64,000 bases of DNA from Spirochaetaceae bacterium (GTDB lineage Bacteria > Spirochaetota > Spirochaetia > Treponematales > Rectinemataceae): NCBI GenBank assembly GCA_025355995.1, contig JANXYQ010000136.1, positions 1 to 64,000 on the forward strand, read 5' to 3'. The stretch's first letter is position 1; each line of letters opens with the position of its first letter. Below are positions 1 through 64,000 of the stretch, in pieces. The position numbers were made by a program, and so were the translations under genes. The notes under the pieces are model-generated. The model ran no database searches and was not told the origin of the DNA. It worked only from the letters and a program-made list of their open reading frames with translations.

Positions 1-1
1 C

Positions 2-439
2 GTCCTCGCCGGCCGCTTTCCCTACGACTCGGGGAGCGACGAACCAGAAAAAAAATCGCTACGCGAGGATCAGGGCACGATCTCTCTGCGGGCCAACCAG
101 GACGAGATCGCGCTCGAGCTCAAGAAAGAGCTGCACTCGCGGCTCGAGGTGGCCGGCGTCACCATCGACGACGCCCGGCTCTCGCACCTGGCCTATGCCC
201 AGGAGATAGCCCAGGCCATGCTCCGGCGCCAGCAGGCCGGCGCCGTGATAGCCGCCCGCAGGCTCATCGTCGACGGCGCCGTCGGCATGGTGAGGATGGC
301 CCTCGAGGACCTCGAGGCGCAGGGCGTCGTCAAGCTGGACAACGAGCGCAGGGCGGCGATGGTGAACAACCTCCTCGTCGCCCTCGTCTCGGAGTCGCAG
401 GCCCAGCCTGTCATCAACACGGGCACGCTGTACTCCTAG
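2..439 (+). CDS. SPFH/band-7 family protein, C-terminal part (5' end outside window)
   Basis: The open frame runs in from the window edge and stops at TAG 437-439, so the N-terminus is missing. The visible part has the charged helical stretch seen after an SPFH (stomatin/flotillin-like) domain (ELKKELHSRLEVAGVTIDD) and then a helix with AYAQEIAQAMLRRQQAGAVIAARR. The tail VNNLLVALVSESQAQPVINTGTLY is typical of short cytoplasmic SPFH proteins that assemble as membrane-associated oligomers. A small ribbon-helix-helix-like gene follows 9 bases downstream, a pairing often seen for this SPFH subgroup. The substrate or membrane role cannot be told from the sequence. Family call is by motif recognition only. 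Confidence 0.8.
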   Translation, partial: VLAGRFPYDSGSDEPEKKSLREDQGTISLRANQDEIALELKKELHSRLEVAGVTIDDARLSHLAYAQEIAQAMLRRQQAGAVIAARRLIVDGAVGMVRMALEDLEAQGVVKLDNERRAAMVNNLLVALVSESQAQPVINTGTLYS

Positions 440-448
440 CCGCCCGCG

Positions 449-607
449 ATGGAAGAGAAGAAGCGCTTCCTCCTGAGGCTCGATCCGGCCGACTACGCGG
501 CGCTGGAGAGATGGTCGGCCGACGAGCTCAGGAGCGTCAATTCGCAGATCGAATTCATCCTGAGAGAGGCGCTGAGGAAGGCGGGGCGATTCAATCCAGG
601 ATCGTGA
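449..607 (+). CDS. Small ribbon-helix-helix-like protein (52 aa) partnered with SPFH protein
   Basis: ATG at 449 lies 9 bases after the SPFH stop and the frame ends at TGA 605-607. The 52-residue product ([20 protein letters not shown]...) has a short basic beta-like strand KKRFLLRL followed by two predicted helices, the layout of Arc/MetJ-type ribbon-helix-helix proteins. Such small proteins commonly follow SPFH genes and may bind DNA or the SPFH partner; which one is not visible. Its last 17 bases overlap the 3' end of the convergent OmpA-type gene. It is short, but the spacing and non-random composition support it as a real gene. Confidence 0.65.
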
Positions 608-1964
608 TCTCGACTCGCCGGTTCCTCGCCCTCCCCTCCTCCGTATCGTTGGGGGCGAGGGGGACCGAGGAGCCGAAGCCGCGATAGAGGAGGCGGGAGG
701 GCTCTATTCCCCGAGCGGCCAGCTCGTCCACGACTTTCTTGGCCCGCTTGATCGAAAGCTCGAGCTCGCCCGAGGCCTTCCCGACAGCGGCGCTGTGTCC
801 TGCCACGAGAAAGTACCTGCCCGCCTGGGTCTTGAGGGCCGCCGCGATCGCGTCCAGGCGCCAGGCCTCCGAGGGAAGGATGGCGTCGCTGTCCGCCACG
901 AAGCGGAGGTCCCGCACCCGCAGGACGAGCCCCTCCGGGCTGGAGGCGAGCTCGAGGCCCGCTGCGTCCAGGGCGCCGGCCGCCGAGGCGCCGCTCGCGG
1001 GCTCGCCGGCCTCGGCTAGGGCCGGGCCCTCGCCCGCGTCGAGGGGGCCGGGACCGGCGCCAGGAGGCAGGGCCTCGCCAGGAGGCGGGCCAGCGCCGGC
1101 CGGTCCGCGCTCCGCAATCGCCGGCTTCGCCACCGAGGCCGCCGTCGCCGCGGCGATGGCCTCGTCCGCGGCCGCCCGATCGAGGGGGGCCGCTCCTTCG
1201 AAGAAATACAGGCAAAAGCCGGATCGCCTCTCGCTGCTCCCGGAGGCGAGGGCGAAGGTCTCATCGAAGCGATCTCGGATGAAAAGCGTCGAAAGCGTTT
1301 CGGCGTCCACCAGGATATCGAGGTCATGCGTGCCCGCGGCGTTCTTGACGATTTCCGAGACGGGACGCCGCCCCGGGGATCCCGCCTCGCTCGAGCCCTC
1401 ATCCTTCGAGGGCCGGATGCCCAGGGGATTCCACCTCGTCGCGAACCTGGCCGTGAGGGTCAGGGCCCTCTTCCCGCGGTAATCCGTCTCGCCCTTGAAA
1501 TGATACTCCGCGAGGAAGGGCAGGAGGATGAAGGAGCCCGAATCGTCGAAATCGAGGGCGCGGATTCCGGGCGCCGTCCAGGTCGCGCCGGGCTCCAAGG
1601 CGCCGGAGGGAAGGGCGGGAAGGCCGCGCAGGCTCGGATAGCCCGAGTCCTCCAGCACCGAGAGGGGCCCGCCGCGCGGGACGGAGAGGCGGACGGGCGC
1701 GGTCCTGTCGACGCGGCGCGCCGCGCTTCGCATATCCCGGAGCGTCTCCTCGAGGACGAGGAATTCCCCCGCGTAGCCCTGCGCGGCCGGGGCGAGGGAC
1801 CCGCGTGCCTCGCGGTAGGCGTGCCCAATGTAGCGGCCGTCCACGTATCGCGAGAAATCGCCGCGCTCGATCAGGAGGAAAGGGCCCGGCGACTCCTGGG
1901 CGAGGGCCGGGAGCAGGCTCGCGAGGAGAGCGGCCGCGAGGGAGGCTGCCCTGGCGCGGCTCAG
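591..1964 (-). CDS. Exported OmpA-domain (peptidoglycan-binding) protein, CTG start
   Basis: About 457 residues. A signal peptide ([22 protein letters not shown]) opens the protein, a long unassigned periplasmic region follows, then an Ala/Gly/Pro-rich linker near residues 275-345 and a C-terminal OmpA-like domain of about 105 residues ending [10 protein letters not shown]. The domain has FLVAGHSA where VEGHTD is usual, but the final NRRVEI motif is intact, so binding to peptidoglycan is likely. No ATG, GTG or TTG lies before the signal peptide in this frame. The best start is CTG at 1964-1962, whose last two bases are the first two of the pgeF stop TGA, with GGAGAG six bases upstream. It is therefore probably translationally coupled to pgeF. 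Confidence 0.8.
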
Positions 1965-2788
1965 GAGCTGCTCTCCACGGGAACCAGGCTCGCGGGACGA
2001 GCCTCGCTCGCGGGGAGATCTACGCTCGCCATGCCGCAGACCGCGAGCATCCTGGTGAAGCGGTCGCCGCCCTGGCGCCTGAAAGAGCCGAGCCGCGAAT
2101 CGCAGGAGGTGCAGGAGTCGATGGAGAGAAGGTCCCCGACGCCGAGGCGATCGGCCATCGAGACGTTGGCCGATCGAAGGTCGAGGTAGAAGGACAGCCC
2201 GCGCCGCGAGACGGATTCGGCGCCGAATTCGGACGAGTAGGTCTCGGCCCTGTCCGCGGAGACCTCGTAGCAGCAGGGTCCGATGGCGGGGCCGAGAATT
2301 ACGGCGATCGAGGAGGGATCGGACCCGAGGCGCCCTTCCATCCCGCGGACGGCCGCCTCGAGGATGCCGGTGCCCCTCCAGCCGGAGTGAAGGACCCCGA
2401 AGGCCCCCGAGCCCCGGTCGAGGATCCAGATCGGCATGCAGTCGGCCACCGTTATCGAGGCCGCCAGGCTCCTGTCGCGGAGGACCAGACCGTCGGCGCC
2501 GCCCGATGCCCTCGCGAGGGCGAGGGTATCCTCGCCGGCGGAGGGGAACAGCACGTTGCGCGAATGAGAGAGCTCCAGGCCTCGCACGGCCGCGGGATCC
2601 AGGCCCGCGCCTCGGAGGAAGCGCTCGCGGTCGGCGGCGCAGCGAGGGTCGGCGAACCTCATGTCCCCGGCGGCGGCGAAGGAGGCCATCGCGACGGGCT
2701 CGGTCCCGCGCGGCCCCCCAGGGCCGGGGAAGGGCGCGAAAAAGCCCTCGCCGGGGAGCTCGGGGATGCGGGCTCGCGTTAGCCGCAC
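1961..2788 (-). CDS. pgeF: Purine nucleoside phosphorylase / polyphenol-oxidase-like protein (YfiH/PgeF family)
   Basis: 275 residues with the family signatures: VADCMPIW near residue 114, HSGWRG near 132, GPAIGPCCYEV near 165 and the C-terminal DSCTSCDSRLGSFRR region. The His and Cys residues in these motifs form the Zn/Cu site. Members act as broad-specificity purine nucleoside phosphorylases (adenosine, inosine) and in peptidoglycan-editing contexts (PgeF); the older laccase label is doubtful. GTG 2788 was chosen because it lies 3 bases after the upstream stop; an internal ATG near 2689 (MASFAAAGDM) is a possible shorter start. The downstream OmpA-type peptidoglycan-binding gene overlaps its stop, which fits a cell-envelope link. 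Confidence 0.88.
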   Translation of the reverse strand: MRLTRARIPELPGEGFFAPFPGPGGPRGTEPVAMASFAAAGDMRFADPRCAADRERFLRGAGLDPAAVRGLELSHSRNVLFPSAGEDTLALARASGGADGLVLRDRSLAASITVADCMPIWILDRGSGAFGVLHSGWRGTGILEAAVRGMEGRLGSDPSSIAVILGPAIGPCCYEVSADRAETYSSEFGAESVSRRGLSFYLDLRSANVSMADRLGVGDLLSIDSCTSCDSRLGSFRRQGGDRFTRMLAVCGMASVDLPASEARPASLVPVESSS

Positions 2789-2791
2789 TCT

Positions 2792-4522
2792 TCAATCGTC
2801 CCGGGAGAATTCGAGGCCGGAGAGCTCGGCCAGGAGGCTCGCGGCCTTCTCGCAGCGATCCTTGGCGTGGTCCAGGCTTCGCAGGAATTCCTTGTTCGCC
2901 TTGCCGTCGAGATACCCTAGATTGGCGAGCGAATCGTAGCGCCCTCCCGCCTCGCCCTTCAGGAAGCCCTGGAGTATGCTGACCATGATCCTCAGGGCCG
3001 TGCCTTCCCTCTTTATGATCTGCTCGGCCTCTTCCTCCGCGATCCGGACGATCGCCTGCAGCTTCCGGCGCTTCGCCGAGATCGGCCCGAGATCGCCGAC
3101 GGCCGCGCGCCACGAGGCGCCGATCTCCCCCTCGGGAGCCAGCCGCGCGTCGAGGGCGGATATGAGCTCGGGGACGCGCAGCATTGCGTCGTAGGCGTCC
3201 GTGAATTCGATCCTGTTGTCCTTGCGGTAGAATTCCCCGTCCACGAGCACGACCTTCAGCGGGCGATTGAGCTCCCTGACGAAGGGGCCCCGATAGAAGG
3301 CATCGAGGAAAACGAGGGCGACGTCGAAGCGGAGCGGGGGCGAGTACTCGCTCTCCTCCCGCGATATGTGCGCGAAGGCCTGGGGGCCGGGGGCCCCGAC
3401 GAAGGAGGAAATCTCCTCCACGAGCTCCTTGTTGCGATGCTCGGCCCTCCACTCGTCGAGCTCGGACTCGATGCGTTCGCGCCAGAAGGCCTTGTAGATC
3501 GCCAGCCAGTCCTCGCCCCCGGGCAGCTCGCGGGGCAGGTAGGCGGGGTCCCCCGCGACAAGGCGCAGTATGTCCCCGAGGGGCACGCGCGAGTTGAAGG
3601 CGCGTATCCTCCCGAGCGACGCCTCGGCCTTGGCCATGTCCGCGCCGAGCAGCTCCGCGGCGTCCTCCCCTCGCTTGCCGAGCTCGTCCCGCTCGGCGAA
3701 CATGAAGATGGCCTCCATCAGCTCGGTCGAGGGGGCCTCGGACATCGAGAAGAGAATGTCCCCAAGGTCGAGGAGGAGCTCCCGCGATTCCAGGAAGGTG
3801 GCCGACAGCCCGGACTCCGGGGAAACGCCTTCCTTGAAAGTCCCCAGGAGCCTATCGAAGAGGAAGCCCGAGAGGCGCTTCAGGAAGAGGACGCTCCTCA
3901 GATCCATGTACATCGAGCGCCGTCCCTTGTCGGATAGCTCGGAGAAAGCCAGGTCGAAGGCCGCGAGCGCCGCGTTTCGCACGGCGGAATCGTCAACGGA
4001 GCCGCGCGTCTCGAGCATGGAAGCCGAGATCGTCGCGGGGTCGGCCTCGGCGACGAGTCGCGCGTGCGTCGCGAGCAGCTCGATGGATCCGAGGAAGGCG
4101 TAGAAGGCCGGCCTGTCCCTCTCGACGCTGCGGTCCAGCGCGTCGTAGAAGAAGCGCGCCGCGTCGCGGAGCCCCCGCAGCTCCTCGGCCACGGGGCCGA
4201 GGAGGAGCTCTCTCCGCCTGTCGATCAGGCCGGCGTGCTTGAATTCCACCCTTCGGCCGATCTCCTTGAGCTCGTCCTCCCGGATCAGCTCCTCGCGGCT
4301 CTTGCCGCTGAAAAGCCCGCGGAGGAAAAGCAGGAGCCGAGTCAGGAGGCCGATGTCCTCCGTCTTCGTGCCCGAGGGGGCGGAAGCGCTTGGAGCCGAG
4401 GAGGCCGGATATAGCGGCTCGCCCGAAACGGGAATGGCCGCCTTGATGCGCTCCAGGAGGGCGACCCTCTCCTCCGCGGAGATTTGGGCGACGAGGCTAT
4501 CGAAGGGCGAATAGGCTGCCAT
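2792..4522 (-). CDS. Large conserved cytoplasmic protein of unknown function (spirochaete-type)
   Basis: 576 residues from ATG 4522 (MAAYSPFDSLVAQISAEERVALL); an in-frame TTG at 4561 would add 13 residues but looks less like a start. The protein is rich in charged helices, lacks a signal peptide and has one short hydrophobic stretch (LLLFLRGLFSG near residue 70). It resembles large uncharacterised proteins of treponemes and may belong to DUF5312, which I could not check. There is no ribosome-binding site before the ATG; TTGCTT (4561-4556), 17 bases, then TAGGCT form a possible promoter only 10 bases upstream. It heads the run toward pgeF (3-base gap) and the OmpA gene. Confidence 0.75.
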   Translation of the reverse strand: MAAYSPFDSLVAQISAEERVALLERIKAAIPVSGEPLYPASSAPSASAPSGTKTEDIGLLTRLLLFLRGLFSGKSREELIREDELKEIGRRVEFKHAGLIDRRRELLLGPVAEELRGLRDAARFFYDALDRSVERDRPAFYAFLGSIELLATHARLVAEADPATISASMLETRGSVDDSAVRNAALAAFDLAFSELSDKGRRSMYMDLRSVLFLKRLSGFLFDRLLGTFKEGVSPESGLSATFLESRELLLDLGDILFSMSEAPSTELMEAIFMFAERDELGKRGEDAAELLGADMAKAEASLGRIRAFNSRVPLGDILRLVAGDPAYLPRELPGGEDWLAIYKAFWRERIESELDEWRAEHRNKELVEEISSFVGAPGPQAFAHISREESEYSPPLRFDVALVFLDAFYRGPFVRELNRPLKVVLVDGEFYRKDNRIEFTDAYDAMLRVPELISALDARLAPEGEIGASWRAAVGDLGPISAKRRKLQAIVRIAEEEAEQIIKREGTALRIMVSILQGFLKGEAGGRYDSLANLGYLDGKANKEFLRSLDHAKDRCEKAASLLAELSGLEFSRDD

Positions 4523-4573
4523 GCTGATTATCAGCCTATCGGAGTTAGGCGGTAAAAGCAACGACGGATTCGG

Positions 4574-5386
4574 CTAGGCCTCCGCGGACAGGGTAAGGGC
4601 CTCCTCGGTGAGGGGGTGGGTGAACGCGAGGCTGGCGGCGTAGAGCCGAAGGCGCTCGTCCCGTGCGCCGCCGTAGAGCGAATCCCCGAGTATCGGCAGG
4701 CCTATCCACGCCAGCTGGGCCCGGACCTGGTGGCGAAAGCCCCGGGACAGTCTGACCCGAAGCCTGAGGACCGGACCCTCCGCCGGGCCAGCGGCCGGGG
4801 ACGCGCCCAGTATCTCGCTGCGGTAGGTCGATTTCGGCTCATCGACGCCTTCGTCGGGCAGGCCCAGGCAGGCGACGCGCGAGCCCTTGGGCCCGTAGGG
4901 CCTGAACGCGCAGCTCAGGGCCCTCCCCTCGCCGAGCAGCGCGGAGAGGCCGGCTCCGTCCAGGCCCTCCCGCGCCTCGGACCAGAGCCCAGCGTCGACG
5001 CCCTTCGGGACGCCGCGCCTGGGGAGGGAGCCGGCGGGATTTTCCGCTCGCGAAATGGAAGAGTAGGCTGCATATTCCTTGACGAAGCCCCCTTGCTCCT
5101 GCTGGCGCAGGATGGCGGCGAAGACCTCGGGGTTCCTGGCGAACAGGACGATGCCCGAGGTCTCGAAGTCGAGGCGATGGAGCAGGCCCCCCTCGGCCGT
5201 CGGCCCGCCCTTCCCGCGCCCGCCCGCCGCGCCTATGTCGGGATATCGCTCGAAGACCCAGGCGCAGAGGTCCCCCTTCCCGAGGCCGGGAGCGCTATGC
5301 ATCCGCGGGGGCTTCAGGACGGCGACGAGGCTCGGGTCCTCGTAGAGTATTTGGGGCTCGTCGGGATCGACTCCTGGAATATCCAT
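4574..5386 (-). CDS. RluA-family RNA pseudouridine synthase
   Basis: 270 residues. The catalytic motif HRLDFETSGIVLF is at about 70-82 with the nucleophilic Asp73, preceded by the usual KPPRMHSAPG region and followed by a substrate-binding C-terminal half containing GFRHQVRAQLAWIGLPILGDSLYGG. There is no S4 domain at the N-terminus, so it is the short RluA type. Members isomerise uridine to pseudouridine in rRNA or tRNA; the target base cannot be assigned. TATAAA (5397-5392) lies five bases before the ATG with no Shine-Dalgarno sequence between, so the transcript may be nearly leaderless. It is divergent from the K+ channel gene. Confidence 0.9.
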   Translation of the reverse strand: MDIPGVDPDEPQILYEDPSLVAVLKPPRMHSAPGLGKGDLCAWVFERYPDIGAAGGRGKGGPTAEGGLLHRLDFETSGIVLFARNPEVFAAILRQQEQGGFVKEYAAYSSISRAENPAGSLPRRGVPKGVDAGLWSEAREGLDGAGLSALLGEGRALSCAFRPYGPKGSRVACLGLPDEGVDEPKSTYRSEILGASPAAGPAEGPVLRLRVRLSRGFRHQVRAQLAWIGLPILGDSLYGGARDERLRLYAASLAFTHPLTEEALTLSAEA

Positions 5387-5431
5387 TGCTATTTATACCC
5401 GCCTCGAGCTTTAGGGGGGAAGCGTATCCCG

Positions 5432-5450
5432 CCGATACTACTATCGGAGG
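5432..5450 (+). promoter_or_regulatory. Hairpin overlapping the ribosome-binding site of the K+ channel gene
   Basis: CCGATA (5432-5437) and TATCGG (5442-5447) pair around a 4-base loop. The right arm shares its GG with the Shine-Dalgarno GGAGG (5446-5450), which is 8 bases before ATG 5459. It could lower translation initiation. The same stretch contains GATACT, so part of it may instead be a -10 box. Confidence 0.35.
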
Positions 5451-5458
5451 ACCGCGGG

Positions 5459-6685
5459 ATGAGTTCCGAAAGCCCTGGGAAAAAGCGTCCTGCGCCCGCC
5501 GAGCGCGCGGAGGGACGGCTCACCGACTTAGCCAAGCGAGGGTCCCTCCTATGGGCCGACATTGCGCGATCGAACCTGGTCGGCATTTTCGGGGCCTTCG
5601 CGGCCGCCGTCCTCCTGTCGGCGACGGTAGTCTGGCTAATCGAGGAAAAGCCCGGCGAGGGCATGTTCCAGAGCCTCTTCGACGGCATCTGGTGGGCGGT
5701 CGTCACATTGGCGACGGTCGGCTACGGGGACAAGTTCCCCATCACCATCGCGGGGAGGATCGCGGGAATAATCGCGATCCTCTCGGGCATAGTCATCACT
5801 TCGCTGATCTCGGGAACGGTCGCCTCGATCTTCGTCGAGCGCAGGATACGGGAGGGAAAAGGATTGCAGGAACTCAGGCTCAAGAACCATATACTGATCT
5901 GCGGGTGGAATCCCAACGCGGCGTCGGTCCTCGCCGACCTGTCCCTGATGGAGGGCGGGAAAGGCGTGCCCGTCGTCCTCATCAACTGGATGGAATCCGA
6001 GGCCTTCGACGCCGAGAAGGCGAGCTTCCCCGGCCTGGACCTGCGTTTCGTGCGCGGGGATTTCGCCCAGGAAGCCGTCCTCAAGCGGGCCTCCGCCGGC
6101 AACGCGCGCGCCTGCATCGTCGTGCCGGACTCGACCGGCACCAACTCCCTAGCCAACGCGGATGAGAGGACCATACTGTGCTGCCTCGCGATCCGCTCCA
6201 TCAACTCCGAGATCGAGGTGAGCGCCGAGATCCTCCACCCCGAGAGCGAGCAGCACCTGAGCAGGGCCAAGGTCGACAACATCGTCGTCGGCGGCGAGTA
6301 CTCGGGCTTCATCCTCTCCTCGGCCTCCATGTCGAAGGGCCTGCCGCGGGCGGCCCGGAAGCTCCTCACCGCGGGGCAAGGACCGCGCCTCAAGGAATCG
6401 GCCCTCCCCTCGGCCCTGGTGGGCAAGACCTTCGCCGAGGCCTCGGCCTGGTTCCTGGCCAACGGCAGGGGCGTCCTGGTCGGTGTGCTTTCCGAGCAGA
6501 AGGGCGTCTCCCTCGACGACCTCCTCGGCGACAACTCGAGCGCTATAGACGGCTTCATCAAACGGAAATTCATGGAGGCGGAGATCAACCTCGCGGCGGA
6601 GGCGTCGGCGGGCAGCGAGGTGCGGTTGGCGCCGGGCCCGGATTACCAATTCAAAGAGGGCGACCTCGCCTTCGTAGTGGCGTAG
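5459..6685 (+). CDS. Two-TM potassium channel with cytoplasmic RCK (TrkA-N/TrkA-C) domain
   Basis: 408 residues. Order: cytoplasmic N-terminus, TM1 (about 40-61), pore helix and selectivity filter TVGYGD (86-91), TM2 (about 101-126), a TrkA-N/RCK domain from about 144 (HILICGWNPNAASVLADL) and a C-terminal RCK-C-like segment ending FKEGDLAFVVA. This is the layout of ligand-gated prokaryotic K+ channels such as MthK and Kch. The nucleotide-binding glycine motif is the CGWNP variant. ATG 5459 is fixed by GGAGG 8 bases upstream; the frame is open much further upstream, but that lies antisense to the RluA gene. A cyclic-nucleotide-binding protein follows 10 bases later, hinting at shared regulation. 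Confidence 0.92.
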   Translation: MSSESPGKKRPAPAERAEGRLTDLAKRGSLLWADIARSNLVGIFGAFAAAVLLSATVVWLIEEKPGEGMFQSLFDGIWWAVVTLATVGYGDKFPITIAGRIAGIIAILSGIVITSLISGTVASIFVERRIREGKGLQELRLKNHILICGWNPNAASVLADLSLMEGGKGVPVVLINWMESEAFDAEKASFPGLDLRFVRGDFAQEAVLKRASAGNARACIVVPDSTGTNSLANADERTILCCLAIRSINSEIEVSAEILHPESEQHLSRAKVDNIVVGGEYSGFILSSASMSKGLPRAARKLLTAGQGPRLKESALPSALVGKTFAEASAWFLANGRGVLVGVLSEQKGVSLDDLLGDNSSAIDGFIKRKFMEAEINLAAEASAGSEVRLAPGPDYQFKEGDLAFVVA

Positions 6686-6695
6686 GGGCGGGACG

Positions 6696-7214
6696 ATGGC
6701 GAAAAAGAAGATCGACGAGATAGAGCTCCTGCGCAAGGTCGGCATCCTGGCGGACCTCCGCGACGAGGACCTGCGCAAGGTCCTCGCCGTATCCCAGCGC
6801 GTGGCCTTCAAGTCCGGCGAGACCATCATGCACGAGGGCGAGCAGGGAGAGACCATGTACTTCTTCGTCGAGGGCGAGGTCGACGTCACCAAGAACCTGA
6901 CGCTGAAGCTCGGCGATCGCGATTTCGCGACCGCGGAGAAGTCGATGAACAAGCTCTCCGCCGACAAGGTCTCGGTCTTCGGCGAGATGTCGGTCTTCGG
7001 CCCCGAGCCGCGCAGCGCGACGATCACCGCCAGCAGCGACTGCGTGCTCTACAGCATGAACAGGGCCGCCTTCACCAAGCTCTGCGACGACGAGTGCAAG
7101 GTCGGCCTCTCGATAGTCAGGCGCATAGCGGCCGTGCTCTGCGCGCGGGTGCGCAAGGGGAACGAGGACGTCCTCAAGCTTTCGACCGCGCTCAGCATCG
7201 CGCTCTCCAGGTAA
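6696..7214 (+). CDS. Stand-alone cyclic-nucleotide-binding domain protein
   Basis: 172 residues forming essentially one cNMP-binding beta-roll. HEGEQGETMYFFVEGEVDV at about 46-64 is the glycine turn region, and the phosphate-binding cassette FGEMSVFGPEPRSAT spans about 95-109 with the ligand-contacting Glu97 and Arg106 kept. There is no helix-turn-helix, so unlike Crp/Fnr it is not a transcription factor. It begins 10 bases after the K+ channel gene. By analogy with CNG channels, where this domain is fused to the channel, it may act on the channel as a separate subunit; that is inference. Confidence 0.85.
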   Translation: MAKKKIDEIELLRKVGILADLRDEDLRKVLAVSQRVAFKSGETIMHEGEQGETMYFFVEGEVDVTKNLTLKLGDRDFATAEKSMNKLSADKVSVFGEMSVFGPEPRSATITASSDCVLYSMNRAAFTKLCDDECKVGLSIVRRIAAVLCARVRKGNEDVLKLSTALSIALSR

Positions 7215-7220
7215 CCGGCG

Positions 7221-7841
7221 ATGATATCCAAAAGGACGGCGATCCTCGGCGCCTCGCTCGCCATGTGCCTCTTCGCCCTGGTCCCGAGCCTCGTGGCCCA
7301 GGCGGCGGCGGCGCCCGCCGCGTCGGCACCCCCCGCAACGGCTCCCGCCGCGGCGGCGCCCGCAGCAGCGGGACCCGCGGCGCCCGCGCGGTCGTTTAGG
7401 GGCATAGAGCTCGGGATGGACCGGGATGCGGCGATCGCGGCCCTAAAAAAGGATCCCATCTTCGCGTACAAAGGACCGGAGGACCTGTCCCTCCTGCCCT
7501 CTCCCAACCAGAGCCTGATCGAGGTTGCCGGCCTGTCCTTCGTGCGTCGCGGCTATTTCCAGTTCTTCGAGGGGAAGCTGTGGGTGATGATCCTCACGCT
7601 CGACTCCGACAAGGTGGACCACTACTCGATCTACACGAGCCTCGTCGCCAAATACGGCGAACCCGGCCTGATCGACCCCAAGGAATCCCGCTGGGAGGAC
7701 AAGGCGACGCGCATGGCGCTGGAGCGGCCCCTCACCCTCCGCTACATGGACATGGCCGTCTACGGCAAGCTGCGGGAGGGGGCGAGCGCGAAGGAATCCG
7801 TCCAGGAGCTGGACAGGCAGGGCTTCCTAGGCGGGCTCTAG
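7221..7841 (+). CDS. Exported protein of unknown function with Ala/Pro linker
   Basis: 206 residues. A signal peptide (about 1-28: basic start, hydrophobic [21 protein letters not shown]) leads into an Ala/Pro-rich low-complexity linker to about residue 55. A compact domain follows that starts [21 protein letters not shown] and contains [34 protein letters not shown]. The latter pattern recurs in exported proteins of spirochaetes but I cannot name a family. It starts 6 bases after the cNMP-binding gene and so probably shares its transcript. Its stop overlaps the convergent chemoreceptor gene by 15 bases. Confidence 0.7.
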
Positions 7842-9698
7842 TTCCGTCGTCGGCTCCTGCCCCGTCTTGAAGGCGTTCACCGCCGAGTCGAGCCGGGCGC
7901 TGGCTTCCCCCAGTTTCCCCGCGAGCCCCGATACGTCCTGGATCGACGAGGATATCTCCCCCAGCCCCGCGGCTATCTCCGCGATGTTCGACCGGACTTC
8001 CTGGGACACGCGCGCCGCCTCGGTGACCGCGCCGTCGACCGCGACGGCCGCGGCCTCGACGCCGGCGGAGCCCTGCGCCGTCAGCGCCGAGGCCGCCCGG
8101 AGCTCCTTCATGGCGGAGAGCACCCCGCCCGTCTTCGAGCGTATCTCGCCGAGCAGGGTCCCTATCTTCGCCGCCGAGGACGTGACGTTCAGGATCTGGG
8201 CGTCCATCGCCTCGAAGGAGGCGGAGGCGCGGTCCCTCGCGCCGGCCGCCCCGGACATCCGCTCGCTGACGGAGCGGATGGTGTCGCCTATGCTCTTGGA
8301 GCTCTCCGAGGCCGCGCTCGCCAGCTTGCGTATCTCGTCCGCGACGACCGCGAAGCCCTTGCCGGAGTCGCCCGCGTGGGCGGCCTCGATCGCGGCGTTC
8401 ATGGCGAGGAGATTGGTCCTCGAGGCAATCTCCTGGATGACCCTCGCCATTTCGTTGATGTCCTCGACGCTCCTCGCGATCCCGGAGAGGCTCTCGAAGG
8501 TCTCGCCGAAGACCACTCGCCCCTCGGCGGCGGCCTCGACCAGCCGCTCGGCGGCCGCGCGGTCCCCATCGGCGATCTTGCCGATCGAGTCCATGGAGCC
8601 GATCATGTCCTCCATGGAGGACGAGGACGAGACTATCATCGAGTCCTGCTCGGAGATCCTGCCGGTGTACTCGACGATGCCGCGGGTCATATCCCCCAGG
8701 GCCTCGCGGGCGCCGCCTATCCTCGAATCGAGGCCCTCGACCTGGCGCTTGATCGACGACGCGTTGGCGTCGATCTCGACCGCCGAGCTCGAGGCGTCCG
8801 TCAGGGCCAGGACGAGAGCGTCCTTGAGCTCGTCGTTCTCCCTCGAAACGGCCTGGATCTCCGAGATGGAGGCGAGGAGCGAGTCGAGGAAGGCGTTGAG
8901 GTTGCCGCCGAGGAGGCCGAGCTCGTCCCGCGTGGCGACTTCGGCCCTCTCCCTCAGGGCCCCGGTGCCGAGGGACTTGATGGTCCGCTCGATCGAGACT
9001 ATCGGCTTCGCCAGGGAGCGGCTCATCGTGAAGGCTACCAGGAGGGCGAGGCAGACCAGGGCAGCGCCGATCACCGCGGTGATCGCCAGGCTGCGCGCCT
9101 GCGCCTTGGCGAGCTCCTTATCCACCAGGACGTTCTTCTCGGCGATGACGTCGCTCGAGGAGACCAGGGTGTCGGTGAGCCCCGCGGAGAGAGTCGCGAA
9201 ATCCGCCAGGCGCTTGTAGACCTCCTTCAGGTTGTACTTCTTCCTCACGTAATCGTCGGTATAGAACTGCGGGAGCGTCGTCACGTTCGTAGAGAGGAAG
9301 TATTTGAGCGCATCGGCCTTGAGCGCGTCGTAGGAGAGGGCGAGGGCGGTGAGATCGTCGGAGGCGAGGGCTCGAAGATTGTTAATGATCTCGACCGCGT
9401 CCTTGAGCGAGGCGTTGACGCGAGGCAGGTACTTCAGGTTCTGGACCGCGTCGAAGCCGGCGTTGGCCGCCGTCTCCTTCGCCTTGAACCGGACCTGGGA
9501 AGAATCGATTTGGCCCGAATCTAGTATGTTTATCGCCGCGATCAGGTCTTTTACCGAATCGTTGAGGGCGAGGAGGGTCCGCCGCTCGTTTTCGATCCTC
9601 GCGCTCGATCCCTGGCTAATGAAATAAATGGCCGCGATCGCCGCCATGAAGCCCATGGCGCTCGAGGCAAGTAGGAACATCTTGGAACGAATCCGCAT
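7827..9698 (-). CDS. Methyl-accepting chemotaxis protein (membrane chemoreceptor)
   Basis: 623 residues. TM1 lies near residues 5-28, a periplasmic sensor of about 165 residues follows that is mostly helical (four-helix-bundle type), TM2 ([17 protein letters not shown]) is near 190-210, then a HAMP domain and a cytoplasmic signalling hairpin with the conserved tip [20 protein letters not shown]. It would control CheA/CheW and flagellar rotation; the ligand is unknown. ATG 9698 is preferred over GTG 9704 because GAGGG sits five bases before the ATG. TTGACA about 40 bases upstream is a good -35 but no clear -10 accompanies it. The stop overlaps the convergent exported-protein gene. Confidence 0.93.
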
Positions 9699-9758
9699 GC
9701 CCACCCTCGCGTAGAAAACCTCCTATTAGGCTAGTCCTGTATGTGTATTATGTCAATT

Positions 9759-11057
9759 TTAATCAGGCTTCGAACCGGCTCCTTCCGCGGGACCCCTGCG
9801 GAGTGCCTGCAAAACGCCGGATTCCCTGATCGCGAAGGTCCCGGCGAGGCAGATCGCCGAGAGCGCGATAAAAGATATGAGCGAGGGCCCCATCAGTCCC
9901 TTGGCCCCCATCACCGCCATGAGGGCTATGCCCGTAGCCTGGCCCACGAGGAGGAGGAGCCCCTGGGAGGTCGACTCGGGGGCGGGCCTGCCGATCTCGG
10001 CCGCGTACTCGAAGCCGATGGGTCCCGCAGCCATCACGAAGAAGCCGAGGATCCCCGAGGACACCAGGGCCATCGCGTAAGCCGAGGACGGCGTGGGACA
10101 GATCCGCCCGGCGAGGGCGAGGCCGGCGATTCCCGGCACCATGCCCCCCATGCACAGGACGAGGAAGGGCTTGCGCCTTCCGATCACGTCCGAGAGGATC
10201 GGGAGGACCAGGGCGCCGACGATGCCAGCGCCGATCATCACGGTACCGATGAGTCCGTCGGAGTCCACCACGCCGATATGGGCCGCGACGGCGTCCACCA
10301 TCGAGCTTAGCGCGTTGAAGATTCCGAGCCCGATGGCGAAGAGGACGAGGAGTATCCGATAGTCCCTCGATTTAAAAAGGATGAGGAGGCCCGAGCGCAC
10401 GTCCTGCCGCTCGGGGGACTCCTCGACCGCCTGCCGGGGCCGCTCGCGGATGACCGCGAGGGACAGGGCCGCCGCCGCAACCGTGGCGACGGCGTAGGCG
10501 CGCAGGAGGGCCTCGACGCCGCTCCCGTAGCCCGGCGAGGCGGGGTTCCCGTTGACGACCAGGGGACCGACGACCATCGCAAGCGCGATGCCCAGGAACT
10601 GCGCGAGCGACGCGAGCCCCACGGCGGTGCCGCGCTCGCGGAGGGGGAACCAGCGGGCCCCGAGCGCGGTGGCCGCGTTGAGGATAAAGGGCTGGGCGAT
10701 GCCGAGGGCTATCTGGCCGGCGAGGACCGCGGCGAAGCTCGAGGGGAAGACGCCCTTCGCCAGGCCGCCTAGCCCCGCGACCGCGGCGCCCAGGCCGAGG
10801 CCGGCACGGATGCCGAAACTGTCGATAACATACGAAGCGGGGAACGAGAACACGAGGAAGAGGAGGAGATAGGCCATGGCGAGGAAGTCCACGCCGAAGA
10901 CCGAGCCCGCGGGCGCCTGGGCGCCGTAAAATCGCTCGGCGGCCCTGGCGACGGGCGCGAGGGCGACCCATTGCACCTCGACTGCGACGGTGATGACCAT
11001 GTACGCGGCTAGTACAGCCCAGCGATACGGCGAAGCCCTGTCCCTAAGGTCCCTCAT
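9759..11057 (-). CDS. Major facilitator superfamily transporter (FLVCR/DIRC2-like)
   Basis: 432 residues with about 12 hydrophobic segments. TM-linked motifs include SFPASYVIDSFGIRAGL after TM2 and ALGARWFPLRERGTAVGLASL, the latter typical of the FLVCR/disrupted-in-renal-carcinoma branch of MFS permeases; the central cytoplasmic loop is near residue 210. The substrate is not predictable (haem, drugs and organic ions are known in relatives). ATG 11057 has GGAGG five bases before it. A good promoter with an operator-like palindrome just downstream of its -10 precedes it, suggesting repression by a TetR-type regulator not found nearby. Confidence 0.88.
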   Translation of the reverse strand: MRDLRDRASPYRWAVLAAYMVITVAVEVQWVALAPVARAAERFYGAQAPAGSVFGVDFLAMAYLLLFLVFSFPASYVIDSFGIRAGLGLGAAVAGLGGLAKGVFPSSFAAVLAGQIALGIAQPFILNAATALGARWFPLRERGTAVGLASLAQFLGIALAMVVGPLVVNGNPASPGYGSGVEALLRAYAVATVAAAALSLAVIRERPRQAVEESPERQDVRSGLLILFKSRDYRILLVLFAIGLGIFNALSSMVDAVAAHIGVVDSDGLIGTVMIGAGIVGALVLPILSDVIGRRKPFLVLCMGGMVPGIAGLALAGRICPTPSSAYAMALVSSGILGFFVMAAGPIGFEYAAEIGRPAPESTSQGLLLLVGQATGIALMAVMGAKGLMGPSLISFIALSAICLAGTFAIRESGVLQALRRGPAEGAGSKPD

Positions 11058-11076
11058 CGCGCCTCCGATATCATAG

Positions 11077-11118
11077 TGAGTGACCGCTCATTCTATCTCG
11101 GTATTTTTGATCAGGCAA
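11077..11118 (-). promoter_or_regulatory. Promoter and TetR-like operator of the MFS transporter gene
   Basis: On the minus strand TTGCCT (11118-11113), a 17-base spacer and TAGAAT (11095-11090) make a good sigma-70 promoter. Directly after it TGAGCGGTCACTCA (11090-11077) is an imperfect palindrome of the kind bound by TetR-family repressors, positioned over the expected transcription start. Confidence 0.55.
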
Positions 11119-11143
11119 GCATAACCCGCCGCGAGAAAAGCGG

Positions 11144-11172
11144 TTGCGGTTCGAGCCTCGCCATAGCATACT
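11144..11172 (+). promoter_or_regulatory. Promoter of the tatT TRAP operon, apparently leaderless
   Basis: TTGCGG (11144-11149), a 17-base spacer and CATACT (11167-11172). Only seven bases separate the -10 from ATG 11180 and no Shine-Dalgarno sequence is present, so transcription should begin at or next to the start codon. Confidence 0.5.
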
Positions 11173-11179
11173 CTGCACT

Positions 11180-12085
11180 ATGCGTTCTATCCGGATACTC
11201 GCGGCTGCCTCGGCCGCGGCCTTGATGCTAAGTTCTTGCGCCATAATCGGGGCGGTCTCGAAGGTGCAGACCGTCCTCACCGGCGAGGAGGACCCCGAGA
11301 TAGCGGCCGGGGCCCTCCCCACCTTCATCATGGCCACCGAGGCCCTGCTCGAGGCCGATCCGAAAAACCAGGCCAAGGCCGTGACGACGGCTTCATTATA
11401 TGTCATGTACGCGAATGCCTTCGTCCAAGGCCCGGCCTCCTCCCTGCCCGACGCCCGCTTCGAGGAGAGGCAGGTGGCCTACGACCGGGCGGGAGCCCTC
11501 TACCGGCGCGCCTTCAAGCTCCTGTCCTCAGCCCTCGATCGCCGTTCGCCAGGGCTCGTCGAGGCGGCCGTGGCGGGGAAGGCGGACCTGTCGCACCTGC
11601 GCAAGGCGGACGTGCCGCTGCTGTACTGGAGCGCGGTTTCGGTCCTGGCCGGATTCGGCCTCAATCCGCTGGACTTCAAGAGCGCGCGCTACCTGGGCGT
11701 CGCCCCGATCTTCCTCGCCCGCGCGGCCGAGCTGGACCCGGGCTGGAACGGCGGCTCCATCTACGGCATCTACCTCTCCTACTACGCCGGCATGCCCGAC
11801 TTCCTGGGCGGCGATCCCGCCAAGGCGGAGGACTCCTATCGGAAGGCCCTCGCCTATTCGAAGGGCGGAAGCGCCTCCCTTTTCGTATCCTACGCCACCT
11901 CCATCTGCGTCCCGAAAGAAGATTACGCGGGCTTCAAGACCGCCCTAGGCAAGGCCCTCGCGATCGATCCCGACGCTGCCCCGGAAAACCGCCTCGAAAC
12001 CGTCCTAGCCCAGAAGAACGCACGTCGACTCCTCGCCGAGGCCGACAAGTACTTCCCCGACACCGAAGGAGCACCTACGCCATGA
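11180..12085 (+). CDS. tatT: TRAP transporter-associated TPR lipoprotein (TatT)
   Basis: 301 residues. Lipoprotein signal peptide with lipobox LSSC and acylated Cys20, then helical TPR-like repeats such as AEDSYRKALAYSKGG. The pattern ALYRRAFKLLSSALDRR and WSAVSVLAG is that of TatT (PF16811 type), first described as Tp0956 of Treponema pallidum. There it forms a periplasmic trimer that docks the TRAP binding protein TatP. The next gene starts inside its stop codon (ATGA, 12082-12085) and encodes that binding protein, so the assignment is firm. The start at 11180 is set by the signal peptide; an in-frame start 36 bases earlier would spoil it. Confidence 0.93.
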   Translation: MRSIRILAAASAAALMLSSCAIIGAVSKVQTVLTGEEDPEIAAGALPTFIMATEALLEADPKNQAKAVTTASLYVMYANAFVQGPASSLPDARFEERQVAYDRAGALYRRAFKLLSSALDRRSPGLVEAAVAGKADLSHLRKADVPLLYWSAVSVLAGFGLNPLDFKSARYLGVAPIFLARAAELDPGWNGGSIYGIYLSYYAGMPDFLGGDPAKAEDSYRKALAYSKGGSASLFVSYATSICVPKEDYAGFKTALGKALAIDPDAAPENRLETVLAQKNARRLLAEADKYFPDTEGAPTP

Positions 12086-13092
12086 GCATCCGCAGGGCCG
12101 CACTCGCACTACTCCTCTCCGCCTCCGCCACGATCATCACCCTCCCATCGCCCGCGGGCGCGCAGACGCTCACCCTCAGGATGGCAGCCAACGTTCCCGC
12201 GTCGAGCCCCTGGGACCTCGGGCTGAAGCGCCTCGCAGCGGAATTCGACCGCGTCTCGGGAGGGCGGGTCAAGATTACCTTCCCGCAGAGCGCCCACGTC
12301 GCCACGGAATCGGACATCATCCAGAAGATGAAGCTCGGCGTGGACGGGGCCCTGCTCACCACCTTCGGCCTCGCGGAGCTCTACCCGGACAGCCTCGTTC
12401 TCTCGATGCCCAGCTTCATCCGCGACGACGCCGAATTCGACGCGGTCCTCGCCGCCGTCGACCCGCTCGTCAAGGCGAAGCTCGGCGACCGCTATGTCGT
12501 GCTGGCGCTCTCGAAGGGCGGCTGGATCAGGTACTTCTCGAAGGCGCTCATCGCGTACCCCTCGGATCTCGCCAAGCTCCGGATATCGATAGATCCGGGC
12601 AGCGACAAGGTCATCCAGCTCATGGAGAGCGTCGGCGCGAGGACGGTCAAGGGAACGACGGCGGACTTCCTCCTCCAAATCAACTCCAACACCGTGGACG
12701 CCACCATAGTGAGCCCGATCTACATAGCGAGCCTCTGGTCCCAGCTCAGGGGCAAGATCGCCTACATGTCGAGCTTTAAGGTCTCGCCCTTCATCGGCTC
12801 CATCGTCTTCAACAAGGCGAGCTGGGACAAGGTGCCGGCCGAGCTCCGCCCCCAGCTCGAGCAAGTCATCCGAGACATGTCCAAGAAGATCAGCATCGAC
12901 AGCGCCAAGCTGGAAAGCGACGCCATCGCCTCTCTCGACGGGATCAGGTCGCCTCCCGAGCCCGCCGACGCCTCCGCCAAATGGGCCGAACTGATCGCGC
13001 AGAGGCGTAACGGGATCATCGCGCAGATGTTCTCGGCCGACATCCTCGATACCATGGACGCCGCCCTAGCCAAGGTCCGGAAGTCCAAGTGA
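12082..13092 (+). CDS. tatP: TRAP transporter periplasmic substrate-binding protein (DctP/TatP)
   Basis: 336 residues with a cleavable signal peptide (MSIRRAALALLLSASATII...AQT) and the DctP fold. RMAANVPASSPWDLGLKRLAAEFDRVSGGRVKI starts the mature protein, and TTADFLLQINSNTVDATIVSPI lies in the ligand-recognition half. An Arg that clamps a carboxylate in most DctP proteins is not obvious at the usual place, and related TatP proteins are thought to bind hydrophobic ligands, so the substrate may not be a simple dicarboxylate. It is coupled to tatT by an ATGA overlap and to the permease by GTGA. Confidence 0.92.
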   Translation: MSIRRAALALLLSASATIITLPSPAGAQTLTLRMAANVPASSPWDLGLKRLAAEFDRVSGGRVKITFPQSAHVATESDIIQKMKLGVDGALLTTFGLAELYPDSLVLSMPSFIRDDAEFDAVLAAVDPLVKAKLGDRYVVLALSKGGWIRYFSKALIAYPSDLAKLRISIDPGSDKVIQLMESVGARTVKGTTADFLLQINSNTVDATIVSPIYIASLWSQLRGKIAYMSSFKVSPFIGSIVFNKASWDKVPAELRPQLEQVIRDMSKKISIDSAKLESDAIASLDGIRSPPEPADASAKWAELIAQRRNGIIAQMFSADILDTMDAALAKVRKSK

Positions 13093-15032
13093 GCGGCGGG
13101 GACCAGAGCGCTATAGCGCCTCACAACGCCGCCCCCGAGGGCGCGATTATACATACGCTCCGACTGATATTGATCGCCATCGCCGCCTCCGCGGTGGCCG
13201 CCATCATCGCATTCCCGATCGCGGACCTGACCCTCGCGCGCATCTTCTGGAAGGGCATTCCCGCGGCGGCGACCATCGCCGACCACGCCACCCTCATCCT
13301 GGCATTCTCTGCCGCGGCCCTCGCCTCCCTGGACAAGCGGCACATCTCGCTCGCAGGCGGCGAGAGCGTCCACGACGACCCGAGGAAGGGCGCCCTGGCC
13401 AAGATCCTCGCGTCCTTCGGCGACGTCGTGGCTGTCACGACCCAGACCTGTCTCTTCTGGGCGGCCCTCTCCCTCACCCTTACCGGCTTCGACGCCGCCG
13501 CGCGCGTGTGGATAATACCTACGCGAGTCATCGCCGGGATCATGCCGCTCTCCTTCGCCCTCATGACGGCCTTCACCATCCGCAACGCCGGGCGACGCGC
13601 GGGCCTCAGGGCGATAGCGGCCTTAGGCATCGCGCTCGGGAGCCTCCTGGCGTCCAGCTGCGTCCGCAACTTCTCGGCGGCCGCCTTCGGCTCCGCCCCC
13701 GCCTTCCTCGGCCAGGCCGCGGCTGCCGCCCAAGCCTTTGTCGGAGCCTACGGCCTGCCACTCGGGGTGCTGATGGTCCTCGCCGTGCCCTTCGGCGCGC
13801 CGATCTTCACGGTGCTCGGCGGAGCCGCGGCCATCCTCTTCGTCGGGAACGGAGCCTTCATCGAGCTCGCGCCCAGCGAAGCCTACTCCCTGCTCAAGGG
13901 CGGCTCCATCTCCGCCCTTCCCCTATTCGGGATTGCCGGCATCCTCCTCGCGGAGTCTGGCGCGGGCAAGCGCTTCGTGGCGGTGTTCCGCGAGCTCTTC
14001 GGCTGGTTCCGCGGCGGCGAGGCCATCGCGGCCGTCCTCGCCTGCGCCGTCTTCAGCACCTTCACCGGGATCAACGGCGTCACCATCGTCGCCCTGGGCG
14101 GCATCCTGGCGACCGTCCTCTCCCAATCCGGGGGTCTCTCGGAGGACCGGAGCAGGGGCCTCATCACCGCGAGCGGGGACATCGGCCTCCTCATCCCGCC
14201 GAGCGCGGCGGTCATCGTCTACGGCGTCAACGCCCAGTTCCTCTACGGCCCCTCGGAGGGCTTCACCATCGTCTCGCTGTTCAAGGGCGCCCTCGTGCCG
14301 GGCTTCATCCTCATCGCGGCCATGTGCGTCGCGGGCGTAATCATGTCGCCGAAGAGGGCCCCGCGAGAGCGGACCTTCAGCGCCTCCTCGTCGCTCGGCG
14401 CCCTCAAACCGGCCGCCCTCGAGCTCCTCGTGCCCGTCCTCGCGATACTGCTCTACTTCACGGGCCTCGCGGGCCTGCGCGAGATCGGCGCCCTCGCGGT
14501 GCTCTACATCGCGATCGTCGAGTCCGTCGTCAAGAAGGAGCTCGGTCCGCGCAAGCTCGTCGCGGCCCTCGGCAAGGCCTTCCCCATAGTCGGCGGCACC
14601 CTTATGGTGATCGCCGCCGCGCGCGGACTCTCCTTCTACCTCATCGACGCCAATGTCCCCGCCGCATTCACCACATGGATCCAGGCCTTCGTGAGCTCGA
14701 AATTCGTCTTCCTCCTCCTCCTCAACCTCTTCCTGATCGTGGTCGGCTGCCTCATGGACATCTTCTCCGCGATCCTCGTCGTCTCGCCCTTCCTCATCCC
14801 CCTGGGCATCGCATTCGGCATACCCCCGGTGCAGTTCGGCGTGATCTTCATCATGAACCTCCTCCTCGGCTTCCTCACTCCGACGGTCGGCATGAACATC
14901 TTCCTGGCGAGCTACACTTTCAGGAAACCCGTGCCGCGCATCGTGCGCGACGTCTGGCCCTTCATCATCGTACAGGCGGCGGTGCTCATACTGGTGACCT
15001 ACGTGCCCGCCCTCTCGACCATACTCAAGTAA
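13089..15032 (+). CDS. dctQM: TRAP transporter fused small and large permease (DctQ-DctM)
   Basis: 647 residues. The first 190 or so form the four-helix DctQ part (IADHATLILAFSAAALASLDKRHISLAG is the conserved loop). The rest is the 12-helix DctM domain, with GASGDIGLLIPPSAAVIVYG-like signatures and FGVIFIMNLLLGFLTPTVGMNIFLA near the C-terminus. The fused subunit drives ion-coupled uptake of the ligand delivered by TatP/TatT. The GTG start at 13089 overlaps the tatP stop (GTGA). The three genes form a complete transporter operon; the Q-M fusion is common in the TatT-type systems. Confidence 0.93.
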   Translation: MSGGDQSAIAPHNAAPEGAIIHTLRLILIAIAASAVAAIIAFPIADLTLARIFWKGIPAAATIADHATLILAFSAAALASLDKRHISLAGGESVHDDPRKGALAKILASFGDVVAVTTQTCLFWAALSLTLTGFDAAARVWIIPTRVIAGIMPLSFALMTAFTIRNAGRRAGLRAIAALGIALGSLLASSCVRNFSAAAFGSAPAFLGQAAAAAQAFVGAYGLPLGVLMVLAVPFGAPIFTVLGGAAAILFVGNGAFIELAPSEAYSLLKGGSISALPLFGIAGILLAESGAGKRFVAVFRELFGWFRGGEAIAAVLACAVFSTFTGINGVTIVALGGILATVLSQSGGLSEDRSRGLITASGDIGLLIPPSAAVIVYGVNAQFLYGPSEGFTIVSLFKGALVPGFILIAAMCVAGVIMSPKRAPRERTFSASSSLGALKPAALELLVPVLAILLYFTGLAGLREIGALAVLYIAIVESVVKKELGPRKLVAALGKAFPIVGGTLMVIAAARGLSFYLIDANVPAAFTTWIQAFVSSKFVFLLLLNLFLIVVGCLMDIFSAILVVSPFLIPLGIAFGIPPVQFGVIFIMNLLLGFLTPTVGMNIFLASYTFRKPVPRIVRDVWPFIIVQAAVLILVTYVPALSTILK

Positions 15033-15043
15033 AAGGGCATACT
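15015..15043 (+). promoter_or_regulatory. Candidate leaderless promoter of rnhA
   Basis: TCGACC (15015-15020), exactly 17 bases, then CATACT (15038-15043), with ATG 15052 eight bases further. It straddles the end of the TRAP permease gene. No Shine-Dalgarno sequence lies between the -10 and the ATG. Confidence 0.45.
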
Positions 15044-15051
15044 CCGCGGCC

Positions 15052-15582
15052 ATGGAAGACGACAAGGGCGTGATCATCTACACGGACGGCGGCTGCTCGG
15101 GCAATCCGGGCCCGGGCGGCTGGGCCTTCGTCATGAGAATCCCGGCGAGCCGGGATTCTCATGACGCGCTCAACCCTGGGGTTGAGCGATTAAATCGGGA
15201 CCTACCGGCGAACCACGAGATCCTCGGCTCGGGCGGCGAGGCCAATACCACCAACAACCGAATGGAGCTCAGGGCGGTCATAGCCTCCCTCGAGGAGGCC
15301 GAGCGCCGGATCGCGGGAGCGATCCCCGCGCCCCCCGTCGTCGTGTACACGGACTCGCAGTACGTGAAGAACGGCATCGGCTCCTGGATGGCCAATTGGA
15401 AGCGCAACGGTTGGCGCACGGCCGACAAGAAGCCGGTGAAGAACAAGGAACTTTGGGAGGAGCTCGACCTCGTCAACGCCCGCGTCAAGCCGAAGTTCCT
15501 CTGGGTGAAGGGCCATGCCGGAGTGGACGGCAACGAGCGCTGCGACGCCCTGGTGCAGGTGGAGATCGCGAAATTCAGATAG
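15052..15582 (+). CDS. rnhA: Ribonuclease HI with in-frame palindromic insertion
   Basis: 176 residues. All RNase HI features are visible: TDGGCSGNPGPGGW with the first catalytic Asp near residue 8, TTNNRMEL with the catalytic Glu72, YTDSQYVKNGI with the third acidic residue, and WVKGHAGVDGNERCDALV with the flexible-loop His and final Asp. It would degrade RNA in RNA/DNA hybrids. Between GPGG and TTNN there are 42 residues against about 20 in the E. coli enzyme. The extra length coincides with two abutting perfect palindromes (15129-15188, 60 bases, 20 codons) that keep the frame. The insertion lies in the beta1-beta2 loop, away from the active site, so the enzyme can plausibly still work. 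Confidence 0.92.
   Translation: MEDDKGVIIYTDGGCSGNPGPGGWAFVMRIPASRDSHDALNPGVERLNRDLPANHEILGSGGEANTTNNRMELRAVIASLEEAERRIAGAIPAPPVVVYTDSQYVKNGIGSWMANWKRNGWRTADKKPVKNKELWEELDLVNARVKPKFLWVKGHAGVDGNERCDALVQVEIAKFR
15129..15166. repeat. 38-bp perfect palindrome inside rnhA
   Basis: Arms of 18 bases (15129-15146 and 15149-15166) are exact reverse complements around a 2-base centre GA. The left arm reads CGTCATGAGAATCCCGGC. The repeat lies wholly within codons 26-39 of rnhA and abuts a second palindrome. Confidence 0.9.
15167..15188. repeat. 22-bp perfect palindrome inside rnhA, adjacent to the first
   Basis: CGCTCAACCC (15167-15176) and GGGTTGAGCG (15179-15188) are exact reverse complements around TG. 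It starts at the base after the 38-bp palindrome ends, so together they form a 60-bp double hairpin translated in frame. Confidence 0.9.
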
Positions 15583-15669
15583 GGGGGGGCCTGTCACGTA
15601 GGTCGCGTACCTCGCTCCGCCTAGATTCATGAGGGCTCCGCGAAGCCCGCGACCTACGTGACACCCCCC
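15582..15669. repeat. Long inverted repeat at the 3' end of rnhA
   Basis: TGTCACGTAGGTCGCG (15592-15607) pairs perfectly with 15648-15663. A run of eight G before the left arm faces six C after the right arm, extending the stem. The 40-base loop contains a smaller GGGCT/AGCCC hairpin. It follows the rnhA stop and has no T-run, so it is not a classical intrinsic terminator. It may be a mobile palindromic repeat or an RNA-stabilising stem. Confidence 0.8.
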
Positions 15670-16166
15670 GCCTTACCGCAGTTCTCAACAGTGTCGCTGC
15701 ACTCACCCGATTCACGCCGCGTTCCTTTCATTGTTGCGATCACACGCGCCCCGAGCCGGGGAGTTCCGCGATTGAGGCATCGTTTTTACTAACGACCACG
15801 CTACCCCCACACGATAATTGATTCTATCTAGAGGAACTTGACTGACCAGTCGGCCGTATGCTAGTCTCCGGTTCGATGAAACTGACGGGCATGGATGGCA
15901 TGGGCCGCTCCTTCTCGGGAGCCGCTTCGGCGAATCGGGGATCTAGCCCCCGCGCCTCCTCCGGCCCGGCCCTCCGCTACTCCTTCCTCTATTTCTTCTT
16001 TTATTCCTATCGACGCTCCTTCGCCGTCCGGCCTGGCGAAGCGAGCGCGTAAATCCTTCAAGGCCGGCGACAACGAAGCCGGCTTGGTCCCCGCTTCAAT
16101 CCACAGCAGCCGCTCGCATTGGAAGGACGTCGCCGAATGAGCGATTCCGTTCGGACATATAGGGCC
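15670..16166. other. Intergenic stretch without a supportable gene
   Basis: About 500 bases between the rnhA inverted repeat and the end of the convergent aminotransferase gene. Short open frames exist on both strands (for example 15876-16052 and 15895-16140) but have no ribosome-binding site and biased composition. Visible signals are a palindrome GACTGACCAGTC (15840-15851) preceded by TT, resembling a TetR-type operator, and a smaller inverted repeat around GCCGGC near 16060-16082. No tRNA or riboswitch was recognised. It is the largest non-coding gap in the window. Confidence 0.6.
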
Positions 16167-17378
16167 TCAGCCCAGCTTGCGCAGGGCTTCGCCCATTCGC
16201 TCGAGGGCGGCGGCGAGCTTCTCGTCGGCCGTCGCGAAGGAGATCCGCAGGCAGTCGTCGTCGCCGAAGGCGGAGCCAGGCACGACGGCGACCCTCGCCT
16301 CGTCGAGGAGGAATTCCGCGAGATCGTCCGAGGAGCCTATCGAGCGCCCTTCGAGGCTCGAGCCGAAGTACGAGGAGACGTCCGGGAAGACGTAGAAGGC
16401 GCCCTCCGGCTCCAGCAGCGCCAGGCCCGGCAGGGCGGAGGCGCCGGCCATGACGAGGGACCTCCTGCGGCGGAAGGCCTCCTTCATGCCGCCGATGAGG
16501 GTGGTGCCGGACTCGAGGGCGGCGAAGGCGGCGCGTTGGGCGATGGAGGAGGCGTTGGTGGTCATCTGCCCCTGGAGGTCGATGCAGGCCTTCACGAGGG
16601 CCTCGGGGCCCGCGAGGTAGCCGATGCGCCAGCCCGTCATCGCGTAGGCCTTGGACACGCCGTTGACGAGGACGGTCCGGTCGCGCAGCGAAAGAGTCGA
16701 GGCGAGGCTCGCGTGGGGCCGGCTGGTGTAATCGATGTGCTCGTAGACCTCGTCGCTCACGACCCAGACGCGGGGATGCCTCTCGAGCACTGCGGCGAGC
16801 GCGGCGAGCTCCTCGGCGGAGTATACCGAACCCGTCGGGTTGGAGGGCGAGCAGAGCACGAGGGCCTTGGTGCGCGGCGTGATCGCCGCATCGAGGGCCG
16901 CCGGAAGGAGCTTATAGCCATCGGAGGCGAGGGTCGGCAGGGAGACGGGCACGCCCCCGGCGAGCTTCGCGAGCTCGGTATAGCTCACCCAATGGGGAGC
17001 CGGCACGATGACCTCGTCGCCCGGGTCCACGAGGGCGAGCAGGGCGTTGCAGAGGCAGTGCTTGGCGCCGGCAGAGGCCATGACCCGCGAGGCGGGGTAA
17101 TCCAGGCCGTTCTCGCGCCGGAGCTTCCGGGAGATGGCCTCGCGGAGGTCGTTGTAGCCCGCGACGGGCGTATAGAAATTATTGCCCTCGTCGATGGCGA
17201 GCTTGGCCGCCTCGCGCACGACCTCGGGCGTCGGGAAGTCGGGCTCGCCGACGGTGAGGTCGATTACGTCGATTCCGGATTCCCGGAGCTTGCGCGCCCT
17301 CTGGTTCATCGCGATGGTGCGGGAAGGCGAGAGATTGAGGACGCGGGCGGAAAGCTGTTCCACGGGAGGGGCCTCCAT
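16167..17378 (-). CDS. aspC: Class I aspartate/prephenate aminotransferase
   Basis: 403 residues of fold-type I PLP enzyme. NPTG at 180-183, SDEVYEH with the pyridine-binding Asp209, and the Schiff-base Lys243 in NGVSKAYAMTGWRIGY are intact. Sequence style (LTVGEPDFPTPEVV, CSPSNPTGSVY) matches the AspC subgroup Ib, some of which also aminate prephenate to arogenate. Lying divergently beside aroF-aroB-aroC-pheA-tyrA, it probably supplies the final transamination for Phe/Tyr as well as aspartate. The TyrA and PheA partners point to use of phenylpyruvate or prephenate, but which cannot be decided here. Confidence 0.9.
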   Translation of the reverse strand: MEAPPVEQLSARVLNLSPSRTIAMNQRARKLRESGIDVIDLTVGEPDFPTPEVVREAAKLAIDEGNNFYTPVAGYNDLREAISRKLRRENGLDYPASRVMASAGAKHCLCNALLALVDPGDEVIVPAPHWVSYTELAKLAGGVPVSLPTLASDGYKLLPAALDAAITPRTKALVLCSPSNPTGSVYSAEELAALAAVLERHPRVWVVSDEVYEHIDYTSRPHASLASTLSLRDRTVLVNGVSKAYAMTGWRIGYLAGPEALVKACIDLQGQMTTNASSIAQRAAFAALESGTTLIGGMKEAFRRRRSLVMAGASALPGLALLEPEGAFYVFPDVSSYFGSSLEGRSIGSSDDLAEFLLDEARVAVVPGSAFGDDDCLRISFATADEKLAAALERMGEALRKLG

Positions 17379-17394
17379 CTTGGCGAACCCTTCA

Positions 17395-17424
17395 TTTATA
17401 GGCCAAAATCGACGGTCGAGGCAA
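17395..17424 (-). promoter_or_regulatory. Promoter of the aminotransferase gene
   Basis: Minus strand TTGCCT (17424-17419), 18-base spacer, TATAAA (17400-17395). The start codon at 17378 follows after 16 bases that include GAAGGG as a possible Shine-Dalgarno sequence. Confidence 0.5.
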
Positions 17425-17461
17425 TACGAGGCCTAGCGCCGCCCAATGGGGAGATATCGAT

Positions 17462-18382
17462 ATGAACAACCTGAAGCTGACCGGCAGAAAGCCCGGCGGA
17501 GCGCGTAGCGTGATCGAGGTCGGGGGCGTGCGCATTGGCGAGGAATTCGTCGTGATCGCCGGCCCCTGCTCGGTCGAGACCGAGGAGCAGACCATCAGGA
17601 CGGCGGTGGCCGTCAAGGAGGCGGGGGCCAAGATGCTCCGCGGCGGGGCCTTCAAGCCCCGGACCTCGCCCTACGCCTTCCAGGGCCTCGGCCTCAAGGG
17701 GCTCAAGATCCTCGACAAGGCCAAGCGCGAGACGGGCCTGCCCATCGTGACCGAGGTCGTCGACACGCGCGACGTCTCCTGGGTCGGGGAATACGCCGAC
17801 ATCCTCCAGATAGGCGCGCGCAACATGCAGAATTTCTCCCTCCTGCGCGAGGCGGGCAAGTCGGGCAAGCCCATCCTCCTCAAGCGCGGCATGTACTCCA
17901 CGCTCGAGGAATGGCTGAACTGCGCCGAGTACATCCTCGCCGAGGGCAACGACAGGGTCATCCTCTGCGAGCGCGGCATCCGGACCTTCGAGACCTATAC
18001 GCGCAACACCCTCGACCTGAGCATGGTCCCGGCGGTCCACGCCGAGAGCCACCTGCCGATAATCGTCGATCCCTCGCACGGGACGGGCATCCTCTACATG
18101 ATCGAGCCCATGAGCCTGTCCGCGGTCGCGGCGGGCGCCGACGGCCTGGAGATCGAGGTCCATATCGACCCGAAATCGGCCATGAGCGACAAGGACCAGC
18201 AGCTCACCCCCGAGGCCTTCAAGGCCTTCATGCGGCGCGTCGACCGGTTGCGCGAGTTCATGGCCGAACGCGCCATGGCGGACGCGGACGCGGCCTCGCG
18301 CGGCGATCCGCCTCCCGCCGGCCAGGGCTCGAAGCCGAAAGCCCTGACTCCTCGCGATCCTTTCGCGGACGCGATGGACTGA
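17462..18382 (+). CDS. aroF: 3-deoxy-7-phosphoheptulonate (DAHP) synthase, type I-beta
   Basis: 306 residues. Catalyses condensation of phosphoenolpyruvate and erythrose 4-phosphate, the first shikimate step. [26 protein letters not shown], the metal and PEP-binding region [24 protein letters not shown] and IVDPSHGTG mark the KDO8PS-like I-beta class. Only about 30 residues precede the barrel, so there is no N-terminal ferredoxin-like or fused chorismate mutase regulatory domain. A roughly 35-residue polar tail at the C-terminus is unusual. GGGAG lies 9 bases before ATG 17462. It heads the operon aroF-aroB-aroC-pheA-tyrA. Confidence 0.95.
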
Positions 18383-18395
18383 GGCGAGCGTAAGC

Positions 18396-19451
18396 ATGGA
18401 CATAACGATAATGGGCCTCGGCGGGGCGGTCTCGCGGATATCCTTCGGCCGCCTGGCCGGGATCGCGGAGCTCGTCGACCCGGCCAGGACCGTCCTCGTC
18501 ACCGACCGACTCATACGCCGCATCCACGGCTCCTCCTTCCCGCCCTGCCCCGTCGTCGAGGTCGCGCGGGGCGAGGCGGCGAAGTCCCTGGCCTCCCTCG
18601 AGGCGCTCTACGGAGCCTTCATGGAGAACGGCCTGGCCCGCGACGGCCTCGTCCTCGCCGTCGGGGGCGGCGCCGTCTCCGACCTGGCGGGCTTCGCCGC
18701 CTCGACCTGGCTGCGAGGCGTCGGCTTCGGCTTCGCGCCCACCACCCTCCTCGCGATGGTCGACGCTTCGGTCGGAGGGAAGAACGGCGTCGACTTCCGC
18801 GGGACCAAGAACCTCGTCGGGACCTTCTCTCAGCCCGGCTTCGTGAGGATCGACGTCGAGCTCCTCTCGACCCTGCCCGACCTGGAATTCGCCTCCGGCA
18901 TGGGCGAGGTCGTCAAGCACGCGGTCATCGCGGGCGGCGCCTACTATGAGCTCGTCGAATCGGCCGCGGCCGGCGCCAAGGGCGCGGATACCCTCGAGCG
19001 GCTCGTCGCCGGCTCGGTCGAGATCAAGGCCGGGGTCGTAGGGCGCGACGAGCGCGAGTCCGGCGAGAGGCGGAAGCTCAACCTGGGCCACACGGTCGGC
19101 CACGCGATCGAGTCGGCGACCGGCCTACCCCACGGCCATTGCGTGGGCTCCGGGCTCGCGACCGCCTGCCGCCTCGCCCTGCGCCGCGGGACCCTCGGCG
19201 CCGCCGATTGCGATCGCATAACGCGCCTCATCGAACGCTGCGGCCTGCCCACCTCGATCGCCGCGGCGGCGGCGCTCGCGGGAAAGGCGGACGGCGCCGG
19301 ATTCAGGGCCCTCCTGGGGGCCTCCCTCCCCGCCGACAAGAAGCGCCTGGGCTCCGACCTGCTCATGGCCCTGCCCTCCGCGATCGGCTCGGTCGCCATA
19401 GAAGCGGTGCCCCTGTCCGATCTCCAGTCTTTCGTCATGGAGGCTCCATGA
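18396..19451 (+). CDS. aroB: 3-dehydroquinate synthase
   Basis: 351 residues. Converts DAHP to 3-dehydroquinate using NAD+ and a divalent metal. Visible motifs: VGGGAVSDLAGFAASTWLRGV (NAD-binding glycines), TTLLAMVDASVGGKNGVDF, GMGEVVKHAVIAG with a metal ligand Glu, RRKLNLGHTVGHAIE and HGHCVGSGL for zinc. Length is typical. It begins 13 bases after aroF, and its stop overlaps the aroC start (ATGA 19448-19451). No dehydroquinase (aroD/aroQ) is present in the window. Confidence 0.96.
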   Translation: MDITIMGLGGAVSRISFGRLAGIAELVDPARTVLVTDRLIRRIHGSSFPPCPVVEVARGEAAKSLASLEALYGAFMENGLARDGLVLAVGGGAVSDLAGFAASTWLRGVGFGFAPTTLLAMVDASVGGKNGVDFRGTKNLVGTFSQPGFVRIDVELLSTLPDLEFASGMGEVVKHAVIAGGAYYELVESAAAGAKGADTLERLVAGSVEIKAGVVGRDERESGERRKLNLGHTVGHAIESATGLPHGHCVGSGLATACRLALRRGTLGAADCDRITRLIERCGLPTSIAAAAALAGKADGAGFRALLGASLPADKKRLGSDLLMALPSAIGSVAIEAVPLSDLQSFVMEAP

Positions 19452-20464
19452 ACCGCTTCGGAAGAGTTTTCAGGGTCGAGATCTTCGGCGAGTCGCACGG
19501 GCCGGCCGTCGGCGTCGTCGTCGACGGCTGCCCGGCGGGCACGCCCCTGTCGCTCGAGGACATAGGGCGCGACCTCGCCAGGCGCCGTCCGGGCGCGGCG
19601 GGCACCACCGAACGCGCGGAGGCCGACGATCCCGAGATCCTCTCTGGGCTCTTCGAGGGCCGCGCTACCGGATCTCCCATCTGCGTGGTCATGCGGAACG
19701 CCGACACCCGCTCGGCCGATTACGAGGCCTTCAAGCGCGTCCCCCGCCCGGGCCACGCCGACTTCACCTCGCGCTACAAGTACGGCGGCTTCTCCGATCC
19801 CCGGGGCTCGGGCCACTTCTCAGGCCGGGTCACCGCCGGCCTCGTCGCCGCCGGCGCCATCGCCAAGCTCGTGATCCCGGGCACGGCCTTCAGCGCCCGC
19901 GTCATCGAGGCGGGAGGCAGACGCGTCTCCGACGCCGCCGAGGCTTCGGCCGCCGCGGCGGAGGCCAAGGAGGCGGGCGATTCGATCGGCGGCCTCGTCG
20001 AGATACGCGTGGCGGGGCTCCCGCCGGGTCTCGGGGAGCCCTTCTTCGACGCTGCCGAGTCCCTCATCGCCCACGCCCTCTTCGCGGTGCCGGCCGTCCG
20101 CGGCGTGGAGTTCGGCGACGGCTTCGCCGCCGCCCGCATGCGCGGCAGCGAGCACAACGATCCCTTCGTCTCGCGATCTGGGAAGACCTCGAAGAACGGT
20201 TCCGGCGGCGTCAACGGGGGCATCACCAACGGCAACGAGCTCGTCGTCCGCGCGGCGGTCAAGCCAGCGTCCACCATCTCGGCGCCGCAGCGCACCCTCG
20301 ATTTCGAGTCGGGCGAGGAGACCGTCCTCGCCCCGGGCGGGCGGCACGACGCCTGCATCGCCCTGCGCGCGGCCGTCGTCCTCGAGGCGGCCTGCGCCGT
20401 CGCCCTCGCCGACCTTTACCTGACGTCGCGCGCCACGGCCGCGAAAACCACGGAGGCATCATGA
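19448..20464 (+). CDS. aroC: Chorismate synthase
   Basis: 338 residues. Converts EPSP to chorismate with reduced FMN. Starts MNRFGRVFRVEIFGESHGPAVGVVVDG (conserved first signature), continues RRPGAAGTTERAEADDPEILSG and RPGHADFTSRYKYGGFSDPRGSGHFSGRVTAG (second signature in its divergent SGHFSGR form), and ends with GGVNGGITNGNELVVRAAVKP. Slightly shorter than the E. coli enzyme. Joined to aroB and pheA by ATGA overlaps, indicating coupled translation through the middle of the operon. Confidence 0.96.
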   Translation: MNRFGRVFRVEIFGESHGPAVGVVVDGCPAGTPLSLEDIGRDLARRRPGAAGTTERAEADDPEILSGLFEGRATGSPICVVMRNADTRSADYEAFKRVPRPGHADFTSRYKYGGFSDPRGSGHFSGRVTAGLVAAGAIAKLVIPGTAFSARVIEAGGRRVSDAAEASAAAAEAKEAGDSIGGLVEIRVAGLPPGLGEPFFDAAESLIAHALFAVPAVRGVEFGDGFAAARMRGSEHNDPFVSRSGKTSKNGSGGVNGGITNGNELVVRAAVKPASTISAPQRTLDFESGEETVLAPGGRHDACIALRAAVVLEAACAVALADLYLTSRATAAKTTEAS

Positions 20465-21513
20465 CGCTCAAGGACCTACGGGAAGACATCGACAGGATCG
20501 ACGCGAGGATGCTCTCGCTCCTGGACGAGAGGATGGAGAAGGCCCTGCTCGCGCGCGCCTTCAAGCCGGGCGTGGCGGACGCCGCGCGCGAGGAGGCGGT
20601 GCTCGATCGCATAACGCGCTCGTCCCGCTGCCTCGCGGGGCCCGATTTCACCGGCGAGCTCTGGAAGCGGATAATCGCCGAGGCGCGCGCCATCCAGTCG
20701 CGGAAGCCCAAGACGGTGGGCTTCCAGGGGGAGCACGGCGCCAACAGCGAGGTGGCTGCCCGGGCCTGGGACGCGTCCGCCGCGGCCATGCCCTGCCGCG
20801 AATTCTCCGACGTCTTCGACGCGGTGCGCGACGGCCTCTTCGACTACGGCATAGTGCCCGTCGAGAACAGCCTCGGCGGCATCGTCGGGCCCGTCAACTC
20901 GATCCTGATCAACACCGACCTGAAGATCGTCGCCGCGATGGACATGCCGATCTCGCATTGCCTCCTCGCGGTCCCCGGGGCCGACCATCGGGAGATACGA
21001 TCGGCCTACTCCCATTCCCAGGCCCTCGCTCAGTGCCGCAACTTCCTCGCGCGCAACAAGCTCGAGGCCAGGCCCTATTACGACACCGCCGGCGCGGCCC
21101 GCATGATCGCGCAGGAGAGGCCCAAGGACACCGCCGCGATCGCCAACCGCTTCGCGGCCGAGATCTACGACCTCGAGATCATAAAGGACGAGATCCAGGA
21201 CTCCGAGAACAACCGCACGCGCTTCCTCATCATCGCGAAGGAGGGCGGGAGCCAGGACGGCAACAAGTGCTCCGCGGTCTTCTCCACGGAGGACAAGGCC
21301 GGCGCGCTCTTCAAGACCCTCGAGATCTTCGCCTCCGCGGGCATCAACCTCACGCGCATCGAGTCGGTGCCGAACAAGCCGGGCGACTACGCCATCTTCC
21401 TCGATTTCGACGGGTCGATCGCGGACCCCGGCGTCTCCGCGGCGGTCGAGGGGGCGAGCGGGGTGGCCAGGAACTTCCGCGTCCTCGGCTGCTACAACGA
21501 AAGGAAGCTCTAA
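20461..21513 (+). CDS. pheA: Bifunctional chorismate mutase / prephenate dehydratase
   Basis: 350 residues. An AroQ-type chorismate mutase helix bundle (about 1-80, LKDLREDIDRIDARMLSLLDERM) precedes the dehydratase domain (about 85-265, from VGFQGEHGANSEVAA, with VPVENSLGGIVGPV and the catalytic NNRTRFLII). A C-terminal ACT domain follows (about 280-350). The usual ACT phenylalanine motif ESRP reads ESVP here, which could change feedback inhibition. It makes phenylpyruvate from chorismate. Overlaps aroC by ATGA; tyrA follows after two bases. Confidence 0.95.
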   Translation: MTLKDLREDIDRIDARMLSLLDERMEKALLARAFKPGVADAAREEAVLDRITRSSRCLAGPDFTGELWKRIIAEARAIQSRKPKTVGFQGEHGANSEVAARAWDASAAAMPCREFSDVFDAVRDGLFDYGIVPVENSLGGIVGPVNSILINTDLKIVAAMDMPISHCLLAVPGADHREIRSAYSHSQALAQCRNFLARNKLEARPYYDTAGAARMIAQERPKDTAAIANRFAAEIYDLEIIKDEIQDSENNRTRFLIIAKEGGSQDGNKCSAVFSTEDKAGALFKTLEIFASAGINLTRIESVPNKPGDYAIFLDFDGSIADPGVSAAVEGASGVARNFRVLGCYNERKL

Positions 21514-21515
21514 CC

Positions 21516-22292
21516 ATGCGAATATTAGTAATCGGCACCGGGCGCATGGGCGCGTGGCTCACCGAGGAGCTCTGCTTCGACCACGAGGTCTGCGTCCACG
21601 ACTCCGACCTCGCGCGGATGAAGTACTTCATCAAGGTCAGGCGGATCCAGAGCCTCGAGGAAGCGAAGGATTTCGACCCCGAGCTGGTCATCAATTGCGT
21701 GTCCCTCGGCGACACGGTCGAGGTATTCAAGCGGGTCCTCCCCTACCTCGGGCCCGACTGCATCCTCTCGGACATCGCCTCGGTCAAGACTGGCCTCGCC
21801 GAGTTCTACCGCGAGTCCGGCAGGCCCTTCGCCTCGAGCCACCCGATGTTCGGCCCCACCTTCGCCAACATCCGCGACCTAAGCGACGAGAGCGCCGCGA
21901 TCATCTCGGAATCGGACCCCAAGGGCAAGGAGTTCTTCAGGGCCCTCTACGCGAGACTCGGCATCCGCCTCTTCGAATTCGACTTCGAGGGCCACGACAA
22001 GATGGTCGCCTATTCCCTCGCGACCCCATTCGCCTCTACGATGGTCTTCGCCTCAGTGATGAAGCGGCAGGACACTCCCGGCACCAACTTCAAGCGGCAC
22101 ATGATCATCGCGAAGGGCCTCCTCTCCGAGGACGACAGGCTCCTCTCGGAGATCATGTTCAATCCCTACACGATACGCCAGCTCGAGCTCATCAACTCGA
22201 AGCTCTCCTACCTCACGCACATCATCAAGCAGCGCGACTACGAGGAGATGAGGAAGTTCCTGAAGGGCCTGCGCGAGAACATCGAGGACTAG
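21516..22292 (+). CDS. tyrA: Prephenate/arogenate dehydrogenase
   Basis: 258 residues. N-terminal Rossmann motif VIGTGRMGAWL, the DIASVKTG segment, and SSHPMFGPTF with the catalytic His are present, followed by an all-helical dimerisation domain. The C-terminus stops without an ACT domain, so Tyr feedback through that route is absent. It oxidises prephenate (or arogenate) toward tyrosine. AAGGAAG upstream provides a ribosome-binding site 2-9 bases into the pheA end. Last gene of the aro operon; only 10 bases separate it from the convergent low-GC gene. Confidence 0.92.
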   Translation: MRILVIGTGRMGAWLTEELCFDHEVCVHDSDLARMKYFIKVRRIQSLEEAKDFDPELVINCVSLGDTVEVFKRVLPYLGPDCILSDIASVKTGLAEFYRESGRPFASSHPMFGPTFANIRDLSDESAAIISESDPKGKEFFRALYARLGIRLFEFDFEGHDKMVAYSLATPFASTMVFASVMKRQDTPGTNFKRHMIIAKGLLSEDDRLLSEIMFNPYTIRQLELINSKLSYLTHIIKQRDYEEMRKFLKGLRENIED

Positions 22293-22302
22293 GCGACGGC
22301 GA

Positions 22303-22731
22303 TCACGAGGATGCCGCTTCCTGTCTGGGCCAGCGAAGGGACATTACGAAGATGAAGACTACCAATCCCAACTCTAGCAGGCCGAATAGATAATAATACG
22401 CCCATGTCTCCCCTACCAGGTTCGCGATGTTAACGAGGAAATAGATAGCGCTAGCCGCCAAATTGACGATGCGGTTTATTTTCGCGATCGCTAAAACAGA
22501 GACCGGTATCATTAGGCTCGGGATGGCCATTAACAAGCCAGCCAGGAATAGACTAGCCTGCGAAACATAGAAGGGTCCCATTTCGCCGTTCATCATGCTG
22601 CTGATGTGGCCAGGCCTAAAATTCGCAAACCAATCGCAATATAGATACAGGCACATCAGAGCGATCCAAGCCGACATGATGATCAGCTTGATGTCGACTT
22701 TGCGCTCAACCAGTGAAATCTTTTCGTTCAT
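22303..22731 (-). CDS. Small integral membrane protein (DUF6326-like)
   Basis: 142 residues with four hydrophobic segments (IIMSAWIALMCLYLYCDW, SLFLAGLLMAIPSLMI, VNLAASAIYFLVNIANLV, YYLFGLLELGLVVFIFVM) and GHISSMMNGEMGPFYVSQ between the first two, the pattern of DUF6326. Function unknown. Base composition is clearly poorer in GC than its neighbours and it uses AT-ending codons, suggesting horizontal acquisition. It lies downstream of a Crp-family regulator on the same strand, a natural candidate for its control, and an upstream small frame overlaps its start (ATGA). Confidence 0.8.
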   Translation of the reverse strand: MNEKISLVERKVDIKLIIMSAWIALMCLYLYCDWFANFRPGHISSMMNGEMGPFYVSQASLFLAGLLMAIPSLMIPVSVLAIAKINRIVNLAASAIYFLVNIANLVGETWAYYYLFGLLELGLVVFIFVMSLRWPRQEAASS

Positions 22732-22953
22732 TCGATGCTCCTCGGGATGGAATTTGGATGCAAAGACGGAGGCGACATCGTAGCGCCTTCATAAAAACGA
22801 AAGCCTACGTTCAGGTGCGGCTCACAAGGCTGATAATCGGGCCAGTCCCTATCCTTCTGCTCGAACCCCTCAGGGAGGTTAGTATTTATCGGCCAGTAAT
22901 TTGCAAGGAATGAAAATGAATCCCGCCGACCTTCGGTAATACGACGCAATCAT
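22728..22953 (-). pseudogene. Doubtful small gene, possibly frameshifted near its start
   Basis: A 73-residue frame (TTG 22949 to TGA 22728) contains a natural-looking sequence (LANYWPINTNLPEGFEQ, then PHLNVGFRFYEGA) and its stop overlaps the DUF6326 start as ATGA. The best start signals belong to a different frame: ATG 22953 has GGAGG 6 bases upstream and reads MIASYYRRSAGFIFIP before stopping at 22879. A one-base shift in the T-rich stretch near 22910 would join the two into one protein of about 75 residues. Either a real TTG-started gene or a decayed one. No family recognised. Confidence 0.35.
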
Positions 22954-23020
22954 AGCATTCCTCCACATCATGACCTGTGGAGAGAATACTTTGATATGAC
23001 TGGGATGTAATTGATCTAGG

Positions 23021-23623
23021 TTAAGAACGATCGGCTATTGGCGCGTTCCGAGCCGGATTAAAGAGCCGCTTGCGTATCCGGCTCAAGGATTCAGGTTTAA
23101 CTCCCAGATAGCTGGCTATCTGATACTGGGGAATCCTCTGGAGCAAATCGGGCCGCCTCTCCATCAGATCCCTATAGCGTTCCTCCGGAGTCGAGGTCCG
23201 ATAGCGGGCAAGGTTCTCCTGGAGCTTTTCCGCCATGATCTCGGACATGGCGAGGCACACCGCCTTGAGCTGGGGGAATTCCGCGAGCGCTCTCGCCTCC
23301 TGTTCGGGGCTGCTCACAACCGCCACGGTATCCTCCAGGCATTCCAGGAAATGCGAGGAGGGGACATCCTTTCCCAAGCCGATGGGGAGCACGGATTCTT
23401 CCTCGATGAAGAATTCTATCGTCTTGTCCTCTCCGTTCTTCAGGATATAGCTGCGGATGCAGCCCTTCAAAATGAAGTAGCCCTTCGTCGCCAGATCCCC
23501 CTCCCGCAACAGCACGGCGCCCTTCGGGTAGGTTCGCACGAACGAGCTCCGGGTCAGGACATCCGCAAGCTCGTCGGTTATGGGCATATAACGCGACAGA
23601 TAGGATATTAAATCGCTGTTCAC
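23021..23623 (-). CDS. Crp/Fnr-family transcriptional regulator (cNMP-binding domain plus variable C-terminus)
   Basis: 200 residues from GTG 23623, chosen because GAGGGGGGG lies just upstream; the frame stays open for 60 more codons that look non-coding. Residues about 20-125 form the beta-roll (FVRTYPKGAVLLREGDLATKGYFILKGCIRSYIL, then EDKTIEFFIEEESVLP). The C-terminal part PEERYRDLMERRPDLLQRIPQYQIASYLGVKPESLSRIRKRL is the helix-turn-helix, with YQIASYLGVKPESLSRIR as recognition motif. The layout is the one common in Bacteroidetes/Firmicutes single-input regulators. GC content is lower than in the flanking genes. It probably controls the adjacent low-GC genes. Confidence 0.85.
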   Translation of the reverse strand: MNSDLISYLSRYMPITDELADVLTRSSFVRTYPKGAVLLREGDLATKGYFILKGCIRSYILKNGEDKTIEFFIEEESVLPIGLGKDVPSSHFLECLEDTVAVVSSPEQEARALAEFPQLKAVCLAMSEIMAEKLQENLARYRTSTPEERYRDLMERRPDLLQRIPQYQIASYLGVKPESLSRIRKRLFNPARNAPIADRS

Positions 23624-23832
23624 GCGGGTACCCCCCCTCGAAACGATTGGCTTGAGCGCGAACCGCGATCGTCCTCGCCAGGAGCCGCGCCGACGGACAG
23701 AGAGCATTATAAGCTCGAAGCGAGGAGCTAGAGCCGATATTTTTTCGGTATTACGGAGTAAGAAATATTGAATTGGACGATGGAATCCCCTATCCGTAGC
23801 CATACCTCCGCTTTAACGCTAAGGAGCTCAAT

Positions 23833-24645
23833 ATGCAGAAAGAATCCTGGAAATACCTTTTGCTGACAATCGCCGCGTTGATCATCGCGGCTTGCCAGAC
23901 CGCGAAACCCCTCCCCGACCCTCTTGCGGGGAATGCCTCGATCATCCCCGTCGAGGACCTTCCGGCGTCGCAGGACAAGATCAGCATCGAGGCGCGGCGC
24001 AAGGGATTCTCGCCGACGAGCGTCAGCGTCAAGAACAGCCTCGACCTCCTCCTCTCCTTCGGGAAGAGGGATTTCGTGAAGTCCTGGACGGTGGCCGTCA
24101 TCAGCCCCACGGCGAGCCTCAAGCGCGAATTCAAGGGTACCTCCGCGTCGATGCCCGAGTACGTTATATGGGACGGCAAGTACCAATCCGGAAAGCCGGC
24201 CGCAGAGGGCAATTACTACGCCCTGCTCTCGGTGGATTACGGCGACGCCTTCAATCCGGTATCGGCCAAGAGCCCGGCCTTCGCGATTGTGACCATCGCG
24301 CCGAAGGGCAGCCTCTCCATCGACATCCTCGTCATCAAGACCGATCGAGGCTATCGCATCCGCATCGCCAGCATCGTATTCAAGGCCTTCACCGCGGATT
24401 TCGTCAACGTCCTCCCCGACCGCGCCAAGAGGAACCAGGCAACCCTGGGCCTGCTCGCGAAGAAGCTCGCTAAGTTCCCGGACTACGGCATAGCTATAGT
24501 CGGGCACGCTGTCATGATCAACTGGGACGATGCCGCGGCCGGCAAGGCCGAGCAGGAATCGATTCTCCTTCCCCTCTCCAGGGAGCAAGCGGTCGCGATA
24601 AAGGCCGCCCTCGGTCATATCGAAAAATACGCCGGCAGGATATAA
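23833..24645 (+). CDS. Lipoprotein with FlgD-like repeat and truncated OmpA-like domain
   Basis: 270 residues. Lipobox LIIAAC with acylated Cys21. Residues about 60-150 carry a FlgD-type immunoglobulin-like unit (LKREFKG...EYVIWDGKYQSGKPAAEGNYYALLSVDYGDA). From about 190 an OmpA-like domain begins (FVNVLPDRAKRNQATLGLLAKKLAKFPDYGIAIVGHA), but the protein stops at EKYAGRI, before the G-x-x-x-x-R-L/GYG and NRRVEF parts that complete the peptidoglycan-binding fold. Similar full-length proteins are common in spirochaetes. AAGGAG six bases before ATG 23833 supports the start. The stop codon overlaps the -10 box of the next gene. Confidence 0.8.
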   Translation: MQKESWKYLLLTIAALIIAACQTAKPLPDPLAGNASIIPVEDLPASQDKISIEARRKGFSPTSVSVKNSLDLLLSFGKRDFVKSWTVAVISPTASLKREFKGTSASMPEYVIWDGKYQSGKPAAEGNYYALLSVDYGDAFNPVSAKSPAFAIVTIAPKGSLSIDILVIKTDRGYRIRIASIVFKAFTADFVNVLPDRAKRNQATLGLLAKKLAKFPDYGIAIVGHAVMINWDDAAAGKAEQESILLPLSREQAVAIKAALGHIEKYAGRI

Positions 24646-24646
24646 T
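24641..24646 (+). promoter_or_regulatory. Consensus -10 box of the PAP2-like gene (leaderless)
   Basis: A perfect TATAAT that includes the stop codon of the preceding lipoprotein gene and is followed by seven bases and then ATG 24654. There is no Shine-Dalgarno sequence in between and no convincing -35. Confidence 0.45.
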
Positions 24647-24653
24647 CCCGGGC

Positions 24654-25106
24654 ATGAAAGACTTTCGGGTCTGGGAGCTCCTCCTGAATCCTCCGCTGGT
24701 GTCGGCCCTGATAGCCATGGGATCCTCCCAGCTTTTCAAGGCGGTGCGCCCCCTCTTCAGGGGAGAGCGCACGGAGCTCCGGCGCCTGGTCGACTACGAC
24801 GGCTTCCCCTCCTCCCATTCGGCCTTCATCGCCGCCTGCGCCTTCGCGATCGGCATCTCGGAAGGCTTCCGTTCCGGGGCCTTCGCCCTCTCGGTGGTCG
24901 CCGCGGCCATTTTCATCTACGACATCCTCCGGCTCCGCACGACGGTCGCCCAATCGAAGAACGAGGTCGACAGGCTCCTCGGCCGGGAAGGCCTGGACCG
25001 GTTGGAGAAGGCGCCGCAGTTCGGCGCGCACAGCCAGGGCGAGGTGCTCGCCGGCATCGCCTGGGGCATCCTTTGCGCGGCGATGGTCTGCCTGATCCTG
25101 CCCTGA
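24654..25106 (+). CDS. Divergent PAP2-family membrane protein (DUF212)
   Basis: 150 residues. Begins LLNPPLVSALIAMGSSQLFKAV, followed by VDYDGFPSSHSAFIAACAFAIG (the PSSH phosphatase-like motif) and YDILRLRTTVAQSKNEVDRLL, then HSQGEVLAGIAWGI near the C-terminus. This is the signature order of DUF212 (divergent PAP2), small proteins with about four membrane helices related to acid-phosphatase membrane enzymes; the catalytic role is unproven. It has its own -10 box and no ribosome-binding site. The stop is 10 bases from the convergent aroA stop. Confidence 0.88.
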   Translation: MKDFRVWELLLNPPLVSALIAMGSSQLFKAVRPLFRGERTELRRLVDYDGFPSSHSAFIAACAFAIGISEGFRSGAFALSVVAAAIFIYDILRLRTTVAQSKNEVDRLLGREGLDRLEKAPQFGAHSQGEVLAGIAWGILCAAMVCLILP

Positions 25107-25116
25107 CGCGGGCCTG

Positions 25117-26388
25117 CTAGCGCCTCGCGATCGCCGCGAGATCCTCGAAGAAGGACGGCCACGACTTGGCCACGCACTCGGCGCCGGCGATCTCGACCGG
25201 CGCGTCGCAGGAGAGCGCGGCAGTCGCGGCCGCCATGGCGATGCGATGGTCGCCCCGCGAGTCGACGCGGCCGCCGCGCAGGCCGCCCCGGCCCCGCACG
25301 GTCATGAGGTCGCCCTCGACACCGATGTCCGCGCCCAGCTTGCCGAACTCCTCCGACAAGGCCGCCGCGCGGTCGCTCTCCTTGCCCTTCAGCCTGAGGG
25401 CTCCCCGAAGCCGGGTCTCGCCCGCGCAGGCCGCCGCGAGGGCCACGAGCGGGGGGAAGAGGTCGGGGCAGTCCGTCGCGTCGAAATCGAAGGCCTCGAG
25501 CCTGCCGCGGCTCGCGGTCAAGGTCCCGTCCGCCTCCCCGATCTCCGCTCCCGCGGCGCGCAGCGCGTCCGTTATCGCCCGGTCCGGCTGCGAGGAGGCC
25601 GCATCGAGCCCGCTCACCACCACGGGCGAGCCGGGCGATCCGATGGCGCCGGCGACGAGGAGGAAGGCGGCGCCGCTCCAATCGCCCTCGACGGTGAAGT
25701 CCGTCGCGCGATAGGTCTGGCCGCCCTTCACGCCGAAGAGGGCGTAGCCCTCGTCCCTTCGGGCCGCCGCGCCGAAGGCGCGCATCGTGTCCAGCGTCAA
25801 ATCGACGTAGCCGCGGCTCGCGAGGCCCTCGACCTCGAGCTCCGAATCCAGCTCGGCAAGGGGCAGGGCGATAAGGAGGCCCGTGAGGAGCTGGGAGCTC
25901 GTCCGGCCGTCGACCCTGGCCCGCCCGCCCCTCAGCGGACCGCGGACGCGCACGGGGGGGAAGCCCGACGCGGTCTCGCAGGCGGCGCCGAGCTCGATCA
26001 GCGGCTGGGCTATCATGCCCACGGGCCGCCTGCGCAGCGAGCCCTCGGCGCCGAGCTCGATCCCCGCGCCGAAGAGGGCGGCTATGGGCGAGAACATCCT
26101 GATGCAGAGCCCGGATTCCCCGCAGGAAAGGGAGCGGCCCTTCGCCCCGCGGAGCGAGTCCCTCGGCGCGCCCCGTATCGAGATCAGATTCCCATCGTCG
26201 TCGATCTCCGCGCCTAGGGCCCCGGCGGCGCCCAGGGCCGCGAGGCAATCCGCGGAGCGGCTCGGGGACCGGAGAATGGATGCCCCGTCCGCCAAGAGCG
26301 CGCAGGCGATAGCCCGCTGCATGGAGCTCTTGGAGGCGGGGGCGCGAACCCTCCCACCTACCTCACGATATGCGATCGATCTCGTCAT
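25117..26388 (-). CDS. aroA: 3-phosphoshikimate 1-carboxyvinyltransferase (EPSP synthase)
   Basis: 423 residues. RAPASKSSMQRAIACALLADG carries the phosphoshikimate-binding Lys and Ser; GESGLCIRMFSPIAALFG is the second signature (LGNAGTA region in variant form); DGRTSSQLLTGLLIALPLA and KGKESDRAAALSEEFGKLGADI match the C-terminal half. It joins shikimate 3-phosphate with PEP. Last gene of the long ilv-leu run, overlapping the aroE-aroK fusion gene by 26 bases. Confidence 0.95.
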   Translation of the reverse strand: MTRSIAYREVGGRVRAPASKSSMQRAIACALLADGASILRSPSRSADCLAALGAAGALGAEIDDDGNLISIRGAPRDSLRGAKGRSLSCGESGLCIRMFSPIAALFGAGIELGAEGSLRRRPVGMIAQPLIELGAACETASGFPPVRVRGPLRGGRARVDGRTSSQLLTGLLIALPLAELDSELEVEGLASRGYVDLTLDTMRAFGAAARRDEGYALFGVKGGQTYRATDFTVEGDWSGAAFLLVAGAIGSPGSPVVVSGLDAASSQPDRAITDALRAAGAEIGEADGTLTASRGRLEAFDFDATDCPDLFPPLVALAAACAGETRLRGALRLKGKESDRAAALSEEFGKLGADIGVEGDLMTVRGRGGLRGGRVDSRGDHRIAMAAATAALSCDAPVEIAGAECVAKSWPSFFEDLAAIARR

Positions 26389-27685
26389 GGATCACCTCCG
26401 CGACTTCGCGCGCCTCGCGCCCCTCGGTCGAGACGAGGAGCTCGGCGCAGGAAGCGTAGGCTCCCCTCCTCTCGGCCTCGAGGGCGCGCAACCGCCGCTC
26501 CGCGCCCTCGCCGCCCTCGCCTACGGCAAGGAGGGGCCTGGAGCCCGCGCCCCCGCGCGTCCGCGCCGCGGCCGTCTCGGGGGAGACGTACAGCCAGACG
26601 CAGAGGCAGCGGTCCGCGAGCATCCGCGCGCTCGACGGGATGGCGGCCGAGCCGCCGCCGGTCGCCAGGACCGCAGGACCCGGAATTGACGTTATGCGAT
26701 CGAGAATTCGGAGCTCGCGCGCGCGGAAGCCGGCCTCGCCCTCGGAGGCGAAAATCCCGCTCACGCTCCTACCAGCGTCCGCCTCTATCTCCTTGTCCGC
26801 GTCGACGAAGGGCAGCTCGAGCAGGCGCGCGAGGGCCTTCCCGGCCTGGGTCTTGCCCGCGCCCATCAGCCCTACGAGGGCGATCTTCCGGCTGCCGGCG
26901 ACCGCGCCGGCGAGGTCGGCCGCGGCCGGCCCCTTAGGCGCCGCCGCGCCTAGGAAGAGCTCGTAGGCGGGGAGGGCCTGGCAGGCGAGCCAATCGGCGC
27001 CGGTCGCGACCGTCAGGCCCCGCTCGGCGGCGTAGTTCGCCAGGAGGCCCCGCTTGTAGTCCGCGTCGAGTATCGCGGCCCTTGAATCGCCGGGAAGCCA
27101 AGTTTCGGGAGGGGGCAGGGCCTCGGACGACAGCGTCGAGACGATCACCGCCGCTCCCGGCGCGAGGGTGGGCAGCTCGTCCAGGCCGGCCGAGGCGCAG
27201 CCGAGGAGGGCGGCGACCTCGTCGGCGCGGCCGCGCGTGCGGTTGGCGACGACGACATCGCCCCCTGCCCTGGTCAGGGCGAGGACCGCGGCCTTGCCCG
27301 CGCCGCCCGCGCCGAGCACCAGGCAGCGCTTGCCGGCGATTTCGACGCCGCGGCTTCGGAGCGCGCCCAGGGCGCCTTCCGGATCGGTGTTCGCCCCGAG
27401 TACGCGGCCGTCCGGGAGGGGTATCAGGCAGTTCACTGCCCCCAGGGCGCGGGCGTCCTCCGTCAGCTCGTCGACGAGTCTCGCCGCCTCCTCTTTAAAG
27501 GGAGCGGTGAGGTTCATGCCCCTCATGCCGAGGGCGCGGAAGAGGCCCAGCGCCTCGGCCGCGCTCGACGCGGCGATTCGGGCGTAGGCCGCCTCGAGGC
27601 CGGCTCCCCGGAAGAGCTCGCGGAAGATCGCGGGGCTCCGGGAGTGGAGCACCGGCCGCCCAGAGACGCCGAGGATGGGGATCAT
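26363..27685 (-). CDS. aroE/aroK: Fused shikimate dehydrogenase - shikimate kinase
   Basis: 440 residues joining two consecutive shikimate-pathway enzymes. Residues 1 to about 255 are AroE: SRSP shikimate site (15-18), catalytic Lys64 in NLTAPFKEEA, Asp101 in GANTD, and the NADP motif GAGGAGKA (125-132). From about 265 a P-loop shikimate kinase begins: Walker A GLMGAGKT (272-279), DADKEIE metal/shikimate region, and ATGGGSA. The fusion channels dehydroshikimate to shikimate 3-phosphate, the substrate of the next gene product AroA. ATG 27685 overlaps the ilvB stop (ATGA), so aromatic and branched-chain synthesis share a transcript. Confidence 0.95.
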   Translation of the reverse strand: MIPILGVSGRPVLHSRSPAIFRELFRGAGLEAAYARIAASSAAEALGLFRALGMRGMNLTAPFKEEAARLVDELTEDARALGAVNCLIPLPDGRVLGANTDPEGALGALRSRGVEIAGKRCLVLGAGGAGKAAVLALTRAGGDVVVANRTRGRADEVAALLGCASAGLDELPTLAPGAAVIVSTLSSEALPPPETWLPGDSRAAILDADYKRGLLANYAAERGLTVATGADWLACQALPAYELFLGAAAPKGPAAADLAGAVAGSRKIALVGLMGAGKTQAGKALARLLELPFVDADKEIEADAGRSVSGIFASEGEAGFRARELRILDRITSIPGPAVLATGGGSAAIPSSARMLADRCLCVWLYVSPETAAARTRGGAGSRPLLAVGEGGEGAERRLRALEAERRGAYASCAELLVSTEGREAREVAEVIHDEIDRIS

Positions 27686-29394
27686 TCCTCTTCCGGGGGC
27701 TCGAGGATCAGTTCGTCTATCGGCTTGCCGGAGGGGACCATCGGCAGGACCTTCTCGTCAATGTCGAGGATGCACTCGAGGAGGGCGGGCTTGCGTTCGG
27801 AGAGGGCCGCCTCTAGCGCCGCGCGGAACTCCCCCTCGTCCCTCGCCCGGAAGCCCCTCACGCCGTAGGCGTCGGCGAGCTTGAGGAAATCCGGCGGCCT
27901 GTCGAGGGTGGTCTGCGAGTAGCGGCCCTGGTAGAACATCTTCTGCCACTGCCTCACCATGCCGAGGGTGCCGTTGTTCATCACCACGATGAGAATGGGC
28001 AGGCCGTAGTGGGATATCGTCGCGAGCTCGGCGCAGTTCATCCTGAAGGAGCCGTCCCCCGCTATGTGCACGACCTGGGCGCCGGGATTCGCGACCTGAG
28101 CTCCCATCGCGGCCCCCGTGCCGAAGCCCATCGTCCCGAGCCCGCCCGAGGAGATGAAGGTGCGCGGCTTGGCGAAGGGGTAGAACTGGGCGGTCCACAT
28201 CTGGTGCTGCCCGACCTCGGTCGTGACGATCGCGTCGTCGCCGACCCGCGCGTGGATCTCCTCCATGATGAAGCGGGGGTGGAGCTCGACGTCCCGGCCG
28301 TGGGCCGAGGGGACCTGCGCCTTCCAGGAGTCTATGTCGCCGTTCCAGGACGACTTCTCCCTCTCGGGCACGAGCTCGAGCAGCCGCGCGAGCACGTCCT
28401 TGACGTCCCCGACCAGGGACTTGCGGCTGACGACGTTCTTGTTGATCTCGGCCGCGTCGATGTCTATGTGGAGCACCCGCGCCTTGGCGGCGAAGCGCGA
28501 GGCGTCGCTGACCACCCGGTCCGAGAAGCGGGCCCCGATCGCGATGAGGAGGTCGGCGTTGCTCGAGGCCATGTTGGAGGCCTTCGTCCCGTGCATGCCT
28601 ATCATCCCCGTGAAGAGGGGGTGGCCGGAAGGGAAGGCGCCATGGCCCATCAGGCTCAGGGCCACCGGGGCCTTGAGCCGGTCGACGAGGAGCCTGAGCT
28701 CTCCCGAGGCGCCGCTGGCGATCACGCCGCCGCCCGCGTAGATGAAGGGCTTGGCGGATTGGGCGATGAGCTCGGCGGCCTCGGCGAGGTCGCGGTCGGA
28801 GACGAGGGGGGCGCGCTTGGCGCCGAAGCGCGGGTCCCCGGTCGGCTTCATCGCACCGGGCCCGGCGCCGGCCGCCCTCCATTCGGCGGAGGCGGCCGTC
28901 ACGTCCTTCGTGATATCGACGAGGACCGGGCCCTTCCTTCCCGTCATCGCTATCTCGAAGGCCTGCCTGAGGGTGTCGGCGAGGAGGCGGACGTCCTTCA
29001 CTATGTAGTTGTGCTTGGTGATGGGCATCGTGATGCCCGCGATGTCCACTTCCTGGAAGCTGTCCTTGCCGAGGATCTTGTTCGGCACGTTGCAGGTGAT
29101 GGCGATGAGAGGACTGGAGTCCATGTAGGCGGTCGCGATGCCCGTGACCAGGTTGGTCGCCCCGGGCCCGCTCGTCGCCATCACCACGCCGGGCCTGCCC
29201 GTCGAGCGAGCGTAGCCGTCGGCCGCGTGGGCCGCGCCCTGCTCGTGCGCGGTCAGCACGTGGCGAATCCGATCCGAGCACTTGAACAGCTCGTCGTAGA
29301 CGTTGAGGATGGTGCCGCCGGGATAGCCGAAGACGGTATCCACGCCCTTCTCGATGAGGGTCTCGACGACGATTCGCGCGCCTGATAATTCCAT
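27682..29394 (-). CDS. ilvB: Acetolactate synthase, catalytic (large) subunit
   Basis: 570 residues. Thiamine-diphosphate enzyme making acetolactate or acetohydroxybutyrate. GYPGGTILNVYDEL opens the Pyr domain, the catalytic Glu51 is in AHEQGAAHAADGYAR, and the cofactor motif GDGSFRMNCAELATISHYGLP is near residue 440, with VVMNNGTLGMVRQWQ after it. ATG 29394 shares one base with the ilvD stop (TGATG), so the longer upstream frame was not used. Its regulatory partner ilvN is about 9 kb upstream at the head of the same run rather than adjacent. Confidence 0.96.
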   Translation of the reverse strand: MELSGARIVVETLIEKGVDTVFGYPGGTILNVYDELFKCSDRIRHVLTAHEQGAAHAADGYARSTGRPGVVMATSGPGATNLVTGIATAYMDSSPLIAITCNVPNKILGKDSFQEVDIAGITMPITKHNYIVKDVRLLADTLRQAFEIAMTGRKGPVLVDITKDVTAASAEWRAAGAGPGAMKPTGDPRFGAKRAPLVSDRDLAEAAELIAQSAKPFIYAGGGVIASGASGELRLLVDRLKAPVALSLMGHGAFPSGHPLFTGMIGMHGTKASNMASSNADLLIAIGARFSDRVVSDASRFAAKARVLHIDIDAAEINKNVVSRKSLVGDVKDVLARLLELVPEREKSSWNGDIDSWKAQVPSAHGRDVELHPRFIMEEIHARVGDDAIVTTEVGQHQMWTAQFYPFAKPRTFISSGGLGTMGFGTGAAMGAQVANPGAQVVHIAGDGSFRMNCAELATISHYGLPILIVVMNNGTLGMVRQWQKMFYQGRYSQTTLDRPPDFLKLADAYGVRGFRARDEGEFRAALEAALSERKPALLECILDIDEKVLPMVPSGKPIDELILEPPEEE

Positions 29395-31067
29395 CACGTC
29401 CCTCCGGGCGGCGACAATACCGCTCCGCTCGCGGCTGAAGAAACCAAAGCCGCATAACGCGCCAGCCAACCGGCCTTGACCTTGGGCAGGGGCGCCTTCC
29501 ACGCGGCGCGGCGGGCCGCGAGCTCCGCGTCGGGCACCTCGAGCTCGAGCCTCCCCGCGTCTATGTCTATCGATATGAAGTCGCCCTCCCTCACCAGGGC
29601 GATGGGCCCTCCCGCAGCCGCCTCGGGCGAGACGTGGCCTATCGCGGCCCCGCGAGTCGCGCCGGAGAAGCGGCCGTCGGTGATCAGGGCGGTGTCGGCG
29701 TCGCGACCCATCCCCGCCAGGGCGCTGGTAGCCTCGAGCATCTCGCGCATGCCCGGGCCGCCGCGCGGGCCCTCGTACCTGATGACCACGACGTCGCCGG
29801 CCTTGATCAGGCCGCCCTTCACGGCCGCGTTCGCGGCCTCTTCGGAGTCGAAGACGCGCGCCGGGCCCCGATGTTTGAGCATCGAGGGCGCCACCGCCGC
29901 GCGCTTGACGACGGCGCGGTCGGGGGCGAGGTTGCCTCGGAGCACCGCGATGCCGCCCACCGCCGAATAGGGATCCTCGATCCTGCGGATGACCGTTCCG
30001 TCGGCCTCGGGCGAGGCCGCGGCGAGCTCGCCCACGGTCTTCCCGCAGACGGTTGGCGCGGAGCCGTCGATCAGGCCTTTTATAAGGAGCTGCTTGACGA
30101 CGGCGAAGACCCCGCCGGCCTCGTAGAGCTGGTTGACGTGGTGCGGCCCCGAGGGCGCGAGATGGCAGAGGTTGGGGGTCCTAGCCGCGATCTCGTTCGC
30201 GAGGTCGAGGTTCAGCTCTATCCCCGCCTCGCGCGCGATCGCGGGAAGGTGGAGCATGCTGTTGGTGCTGCAGCCCAGGGCCATGTCCAGGGCGAGGGCG
30301 TTGCGGAACTGCCTCAGGTCGAGGAGGTCCCTCGGCTTGATGTCCTTCTCGATGGCTCGCATGACGACGGCGCCCGCGCTCTTCGCGAGCCTGACGCGCT
30401 CCGCGTAGACGGCCGGGACGGTGCCGTTGCCCGGCAGGCCCAGGCCCAGGATCTCGGCCAGGCAGTTCATGCTGTTGGCGGTGAACATGCCCGAGCAGGA
30501 GCCGCAGCCGGGACAGGCCGAGTCCTCGTAGGCGGCGAGCTCGGCCTCGCCCATCTTCCCGGCGTGGACCCTCCCCACCGCCTCGAAGACCGTGTTGAGG
30601 TCTATGTCGGCGCCGCCCTTCCTCCCCGGGAGCATCGGCCCGCCCGAGACCAGGACGCTCGGGATATTTAGCCGGGCGGCCGCCATCATCATGCCGGGCA
30701 CGATCTTGTCGCAATTGGGCACGAGGACCAGGGCGTCGAGGGCGTGGGCCTCGGCCATCGTCTCGATGGAGTCTGCTATGAGCTCGCGTGAGGCGAGGGA
30801 GTACTTCATGCCGGAGTGGCCCATGGCGATGCCGTCGCAGACGCCTATGGCGGGGAACTCGATCGGCGTGCCGCCGGCGCTGCGTATGCCCGCCTTGACC
30901 GCGTTCGTTATCGTATCGAGATGGATATGGCCGGGGATGATCTCGTTCTTGGCGTTGACGACGCCGACGAGGGGGCGGGCGAGCTCCTCGTCCGTATAGC
31001 CCATGGCCTTGAAGAGGGACCGGTGCGGAGCCCTCTCCACGCCCTTCTTGACCCTGTCGCTCCTCAT
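29394..31067 (-). CDS. ilvD: Dihydroxy-acid dehydratase
   Basis: 557 residues. Dehydrates dihydroxy-isovalerate and dihydroxy-methylvalerate to the keto acids before transamination. Iron-sulfur ligands are visible in [13 protein letters not shown] and [18 protein letters not shown]; the C-terminal [27 protein letters not shown] holds the substrate-binding Ser. Full length for the IlvD/Edd family, and the ilv context excludes 6-phosphogluconate dehydratase. ATGA overlap with leuB upstream and TGATG with ilvB downstream. Confidence 0.96.
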
Positions 31068-32167
31068 TTCCCCGCCTCCGCTATCGCCTTGACCACGGCC
31101 TCGCCCATCGCGACGGTGCCGACTAATTTCTCGCCGATCATCCCGCTGGCGATGTCGGCGCAGCGGAATCCGGCATCGAGCACGGCCGACACGGCGGCCT
31201 CGACCGCGCGCGCCGCCTGCTCGAGCTTCAGCGAATGCCGCAGGAGAAGGGCCACGGAGAGCACCGTCGCGAGCGGGTTGGCCTTATCCTGCCCGGCGAT
31301 ATCGGGGGCGGAGCCGTGGATGGGCTCGTAGAGGCCGGGACCCTCGCGGCCATCCGGCCGCGTGCCTCCGACGCTCGCGCTCGCGAGCATGCCGATTGAG
31401 CCGGTGACCATGCTCGCCTCGTCGGAGAGTATGTCGCCGAACATGTTGCTCGTCGCGATGACGTCGAATTGCCTGGGGTTCTTCACGAGCTGCATGGCGG
31501 CGTTGTCCACGTACATGAAGGAGAGCTCGATCCCCGGCCACCTCGGGCCCATCGCCTTGGCGGTCTCGCGCCAGAGCCGCGAGGACTCGAGGACGTTGGC
31601 CTTGTCGACCACGCAGAGCCTGTTCTTACGCTTGGCCGCGGCCTCGAAGCCGACCTCGAGCAGGCGCTCGATCTCCTGTTTCGAATAACGCTCAGTGTCC
31701 CAGGCCGAGAGGCCGTCCGCGCTTCGGCCGCGGTCCCCGAAGTAGATGCCGCCCGTGAGCTCTCGCACGACCAGGATGTCGAGGCCGCCCTCGACGAGGG
31801 AGGGCTTGAGGGGGCAGGCTCCGGCGAGCTGGGGGAACATGAGGGCCGGGCGAAGGTTGGCGTAGACGCCGAGGCCGGCCCTTATGGCGAGAAGCCCGGC
31901 TTCCGGCCTCTCGCTCCCGGCCAGGTTGTCCCACTTCGGCCCTCCCACCGCGCCGAGGAGGACGGCGTCGCTCCCGCGGCAGGCCTCGAGCGAGGAGGCC
32001 GGGAGGGGCTCGCCGAACTCGTCTATCGCCGCGCCTCCCATGGGGGCCTCCACGAAGGAGAGCTCGAAGGAGAAGCGCTTCGCCACAGCCTCGAGGGCTG
32101 CCACGGCGACCTTGACTACGTCCGGGCCGATGCCGTCGCCGGGGACGGTCGCGATCGTATATTTCAT
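31064..32167 (-). CDS. leuB: 3-isopropylmalate dehydrogenase
   Basis: 367 residues. NAD-dependent oxidative decarboxylation in leucine synthesis. [15 protein letters not shown] at the N-terminus, the substrate loop [15 protein letters not shown], catalytic Lys in [15 protein letters not shown], the metal-binding Asp region [26 protein letters not shown] and the NAD site [17 protein letters not shown] all match LeuB rather than isocitrate dehydrogenase. Coupled by ATGA overlaps to leuD before it and ilvD after it. Confidence 0.96.
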
Positions 32168-32670
32168 AGCCTCGCCCCCGCGGCGAGCCTGCCGCGAACG
32201 TAGCCGATCAGGCCGCCTGCCCCCATGATCTCGCGCATGAAGGGCGGGAAGCCCATGGCCTGAGCCTTGGCGCCCGTCGTGAGGTTCTCGACGAGCCCGG
32301 TCTTTAAATCCGCGCGGATCTCGTCGCCCTTCTTCGCGAAGCTCTCCGCACCGGCCAGCTCGAGGATGGGGAGGCCCGTGTTGATCGCGTTCCTATAGAA
32401 GATGCGCGCGAAGCTCGAGGCGACGACGCAGGCGACGCCGGAGGCCTTGATGGCGATCGGGGCGTGCTCGCGGCTGGAGCCGCAGCCGAAGTTGCGGCCG
32501 GCGACGATGAAATCCCCGGTCCTGACTGATGCGGCGAAGGAGGCGTCGATGTCCTCCATGCAGTGAGAGGCCAGCTCGGCCGGGTCGATCGTATTAAGGT
32601 AGCGCGCGGGTATGATGACGTCGGTATCGACGTTGTCCCCGTAGGCGAAGGCCTTTCCCTTTGCTTCCAT
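32164..32670 (-). CDS. leuD: 3-isopropylmalate dehydratase, small subunit
   Basis: 168 residues. Swivel domain of isopropylmalate isomerase: [20 protein letters not shown] at the start and [22 protein letters not shown], the conserved substrate-binding loop. The length matches the short archaeal/HACN-like class, agreeing with the 432-residue LeuC. ATG 32670 has AGGAG five bases upstream; the in-frame GTG two codons earlier would abut the ribosome-binding site. It follows leuC by 8 bases. Confidence 0.95.
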
Positions 32671-32678
32671 GTGCACTC

Positions 32679-33977
32679 CTACGCGCGCGAGGGCGCGGCG
32701 ATGATTTCCGTGGGATCGCTTATCCGTCCCGTGATGGCGGAGGCCGCGGCGACCGCCGGGCTCGCGAGGTATACCTCGGACTCCGGGCTGCCCATGCGGC
32801 CCACGAAATTCCTGTTGGTCGTCGCGAGGGCCCGCTCGCCTTTCGCCAGGATGCCCATGTGGCCTCCGAGGCAGGGGCCGCAGGTCGGGGTCGAGACGAG
32901 GGCGCCGGCCTCCACCAAGGCCTCCACGAGGCCCTCGCGGAGGGCCTGGAGATAGATGGCCTGGGTCGCGGGGAATACGATGCAGCGCATCCCCTTGGCT
33001 ACCTTCCGCCCGCCGAGGATTGAGGCGGCGACGCGGAGGTCCTCTATGCGGCCGTTCGTGCAGGATCCGATGACCACCTGATCCAGCGATACGTCGCCGA
33101 CCGCGGAGATCGCGCGCGCGTTGGAGGGGAGGTGGGGGAAGGATACGGTCGGCTCGAGCCTCGAGAGGTCGACCGAGATAGTCCTCTCATAGCTCGCGTC
33201 GGCGTCCGAGGCGAATTCGACGTAGGGGCGCTTCGCAGCCGGGACTCGTTTTGCCACCTCCGCGGCCCAGGCGCGGGTGCGGTCGTCGACGGGGAAGATG
33301 CCGTTCTTGGCCCCGGCCTCTATGGCCATGTTGGCGATGGTGAAGCGCTCGTCCATCGTGAGGGCGGCGACGCCGGCGCCGGCGAACTCCATGGATTCGT
33401 AGAGCGCGCCGTCGACGCCGATGAGGCCGATGATATGGAGGATCAGGTCCTTGCCTGTAGCCCAGCCCCGCGGGGAGCCCGAGAGCTCGAAGCGGATCGC
33501 CTTGGGCACCTTGAACCAGGCCGTGCCCGTGGCCATCGCCGCCGCCATGTCGGTGGAGCCGACGCCCGTGGAGAAGGCTCCCACCGCGCCGTAGGTGCAG
33601 GTGTGGCTGTCGGCGCCGATGACGAGCTCGCCTGGTAGCACCAGGCCCTTCTCGGGTATGAGCGCGTGCTCGATCCCCATCTCGCCGACCTCGAAGTAGT
33701 TGACGATCCCCATGGCATGCGCGAATTCGCGCATGGCCTTGCACTGCTCGGCGGCCTTGATGTCCTTGTTGGGCGTGAAGTGGTCGGGCACGAGGGCGAT
33801 CTTGGCCTTGTCGAAAACGCCGGCCGCGCCGATTTTCGCGAATTCCCTGATCGCGACGGGGGCCGTGATGTCGTTGCCGAGCACGAGGTCGAGCCGCGCC
33901 TCGATGAGCTGCCCGGCCTCCACCTTCTCCAGCCCCGCGTGCGCCGCGAGGATCTTCTGCGTCATCGTCATTGCCAT
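32679..33977 (-). CDS. leuC: 3-isopropylmalate dehydratase, large subunit
   Basis: 432 residues ([15 protein letters not shown]...). Aconitase-family catalytic subunit; the 4Fe-4S cysteines lie in GSCTNG and TCGPCLGG, and [23 protein letters not shown] is the family signature. The start at ATG 33977 is supported by AGGAG 8 bases upstream. The frame remains open far upstream, but that part is out of phase with cimA and is a shadow. With LeuD it isomerises 2- to 3-isopropylmalate, and probably citramalate to methylmalate for the CimA route. Confidence 0.95.
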
Positions 33978-33988
33978 TCGGGACACTC

Positions 33989-35575
33989 CTATAGGTAGGC
34001 CTTGTAGCGCCTCTCGATATCGTTGATGAGCTTGTACTCGATGGAATCGACGAGGGCCAGCCAGCTCGCCTCGATGATGTCGGTGGACACGCCGACGGTG
34101 GTCCACGCCTCCTCGCCGTCGGAGCTCTCGATGAGGACACGGACGGAGGCGGCCGAGGCCCCCTGCGTGTCGAGGACGCGGACCTTGTAGTCCGTGAGCC
34201 GCATCGTCGAGAGGGCGGGATAGAACTTCACGAGGGCCTTGCGGAGCGCGAGGTCGAGGGCATTCACGGGCCCGTCGCCCTCGGCGGCGCTGATCGCGTC
34301 CTCGCCGTCGACCCTGATCTTCACGAGGGCCTGGGCGGAGAGCTTGCCCTCCGTCGGCTCCTCGCCGATCGTCCGGTAGTGGCCGAGCTCGAAGAAGGCC
34401 TTGTACTTGCCAGCGGCCTTCCGCATGAGGAGGTCGAAGCTGGCGTCGGCGCTCTCGAACTGGTAGCCGAGCCTCTCCATCTCCTTGAGGCGCCTCATCA
34501 CCTGCGCGACGAGGGGCGATTCCTTCGTCACCGTCGGATCCAGGCGCTTTACCCGATCGAGGATCACCGAGCGGCCGGAGACCTCGCTGGTCAGGATCCG
34601 CCGGGCGTTGCCGACGGTCTCGGGCGGCACGTGCTCGAAGGAGATCGGCGTCTTGGTCACCGCGTCCACGTGCATGCCCCCCTTGTGGGCGAAGGCGTGA
34701 AGGCCGACGTAGGGCAGGCCCTCGTCGAAGCTCACGTTGGCTATCTCCGCCACCCTTCGCGTGGAGCGGGAGAGCTTGGGCAGCGAGTCGGGCTTGAGGC
34801 ACTCGTGGCCCATCTTGAGCACGAGGTTGGCCGCGATGGTGGAGAGGTTGGCGTTCCCGCAGCGCTCGCCGAAGCCGACGAGGGTTCCCTGGACCTGGGT
34901 CGCGCCCGCCCTGACCGAGGCCATCGAGTTCGCGACCGCGAGGCCGGAGTCGTTGTGCGCGTGGATTCCGATCGGCATTCCCAGCTCCTTGAGCACCCGC
35001 GCGCTGAGCTCGCCCACCCTGTCGGGGAGGCTGCCGCCGTTCGTGTCGCAGAGCACGAGGGTCTCAGCGCCCGCCTCCGCGGCGGCGCGCAGGGTCGACA
35101 TCGCGTACTCGCCGTCCGCGACGAAGCCGTCGAAGAAATGCTCCGCGTCGTAGATCACGCGGCGCCCGGCGGCCTTGAGGAAGGCCACCGTGTCCCGGAT
35201 CATGCCGAGGTTCTCCTCGAGGCTGACCTTCAGGACCTCCTTCACGTGGAGGTCCCAGCTCTTGCCGAAGATCACCACGACCGGGGTCTCGGCGCCCAGG
35301 AGGCTTCGGAGTCCCTCGTCCTCGGCGCAGGAGATCCCTCGGCGCCGCGTGGAGCCGAAGGCGGCGAGGGCGGCGTTCTTGAGCTCGATGCCGCGCGCCT
35401 CCTTGAAGAAGTCGAGGTCCTTGGGGTTGGAGCCGGGGTTGCCCGCCTCGATGAGGTCGACCCCGAGATCGTCGAGGGCCCTCGCTATGTTGAGCTTGTC
35501 CGTCACCGAGAAGCTTATTCCCTCGCCCTGCGCGCCGTCGCGCAGGGTCGAGTCAAGAACCACTATCCGGCTCAC
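33989..35575 (-). CDS. cimA: (R)-citramalate synthase
   Basis: 528 residues. Condenses pyruvate and acetyl-CoA to citramalate, giving a threonine-independent route to 2-oxobutyrate and isoleucine. [22 protein letters not shown] is the CimA form of the HMGL-like signature (LeuA has LRDGEQAPG). [21 protein letters not shown] and the [11 protein letters not shown] segment also fit CimA. A C-terminal regulatory (LeuA dimer-like) domain occupies about residues 400-528. GTG 35575 has GGAGG six bases before it, inside the leuA 3' end (23-base overlap). Confidence 0.93.
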
Positions 35576-37094
35576 GCGTGTCCTCCGTATCCTGCGCCAT
35601 CGCGTTTATCGCCGCGATGTAGGCCTTGATGCTCGCCTCCACGACGTCCGTCGAGAGCCCCCGCCCGTTGTAGCGCCTGCCTCCGAACTGGATCCTCACC
35701 CGAGCCTCGCCCTGCGCGTCCTTGCCCCCGGTCACGGCGTCGAGGGAGAAGTCCTCGAGGACGGGATGCTTGCCGACGATCTTGTCGATGGCCTTGAAGC
35801 TCGCGTCGATGGGGCCGTCCCCGAGCGAGACCCGCTCGGGCATAGGCGCGTCCTGGCCGATGAGCCTCACCGCGCTCGTCGCGGCGATGCCCGAGCCCGA
35901 GTTGATGACGAAGCGGTCGAGCCTGAAGGTCTCGTTCACCTTGGCCGAGACGCCGAGCACGAGGGCCTCGAGGTCGCGGTCGGTGACCGTCTTCTTCTTG
36001 TCAGCCAGCTCCTTGAAGCCCTCGAAGAGGGCCGGCAGGGCGCCCGGCCGCGGGTGGAAGCCGAGGAAGGCGACCCGCTCCTCGAAGGCGGCGCGGCCGG
36101 AGTGCTTGCCGAGCACGAGCCTGCTCGTCGGGAGCCCGACCGACTCGGGCGTCATGATCTCGTAGGTGGCCTTGTTCGCCGCGAGGCCGGCCTGGTGGCC
36201 GCCGGACTCGTGCGCGAAGGCGTTGTCGCCGACGATGGCCTTGTTGGGCTGGGGCCTGACCCCGGTCACGGCCTGGACCAGCTTGGAGGTGCCGTAGATC
36301 TGGGTCGTGTCGACCCCGCAGTAGGCGTGCAGGACGTCCGCCCTCGTAGCCAGGCACATCACCAGCTCCTCGAGGGCCGCGTTGCCGGCCCTTTCGCCGA
36401 GGCCGTTGATCGTGCACTCGACCTGCTGGGCCCCGGCCCCTATCGCGGCCAAGGTGTTAGCGACCGCCAGGCCGAGGTCGTCGTGGCAGTGGGCGGAGAG
36501 CGTCGCCTTCTCGATGTCGGGCACGCCCCCGCGCACCCTGCGGATGAGCTCGGCGTACTCGTCCGGCACCGAATAGCCCACCGTGTCGGGCACGTTCACT
36601 ATCGCGGCGCCGGCGCCGATGGCCGCCTGCAGGACCCGGCAGAGGAAATCGGGATCCGAGCGAGTGGCGTCCTCGGCGGAGAACTGGACCTCGGGGCAGA
36701 GCGCCCTCGCCCGCCTGACCGCGGAGGCCGCGAGCTCGAGCACCTGGTCGGGGCCCATGCGCAGCCTGTATTCCATGAGCAGGGGCGAGGTGGCGAGCAC
36801 GACGTGTATCCGAGGCCGCTCGGCCCCGCGCACCGCCTCCCAGGCGGCGTCGATGTCCTTGTCCACCGCCCGCGCGAGGCTCGCGATCGTGGGACCGCGC
36901 ACCACGCGCGCTATCTCCTTGACGGAGGCGAAGTCGCCCGGGCTCGTGACCGGATAGCCGGCCTCGATGACGTCGACTCCCAGGCGCGCGAGCTGGCGGG
37001 CCACCTCGAGCTTCTCGTCGAGGTTCATGCTGAAGCCCGGAGCCTGTTCCCCGTCCCTGAGAGTCGTATCGAGAATAACTATCCTACGCGGCAT
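35553..37094 (-). CDS. leuA: 2-isopropylmalate synthase
   Basis: 513 residues. First committed step of leucine synthesis. [28 protein letters not shown] with catalytic Arg/Asp, [37 protein letters not shown] with the metal His residues, and a C-terminal leucine-feedback domain from about 370. ATG 37094 is preferred to GTG 37106 because GAGG lies seven bases before it. A 150-base gap holding nested inverted repeats separates it from ilvC; cimA follows with overlap. Confidence 0.95.
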
Positions 37095-37128
37095 TTCGGG
37101 CCTCACTTGTGCGAGAAAAAAGAAGAAG

Positions 37129-37237
37129 GACCGCGAAGGGGAGGAGGGAAGGGAAGCGCGCGAAGGGGAAAATCCCGGTGGGCGAGAGTCCCCCTTGGCG
37201 ATTCCCCTTCGCGCCCCTCTTTCGCGCCTTCGCGGTC
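37129..37237. repeat. Nested inverted repeats between ilvC and leuA
   Basis: Outer arms GACCGCGAAGG (37129-37139) and 37227-37237 pair exactly; inner arms GCGCGAAGGGGAA (37158-37170) and 37202-37214 pair exactly. Together they fold most of the 150-base gap into one imperfect long hairpin. There is no T-run on either side. It may be an mRNA processing or stabilising element inside the operon, or a repeat of palindromic type. Confidence 0.75.
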
Positions 37238-37244
37238 GACCGCA

Positions 37245-38285
<1,041 letters not shown>

Positions 38286-38314
38286 CTAGCGGGTAGTTCA
38301 CTGTGTTTGGCTCG

Positions 38315-38348
38315 CCGCCCCTCGGGTCCTTCCGGACCCCAGGGGCGG
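38315..38348. repeat. Strong hairpin between ilvN and ilvC
   Basis: CCGCCCCT (38315-38322) and AGGGGCGG (38341-38348) flank GGGTCC (38324-38329) and GGACCC (38334-38339). The result is a 14-bp GC-rich stem with one C/C mismatch and a 4-base loop, starting at the base next to the ilvN stop. There is no T-run after it in the direction of transcription. Likely a partial terminator, attenuator or RNA processing site. Confidence 0.75.
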
Positions 38349-38846
38349 CTAAATAAGAGATAACAGGGAGGAACCGCGCTCGAGGGCCGCGATGCCCGTG
38401 CGGGCGAGCTCGCGTATCCCGTAGGGCGCGAGCAGCTCGATGAGGCCGTCGACCTTTTCCTGGTCGCCCGTGACCTCGATGGTCAGGGTATCGGAGGAGA
38501 CGTCGACGATGCGGGCGCGGAATATGCTGGCTATCTGGACGATATCGGGACGCCCCCCGTGGGAGGCCGCGACTTTTATCAAGGCGAGCTCGCGATAGAC
38601 CGCCTTGCCCGAATCCAGGAGGCGCACGGATGCCACCTCGACGAGCTTCTCGAGCTGCTTCTGGATCTGCTCGATGGTCGACTCGTCCCCGCGCACTACA
38701 ATGGTCATGCGCGAGACGCCAGGCTCCTGGGTTTCGCCTACGGTCAGGCTGTCGATGTTGTAGCCCCGACGGCTAAAAAGCCCCGACACGCGGGAGAGTA
38801 CGCCCGCATGGTTCTGGACCAATGCCGAAAGGACATATCGTTCCAT
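38349..38846 (-). CDS. ilvN: Acetolactate synthase, regulatory (small) subunit
   Basis: 165 residues. An ACT domain opens the protein (LSALVQNHAGVLSRVSGLFSRRGYNIDSLTVG), which binds valine for feedback, followed by the second ferredoxin-like domain typical of long IlvN/IlvH. It regulates the catalytic subunit IlvB, encoded nine genes downstream. It is the first gene of the minus-strand biosynthetic run; no Shine-Dalgarno sequence is seen before ATG 38846 and a promoter lies close upstream. Confidence 0.95.
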   Translation of the reverse strand: MERYVLSALVQNHAGVLSRVSGLFSRRGYNIDSLTVGETQEPGVSRMTIVVRGDESTIEQIQKQLEKLVEVASVRLLDSGKAVYRELALIKVAASHGGRPDIVQIASIFRARIVDVSSDTLTIEVTGDQEKVDGLIELLAPYGIRELARTGIAALERGSSLLSLI

Positions 38847-38855
38847 AGGCTGGAT

Positions 38856-38884
38856 AACGTATCGCAGAGTGAAATGCTTGTAAA
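38856..38884 (-). promoter_or_regulatory. Promoter of the ilvN-to-aroA run
   Basis: Minus strand TTTACA (38884-38879), 17-base spacer, TACGTT (38861-38856), nine bases before the ilvN ATG. The short distance and missing ribosome-binding site suggest a leaderless or nearly leaderless transcript, which leaves no room for a leader-peptide attenuator unless another promoter lies further upstream. Confidence 0.4.
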
Positions 38885-39020
38885 GAGGCCAAGGCTGGAT
38901 AGCGGATGTTTATGCCTGCAAAAGCCAATAATGGCGCGACAAATCAAATAATTGCGGAGTATTCACGGCGCGACGTTTCAACAATCGAAACGACGATCGT
39001 ATATCGAGCATCGCGATTAG

Positions 39021-39545
39021 CTAGAGATTCGTGATCCGCGACGAGATGCCCTTGCGCCAATCCTTCTTCTCGCCCTCTTTCTCCCACTGAATGCGGCGCT
39101 TGACCGAAAAGGCGCTCTCGTTCTTGTCCTTGAATTCGACTACGGCGAAGGATCCCGACCCGAGGTAGACCAGCTTCTCGGTCGCCGCGAGGGTTTCCGA
39201 GGCGCTCACGCGCTCCAGTACGCAATCGAAATGGGCAGGCTCTCCCGTGTCCCTGCTTGCGGAAACGGCGGTCGCGAGATCGTAGACGGGCTTCCCGCAA
39301 AGCGGGCACAGGGGCATGTCGCGGGGGTCCTGGGCCTGGCGGGGAAGGCTGCCGGGGCTCGATTCGGCGTTCGGCGCGCCGCCGGCAGCGGCCTCTCGCT
39401 GGGCGTCGGGTCCGCTTGGCCGCGGGCTGCCCTCGCGGGGCCCGCCGTGGCGGGCCCTGAATCCTCGATGCCTGCCGCCGCGCCGCCCCTGGCCCTCTTC
39501 GGGACCCGCTTTTCCGCCAGTATTTTCCGGTCGCTCGTCGGCCAT
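39021..39545 (-). CDS. Putative zinc-binding protein of unknown function
   Basis: 174 residues. The first 75 or so are low-complexity and rich in Gly, Arg, Pro and Ala. The C-terminal part has a probable zinc knuckle, CPLCGKPVYD then HFDCVLER, followed by LVYLGSGSFAVVEFKDKNESAFSVKRRIQWE. The zinc ligands would be the two Cys of CPLC, His and Cys of HFDC. Proteins of this kind are found in spirochaetes near yraN but I do not know a function. ATG 39545 has GGAG seven bases upstream and TATAAT occurs on this strand near 39610. Confidence 0.7.
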   Translation of the reverse strand: MADERPENTGGKAGPEEGQGRRGGRHRGFRARHGGPREGSPRPSGPDAQREAAAGGAPNAESSPGSLPRQAQDPRDMPLCPLCGKPVYDLATAVSASRDTGEPAHFDCVLERVSASETLAATEKLVYLGSGSFAVVEFKDKNESAFSVKRRIQWEKEGEKKDWRKGISSRITNL

Positions 39546-39625
39546 CGGGCACTCCTCAACGCAAGCCTGTCCTGATTCGCGGGGCCTTCGAAAAGGCCTG
39601 GCGGATTATATCATCCCGGCCCGTC

Positions 39626-39877
39626 TTAGCGAAGGGTCAACCTGGCGCTCAGCACGGTCGCGATCCTGAGGATCGCCCCGTTCATGTAGTCCGCGTCGCC
39701 GAGCTTGGCCTTCAGCTCCGCCAGCCGCTTCGGATCCGTCCGCGGCCGGGCCCCGTCGATGCGCAGGCGCCGCGGGGCTCGCCGATGCGCGGGGGTCGCG
39801 AGGCCCGGGACGCTCCCCGGCTCGCTCGCGGTCGCCAGCTTGATCCCCGGGCTTTGTAGTGCATTTCGGCTCGTCAT
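39626..39877 (-). CDS. Small conserved-looking protein coupled to yraN
   Basis: 83 residues. The start overlaps the yraN stop (ATGA 39877-39874), which is the main support. The N-terminal 50 residues are rich in Ala, Pro and Arg; the C-terminal DPKRLAELKAKLGDADYMNGAILRIATVLSARLTLR looks like two helices. It has no membrane segment and no recognised family. It lies between yraN and the zinc-knuckle gene in the same direction. Confidence 0.6.
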   Translation of the reverse strand: MTSRNALQSPGIKLATASEPGSVPGLATPAHRRAPRRLRIDGARPRTDPKRLAELKAKLGDADYMNGAILRIATVLSARLTLR

Positions 39878-40242
39878 GGCTCTCCCGTAAACGCCGAAGG
39901 ATAGCGTTCGACGACCGCGCCGCCCCTAACGAGGATGACGTCGAATCGCACGCTCCAGTCATTATATTCTCGATGCCGGGAGAGGAAGATTTTAGACGTT
40001 TCGACGATTCTTCGTCGCTTATCTGGGCCGATGGCCCTTTCGAGCTCCTCGGGACCCAGGAATTCCCAGGACTTTACCTCGACGAAGGCGATAACCCCGC
40101 CTCGGGTCGCCGCGATATCGATCTCGCCGCCCCTCCAGCGGAAATTCCTCGCCGCTATCGCCCAGCCCTCGCCCTCCAGGAAAGCGGCCGCGAGGTCCTC
40201 GCCGGCGCGGCCCTTCGCCGCCGAGCTTGCGCGGGCGCCCAC
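39874..40242 (-). CDS. yraN: YraN family (UPF0102) endonuclease-like protein
   Basis: 122 residues. GRAGEDLAAAFLEGEGWAIAARNFRWRGGEIDIAATRGGVIAFVEVKSW contains the GEID...FVEVK pattern of restriction-endonuclease-like folds (Glu, Asp and the E-x-K motif conserved). Followed by RRRIVETSKIFLSRH. The cellular role is unclear; the family is near universal in bacteria. It starts at GTG 40242, 13 bases after the HD-GYP gene, across a hairpin. Confidence 0.92.
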   Translation of the reverse strand: MGARASSAAKGRAGEDLAAAFLEGEGWAIAARNFRWRGGEIDIAATRGGVIAFVEVKSWEFLGPEELERAIGPDKRRRIVETSKIFLSRHREYNDWSVRFDVILVRGGAVVERYPSAFTGEP

Positions 40243-40247
40243 CGGCT

Positions 40248-40270
40248 CTCGCCGGCTATTGGCCGGCGAG
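40248..40270. repeat. Hairpin at the HD-GYP / yraN junction
   Basis: CTCGCCGGC (40248-40256) and GCCGGCGAG (40262-40270) pair perfectly around TATTG. The stem spans the HD-GYP stop codon and lies just before the yraN start on the minus strand. It could modulate yraN translation. Confidence 0.55.
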
Positions 40271-41404
40271 CTCCTTCGGATCCAGGGCCCTGGCTATGAA
40301 GAGGGTCTTCTCGGCGACCAGGTCGACGGGGTCGCCCTCGTCTCCCTCGTAGCGCTTGCCGAATTCGTCGACGATGATCCTGAGCCTGGGCCTCAAGGGA
40401 GCCTCGGGGTGGGTCTCGATGACCTTGGCGATCGCGGAGTTGTTGAGGAGGACGGTCGAGCCCAGGGGGTAGATCCCCATGCTCTTTATGAAGGCCTTGA
40501 GGATATCCGGGTCGAAGCGGCGGGAATTGTCCGAGAGGAGGGCCTTCATCGCCGCGTAGCCGATCATCGAGTTTCGGTACGGCTTCTCGCTGACCATGGC
40601 CTCGAAGGCGTCCGCTATCGAGACGATGCGCGCCAGAGCGTCGATGTCGACGCCCGTCGTCTTGCGAGGATAGCCCTCGGAGTCCCAGCGCTCGTGATGC
40701 TGGAGGCCGATGAGGCCGACGTCGTCGGGATACATGAGCTCCTTCGTTATGATCCGGTACGAGAGGAGGGGATGGGCGCGCACCTTCTGCGCCTCGTCCT
40801 CGCTCAGGGCTCCCTTCTTCTTGACTATCGAGTCGGGGATCCTGAGCATGCCCGAATCGTGGAGCAGGGCGCCCGCGGCCAGGTAGGAGAGCTTGTACGG
40901 GGAGAGCTTGAGGGTGACGCCCATGACCGACGAGAGGATGGCGGTATTGACCCCGGCCCTCGCGAGGTCGGGCCCGACGTTCTGCGAGCCGAGGATGGCG
41001 GAAATGGCCGAATCGCGCTCGTCGCGGACGAGGGCGAGGACGCCCTGGGCTATCTGATCGACGGCCTTCGACTCGATGGGTTCGCTCTTGCGGATCTTGT
41101 CGTAGATCTGGGCGAGCCGGTCCACGAGCTCGGTGTAGCGCAGGTACAGTTCCCGGCTGCCGGCGAAGCCCTGGGGCTTCGGCTTCACGGCCTCGGCGCC
41201 CGATGCCCCGGCCGGGGAGACGACCTCGTCGAGGAGGTTGCCCTCGGTTATGACGAAAGCCACGCCCCAGCGCTTGAGGGCGTCGATGTCCTTCTGCTTG
41301 ACCCCGACCGCGGCGGGCACGAGAAGGTTCTTGTCGTCGATATAGACGTCCTCGGAGAATCTAGAGCCTGGTTTGATCTGATCCAAGGCGATTCTTTTCT
41401 TCAT
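40256..41404 (-). CDS. HD-GYP domain protein (likely cyclic-di-GMP phosphodiesterase)
   Basis: 382 residues from ATG 41404 (MKKRIALDQIKPG). An N-terminal DUF3391-like region (SRFSEDVYIDDKNLLVPAAVGVKQKDIDALKRWGV) precedes the HD-GYP domain: LLHDSGMLRIPD (HD pair), HHERWDSEGYP (the HHE and GYP signature, complete) and IVSIADAFEAMVSEKPYR. The metal and c-di-GMP residues appear intact, so hydrolysis of cyclic-di-GMP is likely. It is coupled by ATGA to the FlhB-like gene, suggesting a link between second-messenger turnover and flagellar export or motility. Confidence 0.9.
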   Translation of the reverse strand: MKKRIALDQIKPGSRFSEDVYIDDKNLLVPAAVGVKQKDIDALKRWGVAFVITEGNLLDEVVSPAGASGAEAVKPKPQGFAGSRELYLRYTELVDRLAQIYDKIRKSEPIESKAVDQIAQGVLALVRDERDSAISAILGSQNVGPDLARAGVNTAILSSVMGVTLKLSPYKLSYLAAGALLHDSGMLRIPDSIVKKKGALSEDEAQKVRAHPLLSYRIITKELMYPDDVGLIGLQHHERWDSEGYPRKTTGVDIDALARIVSIADAFEAMVSEKPYRNSMIGYAAMKALLSDNSRRFDPDILKAFIKSMGIYPLGSTVLLNNSAIAKVIETHPEAPLRPRLRIIVDEFGKRYEGDEGDPVDLVAEKTLFIARALDPKELAGQ

Positions 41405-41667
41405 ACATCCTCTATCGACTTCACGAAGGCGAAAACCCTCGCGACGATCTCGAAGCATTCCTCGGGCACGTAGGACCCGACATCCATGGGGAAGACGGCC
41501 TGCGCGAGACTCTCGTCCGCGACCACGGGCACGCCCGCCTCCCTCGCGATCGCCACGAGGCGATCGGCGGCCCGGCCCTCCGCCTTGGCGGCCAGGAAGG
41601 GCGCCGGGAGACCTGCCCAGTACCTAAGCGCGACCGCCTTGGGTTTCCCCCGCCCGCGCCTATGCAT
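41401..41667 (-). CDS. FlhB cytoplasmic-domain-like protein (YlqH type)
   Basis: 88 residues equivalent to the C-terminal export-switch domain of FlhB/EscU, without its membrane part: AVALRYWAGLPAPFLAAKAEGRAADRLVAIAREAGVPVVADESLAQAVFPMDVGSYVPEECFEIVARVFAFV. The NPTH autocleavage motif of FlhB is absent. Small free-standing copies (YlqH in Bacillus) can interact with the flagellar export apparatus. It overlaps the FliK-like gene by 8 bases and the HD-GYP gene by ATGA. Confidence 0.88.
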   Translation of the reverse strand: MHRRGRGKPKAVALRYWAGLPAPFLAAKAEGRAADRLVAIAREAGVPVVADESLAQAVFPMDVGSYVPEECFEIVARVFAFVKSIEDV

Positions 41668-42748
41668 CGAGATCGAGTCCCTCGGCCGAGGCTCCCGGCG
41701 CGCCGCCCCTCGACGCCGCGCGGCGAGGGGAAAGTCCGACCGAGCAGGAGTGCGGCGCGAGCGCCGCCGCCAACTCGCCTAAGCGAGCGCGGCAGACGGC
41801 CGCCCTACCGTCCGGGCCCGCTATGTCGAGCGTCGGCGCCCTTCCGCCGCCGAAATCGAGGGAAAGCGACCAGTCCTCGGGGGCGGCTCCGCGCGACGCG
41901 GTAAAAACAGCCTGGAAAAGACCTTGGCCGCCTCGGACGTAGGGCAATTGTATACGAAAGCATCCGCTGAAATCAACCGCGTCCAGGGAAAAGCGGAAAG
42001 GGACCAGGACCCAGCTGCCTTCGGGGCCTCGCAGGTGGTTGAAGAGAGCGAGCGTTTCGCCTTCCCCTCCGGCCTCCGCTCCCCCGATCCCGGCGACGAG
42101 GGAGCGCAGCAGGGAGCCGAGGACCCGCGGAAGCTCGCCCTCGGGAACCAGGGTCTCGCCATCGGACGCCCCGCCCTTCCCCCTTCCGTCCTGCCCTCCC
42201 CCTCCGGCGGAGCCTCCCCCGCCGCGCGAGAGGTCCGCGAGGCAGCCGAGAGCCGGCCCCTCGGCGGGGAGGCCCTTGGCCTCCATCTTGGCGGCGAGAT
42301 CGGTGAGCTCCCCGGCATCGGAGTCGTCTTGGAGGGCCGCGCGCCGGACCCTGGCCAGGGCGCGGGGGGACGGCGCGAGTCCCTCGCGGAGGAGGGCGGC
42401 GAGGGCGGCTCGCCCAGCCGCGTCGTTCGGAAGTCCGGCGGCCGAGAGGGCGCGAGCGAAGTCGGCTTCCCTATGCGGATCGGCGGCCAGTCGGAGCAGG
42501 ATTGCGTCGCCCGAACGCTCGACCCTGGCTTTCAGGATGGTTCCCGGCTCGAGGGCGCTCGCCGAGGAGGCGGACAGGAGCCTGTGGCCGATCGCGACGA
42601 GATAGAGCCCCGGTCCCGTACGTTCCCGCACGACGACGGAGACGGAAGCGCCGGCCTTGAGGCCGGCCTCGCGGCCGGCGCCTCGGCCGGCGCCCACGGA
42701 TGCTTCTACGATTCTAAGGGAAGGCTCGACCGGGCTCGGGGTCCTCAT
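41660..42748 (-). CDS. FliK/YlqG-like protein next to the FlhB-like gene
   Basis: 362 residues from ATG 42748 (MRTPSPVEPSLRIVEA); the longer upstream frame is compositionally non-coding. An Ala/Gly/Arg-rich N-terminus leads to a low-complexity glycine stretch (about 195-215), then a globular C-terminal part with GPEGSWVLVPFRFSLDAVDFSGCFRIQLPY. That segment is like the C-terminal domain of FliK-type hook-length proteins, and the position between rplS and an FlhB-like gene equals that of ylqG in Bacillus subtilis. Assignment rests mainly on this synteny; no Shine-Dalgarno sequence is clear. Confidence 0.6.
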   Translation of the reverse strand: MRTPSPVEPSLRIVEASVGAGRGAGREAGLKAGASVSVVVRERTGPGLYLVAIGHRLLSASSASALEPGTILKARVERSGDAILLRLAADPHREADFARALSAAGLPNDAAGRAALAALLREGLAPSPRALARVRRAALQDDSDAGELTDLAAKMEAKGLPAEGPALGCLADLSRGGGGSAGGGGQDGRGKGGASDGETLVPEGELPRVLGSLLRSLVAGIGGAEAGGEGETLALFNHLRGPEGSWVLVPFRFSLDAVDFSGCFRIQLPYVRGGQGLFQAVFTASRGAAPEDWSLSLDFGGGRAPTLDIAGPDGRAAVCRARLGELAAALAPHSCSVGLSPRRAASRGGAPGASAEGLDLDA

Positions 42749-42773
42749 CCTGAGGTTGATAGCCCTGAAAAGC

Positions 42774-43154
42774 CTAGGCCTTCGGAGCCTGGGCGGCCTC
42801 TTCCTTCCTGTTGGGGAGGAGGACCTTGACCTTGGACTTCTTGCCGACCTTGGAGCGGATGTAGTAGAGCTTGGCCCTTCGCACCTTGCCGGCACGGACG
42901 ACCTCGACCTTCTCGATCCTGGGGGAATTGACGGGGAACACGCGCTCCACGCCGACGCCGTAGGAGATCTTGCGGACCATGAAGGAATGGCCGATGCCGG
43001 CGTTCTTCATGGCTATGACGAGGCCCTCGTATATCTGGATTCGCTCGGTCTTTCCCTCTACGATCTTGAAGTGGACCTTAACGGTATCGCCGACCTTAAA
43101 GCCAAGCGGACCTGCCTTGATCTGCGGCGCCTGGATCTTCTGTATTAGGTTCAT
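42774..43154 (-). CDS. rplS: Ribosomal protein L19
   Basis: 126 residues. [37 protein letters not shown] and [33 protein letters not shown] are the L19 signatures, and [23 protein letters not shown] follows. A roughly 12-residue tail rich in Ala, Glu and Gln extends the usual end. GGGGGAG lies just before ATG 43154. Its first 59 bases overlap the trmD 3' end. L19 sits at the 30S-50S interface. Confidence 0.97.
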
Positions 43155-43920
43155 CGTCTCCCCCTTCGGTGATTATCTCGCGTATGAGCTTTCGGATCTC
43201 GCCAGGGAGCCCGTCCGCCGCGAGGAGCTCCGGACGGTACGCCAGGGTCTTCTTCAGGCTTTCCCTGAGGCGCCATCGAGCAATATTCGCGTGGTGTCCC
43301 GAAGTCAGGACCTCGGGAACCCGCAGGTTATCATATATGGCCGGACGTGTATACTGGGGATACTCTAGGAGAGCCCCCTCGCGGCCCTCCGCGGCGGGCG
43401 CGAAGCTCTCCTCGAGCAGGGACTCGCCCGAGATTACGTCGGGTACGAGGCGGTAGACGGCGTCGACGAGGACGAGGGCCGCGATCTCCCCCGAGCTGAG
43501 CACGTAATCGCCGACGGAGATCTCGTCGGTGACGTAGCGGTCGATCACCCGCTGGTCCACGCCCTCGTAGCGGCCGCAGATTATCACGAGCTCCGCCTCC
43601 CGCGAGAGGTCGGCGGCCATCTCCTGGTTGAAGAGCCTGCCCGATGGCGTGACATAAACGGTGCGCGCGCCGGGCGCCGCCCCGTCGCCGCCGGCCCCGG
43701 CGGCTTGGAGGGCGAGGCTCAGGGGCCCGGGCAGCATCAGCATGCCCGCGCCCCCGCCGAAGACGAGGTCGTCGCACTTATGATGCTTGTCGGTGGCGTA
43801 GTCGCGGATGTTGACGAGCTTGTAGGACATGAGGCCGCGCTCCACCGCCTTGGCCATTATCGAGCTCTCGAAGAAGCCTTTGAGTATCTCGGGGAAGAGG
43901 CTTAGGACGGTGATCCTCAT
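43096..43920 (-). CDS. trmD: tRNA (guanine-37-N1)-methyltransferase
   Basis: 274 residues from ATG 43920. Makes m1G37 in tRNA with S-adenosylmethionine bound by a trefoil knot. [21 protein letters not shown] starts the protein, [16 protein letters not shown] and [42 protein letters not shown] form the knot and active site. The C-terminal tail after LIREIIT (about 25 residues, polar) is coded within the start of rplS. Start overlaps the rimM stop (ATGA). Confidence 0.97.
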
Positions 43921-44510
43921 TCGTCGGGTCGCCCGTCGGGCGACAGGAGCTCGGGAACCAGCAGAGCGATGCTGCCTCCGCCTATGTCGACCTCGCCGAC
44001 GAACTCCTTGCGGAAGGGCACGATGGCCGTGCCGCCGCCGGGAAGGACGACCTCGAGCCAGGGCTCGGCTCCGCCCCCTAGGACGGAGCGCACCTCCCCC
44101 AGTCTCGTTCCCTTCGCGGGCGAATCGCTTCCGTCGACGATGGCGAGGCCGACGAGGTCGTCCTCGTACCATTCGTTGGGACGCAGGGGCGCCGCCTCCG
44201 CTCGGGGCACGATGATCTCCATGCCGGTTAGGGCGCGGGCGGCCTCGGGGCTCGGATAGCCCTCGAAGGCGATCGTCAGGGAAGGGCCCTCGCCCTCGAT
44301 CCGCAGGACCTTGAGCCTCAGGGCCCGCGGCGTCCTCGAAGGGACGCCCGGCGCGCCTCCGGCCGCCCCGTCGGTATCGGGAGCCTCGAGCCTCGCTTCC
44401 TTGATCTTGCGGAAATGGGCGCTCTCGCCCGAGTGGGAGTGGACTTTAAGGTCGCCCCGGACGCCCTTTGGCGCGCCGAGGCGACCGATGGATACATATT
44501 CCCGATCCAT
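43917..44510 (-). CDS. rimM: 16S rRNA processing / 30S maturation protein RimM
   Basis: 197 residues. IGRLGAPKGVRGDLKVHSHSGE is the N-terminal RimM signature; PLRPNEWYEDDLVGLAIVD begins the PRC-barrel half that binds S19, and IVPFRKEFVGEVDIGGGSIALLVPELL closes it. A 15-20 residue Gly/Ala/Pro-rich insertion (about 40-60) separates the first strands. It assists 30S head assembly. It sits in the standard rpsP-khpA-rimM-trmD order. Confidence 0.95.
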   Translation of the reverse strand: MDREYVSIGRLGAPKGVRGDLKVHSHSGESAHFRKIKEARLEAPDTDGAAGGAPGVPSRTPRALRLKVLRIEGEGPSLTIAFEGYPSPEAARALTGMEIIVPRAEAAPLRPNEWYEDDLVGLAIVDGSDSPAKGTRLGEVRSVLGGGAEPWLEVVLPGGGTAIVPFRKEFVGEVDIGGGSIALLVPELLSPDGRPDE

Positions 44511-44544
44511 TTAAAGAAACCTCATTTCCGGCTAGAAATGAAGG

Positions 44545-44778
44545 TTAATCCAGGATCTCGAGGACGACGCGCTTATCGGAAGCGCCGGAGGAGGCGGAGA
44601 GAATGGTGCGCATGGCCTTGGCTATGCGCCCGTGCTTCCCGATCACCTTGCCGATGTCCTCGGCCGCGACCCTGAGCTCGAGTATCGTGGACTTATCGCC
44701 CTCGACCACCGCCACGGAGACGGAGGCCGGATCGTCCACGAGGGACTTGGCGATGTATTCTACGAGATCGCGTTCCAC
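44545..44778 (-). CDS. khpA: KH-domain RNA-binding protein KhpA
   Basis: 77 residues consisting of one KH domain: VEYIAKSLVDDPASVSVAVVEGDKSTILELRVAAEDIGKVIGKHGRIAKAMRTIL with the GxxG loop GKHG. KhpA (YlqC) pairs with KhpB in several bacteria to bind RNAs and influence cell elongation or sRNA action. It begins 9 bases after rpsP. The 34-base gap to rimM is short. Confidence 0.95.
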   Translation of the reverse strand: MERDLVEYIAKSLVDDPASVSVAVVEGDKSTILELRVAAEDIGKVIGKHGRIAKAMRTILSASSGASDKRVVLEILD

Positions 44779-44787
44779 GATCCCTCC

Positions 44788-45045
44788 TTATGACTTTATC
44801 TGTATGCCTTTTTTGTTGAAGAGGCCGCGGACCGTGTCGGTGGGGCGGGCGCCCTTGGCGAGCCACTCCTTGGCCTGGGTCTCGTCGATGACGATCTGCT
44901 TCTCGACCGCCTTCTCGATCGGGTGGTAGAGGCCGATCTCGGCGAGGCAGACGCCGTCGCGGGGCACGCGGGAATCCATCACGACGATGCGGTAAAAGGG
45001 CCTCATCTTGGTACCGAAACGCTTTAGCCTGATCTTGACGCTCAT
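44788..45045 (-). CDS. rpsP: Ribosomal protein S16
   Basis: 85 residues. [41 protein letters not shown] is the S16 signature. ATG 45045 was chosen because GGAGG lies 8 bases upstream; an in-frame ATG five codons earlier is less good. First gene of the rpsP-khpA-rimM-trmD-rplS group. A promoter about 95 bases upstream leaves an untranslated leader of roughly 85 bases in which no known S16 control element was recognised. Confidence 0.96.
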
Positions 45046-45137
45046 AGTACTGTCCTCCAAGGAACCTTACGGAAGATTGGGTCCGCCTTACGACATGGTT
45101 TTCCCCGGACGGCGGGCCCGGAGCGGGGGGTTCGAAG

Positions 45138-45167
45138 GTTATACAACGCGGGAGGCCCCAGGGTCAA
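45138..45167 (-). promoter_or_regulatory. Promoter of the rpsP ribosomal operon
   Basis: Minus strand TTGACC (45167-45162), 18-base spacer, TATAAC (45143-45138). It lies between the chemoreceptor stop (45185) and rpsP, where a new operon must begin. Confidence 0.6.
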
Positions 45168-45184
45168 TGCGCGAGGCCGGGAGC

Positions 45185-47278
45185 TCAGACCTTGAAGCGC
45201 CCTATCGCGTCCTCCATGCCGGCGATGGTGCCTCGCATCGACCGGGAGACCTCGGCTATGCGCTGCGAGCCCTCGGAGATGCCCGCCGAGCTCGAGGCCA
45301 AATCGCCCATGGTGGCCTGGATGCTCACCGTAGTCGCCCTGAGCTTGCCCATCTCCGCCAGGATGGTCTCGTTCCCCTCGCTTATTTCCCTTGAACCCGA
45401 GCCGACCTGCGCGGTGATCTCCTTGACGGTCTTGAGGGCCTCGAGGACCTGAGAGCCTCCTACCCTCTGCTCGCCCAGGGCGTCGCGCATCTCCCGCACG
45501 AGGCTCTCGGTCTCGGAAATGCGCGAGGAGACCGCGTCGAAGGCCGTCTCAGATACCCTCGAGGCTTGAACGACCTCCGCTATCGAGCCTTGAACTCGGA
45601 CGAGGTCGGCGCCGATGGTCCTCGATTGCTCTGCGGCCGTCTCGGCAAGGCGCCTGATCTCATCGGCCACGACCGAGAAGCCCTTGCCGGCCTCGCCCGC
45701 GTGGGCGGCCTCGATGGCCGCGTTCATCGCGAGGAGGTTGGTCTGCGAGGCGATGCCGGCGACGGTCTCGTTAGCCTCGAGGAGGGCCCTCGAGCTCTCA
45801 GCTATCTGGGCGACCCGTTCCCCGGCGTCGCCCTGCTTGGACCTTCCCTCGGCGGCGGCCTCGAGGAGGGCCGCGAATTGGAGGGCCATGGCCTCCATCG
45901 AGCGGAAGCCGGAATCCACGTTCGCGACCATCTCCTCGATGGCCGAGGAGGCTTCGGCCACGCTCGAGGATTGATCGCGGACGAGCCGATCGAGGCCGTC
46001 GATATTGCGCGCTATCTGCACTATGGCGCTCGAGGACTCCTCGACGCTGGCGACCTGGGCGCCCACGCCCACCCGCACCGCCGCGACGACCCCCGAGATC
46101 AACGAGACGGCCCCGACGGCGTCCCGGACCGAACCCCCGAGCTCCGAGCCTATCGACACGAGGCCGGCCTGGGACGCGCGGAGGCTCGATACGATCTCCC
46201 TCAGCTTGGCGAGGAAGGCATTGAACGAGGAGCCGAGCTCCCCGATCTCGTCGGAGCGGTCGATGGAGATGCTCTTGCCGAGGTCCGCCTCTCCCATCGA
46301 GAGCTCGCGGAAGGCATCTCCGGCCCTGGCTATCGGCAGGGCTATGCCCCTCGCCATCGCCAGGGAGAGCAGGATGGCCGAGAGGGCTCCCGCGGCGAGA
46401 AGGAGGCCGAGGAGGATCAGGATGGGTCGGATCGCGGCGTCGATTTCGTCGACGGGTTGGTCGATCGCGAGGACCCAGCCCGATGAGCCGGGCACGGGCG
46501 CGTAGAAGCTCAGGAAGCGCTTGCCGCTCGGCGCCCTCCACTCGCCGATGCCAGGCATCCCCGTGGCCATGGCCAGCCCGAGGGCGTCGAATCCCTCGTA
46601 TCCGGCCGCGTCGGCTTCGCCTATCTTGAGCTTCATGACTTTGTCGGCCGAGGGATGGGCGATGACGAAGCCGCCCGGCCCGAGCAGCCAGCCGAAGCCC
46701 GCCTTGCCCACCCGTATCGGGGAGATGAGGGCGGAGAGCTCCCTCAGTTTTATCTGGAAGGCGGCCAGGCCGAGGGCGGAGCCGTCCCTGCCCTTGGCCG
46801 CCTGGGCGAGGACGACGATATCCATCCCGAAGGCCTCGGACTCGAAGGGAGCGCTTATGACGAAATCGGCCCCGGCCATCGCCGCCTTGAAATAATCGCC
46901 GTCGGCGACGTTCCCGCGGACTCCCGCCGAGCTAAGGTAGCTTCCGTCGGGCCAGGCGAAGAAAGTTCCGGCGACCTCCGGGGAAATCGCCTCGGCCAGG
47001 CCGAGGGCCTCCTTCTCGGCTTCCGGCCTGTCCTTGGAAAGGAGCTCCGCGCGATGCGCGATGAGCCTGAGTTGCCATCGCATCTTCTCGATGAAGCCGC
47101 CGATCTGCTCGGACCTGGCCTCCGCGAGCTTGGCGCCCCCGTCGAGGACGAGGGCCCTCGTCGCGCCTCCCATCTTCAGGCCGAGGAGGACGAAGACGAG
47201 GGAGAGGATGAGTACGACGTAGGCGCTTAGCGCGAGCGCGATGCGGCCCCTCAGCATGAGCGTAAATTTCCCGCTCAT
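45185..47278 (-). CDS. Methyl-accepting chemotaxis protein with dCache-type sensor, coupled to glycan genes
   Basis: 697 residues. TM1 ([22 protein letters not shown], about 12-34), a periplasmic sensor of about 240 residues with dCache features ([31 protein letters not shown] and [22 protein letters not shown]), TM2 (about 280-305), HAMP, then a signalling domain with [37 protein letters not shown] 47278 overlaps the fucosidase stop (ATGA), so it is made with the glycan-degrading enzymes. Attraction to the same sugar or its products is a reasonable inference; dCache domains usually bind small molecules directly or through binding proteins. Confidence 0.93.
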
Positions 47279-48663
47279 CGCTCCCCCGGCCTCGCGGGAG
47301 TCTCGAGGCGATGGACCGCGACGCGCCGGACTAGGGGAGTCGCCAAGCTGCCATCGATCGCGAGCCTCAGCGCCTCGGCCTCGATCGGAGGGAATCGGAG
47401 GATCCGCTTATACCCTATGGTGGTCCCCTGGGCGAGGCCGATCCACCGGCCTCCCCGCCTGGCCTCGACGCGGAAGGCCGAGATCCTCTGCCCGAGCTCG
47501 ACGAATTCCTCGATCGAGACCGCGTCGAAGCGGCGCGGGCCGGTGAATTCCAGCTCGATCCAGGGGGAGGTCTCGCCCTCCTCCGGCGCCCAGTAGAGGC
47601 CGGCATCATCGCTCGAGGCTCCGCTGGGCGCGTAGGCGGGGTCCCGGCCCCAGGTCGACGAGGCGGAGGCGGTCGAGCCCGAGGCGAGGTCCTCCGAGAA
47701 AGCGCGCTCGAGGAGGCGACCGAAAGCGGCGAGGGAGTTGGCGTCTGCCGAGGCTATCCGTCCCTCGCGCGTCGGGGGGACGTTGAGGAGGAGCACGGAG
47801 TTGCGGCCTACGGATTTCAGGTAGAGCTCGAGGAGCTCTTCCTCGCGCTTCACTTTCCCGTCCTCCTCGGGATGGTGGAACCAGCCCGGGCGTATGGATA
47901 CGTCGCACTCCCCGACCAGCCACTCGCTCCCGTCGGGGCTGCCTCGGCCGAGGAGGGCGGCGTCGCTCCCGCTGATCGAACCCAGCGGCGTCAGCTTGGA
48001 CCAGTTGGTCTCGCCCGCGACCCCGTCCTCGTTGCCGATCCAGCGGATGTCGGGCCCGGACTCCGAGAAGATCGCCGCCCCCGGCTGAAGGCGCCGGACG
48101 AGGGCCACCCAACGGTCGACGGCGTAGGCCTGATCGACCCCCGGCCCCTTCGCCCCGTCGAACCAGACCTCCCCGATCTCGCCGTAGCCGGAAAGGAGCT
48201 CCTCCAGCTGGCCCAGGTAGTATTCGTTGTATTCCGCCCCCCGCCCGTATGAGGGGGCGTTCCGGTCCCAGGGCGAGAGGTAGACGCCGAAGCGCAGGCC
48301 GGCGCGGCGGCAGGCCTCCGAGACTTCCCGGACGAGGTCGCCGCGCCCGGAGCGCCAGGGGCTCGAGGCGACCGAGTGCTTCGTCAGGCGGCTGGGCCAG
48401 AGGCAGAAGCCGTCGTGGTGCTTGCAGGTGAGGATGAGCTGCCGGGCGCCCGCGGCCTTGAAGGCCCCGGCCCACTGGTCCGCGTCGAGGGCCGCGGGAT
48501 CGAAAAGCCGCGGGTCCTCGGTCCCCTCCCCCCACTCCCTCCCGGAGAAGGTATTGATGCCGAAGTGGGCGAAGCCGATCAACCCCATTCCCTGGTAGGC
48601 GAGCTGGCGGGCGGAGGGCGTCGGGGCGAGCGCCGCCGGCGCGGGGCGCTTGGAGCCGCTCAT
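47275..48663 (-). CDS. GH29 alpha-L-fucosidase with C-terminal carbohydrate-binding-like domain
   Basis: 462 residues. [17 protein letters not shown] near 31-47, [21 protein letters not shown] (79-98) and the nucleophile Asp169 in [11 protein letters not shown] are the GH29 landmarks. From about residue 335 a discoidin/F5-8C-like beta-sandwich begins ([22 protein letters not shown]), as in CBM32-bearing fucosidases. There is no signal peptide, so it should act in the cytoplasm on imported oligosaccharides. Start at ATG 48663 overlaps the GH112 stop (ATGA); the stop overlaps the chemoreceptor start. It would remove fucose before phosphorolysis. Confidence 0.92.
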
Positions 48664-50918
48664 GGCGCCCCTCCCCCGTCGTATTCGAACCAGGCGCATT
48701 CCAGGCTCGCGAGCTCCACCGCGATCCTGGTCCCGTCGCCGAGGGTCAGGTTAGTCGAAACAGGCTCGTCCGCGCAGTTCACGGCGGCGAAGCGGCCGAC
48801 GGAGGGATAGGCGTGCAGCTCGACCCGGGGGTCCTGCGCACGCCAGGTCTCGAAGGCCGCCTCGGCGCCGGCGGCCCAGTAGAGGGCCCGCTCGAGGAGG
48901 CGCGCGTTCTCGTGGCTGTAGGGCAGGCCCGCGACATAGGCGGCCCGTCCCGAGCCGAACCGGTTGACGGCGAGGCAGGCGTCCTCGCCTCCGGGCCCGG
49001 AGGCCCTGAGGACGCGCGCCCCCGAAGGCAAGGCGCGGACCTGGGAAATGCCCTCCCCCAGGTCCGGGCGCTCTGAGAGGCCGGCGTCCACGAAGTGGCC
49101 GGGCCTCGGGGCCGGGGGCCTCTCGCGCCAATTGAGGCCCAAGCCCATCTCGCGCTCCACGCCGAGGATGTCCCGGAGCTGGAAATAGGCGCCCTGCCTC
49201 TCGCGGGCCGAGGGCTCGCCGATGCCTATCAGGCCCCCTCCCCTCGCGACCCATAGCCTGATGGCGGCCGCGAGCCTCGGGTTTTCCCAGGCCTCTCCCC
49301 CGCTCCACGCCGTCCCGGCGTCGCCCGCGAGGACGAGGACCGCCGGGAGCCGCGGGAGACCCTCGCGGAGGACCTGGTCGAAGGAGAGGAACTCCAGGTC
49401 GAAGGCCTGGCCCGCGAGGGCCTCGAGGAAGCCGAGGTAGGCATGGCAGCGGCGGTTGGGGAGGGAGTGGGCGACCTGGTGCCCCATCCAGCGGCGGGTC
49501 TCGCCCCAGGCGTTGAGGACGCAGACCTTGAAGGGCGCGACCCAGGGGGAGGCGAAGCGTCGCCCGTCGAGGCCCGGCTCCGCAAGGCTGGTCGCGGCGC
49601 GGATCTCGCGGAACCGGCGGCAGATGCCCTCGACCTCGGCGACGAAGGCGGGAAAGCGGCAGGCGAGCGAGAGGTAGCCGCCGTAGCCCATCCGGTCCAT
49701 GGGCGAGCGCAGGATGGCGCGCCGCGAGCGGGCCCACACTCGCCTCGCCTCGCCCGCCGGGTCGCCGCCCTCGCGGAAGACGTCGGGGAAGAGATAGGGA
49801 TAGAAGCGGGCCTCGGTCTCGCGCACGGGTATGTCGGCGATCATCCGCGTCGTAACGGCGTCGGCCCCAGCCCCCACGACGCCGTCGAGGCCGATGGAGC
49901 CGAAATAGGGGCCGTAGGGCTCGGTGCCCGCCCAATGGTCCCCGAGGAACATGTAGGCCTTCTTGCCGGCGGCGTGGACCAGGTCGACGCACTCCCTCGC
50001 GAAGAGCGCGACGAAGCGCTGGATGAAATCCATCCAATCGAGGAAGGCCTTCGAGGGAAGGCGGGCGGGATTGTTGCCGTAGCCCTGGTCGATCAGGTCC
50101 TCGGGGCTCAGCCTATAGCCCCTCTCCCTCTCGAATTCGTCCATCGCGAGGGCGCTGGCGCAGAAGCCGTAGCCGAACCAATCGACGCGCCTCTCCTTGC
50201 CGCGCTCGTCGTAGGCGAGGTCGAAATTGTAGAAGAATGTAGTGAAGCGCACGACGCCCGTGCTCGGCCGCTCGGCGAGCCACTCGCGAAGCACCTCGAG
50301 GAGGCGGGCGCGGGCCTCGGGATGCCTCGGGTCGAGGGGCATGCGGTGCTCCTCGGTCCAGGCGTTCGTGATGTGGTTGTACATCGACACAGGCTCCCAG
50401 AGCTGGTCGGCGAGAAAGCTCGCGGTATAGACGTGCCCGGGCACGGCCCCCTCGACGACGATTCGGCGCGTTGCGCGATCCCAGGTCCAGGCGGAGGGGG
50501 GCAGGCTCTCGCCCGCGCTGCGGTCGTAGACCTCCCAGTAGCGGCCCGGGTCGTGGCGGTCGTCCGGCGCGAACTGCTCGGCGTAATAGCGCGCCATGGG
50601 GTCGATCTCGAGCCGTGGGCCGAGGGCGCTAACCCTATCGGAGATGAGATAGGCCTGCTGGAGGAAGCCGCGGTGCGCCTTCGCCCACTCGTTGTCCTCG
50701 CGCACGAGGCAGAGGGTCGAGTAGACGGTGAAGCCCATGTACGCGATCTCGGGCGATAGTCTCGTGCCGTCCGAATCGCGAACGGCGTCGATCCCCCAGC
50801 GCTCCGCCAGCTCGAGGACCTCCTTCTCCATGCCCGCCTGCGCCGGGAGGGTCACCCCGCCGGTCCCGCCGTCGATCTCAATGCGCTTATATCCGATGCC
50901 CATGCTCTTCTTCTCCAT
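48660..50918 (-). CDS. lnpA: GH112 1,3-beta-galactosyl-N-acetylhexosamine phosphorylase
   Basis: 752 residues, the same size as the bifidobacterial enzyme. The N-terminus GGVTLPAQAGMEKEVLELAERWGIDAVRDSDGT and FLGDHWAGTEPYG with the putative general acid Asp327 are family hallmarks; a glutamine-amidotransferase-like domain (about 470-640) and a small C-terminal beta domain follow. It cleaves galacto-N-biose or lacto-N-biose with phosphate to galactose 1-phosphate and HexNAc; some members prefer galactosyl-rhamnose. It is cytoplasmic. ATG 50918 directly follows the permease stop; ATG 50903 has a better placed GGAG and may be the true start. No galT, galE or nahK is in the window. Confidence 0.93.
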   Translation of the reverse strand: MEKKSMGIGYKRIEIDGGTGGVTLPAQAGMEKEVLELAERWGIDAVRDSDGTRLSPEIAYMGFTVYSTLCLVREDNEWAKAHRGFLQQAYLISDRVSALGPRLEIDPMARYYAEQFAPDDRHDPGRYWEVYDRSAGESLPPSAWTWDRATRRIVVEGAVPGHVYTASFLADQLWEPVSMYNHITNAWTEEHRMPLDPRHPEARARLLEVLREWLAERPSTGVVRFTTFFYNFDLAYDERGKERRVDWFGYGFCASALAMDEFERERGYRLSPEDLIDQGYGNNPARLPSKAFLDWMDFIQRFVALFARECVDLVHAAGKKAYMFLGDHWAGTEPYGPYFGSIGLDGVVGAGADAVTTRMIADIPVRETEARFYPYLFPDVFREGGDPAGEARRVWARSRRAILRSPMDRMGYGGYLSLACRFPAFVAEVEGICRRFREIRAATSLAEPGLDGRRFASPWVAPFKVCVLNAWGETRRWMGHQVAHSLPNRRCHAYLGFLEALAGQAFDLEFLSFDQVLREGLPRLPAVLVLAGDAGTAWSGGEAWENPRLAAAIRLWVARGGGLIGIGEPSARERQGAYFQLRDILGVEREMGLGLNWRERPPAPRPGHFVDAGLSERPDLGEGISQVRALPSGARVLRASGPGGEDACLAVNRFGSGRAAYVAGLPYSHENARLLERALYWAAGAEAAFETWRAQDPRVELHAYPSVGRFAAVNCADEPVSTNLTLGDGTRIAVELASLECAWFEYDGGGAP

Positions 50919-51779
50919 CTAGCCCTTCAGGCCGCCCATCATCACGCCGCTCGTCAACCTTTTCTGTGTCAGCGCGTAGACGAGGATCGTCGGTATCAGC
51001 ACGATCGCGAGGGCCGCGAACAGCGCCCCCCAATCGGTCGCGTAACGCGCTATCTCGTAGAGGTTGGAGATCCCCGCGGGAAGGGTTTTCTTCGGCTCCG
51101 AGTAGATCAGGGTCAAGGCGATGGGATACTCGTTCCAGAAGCCGAAGAAATTGAAGATCATGACCGTGATCAGGCCCGGCTGGACGAGGGGGGCCACGAT
51201 CCGGAAGAGGATAGCGTAGCGCCCGCAGCCGTCGATCGTGGCGGACTCCTCGTAGTCCCTGGGCACGGAGGCCAGGTAGCCGGCGAGCAGGTAGACCGAG
51301 AAGGGCAGCGCGCCGACAGCGTAGACGACGATCAGGGTCGCCCGGTTGTCCAACAACCCGACGCGGCTCAGCATCAGGAACAGGGGCACGAGGATCACTA
51401 TCGGCTGGATGAAGAGCCCCGCCATGTACACCGACTTGACCACGGCCGTCGCCTTACCCGCGAAGCGCGAGAGCGCGTAGGCGCTCATGAACGACAGCAG
51501 CGCCAGGATGAGCAGGGCTAGGCCCGTCACCATCACGGAATTGAGGAAATAATCGCCGATGCGGGCCTCCTTGAAGGCTCGCGCGAAATTGTCGAAGCGC
51601 GGCGCCGAGGGTAGCGTCCAGGGGCTCTCGAGAATTTCCTGGTTCGATTTGAGCGCGGAGATCAGGTTCCATAGCAGGGGATAGAGCACGATCGCCGAGA
51701 GCGCGATGAAGGCGATGCGCCTCGTCGCGAGGGCGGCCGAATGGCCGAAACCCCCTTCCCCGGGCCTGGCATCAGCCAT
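50919..51779 (-). CDS. ABC sugar transporter permease (MalG type)
   Basis: 286 residues with six membrane segments. FIALSAIVLYPLLWNLISALKSNQEILESPWTLP is the typical MalG N-terminus and DYEESATIDGCGRYAILFRIVAPLVQPGL is the EAA loop that touches the ATPase. It ends RLTSGVMMGGLKG, as is usual for CUT1 permeases. It overlaps the other permease by 8 bases. No ATP-binding subunit is present; CUT1 systems often share one MsmX-like ATPase encoded elsewhere. Confidence 0.94.
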   Translation of the reverse strand: MADARPGEGGFGHSAALATRRIAFIALSAIVLYPLLWNLISALKSNQEILESPWTLPSAPRFDNFARAFKEARIGDYFLNSVMVTGLALLILALLSFMSAYALSRFAGKATAVVKSVYMAGLFIQPIVILVPLFLMLSRVGLLDNRATLIVVYAVGALPFSVYLLAGYLASVPRDYEESATIDGCGRYAILFRIVAPLVQPGLITVMIFNFFGFWNEYPIALTLIYSEPKKTLPAGISNLYEIARYATDWGALFAALAIVLIPTILVYALTQKRLTSGVMMGGLKG

Positions 51780-52677
51780 AGCGCAGCTCCTTCGCGGTCG
51801 CCCGGTTGGCGACGAGGGATAGGACGAGGCAGAAAAGGAAAACGACCACCGAGATCGACATCGCGTAGCCGAAATTCGCGTTGGTGAAGCCCTGCCGGTA
51901 CATCTGGGTCAGGGCCACCTCCGAGGCCCAGTTGGGGCCTCCGTTGGTGAGGATGCTCACCATCGTAAAGCTGATCACGACGACGCCGTTGATCATGAAG
52001 ACTATGGTGACGCGGATGATTTGCCAGAGGAGGGGTACGGTGATGTTGAAGAACTGCTGGGCCTCGGAGGCTCCGTCCATTTCGGCGGCCTCGTAGAGCT
52101 CGGCCGGTATCGAATCTATGCCCGCGATGTACATCACCATGTAGTAGCCGAAGGCCTGCCAGATCATGATGATCGCGAGCGAGCCGAGTACGGTGCGCTC
52201 GTCGCCCAACCAAGGCCTCGCGAGGCCCCCGAGCCCGGCGACCCTGAGCAGCGAATTGACGAGGCCCATGTTCGGATTGAAAATGACGGACCAGAGTATG
52301 GAGATGACGACGAAGGAGAGGATGCTCGGGAGAAAGAAGACCACCCTGTAGAAATTCCGCTCGGCGAGATCCTTGCGCGCGAGTGCCGCCGCGGACAGGA
52401 GGGCCAGGAGGAGGGTCGGAATCGGGACGAGGAGCATGAGCTTCAGGGTATTCCCGAAGCTCTTTATCAGGTGAGGGTCGCTGGCGAACAGGTAGCGGAA
52501 ATTCTCCAGGCCGACGAAGCGCTTGGCCGAGTCGAGGCCCGACCACTCGAAGAGGGAGGTCGAGAAGATGCCCACGCTAGGGGCGACGTACAAGATGCAA
52601 TAGAGGGCGAGGGCTGGCCCCACGCAGGATGCGTAGAAGAGCGCGCTTCGCGCGTTCATGCGCTTTTTCACGGACAT
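51772..52677 (-). CDS. ABC sugar transporter permease (MalF type)
   Basis: 301 residues with six membrane segments. Begins ALFYASCVGPALALYCILYVAPSVGIFSTSLFEWSG, and has ELYEAAEMDGASEAQQFFNITVPLLWQII as its EAA loop. Typical CUT1 MalF-like subunit without the large periplasmic loop. GGGAG abuts ATG 52677, while GTG 52671 would have ideal spacing, so the real start may be two codons later. It lies 83 bases after the binding-protein gene, whose gap contains GC-rich inverted repeats that may lower permease expression. Confidence 0.94.
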   Translation of the reverse strand: MSVKKRMNARSALFYASCVGPALALYCILYVAPSVGIFSTSLFEWSGLDSAKRFVGLENFRYLFASDPHLIKSFGNTLKLMLLVPIPTLLLALLSAAALARKDLAERNFYRVVFFLPSILSFVVISILWSVIFNPNMGLVNSLLRVAGLGGLARPWLGDERTVLGSLAIIMIWQAFGYYMVMYIAGIDSIPAELYEAAEMDGASEAQQFFNITVPLLWQIIRVTIVFMINGVVVISFTMVSILTNGGPNWASEVALTQMYRQGFTNANFGYAMSISVVVFLFCLVLSLVANRATAKELRYG

Positions 52678-52760
52678 CTCCCGTAAAGAATGGCGGCTAA
52701 CGCGTCCGCCGAGGCCTCCGCGCGAGCGCGGCGATCCCGGCGGCGCGAGTCCCTCGCCGC

Positions 52761-54101
52761 TTACTTGGCCGCCTTGATCTCGGCGGCGGCCTGCTTCCAG
52801 ACCTTGTCCAGCTGGGCCAGGTACTGGTCGGTCGTCATCTGGCGATTCATGATGCTCGTGATGGGATTGAAGACCTCGTCCTTGATGATGAGCTTCGAGC
52901 CCTTGGGCAGCACGGCGAAGAGGCCGGTCACGTTGATCATGCCCTCCTCGACGGCCTTGAAGGCGTTGTAGGTCGCGGGAGTGATCTTCTCCTTAACGAG
53001 ATCCACCGCGCCCTTCACCGCGTAGACGCCGCCGGCCTTCTCGCCGTTCAGGAGGACGCTCTTCTTCGTGTAGAGGTAGCGGAGGAACTCCTTGGCGAGG
53101 GGCGCGTTCTTGGCCTTCGCCGGGATGAGGAAGGTCTCGGTGGAGGTCCAGGAGGCGACCTTCTCGCCGGCCATGAAGGCAGGCACTCCGGCGAAGCCGA
53201 ACTGGAACCCGTCCTCGCGCGGCGCGTCCTTCATCTCGCTCTCGAACCAGGACCCGTTGACGCAGAACATCGACTTGCCCTGCATGAAGGCGGTCTGGGA
53301 CTGGGTATGGTTCAGGGCGACGGTGCCGCTCATCAGTGCGTTGTCCGTCGAGGCGATCTTGCCGAAAATCCCAGCCGCCTTCTTGGCCGGCTCGGTGGTC
53401 CAGAAATTCGGATCGAGGGAGAACATGGACTGGAGGGCCTTGTTGCCGCCCGCGGAGTAGATCGCGGGGAAGAGGAACTGCTCCAGGTAGCCGGGATAGA
53501 TGCCCTGATAGGTGAAAAGCGCGCGGCCGTACTTCTTCGCGGTGTCGTTGAGCGCGAAGAAGTCGTCCCAGGTCTTCGGCGGCTTGATGCCGTTCTTGTC
53601 GAAGAAGGTCTTATTGTACCAGAGGCCCATGACAGTGTAATTGTAGGGGGCCAGGTAGATCTTTCCGTCGTTGTAGGGGCTGCAGGCCCTGCTGTCGAGG
53701 ATGCCGGGGAGGACTAGGTCCTTCAGGGCGTCGCCCTGGTCGATGGCCTTCCCGGCGAAGACGTCCGTAAGGTCAAGGAGCCCCCTGTCCTTGATCAGGC
53801 CGGCGACGAGCCCGCCCTGGTCGCCCTCCGTCAGGTAGAGAAAATCGGGCGGGTTGCCCGCGACTACCTGAGGCCTGACGACGTCCCAGATCTTCGGGCT
53901 GGCCACGACGTTGACCCTGACTCCCGGGTAGTCCTTCTCGAACTCCGCGACCACGGCGTCGAAGTACTCTCGGCCGAAGCCGCCCTGGAAGAGGGCGATA
54001 TTGAGGGTCTTGTCCTTGAAGGACTTGATGTCCTTCGCCTGGGCGCCGGCGACGGCTGCGAGGGCCGTTACGAGGGCGAGGGCCGCGATGAATCTCTTCA
54101 T
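52761..54101 (-). CDS. ABC transporter extracellular sugar-binding protein
   Basis: 446 residues. Signal peptide MKRFIAALALVTALAAVAGAQA, no lipobox Cys, then the family-1 solute-binding fold (FDAVVAEFEKDYPGVRVNVV, PDFLYLTEGDQGGLVAG, YLAPYNYTVMGLWYNKTFFDKNGIKPPKTWDDFF). AGGAGG seven bases before ATG 54101 sets the start. It should deliver the oligosaccharide to the two permeases; the neighbouring GH112 and GH29 genes suggest galacto-N-biose, lacto-N-biose or a fucosylated derivative. It precedes them in the same direction and follows the two-component genes. Confidence 0.94.
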   Translation of the reverse strand: MKRFIAALALVTALAAVAGAQAKDIKSFKDKTLNIALFQGGFGREYFDAVVAEFEKDYPGVRVNVVASPKIWDVVRPQVVAGNPPDFLYLTEGDQGGLVAGLIKDRGLLDLTDVFAGKAIDQGDALKDLVLPGILDSRACSPYNDGKIYLAPYNYTVMGLWYNKTFFDKNGIKPPKTWDDFFALNDTAKKYGRALFTYQGIYPGYLEQFLFPAIYSAGGNKALQSMFSLDPNFWTTEPAKKAAGIFGKIASTDNALMSGTVALNHTQSQTAFMQGKSMFCVNGSWFESEMKDAPREDGFQFGFAGVPAFMAGEKVASWTSTETFLIPAKAKNAPLAKEFLRYLYTKKSVLLNGEKAGGVYAVKGAVDLVKEKITPATYNAFKAVEEGMINVTGLFAVLPKGSKLIIKDEVFNPITSIMNRQMTTDQYLAQLDKVWKQAAAEIKAAK

Positions 54102-54219
54102 TGATACGCCTCCTGCTGGATTGACCTCGCTCGATGCGAGGGCTGAAGGCATCCTAGACCCCATCCCGCGTCCCGGGCATCGACGCCATTCGACTATCGC
54201 ATGCACATCCTTGCAACGG

Positions 54220-54259
54220 CCTGGACGGAGTTCGAGAAGGCCGCGAAGAATCGTCCAGG
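54220..54259. repeat. Inverted repeat upstream of the sugar-binding protein gene
   Basis: CCTGGACG (54220-54227) and CGTCCAGG (54252-54259) pair perfectly with a 24-base loop, abutting the end of the response-regulator gene. It may act as a terminator-like stem after the regulator or as a binding site for the AraC-type regulator. Confidence 0.4.
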
Positions 54260-55744
54260 TCATCCCTGAGGGATGATGGAGCTCGGGGAGGCGCCGAAGC
54301 GCCGCTTGAAGAGCCGGTTGAAATAGAAGGGGTCGTCGAAGCCGACCTCGGCCGCCGCCTCCTTGACCAGGTAGCGACCGGTGCGCAGGAGGTCCGCCGC
54401 GCGATCGAGGCGCCTGTCGTTGACGTAGCCGACGATGCTCTTGCCGGTCTGGGCCTTGAAGACCGTACATAGATAGGATTCGCTCAGGGCCGCTTCCTTG
54501 GCGAGGTCGGGGACCGAGACCCTCGCGGCCAAGTCGGCGTCCAGCCTCTCGAGCACGCGGCGGACCTCGGCGCGGCAGGCGCGTGGACCGGCCGACTTCA
54601 CGCCCTCGGGAACGGCGGCCGCGGCGTAGGCCTCTAGGAGGAGGGCGTCGGTGGGCGCGGACTCAATCGCGAGGGCGAGCTCTCCCCGCGTCCCGCCCTC
54701 CCCAGCCGCGACGTACGACGCCGAGCGCGCCGCGATCGCCCGTAGGAAGGCGGGCGGCAGATCGAGGTCGGCTGCGCGCGCGACGACGGCCCTGAGGTCG
54801 TGCATCGGGTCGGCCGAGGGCCTGCCCGGTCCCGGCAGGGCGAGCTCGAGCTCGTCGAGCACGGAGCGCGGCGGGGGAGCCCGGTTGGCCGACTCGAGGG
54901 CCTTGCCTGCGTTGACCGAGTAGAAGAAGAGTTCGGCCGCCCGCGAGACCGCGGCGAAGGCCCGCGCGAGGCCCTCCTCGTCCGCGAAGGGCGCGGACCA
55001 GGCGACGCCCGCGAGAATGCCGTAATAGAGCCGCGCCTGGTCGGCGAGCCAGGAGGCGGCGGCCCCCGGCTCGAAGGACGAGTCCTCGGCGAAGAGCGGC
55101 ATGAGGAACACCGCCCCGCCGTCGGCGGACGAGATCGCGCAGGAGGCGCAGGCCTTGAGTCCCTGGGGCGCGAGGGCGCGCAGCGCCCCGTCCGCGGGCC
55201 GGTCGGAATCGGAATCGAGCGCGAAGGCGAGGAGCGCCCCCCGCCTCGGGACGCCGGCTCCGCGGAGCGCCGCGCGAAAGGCCGCGAGCAGGCCCTCCTG
55301 CCCGGACTCGGCCTCGACGAGGAAGGCCCCCCGATCGCGCGGTCGGGAGCCCGACCGCCCCCTGGCGCCCAATCGCGCGACCGCCTCGCGGATGCAGGCC
55401 ATGAGGCTCTCGGGACTGATATCGGTCTTGAGGATGTAGTCGAGGGCTCCGCCCTTGAGCGCCTCGCGCACGAAGCCGAAATCGCCGAAATTGCTGAGCA
55501 CGATCACCTCGGGGGGCTCCTCGAGGCGCTTGAGCTCGGTCAGGAGCTCGAGTCCGTCCATGCCCGCCATCTTGAGATCGGTGACCACGATGTCCACCCT
55601 CTCCCGCCGCGCGAGCTCGAGGGCCTCGGCCCCGTCCGAGGCCGTGCCCGCGAGCTCCAGCTCGAGCGCCCCGCCCCACTCGATCATCGACTGGACCGCG
55701 AGCTTGACGATCCGCTCGTCGTCGACGATGGCTACCCTATACAT
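54260..55744 (-). CDS. YesN-type response regulator with AraC DNA-binding domain
   Basis: 494 residues. Receiver domain about 1-125 with the acidic pocket VDDE, phospho-acceptor Asp56 in VVTDLKMAGMDG and the Lys in YILKTD. A long middle region without clear family follows, then an AraC-type double helix-turn-helix at about 395-490 (VSVPDLAKEAALSESYLCTVFKAQTGKSIVGYVNDRRLDRAADLL, ending GFDDPFYFNRLFKRRFGASPSS). ATG 55744 lies inside the kinase 3' end (13-base overlap). It should activate the downstream glycan operon when phosphorylated by the kinase. Confidence 0.93.
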   Translation of the reverse strand: MYRVAIVDDERIVKLAVQSMIEWGGALELELAGTASDGAEALELARRERVDIVVTDLKMAGMDGLELLTELKRLEEPPEVIVLSNFGDFGFVREALKGGALDYILKTDISPESLMACIREAVARLGARGRSGSRPRDRGAFLVEAESGQEGLLAAFRAALRGAGVPRRGALLAFALDSDSDRPADGALRALAPQGLKACASCAISSADGGAVFLMPLFAEDSSFEPGAAASWLADQARLYYGILAGVAWSAPFADEEGLARAFAAVSRAAELFFYSVNAGKALESANRAPPPRSVLDELELALPGPGRPSADPMHDLRAVVARAADLDLPPAFLRAIAARSASYVAAGEGGTRGELALAIESAPTDALLLEAYAAAAVPEGVKSAGPRACRAEVRRVLERLDADLAARVSVPDLAKEAALSESYLCTVFKAQTGKSIVGYVNDRRLDRAADLLRTGRYLVKEAAAEVGFDDPFYFNRLFKRRFGASPSSIIPQG

Positions 55745-57564
55745 GGATCCGCCTTCGGGTCCCCGCGCTCGGCCGGGAGCCGGATCGTGACGCGCGTCCC
55801 CTCGCCCGGGCGGCTCTCGACCCGCAGGGAGCCCGCGCGGCCGTAGTGGAGGCGCAGCCGCTCGGAGACGTTGCGCAGGCCTATCCCCGAGAAGCGCTCG
55901 TCCTCCTCCCCCCCCGAGGCCGCGCCATCGAAGCCCTTCCCGTCGTCCTCGATCAGGACGAAGAGGGAGCCGGACGAGATCGAGGCGCGGACCCGCACCG
56001 TGACGAGCGACAGGGAGGAATCGCCGGTGCCGTGCACGATCGAGTTCTCGACTATGGGCTGCAAGAGGAGGCGGGGGAGCCGGCAGGAGAGGGCTTCCTC
56101 GTCGGCCTCGAACTCGAGGCGGAAGCCCTCGCCGTATCGCAGCTTCATAATCAGCGCGTAGCTCCCGAGGTTGCCCAGTTCGAGATCGAGGGTGGCCGTC
56201 TCCTCCGTCGCGAGGGCGCCGTTGCGCAAGAGCGAGGTGAGGGCGCCTATGCCCTCGGCCACGAAACCGTCCCCGCGCAGCATCGCCGTCCACTTGATGG
56301 AGTCGAGGGTGTTGAAGAGGAAGTGGGGACTTATTTGCGACTTCAGCATCTCGATCTCCGCCCTGCGCTTCCCCTCCTGGCCCACCCGTATCTCCTCGAC
56401 GAGGGCCGCCAGCCTGACGGCCGCCTCGTCCATCGCGCGCGCCACGTCGCCGACCTCGTCCCGGAAGGGATCGCCCAGCCTCGAGGAGAAGTCGCCCGCG
56501 CGCAGCGCCGCCGCCGCGAGGCTGAGCCGCGCGAGGGGGCCCGAGATGCTCGCGAAGATCGCGGAGGCGAGGAAGGTGACCGCGGCGAGTACGAGGAGGC
56601 AGGCCAGGACGACGTTGCGCAGCACCTGGCCGGAGACGGCGGCGATGGCCTCGTAGGGGATGCGGGCGGCCACGATCCAGTCGGCGACGTCCACGGCAGA
56701 GGCGCAGACGAGGCTGCGCCCGGCCGGGCCGCGATAATCGGCCGATCCGCCCCCTCCCTCGGCCGCCTTCCTCAGGGCCGCGAGCAGTTCGCCGTCCCCG
56801 ACGCGCGAGCCCAGGGTCGTGCGCGACCCGGCGGCCGAGATCACCGTGCCGTCGGCCGTGGCGATGAAGAGCTCGGATTCCTTGCCCATGTCCACGCCCC
56901 GGAAGGTCTCCCGGGCGAACAGACCCTCGTCCACCATGATAAGGAGGCTGCCGATGGACTCGTTGACGGCGTCGACCGAGTTGACCATGCGCGCGAGGAC
57001 GATCGTCCTCAGCCCGCGGAGATTGGCGATCGTGGTCCAGTACATGTTCTGGTCGCTGCCGATGGGCGCGGTCCTGAGCCGCTCGAGGTCGGCCGCGCGG
57101 AAGAGCTCGTAGCCGGTCTCGAAGAGCAGGGCTCCGTCCTTCCTGAACAGCGTGATCCCGCGTACCTTGTTATAGCGGTATATCTGGCTCGAAAGCTCCT
57201 CGTCGAGGTGCAGGAGCATCTCGCGCCGATCCCGCACCGGCATGGCGTCCGAGCCCCGGAGGGCGGCTTGGACGCTCTTGTCGATGATCACGCTCTCCGA
57301 CAGGGCCAGGAGCCGGTCGAGGTTCCCGGAGACGTTCTTCGCGAGCTCCGCGACGACCTGCCCCGAATAGGACTCGACCTGGTTGTCCATCGCCCTCGCG
57401 AAGCGCGACGCCGTCGAGGCGGCGATGATGACGATGGGCAGGATGGAGACGAGGAGGAAGGCCACGACGAGGCGAGTCCGTATCCCCACCGATCGCAGGA
57501 GGAACTGGATCCCGCCTGCCCCCGCCGGCGCGCGCGGCTTCCTTCCCAACCCAGCTCCATACAT
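55732..57564 (-). CDS. YesM-type sensor histidine kinase
   Basis: 610 residues. TM1 (RLVVAFLLVSILPIVIIAAS, about 31-50), a periplasmic Cache-like sensor of about 260 residues, TM2 (VVLACLLVLAAVTFLASAIFA, about 320-340), HAMP, then the His_kinase motif ISPHFLFNTLDSIKW with the phospho-accepting His, N-box QPIVENSIVHG, and ATP-lid motifs DDGKGFDG and GIGLRNVSERLRLHYG. ATG 57564 is in frame with this; a promoter lies 23 bases upstream. It overlaps the regulator gene downstream. Together they form a typical carbohydrate-responsive two-component pair. Confidence 0.94.
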   Translation of the reverse strand: MYGAGLGRKPRAPAGAGGIQFLLRSVGIRTRLVVAFLLVSILPIVIIAASTASRFARAMDNQVESYSGQVVAELAKNVSGNLDRLLALSESVIIDKSVQAALRGSDAMPVRDRREMLLHLDEELSSQIYRYNKVRGITLFRKDGALLFETGYELFRAADLERLRTAPIGSDQNMYWTTIANLRGLRTIVLARMVNSVDAVNESIGSLLIMVDEGLFARETFRGVDMGKESELFIATADGTVISAAGSRTTLGSRVGDGELLAALRKAAEGGGGSADYRGPAGRSLVCASAVDVADWIVAARIPYEAIAAVSGQVLRNVVLACLLVLAAVTFLASAIFASISGPLARLSLAAAALRAGDFSSRLGDPFRDEVGDVARAMDEAAVRLAALVEEIRVGQEGKRRAEIEMLKSQISPHFLFNTLDSIKWTAMLRGDGFVAEGIGALTSLLRNGALATEETATLDLELGNLGSYALIMKLRYGEGFRLEFEADEEALSCRLPRLLLQPIVENSIVHGTGDSSLSLVTVRVRASISSGSLFVLIEDDGKGFDGAASGGEEDERFSGIGLRNVSERLRLHYGRAGSLRVESRPGEGTRVTIRLPAERGDPKADPCIG

Positions 57565-57586
57565 CGGCCCACCTGCTTTCCGCTGG

Positions 57587-57615
57587 ATGATAGGGGGAGT
57601 CCTTCGCGCGGTCAA
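57587..57615 (-). promoter_or_regulatory. Promoter of the glycan-locus two-component genes
   Basis: Minus strand TTGACC (57615-57610), exactly 17 bases, TATCAT (57592-57587). The predicted start is about 15 bases before the kinase ATG. Confidence 0.65.
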
Positions 57616-57626
57616 GGGAAAAGGCG

Positions 57627-57632
57627 TATACT
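57627..57632 (+). promoter_or_regulatory. -10 box of dus (leaderless)
   Basis: TATACT, seven bases before ATG 57640, with no Shine-Dalgarno sequence in between and no strong -35. The same arrangement is seen at tatT, rnhA and the PAP2-like gene. Confidence 0.4.
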
Positions 57633-57639
57633 GCGGCCC

Positions 57640-58620
57640 ATGCCCCCGCCCTTCGCCCCCGGCGCCCTCTTCCTCGCGCCCATGGTCGCCCTCTCGCACC
57701 GCGCGCTGCGCGAGCTCGTCCTCGAGTTCGGCGGCCTCGACATCGCGTACAGCGAGATGGCCAGCGCGGGAGCCGTCGTGTCCGGCTCCCCTTACGAGGA
57801 GTGCTACCTCGACTCGGACCCTTGCCCGGGAAAGCTGGTCTACCAGCTCTACGCGACCAAGCCTGAGCGCCTTCCCGAGGCCCTCGCCTATCTTGCGGAC
57901 AGGCCCGTCTTCGGGGCCGACATCAACTTCGGCTGCGCCGCCCCCCACATCACCAAGGCCGGCGGCGGGGCGGCCTGGATGCGCGAGCCCGAGAAGGCCT
58001 TCGCGCTGATCAGGACCGCCCGAGCCGCCTGGGACAAGGTGCTGTCGGCGAAGATCCGCCTCGGGCACGATGAGGACTACGAGAGGCTGGCCGATTTCGT
58101 CCGAGGCATGGCCGAGGCCGGCCTGGACTACGTCGCCTTGCATCCTAGGTTCGAGGGGCAGAAGTTCAGGCGCCAGGGACGCTGGGATATCGTGGCCCGC
58201 CTCGCCGCCGAGATGCCGCTGCCCATCGTCGGCAACGGCGATATCCGAGGCTGGCCCGATTACAGGAAGCGGATCGAGGAGGCGAGGCCGGCCGGCCTCA
58301 TGATAGGCAGGGAGGCGGCGCGCAGGCCCTGGATCTTCGCCCTCCTCCGCGGCCGGGAGGCTTCCGAGGATTTTTCGATGGAGGTGGACCTCCGCGCGAC
58401 AGCCCTGAGAATGCTCGAGCTCATAGAATCCCGCCTCATACCGGAATTCCGGCTCACGCGCGCCCAGCGCTTCTTCTTCTATTACGCCGACAATTTCGCC
58501 TACGCCCATTACATAAAATGGAAACTCATGAACTCTCCCGACCTCGATGCCATGAGGAAGGAGCTGGAGGCCTATTTCGAGGAGCAACCCAGCGACAGGA
58601 TCCGACGCTATTCCGAGTAG
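57640..58620 (+). CDS. dus: tRNA-dihydrouridine synthase
   Basis: 326 residues. FMN barrel starting LFLAPMVALSHRALRELV. INFGCAAPHITKAGGGAAWMREP contains the catalytic Cys and the Dus signature in a variant form; KIRLG, ALHPRFEGQKFRRQGRWDIV and VGNGDIRGWPDY follow with the RNA- and FMN-binding residues. C-terminal helical bundle from about 250. It reduces uridines in the tRNA D-loop; the subfamily cannot be set. Divergent from the kinase gene. Confidence 0.92.
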   Translation: MPPPFAPGALFLAPMVALSHRALRELVLEFGGLDIAYSEMASAGAVVSGSPYEECYLDSDPCPGKLVYQLYATKPERLPEALAYLADRPVFGADINFGCAAPHITKAGGGAAWMREPEKAFALIRTARAAWDKVLSAKIRLGHDEDYERLADFVRGMAEAGLDYVALHPRFEGQKFRRQGRWDIVARLAAEMPLPIVGNGDIRGWPDYRKRIEEARPAGLMIGREAARRPWIFALLRGREASEDFSMEVDLRATALRMLELIESRLIPEFRLTRAQRFFFYYADNFAYAHYIKWKLMNSPDLDAMRKELEAYFEEQPSDRIRRYSE

Positions 58621-58689
58621 GAAGCGCGAACTTGCGCAGCCAAACAGTATCCGTTACGATGTAAAACGCGTTCGCACGAAGGAGCCGAA

Positions 58690-60612
58690 ATGGCGAATAC
58701 GATTCCCCAGATGTTCCTCGAAAGAGTGGCCACCTACCCGAAGCTCCCCGCGCAGTACTCCAAGGACGCGAACGGCGAATTCCGGGCTTCGAGCTACTCG
58801 AGCCTGCTCGGCGATATCGAGGCCTTCGCCGCCGGCCTCCTCGAGCTCGGCCTAGTGAGGGGCGAGCGCGTCGGCCTCATCGCGGACAACCGCAGGGAAT
58901 GGCTCATCGCGGACCTGGCGATACTCGGCCTCGGAGCGGCCGACGTCCCCCGCGGCTGCGACGCCACGGAGCAGGAGATCAGGTACATCCTCGGGTTCAG
59001 CGAATGCCGCTTGGCCGTCCTCGAGAACGAGAAGCAGCTCGGCAAGATAGCCGCCCACAAGGCGGCGATGCCGGGCCTCGGGCTAGCCATCCTCATGGAC
59101 CCCTCGTCTCCCGTGCCCAAGGCCGAGGCGGAAGCCGCCGGCCTTAGGGTCCTGGGCTTCGACGAGGCCTGCGCCCTGGGCGCGGCTCGCCTCGCGGCAC
59201 GCCTCGCGTCGGGACGGCCCTCCGAGTACGTGGATGCGGTCGCCGCCGGGAGGCGCGACGAGCTCGCGACCATCATCTACACCTCGGGCACGACCGGCGA
59301 GCCCAAGGGCGTGTGCCTGAGCCACGGCAACTTCCTGCATCAGACCGACTTCCTGCCCACCGTGCTCCACGTCATGCCCGGCCACGTCTTCCTCTCCGTC
59401 CTCCCCGTCTGGCACTCCTTCGAGCGGGTGGTCCAGTACATCATCCTGACCTGCGGCGCGGGCGTAGCCTACTCGAAGCCGATAGGCTCCGTGATGCTGG
59501 CCGACATGCAAGCGCTCCGGCCGCAGTGGCTCACCTCGGTCCCCCGCATATGGGAATCGGTCATGGACGGCGTCTATAGGACCCTAAAGAGCCAGAGCGG
59601 CCTCAAGAAGGCCCTCTTCGCCTTCTTCGTCGGCATCGGGGAGAGCTATTCGTATTTCCGCGACCACCTGCTCGGCCGCATCCCCCACTTCGTCCCGCGG
59701 ATGCGCCTCGCGGAGATCCTCTGGTCAGTCCTGCCCTTCGTCCTGATCGCCCCCCTGCGCGCCCTCGGCGGCATCGCGGTGTTCAAGACCGTCAAGAACA
59801 AGCTCGGGGGCCGCTTCGTCGCGGGCATCTCGGGAGGGGGAGCCCTCCCTCCCGCGGTGGACCGCTTCTTCGGCGCGATAGGCATCCTCATACTCGAGGG
59901 CTACGGCCTCACCGAGACGGCGCCTGTCATCGGCGTCCGCCTCCAGGACAGGCCCGTCATCGGCACGGTCGGCCCCGCCATCCGCGGCACGGAGCTCAAG
60001 ATCGTCGACGAGCTCGGAGAGCGCCTTCCCCTCGGCTCGAAAGGGCTCATCATGGTGCGGGGACCATCGGTGATGCTCGGCTACTACAAGAGGCCCGACC
60101 TCACCGCGAAGGTCCTGGGCGAGGACGGTTGGCTCGACACCGGCGACCTGGGGATGCTGACCGCCCGTGGCGAGCTCAGGATCACCGGCAGGGCGAAGGA
60201 CACCATCGTCCTGCGCGGCGGCGAGAACGTGGAGCCGGCCCCTATCGAGCAGAAGCTGGCCGAGAGCGACTACGTCAGGCAGGCCGTCGTCCTTGGCCAG
60301 GACCAGAAATACCTGGCGGCCCTCATCATCCCCGACCAGGACGCCGTGCTGGCCTGGGCCCAGGAGAATGCCATCCCCATCGTCGATTACGAGGGCCTCC
60401 TGCAGCAGCCGGAGGTCGTCGAGCTCATCGCCTACGAGGTGAACGAGCTCGTGAACGCGCGGAACGGCTTCAAGAGCTTCGAGCGCATCTTCCGCTTCGC
60501 CCTGCTGAGCGCGCCCTTCGAGGTAGGCAGGGAGTTATCGGCCAAACAGGAGATCAAGCGGCACGCGATCGTCGAGATCTATCACAAGGAAGTGAGGAAG
60601 CTCTTCGAGTGA
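58690..60612 (+). CDS. fadD: Long-chain acyl-CoA synthetase (AMP-forming)
   Basis: 640 residues. IIYTSGTTGEPKGVCLSHGN is the AMP-binding P-loop motif (near 198-217), GYGLTETAPVIG the adenine motif, and GWLDTGDLGMLTARGELRITGRAKDTIVLRGGENVEPAPIE the hinge and C-terminal domain. The length and the roughly 100-residue central insertion resemble FadD15-like/eukaryotic long-chain acyl-CoA synthetases, possibly membrane associated. It activates fatty acids with ATP and CoA. AAGGAG six bases before ATG 58690 supports the start. The stop is 4 bases from the convergent gene. Confidence 0.93.
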   Translation: MANTIPQMFLERVATYPKLPAQYSKDANGEFRASSYSSLLGDIEAFAAGLLELGLVRGERVGLIADNRREWLIADLAILGLGAADVPRGCDATEQEIRYILGFSECRLAVLENEKQLGKIAAHKAAMPGLGLAILMDPSSPVPKAEAEAAGLRVLGFDEACALGAARLAARLASGRPSEYVDAVAAGRRDELATIIYTSGTTGEPKGVCLSHGNFLHQTDFLPTVLHVMPGHVFLSVLPVWHSFERVVQYIILTCGAGVAYSKPIGSVMLADMQALRPQWLTSVPRIWESVMDGVYRTLKSQSGLKKALFAFFVGIGESYSYFRDHLLGRIPHFVPRMRLAEILWSVLPFVLIAPLRALGGIAVFKTVKNKLGGRFVAGISGGGALPPAVDRFFGAIGILILEGYGLTETAPVIGVRLQDRPVIGTVGPAIRGTELKIVDELGERLPLGSKGLIMVRGPSVMLGYYKRPDLTAKVLGEDGWLDTGDLGMLTARGELRITGRAKDTIVLRGGENVEPAPIEQKLAESDYVRQAVVLGQDQKYLAALIIPDQDAVLAWAQENAIPIVDYEGLLQQPEVVELIAYEVNELVNARNGFKSFERIFRFALLSAPFEVGRELSAKQEIKRHAIVEIYHKEVRKLFE

Positions 60613-60616
60613 GGGA

Positions 60617-61495
60617 CTAGCCCTCGATCTCGATGTCCCCGGAGACCGAGCGCACGTGAAGGCGCCTGCCGCCGGAGCCCAGCTTGAGGGCGCAGCGCCT
60701 CGGTCCCGTGGTCTGGGGCTGCTCCGCGCCGGGGCCGTCGAGCTGGCCGGAGAGGGTTTCCGCGCGCAGCTCGAGGTCGGAGCCCGCGAGGACGAGGCTG
60801 ACGTCGCCGGTCGTCGTGCTTATCTCGCCGCCGGCGAAATGGCCCGCGACCTCCAGCTCGACGTCCCCGGTGCCGCCGGCCACCCTGAGCCTTCCGCCCG
60901 GCCTCAGCACGGCTATGTCCCCCGAGTTGCTCAGGACGACGATATTGCCGCCCGAGGCCTCGACCGTCACGTCCCCCGACTGCGTCTCGGCGTGGATGGA
61001 ATCGGAGATATCCCTGCAGCGGAGCGTTCCGGAGACCAGCTTCGCGCTCACCTTGATGGCCTTCTCTACATCGACGCCGCCCGCCGAGGAGGAAGCCTCG
61101 ACCGAAGTCCCGCCCGAGACGAGGATGTCGCCGGTCTCGGTATCGGCGAGGAGATCGACGGAGAGCCCCCGTATCTCGATCGAGCCGGAGACGGCGTGGG
61201 CCTCGATGTCGCGGAAGGCCGCGGGAACGCGTATTCGGGCGATCGTGGCGACGACGCCGTCGCCGGGCTCATCCGCGATGACGAGGATGCCCTCGCTCCT
61301 GCGGATCGAGGGCTTCCAGCCGGCGAGCTGGCTCGGGCTGCCTCGCAGCTCGAGCTCGAGAGCGATCATGCCGTCCTCCGAGGGAAGGACGATGAGTTCC
61401 CCTTCGGGAAAGCGGAGCACGAGCCTTTCCGCGAGCCCGGGATCGAGTATCTCGCTGTAGTATCCGGGCTCGACCGCGTTCTCGTCCCTGCTCAT
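60617..61495 (-). CDS. DUF4097-type beta-helical protein
   Basis: 292 residues. Repeated short strands such as AVSGSIEIRGLSVDLLADTETGDILVSGG, AETQSGDVTVEASGG and SVSGDIEIEG give the S-G-D-(I/V) pattern of DUF4097 (putative adhesin) beta-helices. There is no signal peptide or membrane segment, so it is probably cytoplasmic. These proteins are often linked to PspC/anti-sigma or winged-helix operons. GGAGG precedes ATG 61495 by nine bases and TATACT (61554-61549) is a likely -10. Divergent from the ABC-efflux operon. Confidence 0.85.
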   Translation of the reverse strand: MSRDENAVEPGYYSEILDPGLAERLVLRFPEGELIVLPSEDGMIALELELRGSPSQLAGWKPSIRRSEGILVIADEPGDGVVATIARIRVPAAFRDIEAHAVSGSIEIRGLSVDLLADTETGDILVSGGTSVEASSSAGGVDVEKAIKVSAKLVSGTLRCRDISDSIHAETQSGDVTVEASGGNIVVLSNSGDIAVLRPGGRLRVAGGTGDVELEVAGHFAGGEISTTTGDVSLVLAGSDLELRAETLSGQLDGPGAEQPQTTGPRRCALKLGSGGRRLHVRSVSGDIEIEG

Positions 61496-61617
61496 GAAAG
61501 CCTACCTCCACCATCGACCGCTCGAGCGGCAGTAAACGACGGCCGGCTAGTATATCATGCCGCGGCCGCCGCGGCGAGATGCATTCCGACCCTCGAGCCT
61601 GGTCTCCGCCCCGGGTC

Positions 61618-61675
61618 TTGACAATTCTGGGCTTCTGGATATATTACAAACAGGTTTGCGATACAAACCTGTTTA
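61618..61675 (+). promoter_or_regulatory. Strong promoter with tandem palindromic operator of the ABC-efflux operon
   Basis: TTGACA (61618-61623), a 16-base spacer and TATATT (61640-61645). Directly downstream AAACAGGTTTG (61648-61658) and CAAACCTGTTT (61664-61674) are perfect reverse complements around a 5-base spacer. Each half is also a small palindrome, CAAAC-2-GTTTG. The repeat covers the expected transcription start, so binding would repress. The winged-helix gene two positions downstream is the natural candidate regulator. A CAGGAG ribosome-binding site follows. Confidence 0.75.
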
Positions 61676-61686
61676 CAGGAGCAGCT

Positions 61687-62355
61687 ATGACTTCTGAAGA
61701 GCTCGAGGCGCTGAGACGGGATATAGAGAGCTTGCGACTGGCCGTGAGGAAGGCCAATCCCTTCCTTCGTTCGATAGTCGCCTTGCGGGCTTATGCGATG
61801 ATGTCGATCCCCCTCGGGATCCTGTGCCTCGTCTTCGGCCTAGGCTCGCACTTTCTCGTCCAAGCCTATGGTTCCTTCCAGGCGGTTCCCTCCGCCTGGA
61901 AGACTCCCTTCTGGATCGTCCTGGCCTTGATCATAGTCGGAGGCTCGATCCTGAAGTGGGTAGTCGTCGGCAGGAGGGCGGCCGAGATACAGAAGGGCGC
62001 CACGATGATGACCGCGGTAAAGGCCATGTACGGAAGCTCCTGGGCCAACATCAACCTGCCCGCCACCGTCTGCATCTTCGTCGTGGCCGCCTTCGCCATA
62101 AGCGTCGGAAAGGCTTGGTATATCGCGAGCATCCTCGCCGTCTTCCTCGGCCTCGTCTGCAACTCGATAGGCCTCGCGGTCGAGCGCAAGGAATACTTGG
62201 TGACGGGCTGGTACTCCTTGATTTCCGGCCTGGTGGCGCTCTTCTTCATCGAGGGCGCGCCCTTTATCTGGTCGACGGTCGTATGGGGGGGGATCTTTTT
62301 CGTATACGCGGCCGCCGGCCTCTATTACATCCCCCGCGAGGAGAAGGCGGGATGA
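61687..62355 (+). CDS. Integral membrane protein of unknown function
   Basis: 222 residues. A short cytoplasmic helix (MTSEELEALRRDIESLRLAVRKANPFLRS) precedes six hydrophobic segments arranged in three pairs (AYAMMSIPLGILCLVFGLGSHFLV; FWIVLALIIVGGSILKWVVV; INLPATVCIFVVAAFAISV; IASILAVFLGLVCNSIGLAV; WYSLISGLVALFFIEGA; STVVWGGIFFVYAAAGLYYI). AGGAG five bases before ATG 61687 marks the start. First gene behind a repressor-controlled promoter and coupled by ATGA to the winged-helix gene; a similar pairing of such a membrane protein with an HTH_34 regulator occurs in other bacteria. Confidence 0.8.
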   Translation: MTSEELEALRRDIESLRLAVRKANPFLRSIVALRAYAMMSIPLGILCLVFGLGSHFLVQAYGSFQAVPSAWKTPFWIVLALIIVGGSILKWVVVGRRAAEIQKGATMMTAVKAMYGSSWANINLPATVCIFVVAAFAISVGKAWYIASILAVFLGLVCNSIGLAVERKEYLVTGWYSLISGLVALFFIEGAPFIWSTVVWGGIFFVYAAAGLYYIPREEKAG

Positions 62356-62750
62356 AGGACGAGGCCCTCAAGGGTCCCAAGCCCCTATCGAGCCTGGACC
62401 TGGACAAGGTGATCCACGAGCGCTCGAGGCTCATGGTGCTCACCTATCTATCCAGCTCGGAGCGGGGAGAGGCTGGCTTCACGGAGCTGCGAGACGGCCT
62501 GGGATTCACCGCCGGCAACCTCTCCGTCCAGATCAAGGTGCTCGAGGAGGCAGGCTACGTCAGCGTGGACAAGCGCTTCGTCGCCAACAAGAGCTTCACG
62601 GGGGTGAGCCTCACGAACGAGGGTCAAAAAGCGCTTTCGGCCTACTTGGCCGAAATGGAAACGATAATCGCGTCGCTCAAGGCTGGCGCGACAAAGGGAG
62701 GATGCAATGGCGGTTCTGCAGCTAGCGAAGGTCAGCCGGGTCTATCGTAA
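62352..62750 (+). CDS. Winged-helix transcriptional regulator (HTH_34 type)
   Basis: 132 residues. LDLDKVIHERSRLMVLTYLSSSERGEAGFTELRDGLGFTAGNLSVQIKVLEEAGYVSVDKRFVANKSFTGVSLTNEGQKALSAYLAEME is a one-domain winged helix of the PF13601/MarR-ArsR-like kind, with the recognition helix around TAGNLSVQIKVLEEAGYV and a wing ending in the TGVSLT strand. The likely target is the tandem operator ahead of its own operon. Starts in an ATGA overlap; its last 44 bases overlap the ABC ATPase start. Confidence 0.88.
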   Translation: MKDEALKGPKPLSSLDLDKVIHERSRLMVLTYLSSSERGEAGFTELRDGLGFTAGNLSVQIKVLEEAGYVSVDKRFVANKSFTGVSLTNEGQKALSAYLAEMETIIASLKAGATKGGCNGGSAASEGQPGLS

Positions 62751-63432
62751 GGGCGAGAACGAGGTTCGAGCCCTCGACGGCGTGGACCTCTCGATCGAGG
62801 CGGGAGAATTCCTGGCTATCGTCGGGCCCTCGGGCTCGGGCAAGACGACGATGCTCAACATACTGGGCTGCCTCGACTCCCCCACGGAAGGGTCCATCGT
62901 CTACGACGGAGTCGACCTCCGGAGGCTCGACGAGGCCGGCCTCTCGGCCTATCGCCGCGACCGGATCAGCTTCGTCTTCCAATCCTTCAACCTCGTGCCC
63001 GTGCTGACCGTGCGCGAGAACGTGGAGCTGCCCCTCGTGATACAGGCCCGAGCCGAGGGCGCTTCCAGGCTCGCCAGGGGCCGGAAAGGATCCTCCGGCG
63101 CGGCGAGGTCCGATGCCGAGATCAAGGCGCTGGCACTCGAGATGATCGAGGCCGTGGGCCTCTCCGGCAAGGCGGACCGCTTCCCCCGCGAGCTCTCCGG
63201 CGGCCAGGAGCAGAGGGTCGCGATCGCGCGCGCCCTCGTGAAGAGGCCCCTCGTCGTCCTGGCCGACGAGCCCACGGCCAACCTCGACTCGAGGACGGCT
63301 GGGGAGATCCTCGACCTCATGCGCGACATCAACGAGCGGATGAAGGCGACCTTCATCTTCTCCACCCACGACCGCATGGTGATGGAGCGCGCGAGGCGCA
63401 TAGTCTCGCTCCACGACGGAAAGGTCGCCTGA
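62707..63432 (+). CDS. ABC transporter ATP-binding protein (MacB/LolD type)
   Basis: 241 residues. Walker A GPSGSGKT (40-47), Q-loop FVFQSFNLVPVLTVREN, signature ELSGGQEQRVAIARAL, Walker B VVLADEPTANLD and the switch His in FIFSTHD. The MacB/LolD class moves lipoproteins, peptides or toxic compounds across the envelope together with an FtsX-like permease, encoded next. An insertion of about 25 residues rich in Ala, Arg, Gly and Ser lies after VIQARAEG. GGGAGG precedes ATG 62707. Confidence 0.95.
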   Translation: MAVLQLAKVSRVYRKGENEVRALDGVDLSIEAGEFLAIVGPSGSGKTTMLNILGCLDSPTEGSIVYDGVDLRRLDEAGLSAYRRDRISFVFQSFNLVPVLTVRENVELPLVIQARAEGASRLARGRKGSSGAARSDAEIKALALEMIEAVGLSGKADRFPRELSGGQEQRVAIARALVKRPLVVLADEPTANLDSRTAGEILDLMRDINERMKATFIFSTHDRMVMERARRIVSLHDGKVA

Positions 63433-63433
63433 C

Positions 63434-64000
63434 ATGGACGCGCTCTGGAAGATCGCGCTGCGGAACGTCGAGCGCCATAGGCGGCGCACGATCATCACCG
63501 GCATCGTGATGATGGTCGGCATCGGGCTCTTCATCGCCTACGACTCCATCCTCGCCGGCATGGACCGCCTCTCCATCGACGCGATGATCTCGTACTCCTC
63601 CTCCTTCCTCAAGCTCCGGACTCCCGAGTACGCGGCCGACGCCCTGGGCACGCCCCTGGACCACGGCATCGCCGATCCGGCGGGCGCGATGGCGGCGATG
63701 AGGAAGGCCTCGCCCTCCATAATCGCGGCGACAGGTCGGACCCTCTTCGTCGCCGAGGCCTCCAACTACCGCGACTCCGAGCCTATCATGGCCGCCGCCG
63801 TCGACCCGGAGGCCGACGCGGCGGTCTTCGCGACCGCCCGCGACGTGACCGCCGGCTCCTGGCTTCCCTCGGCCGGCGCGGAGGGCGCGGGCGAGAAGGA
63901 GGTCGTCATCGGCGCGGGGCTCGCGAAGGAGCTCGCACTCAAGGTCGGCGACGGGCTGCTCGTCTCGGCGCGCACGGTCTACGACAACCAGAACGCCGAC
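63434..64000 (+). CDS. ABC transporter permease (FtsX/MacB type), 3' end outside window
   Basis: 189 codons are visible. Starts one base after the ATPase stop: MDALWKIALRNVERHRRRTIITGIVMMVGIGLFIAYDSIL, the usual first TM of MacB-type permeases (about 19-38) preceded by the basic coupling helix. A large periplasmic domain (MacB_PCD) follows with SSFLKLRTPEYAADALGT and VVIGAGLAKELALKVGDGLLV. The remaining TM segments lie beyond the window edge. Forms the transporter with the preceding ATPase. Confidence 0.9.
   Translation, partial: MDALWKIALRNVERHRRRTIITGIVMMVGIGLFIAYDSILAGMDRLSIDAMISYSSSFLKLRTPEYAADALGTPLDHGIADPAGAMAAMRKASPSIIAATGRTLFVAEASNYRDSEPIMAAAVDPEADAAVFATARDVTAGSWLPSAGAEGAGEKEVVIGAGLAKELALKVGDGLLVSARTVYDNQNAD

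Follow-up and report, generated by a model that had tools for sequence, protein, structure and literature searches.

Template switching acts at quasipalindromes in E. coli, as reporter studies have shown (PMC7202029), and template-switch insertions can create perfect stems in RNA (PMC8794818). The rnhA gene in the stretch of DNA analysed here (64,000 nucleotides of a spirochaete-group genome, hereafter the window, to which unprefixed coordinates refer) resembles these mutations in several ways: neighbouring sequence is copied in inverted form, the turn is tiny, the arms are perfect, and the change is of a kind that can add sequence. The cases in the two sources are mostly existing imperfect palindromes that were perfected, or lie in RNA genes, whereas rnhA appears to carry a compound 63-nt insertion that preserves the reading frame of a protein gene and includes 38 nt for which no source was found. 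Rickettsia palindromic elements (RPEs) are also palindromic DNA placed in frame in tolerant places of conserved genes, but they form multi-copy families of ∼150 bp (PMC10969869), and the rnhA unit is single-copy with one arm made of host sequence. GTAG/CGTC REPs (PMC3733652) are alike in size (20-40 bp) and in having CGTC at one end; the rnhA unit, however, is single-copy, its tag is paired and ancestral, and it belongs to no family. Coding palindromes in the mitochondria of Nematomorpha are perfect inverted repeats in translated genes for which template switching has been proposed, but conserved residues are encoded by both arms of those palindromes, many of which are maintained (PMC6649704), whereas in rnhA only the left arm encodes such residues. 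Template switches have also been described as a source of protein change in yeast genes (PMC8604942), through homogenisation of arms and inversion of the spacer, whereas in rnhA codons were inserted.

We examined the palindromes of rnhA in the window (Table 1). The longest is perfect and 38 bp in length (15129-15166, CGTCATGAGAATCCCGGC-GA-GCCGGGATTCTCATGACG), with 18-bp arms that are 100% complementary around a 2-bp centre, and a perfect palindrome of 22 bp (CGCTCAACCC-TG-GGGTTGAGCG) abuts it in frame. Both had been recorded in the first-pass annotation, and they were confirmed. A third palindrome, of 11 bp, was read directly from the sequence. Given the base composition of the genome (65% G+C), perfect pairs with arms of at least 18 bp and a spacer of 0-8 are expected by chance at 4e-5 per 64 kb. 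The palindrome region folds as a single strand far better than shuffled sequences (z = -7.7 as DNA, z = -6.8 as RNA), the RNA fold reaching -63 kcal/mol over 106 nt.

Table 1 Features of rnhA and of its palindromic insert, in window coordinates
Feature	Position	Strand	Basis
rnhA, RNase HI, 176 aa	15052..15582	+	Open ORF; PF00075, E 7e-40; E. coli RNase HI is the best structural match
Left arm of the 38-bp palindrome	15129..15146	+	Perfect arm; ancestral host codons ...V-M-R-I-P-A
Fold-back turn GA	15147..15148	+	Sequence
Right arm, a new copy of 15129-15146 in inverted orientation	15149..15166	+	100% complementary; no counterpart in relatives
Second palindrome, 10-bp arms, TG centre	15167..15188	+	Sequence; no copy elsewhere in the genome or in 58 relatives
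Third, short palindrome CGATT-A-AATCG	15187..15197	+	Sequence
Direct repeat CCGGCGA, copy 1	15142..15148	+	Sole direct repeat of at least 7 bp around the site
Direct repeat CCGGCGA, copy 2, putative return point to the normal template	15205..15211	+	63-nt spacing
Putative 63-nt (21-codon) insertion	15149..15211	+	Bracketing direct repeats; loop longer by 19 than in the same-genus protein and by 22 than usual

When the model of the protein was compared with known structures, E. coli RNase HI was the best match (TM 0.74/0.85), with the same fold. The loop from NPG to NNRMEL has 46 residues here, against 27 in the same-genus genome (G001) and 24 in 75 of 108 homologues, and is thus 19-22 residues longer than in the same-genus protein and in almost every one of the 108 homologues; the earlier estimate that the protein is ∼22 residues longer was therefore right. 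In the AlphaFold2 model (mean pLDDT 90) the extra residues fall between the strand at 20-30 and the strand at 55-66, that is, in the beta2-beta3 turn and not in the beta1-beta2 loop to which the first-pass annotation had mistakenly assigned them, and the confidence of the model is lower at the inserted block (block mean pLDDT 61 and 69). In three distant homologues the same loop has 37-39 residues made of unrelated sequence, so the loop tolerates changes in length. The inserted codons keep the frame without stops and the catalytic motifs are intact, as had been claimed.

Alignment of rnhA with its relatives showed that the same-genus gene lacks the insert, as do homologues across the family, and the derived state is confined to one lineage when compared with the same-genus genome and the 108 homologues. 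Against the same-genus gene, GGCTGGGCCTTCGTCATG is identical in both and is followed by AGAATCCCGGCG opposite CGCCTAACGGCG. The left arm starts with conserved host codons (CGTCATG = ...V-M; TTCGTCATG is identical in the same-genus gene), its residues V-M-R-I-P-A align with V-M-R-L-T-A of the same-genus protein, and 13 of its 18 bases are identical to those at the corresponding positions of that gene. For the right arm, neither the aligned same-genus gene nor other relatives have a counterpart. The left arm thus belongs to the ancestral coding sequence of the host, and the palindrome formed in place; a pre-formed element would have carried both arms, and because only the right arm is new, the flank appears to have been copied backwards in situ. 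Roughly half of the first palindrome consequently predates the insertion, and the insert extends to about 15204-15211. The insertion proposed earlier holds as a lineage-specific event in a tolerant loop, but the inserted sequence is not the 60-bp palindrome block. The same-genus comparison draws on one genome, about 85% identical in aligned DNA, and the exact sequence before the insertion is therefore a reconstruction, which forms no stable hairpin at the turn.

We searched the 4.5-Mb draft assembly (138 contigs) for further copies. The 38-bp unit has no second copy there; outside its own palindrome the closest genome match to a 17-base arm has two mismatches (one place) and the others have three, and BLASTN with 99 bases against the genome returned only the locus itself plus weak, chance-level matches. 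The block at 15167-15204, which comprises the 22-bp unit and its 3′ extension, is likewise unique in the genome, and a search of 58 relatives that allowed up to three mismatches did not find the 22-bp palindrome. These 38 nt lie between the inverted copy and the putative return point and are largely self-palindromic, and within the 64-kb window only words of chance length match them. Because the 38 nt have no match beyond such words in the window and none elsewhere in the genome, one simple switch cannot account for the whole insert. The direct repeat CCGGCGA brackets the insert at a spacing of 63 nt, or 21 codons, and without these 63 nt the loop would have 25 residues, near the usual length in the family.

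We consider that the rnhA insert probably arose by template switching during replication (or repair), through fold-back recopying of neighbouring bases. The new arm is complementary at 18 of 18 bases to adjacent pre-existing sequence, the change is found in a single lineage, and there is a local duplication at the return, as in template-switch insertions. We infer the copying steps and their order as follows. While rnhA was being copied, a nascent strand ending ...CGTCATGAGAATCCCGGCGA would have turned back and been extended by an 18-nt inverted copy, templated by the bases it had just incorporated or by the sister strand. At least one further fold-back would have produced the 22-bp palindrome, and possibly the 11-bp palindrome too, before synthesis resumed on the proper template where CCGGCGA begins, repeating those 7 nt. 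An exit at ...CCGGCGA, a fold-back and a return at CCGGCGA fit the direct repeat with its 63-nt spacing. The switching may have been intrastrand or to the sister strand, in replication or in break repair, and in rnhA it would have occurred more than once. The net gain of 63 nt, 21 codons without a stop, would have fallen in the beta2-beta3 turn, which is exposed in RNase HI, and been tolerated there; its translation would simply lengthen the loop by ordinary residues (about 33-53). Neither a mobile element nor a function for the inserted residues need be assumed. No Ku domain was found in the assembly, which makes classical bacterial end joining improbable, and Ku-dependent end joining was rejected as the source of the insert.

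The first-pass annotation had proposed that a mobile element inserted in rnhA and is now translated. An RPE-, REP- or MITE-like palindromic element would be in keeping with the in-frame site in a tolerated part of the protein, a hallmark of Rickettsia RPEs (PMC10969869), with the 7-bp direct repeat at the ends of the insert, and with the CGTC at which the palindrome begins, which tags one REP superfamily also reported from Spirochaetes (PMC3733652). However, of the features of RPEs only the in-frame insertion was found: there is no repeated family, and the palindrome was not inserted whole. CGTC here pairs with GACG and coincides with host codons, whereas the tetranucleotide tag of CGTC/GTAG REPs is unpaired, and the high copy number of REPs is absent; we rejected the CGTC-REP reading because the tag is host codons. 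A single copy is also not the multi-copy family with terminal inverted repeats expected of a MITE. Furthermore, an 864-kb sample held no other CGTC-tagged stem-loop, a search of the genome for a Y1 transposase gave one fragmentary match only, and the palindromes in rsmE and in a kinase gene described below differ in sequence from those of rnhA. Copy number and the origin of the left arm both fail to fit the RPE and REP families. The unit occurs nowhere else in the genome, which speaks against a mobile element, and the excess length is not ancestral; the claim of a mobile element is therefore unsupported, and we regard one as unlikely.

Chimeric fold-back reads built into the contig would be another explanation, since the assembly is a draft and chimeric by-products are known from strand-displacement DNA amplification (PMC9484634). 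Such an artefact of assembly or amplification is somewhat more unlikely still, because the 63 nt keep the frame without a stop, in a loop of variable length among homologues, and two further in-gene cases likewise keep the frame and fall at variable sites. It is very improbable that the stem, being near the start of the rnhA mRNA, is a selected hairpin that governs translation or decay: the RNA fold is very stable and the arms are still perfect, but the hairpin is conserved in no relative, recent origin explains the perfect arms, and an Rfam search of the palindrome region returned no family over threshold. The best hit of that search was Termite-flg (28.7 bits against a cut-off of 40), which we rejected as antisense, below the cut-off and hairpin-driven. 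Separately, a same-order relative has a Termite-flg RNA (RF01729) at G036:C11:78912-79032 that scores above the cut-off (48.7 bits).

We also scanned stretches of the genome totalling 1.85 Mb (41%) for palindromes. Thirteen perfect in-gene palindromes with arms of at least 12 bp passed a codon-usage filter that missed rnhA itself; base composition predicts about three in all the sampled DNA, an expectation that ignores codon bias and could be raised by it. Over 0.38 Mb sampled from relatives no genic palindrome of at least 12 bp passed the same filter, a difference that is not significant at that sample size. Two in-gene palindromes with arms of at least 14 bp could be compared with relatives, and both lie on lineage-specific in-frame insertions. 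In rsmE (G000:C79:18270-18301, L241), a perfect 32-bp palindrome with 16-bp arms (CGCGAGGCTTCGCCGC|GCGGCGAAGCCTCGCG) sits exactly on a 10-residue in-frame insertion that is absent from the nine aligned relatives; the same-genus relative lacks it, and either arm may be the older. In a sensor histidine kinase gene (G000:C1:7945-7976, L265), a perfect palindrome with 14-bp arms (GACTCCGTTCCGGC-GGTG-GCCGGAACGGAGTC) marks an in-frame insertion of about eight extra residues that the same-genus relative lacks. Its left arm starts with the codons for the conserved D-S of ...AEMIRDS, common to G001, at its turn lies a hairpin-forming TCCGGC-GGTG-GCCGGA, and an 18-bp direct repeat lies at 30-nt spacing. 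The rnhA, rsmE and kinase palindromes are unrelated to one another in sequence; over the three loci we observed an inverted copy of host sequence (in rnhA and the kinase), a tiny turn, a direct repeat and an in-frame gain limited to a single lineage. We count the rsmE and kinase genes as two independent cases in favour of template switching.

A further in-gene palindrome, in lipA (L300), is a candidate case: it has 14-bp arms and an 8-nt centre, and four extra residues adjoin it in comparison with solved homologues. In a sufC-like gene (L231), a palindrome with 12-13-bp arms crosses what appears to be conserved sequence of that family, has no obvious insertion and is probably due to chance. 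Those strong hairpins outside genes that we examined in the sample are terminator-like or belong to a parS-like site. The latter is a 36-bp palindrome around TGTTCCACGTGGAACA (G000:C25:39320-39355, L183) beside the apparent end of gyrA; to judge from the encoded peptide there is probably a second site near 39277, and the locus is perhaps near the origin.

Directly 3′ of rnhA (window 15582-15726) lies an intergenic repeat of ∼140 bp with a long hairpin. Its second copy (G000:C11:113356-113475, L229) is 80% identical, and the outer arms differ between the copies yet are largely complementary in each (TGTCACGTAGGTCGCG/CGCGACCTACGTGACA vs. TGTCTCGCGAATCCGCG/CGTGGTTCGCGAGACA); judged from sequence, the repeat resembles a structured RNA or a dispersed hairpin element. 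Further downstream, a small ORF (15876-16052, +) ends in a Phe/Tyr-rich run (RYSFLYFFFYSYRR...) and overlaps a CTTCGCC...GGCGAAG hairpin. The same block is present in G001:C148, G004:C60 and G005:C105, and in G004 and G005 it immediately precedes a gene for DAHP synthase, placed as an aromatic amino acid attenuator would be. In this genome a convergent aminotransferase gene lies between the block and the DAHP synthase gene at 17462.

The mutation type itself is already known; what is of interest is that in one bacterium it has repeatedly become fixed, adding residues to loops. In rnhA the ancestral arm is still recognisable, so that a perfect coding palindrome can be seen to have arisen in place and to have lengthened a conserved enzyme; for coding palindromes, such an origin is an alternative to selfish palindromic elements. 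With three cases in one genome the process becomes countable, and its rate, strand preference and turn sequence would be measurable from close strains. We raise only tentatively, as a possibility we doubt, that this lineage has unusually active fold-back copying, by which palindromic codons are repeatedly added in frame to the loops of proteins. If so, an effect on proteins like that of RPEs would come about without a mobile element, and "orphan" coding palindromes elsewhere may share that origin.
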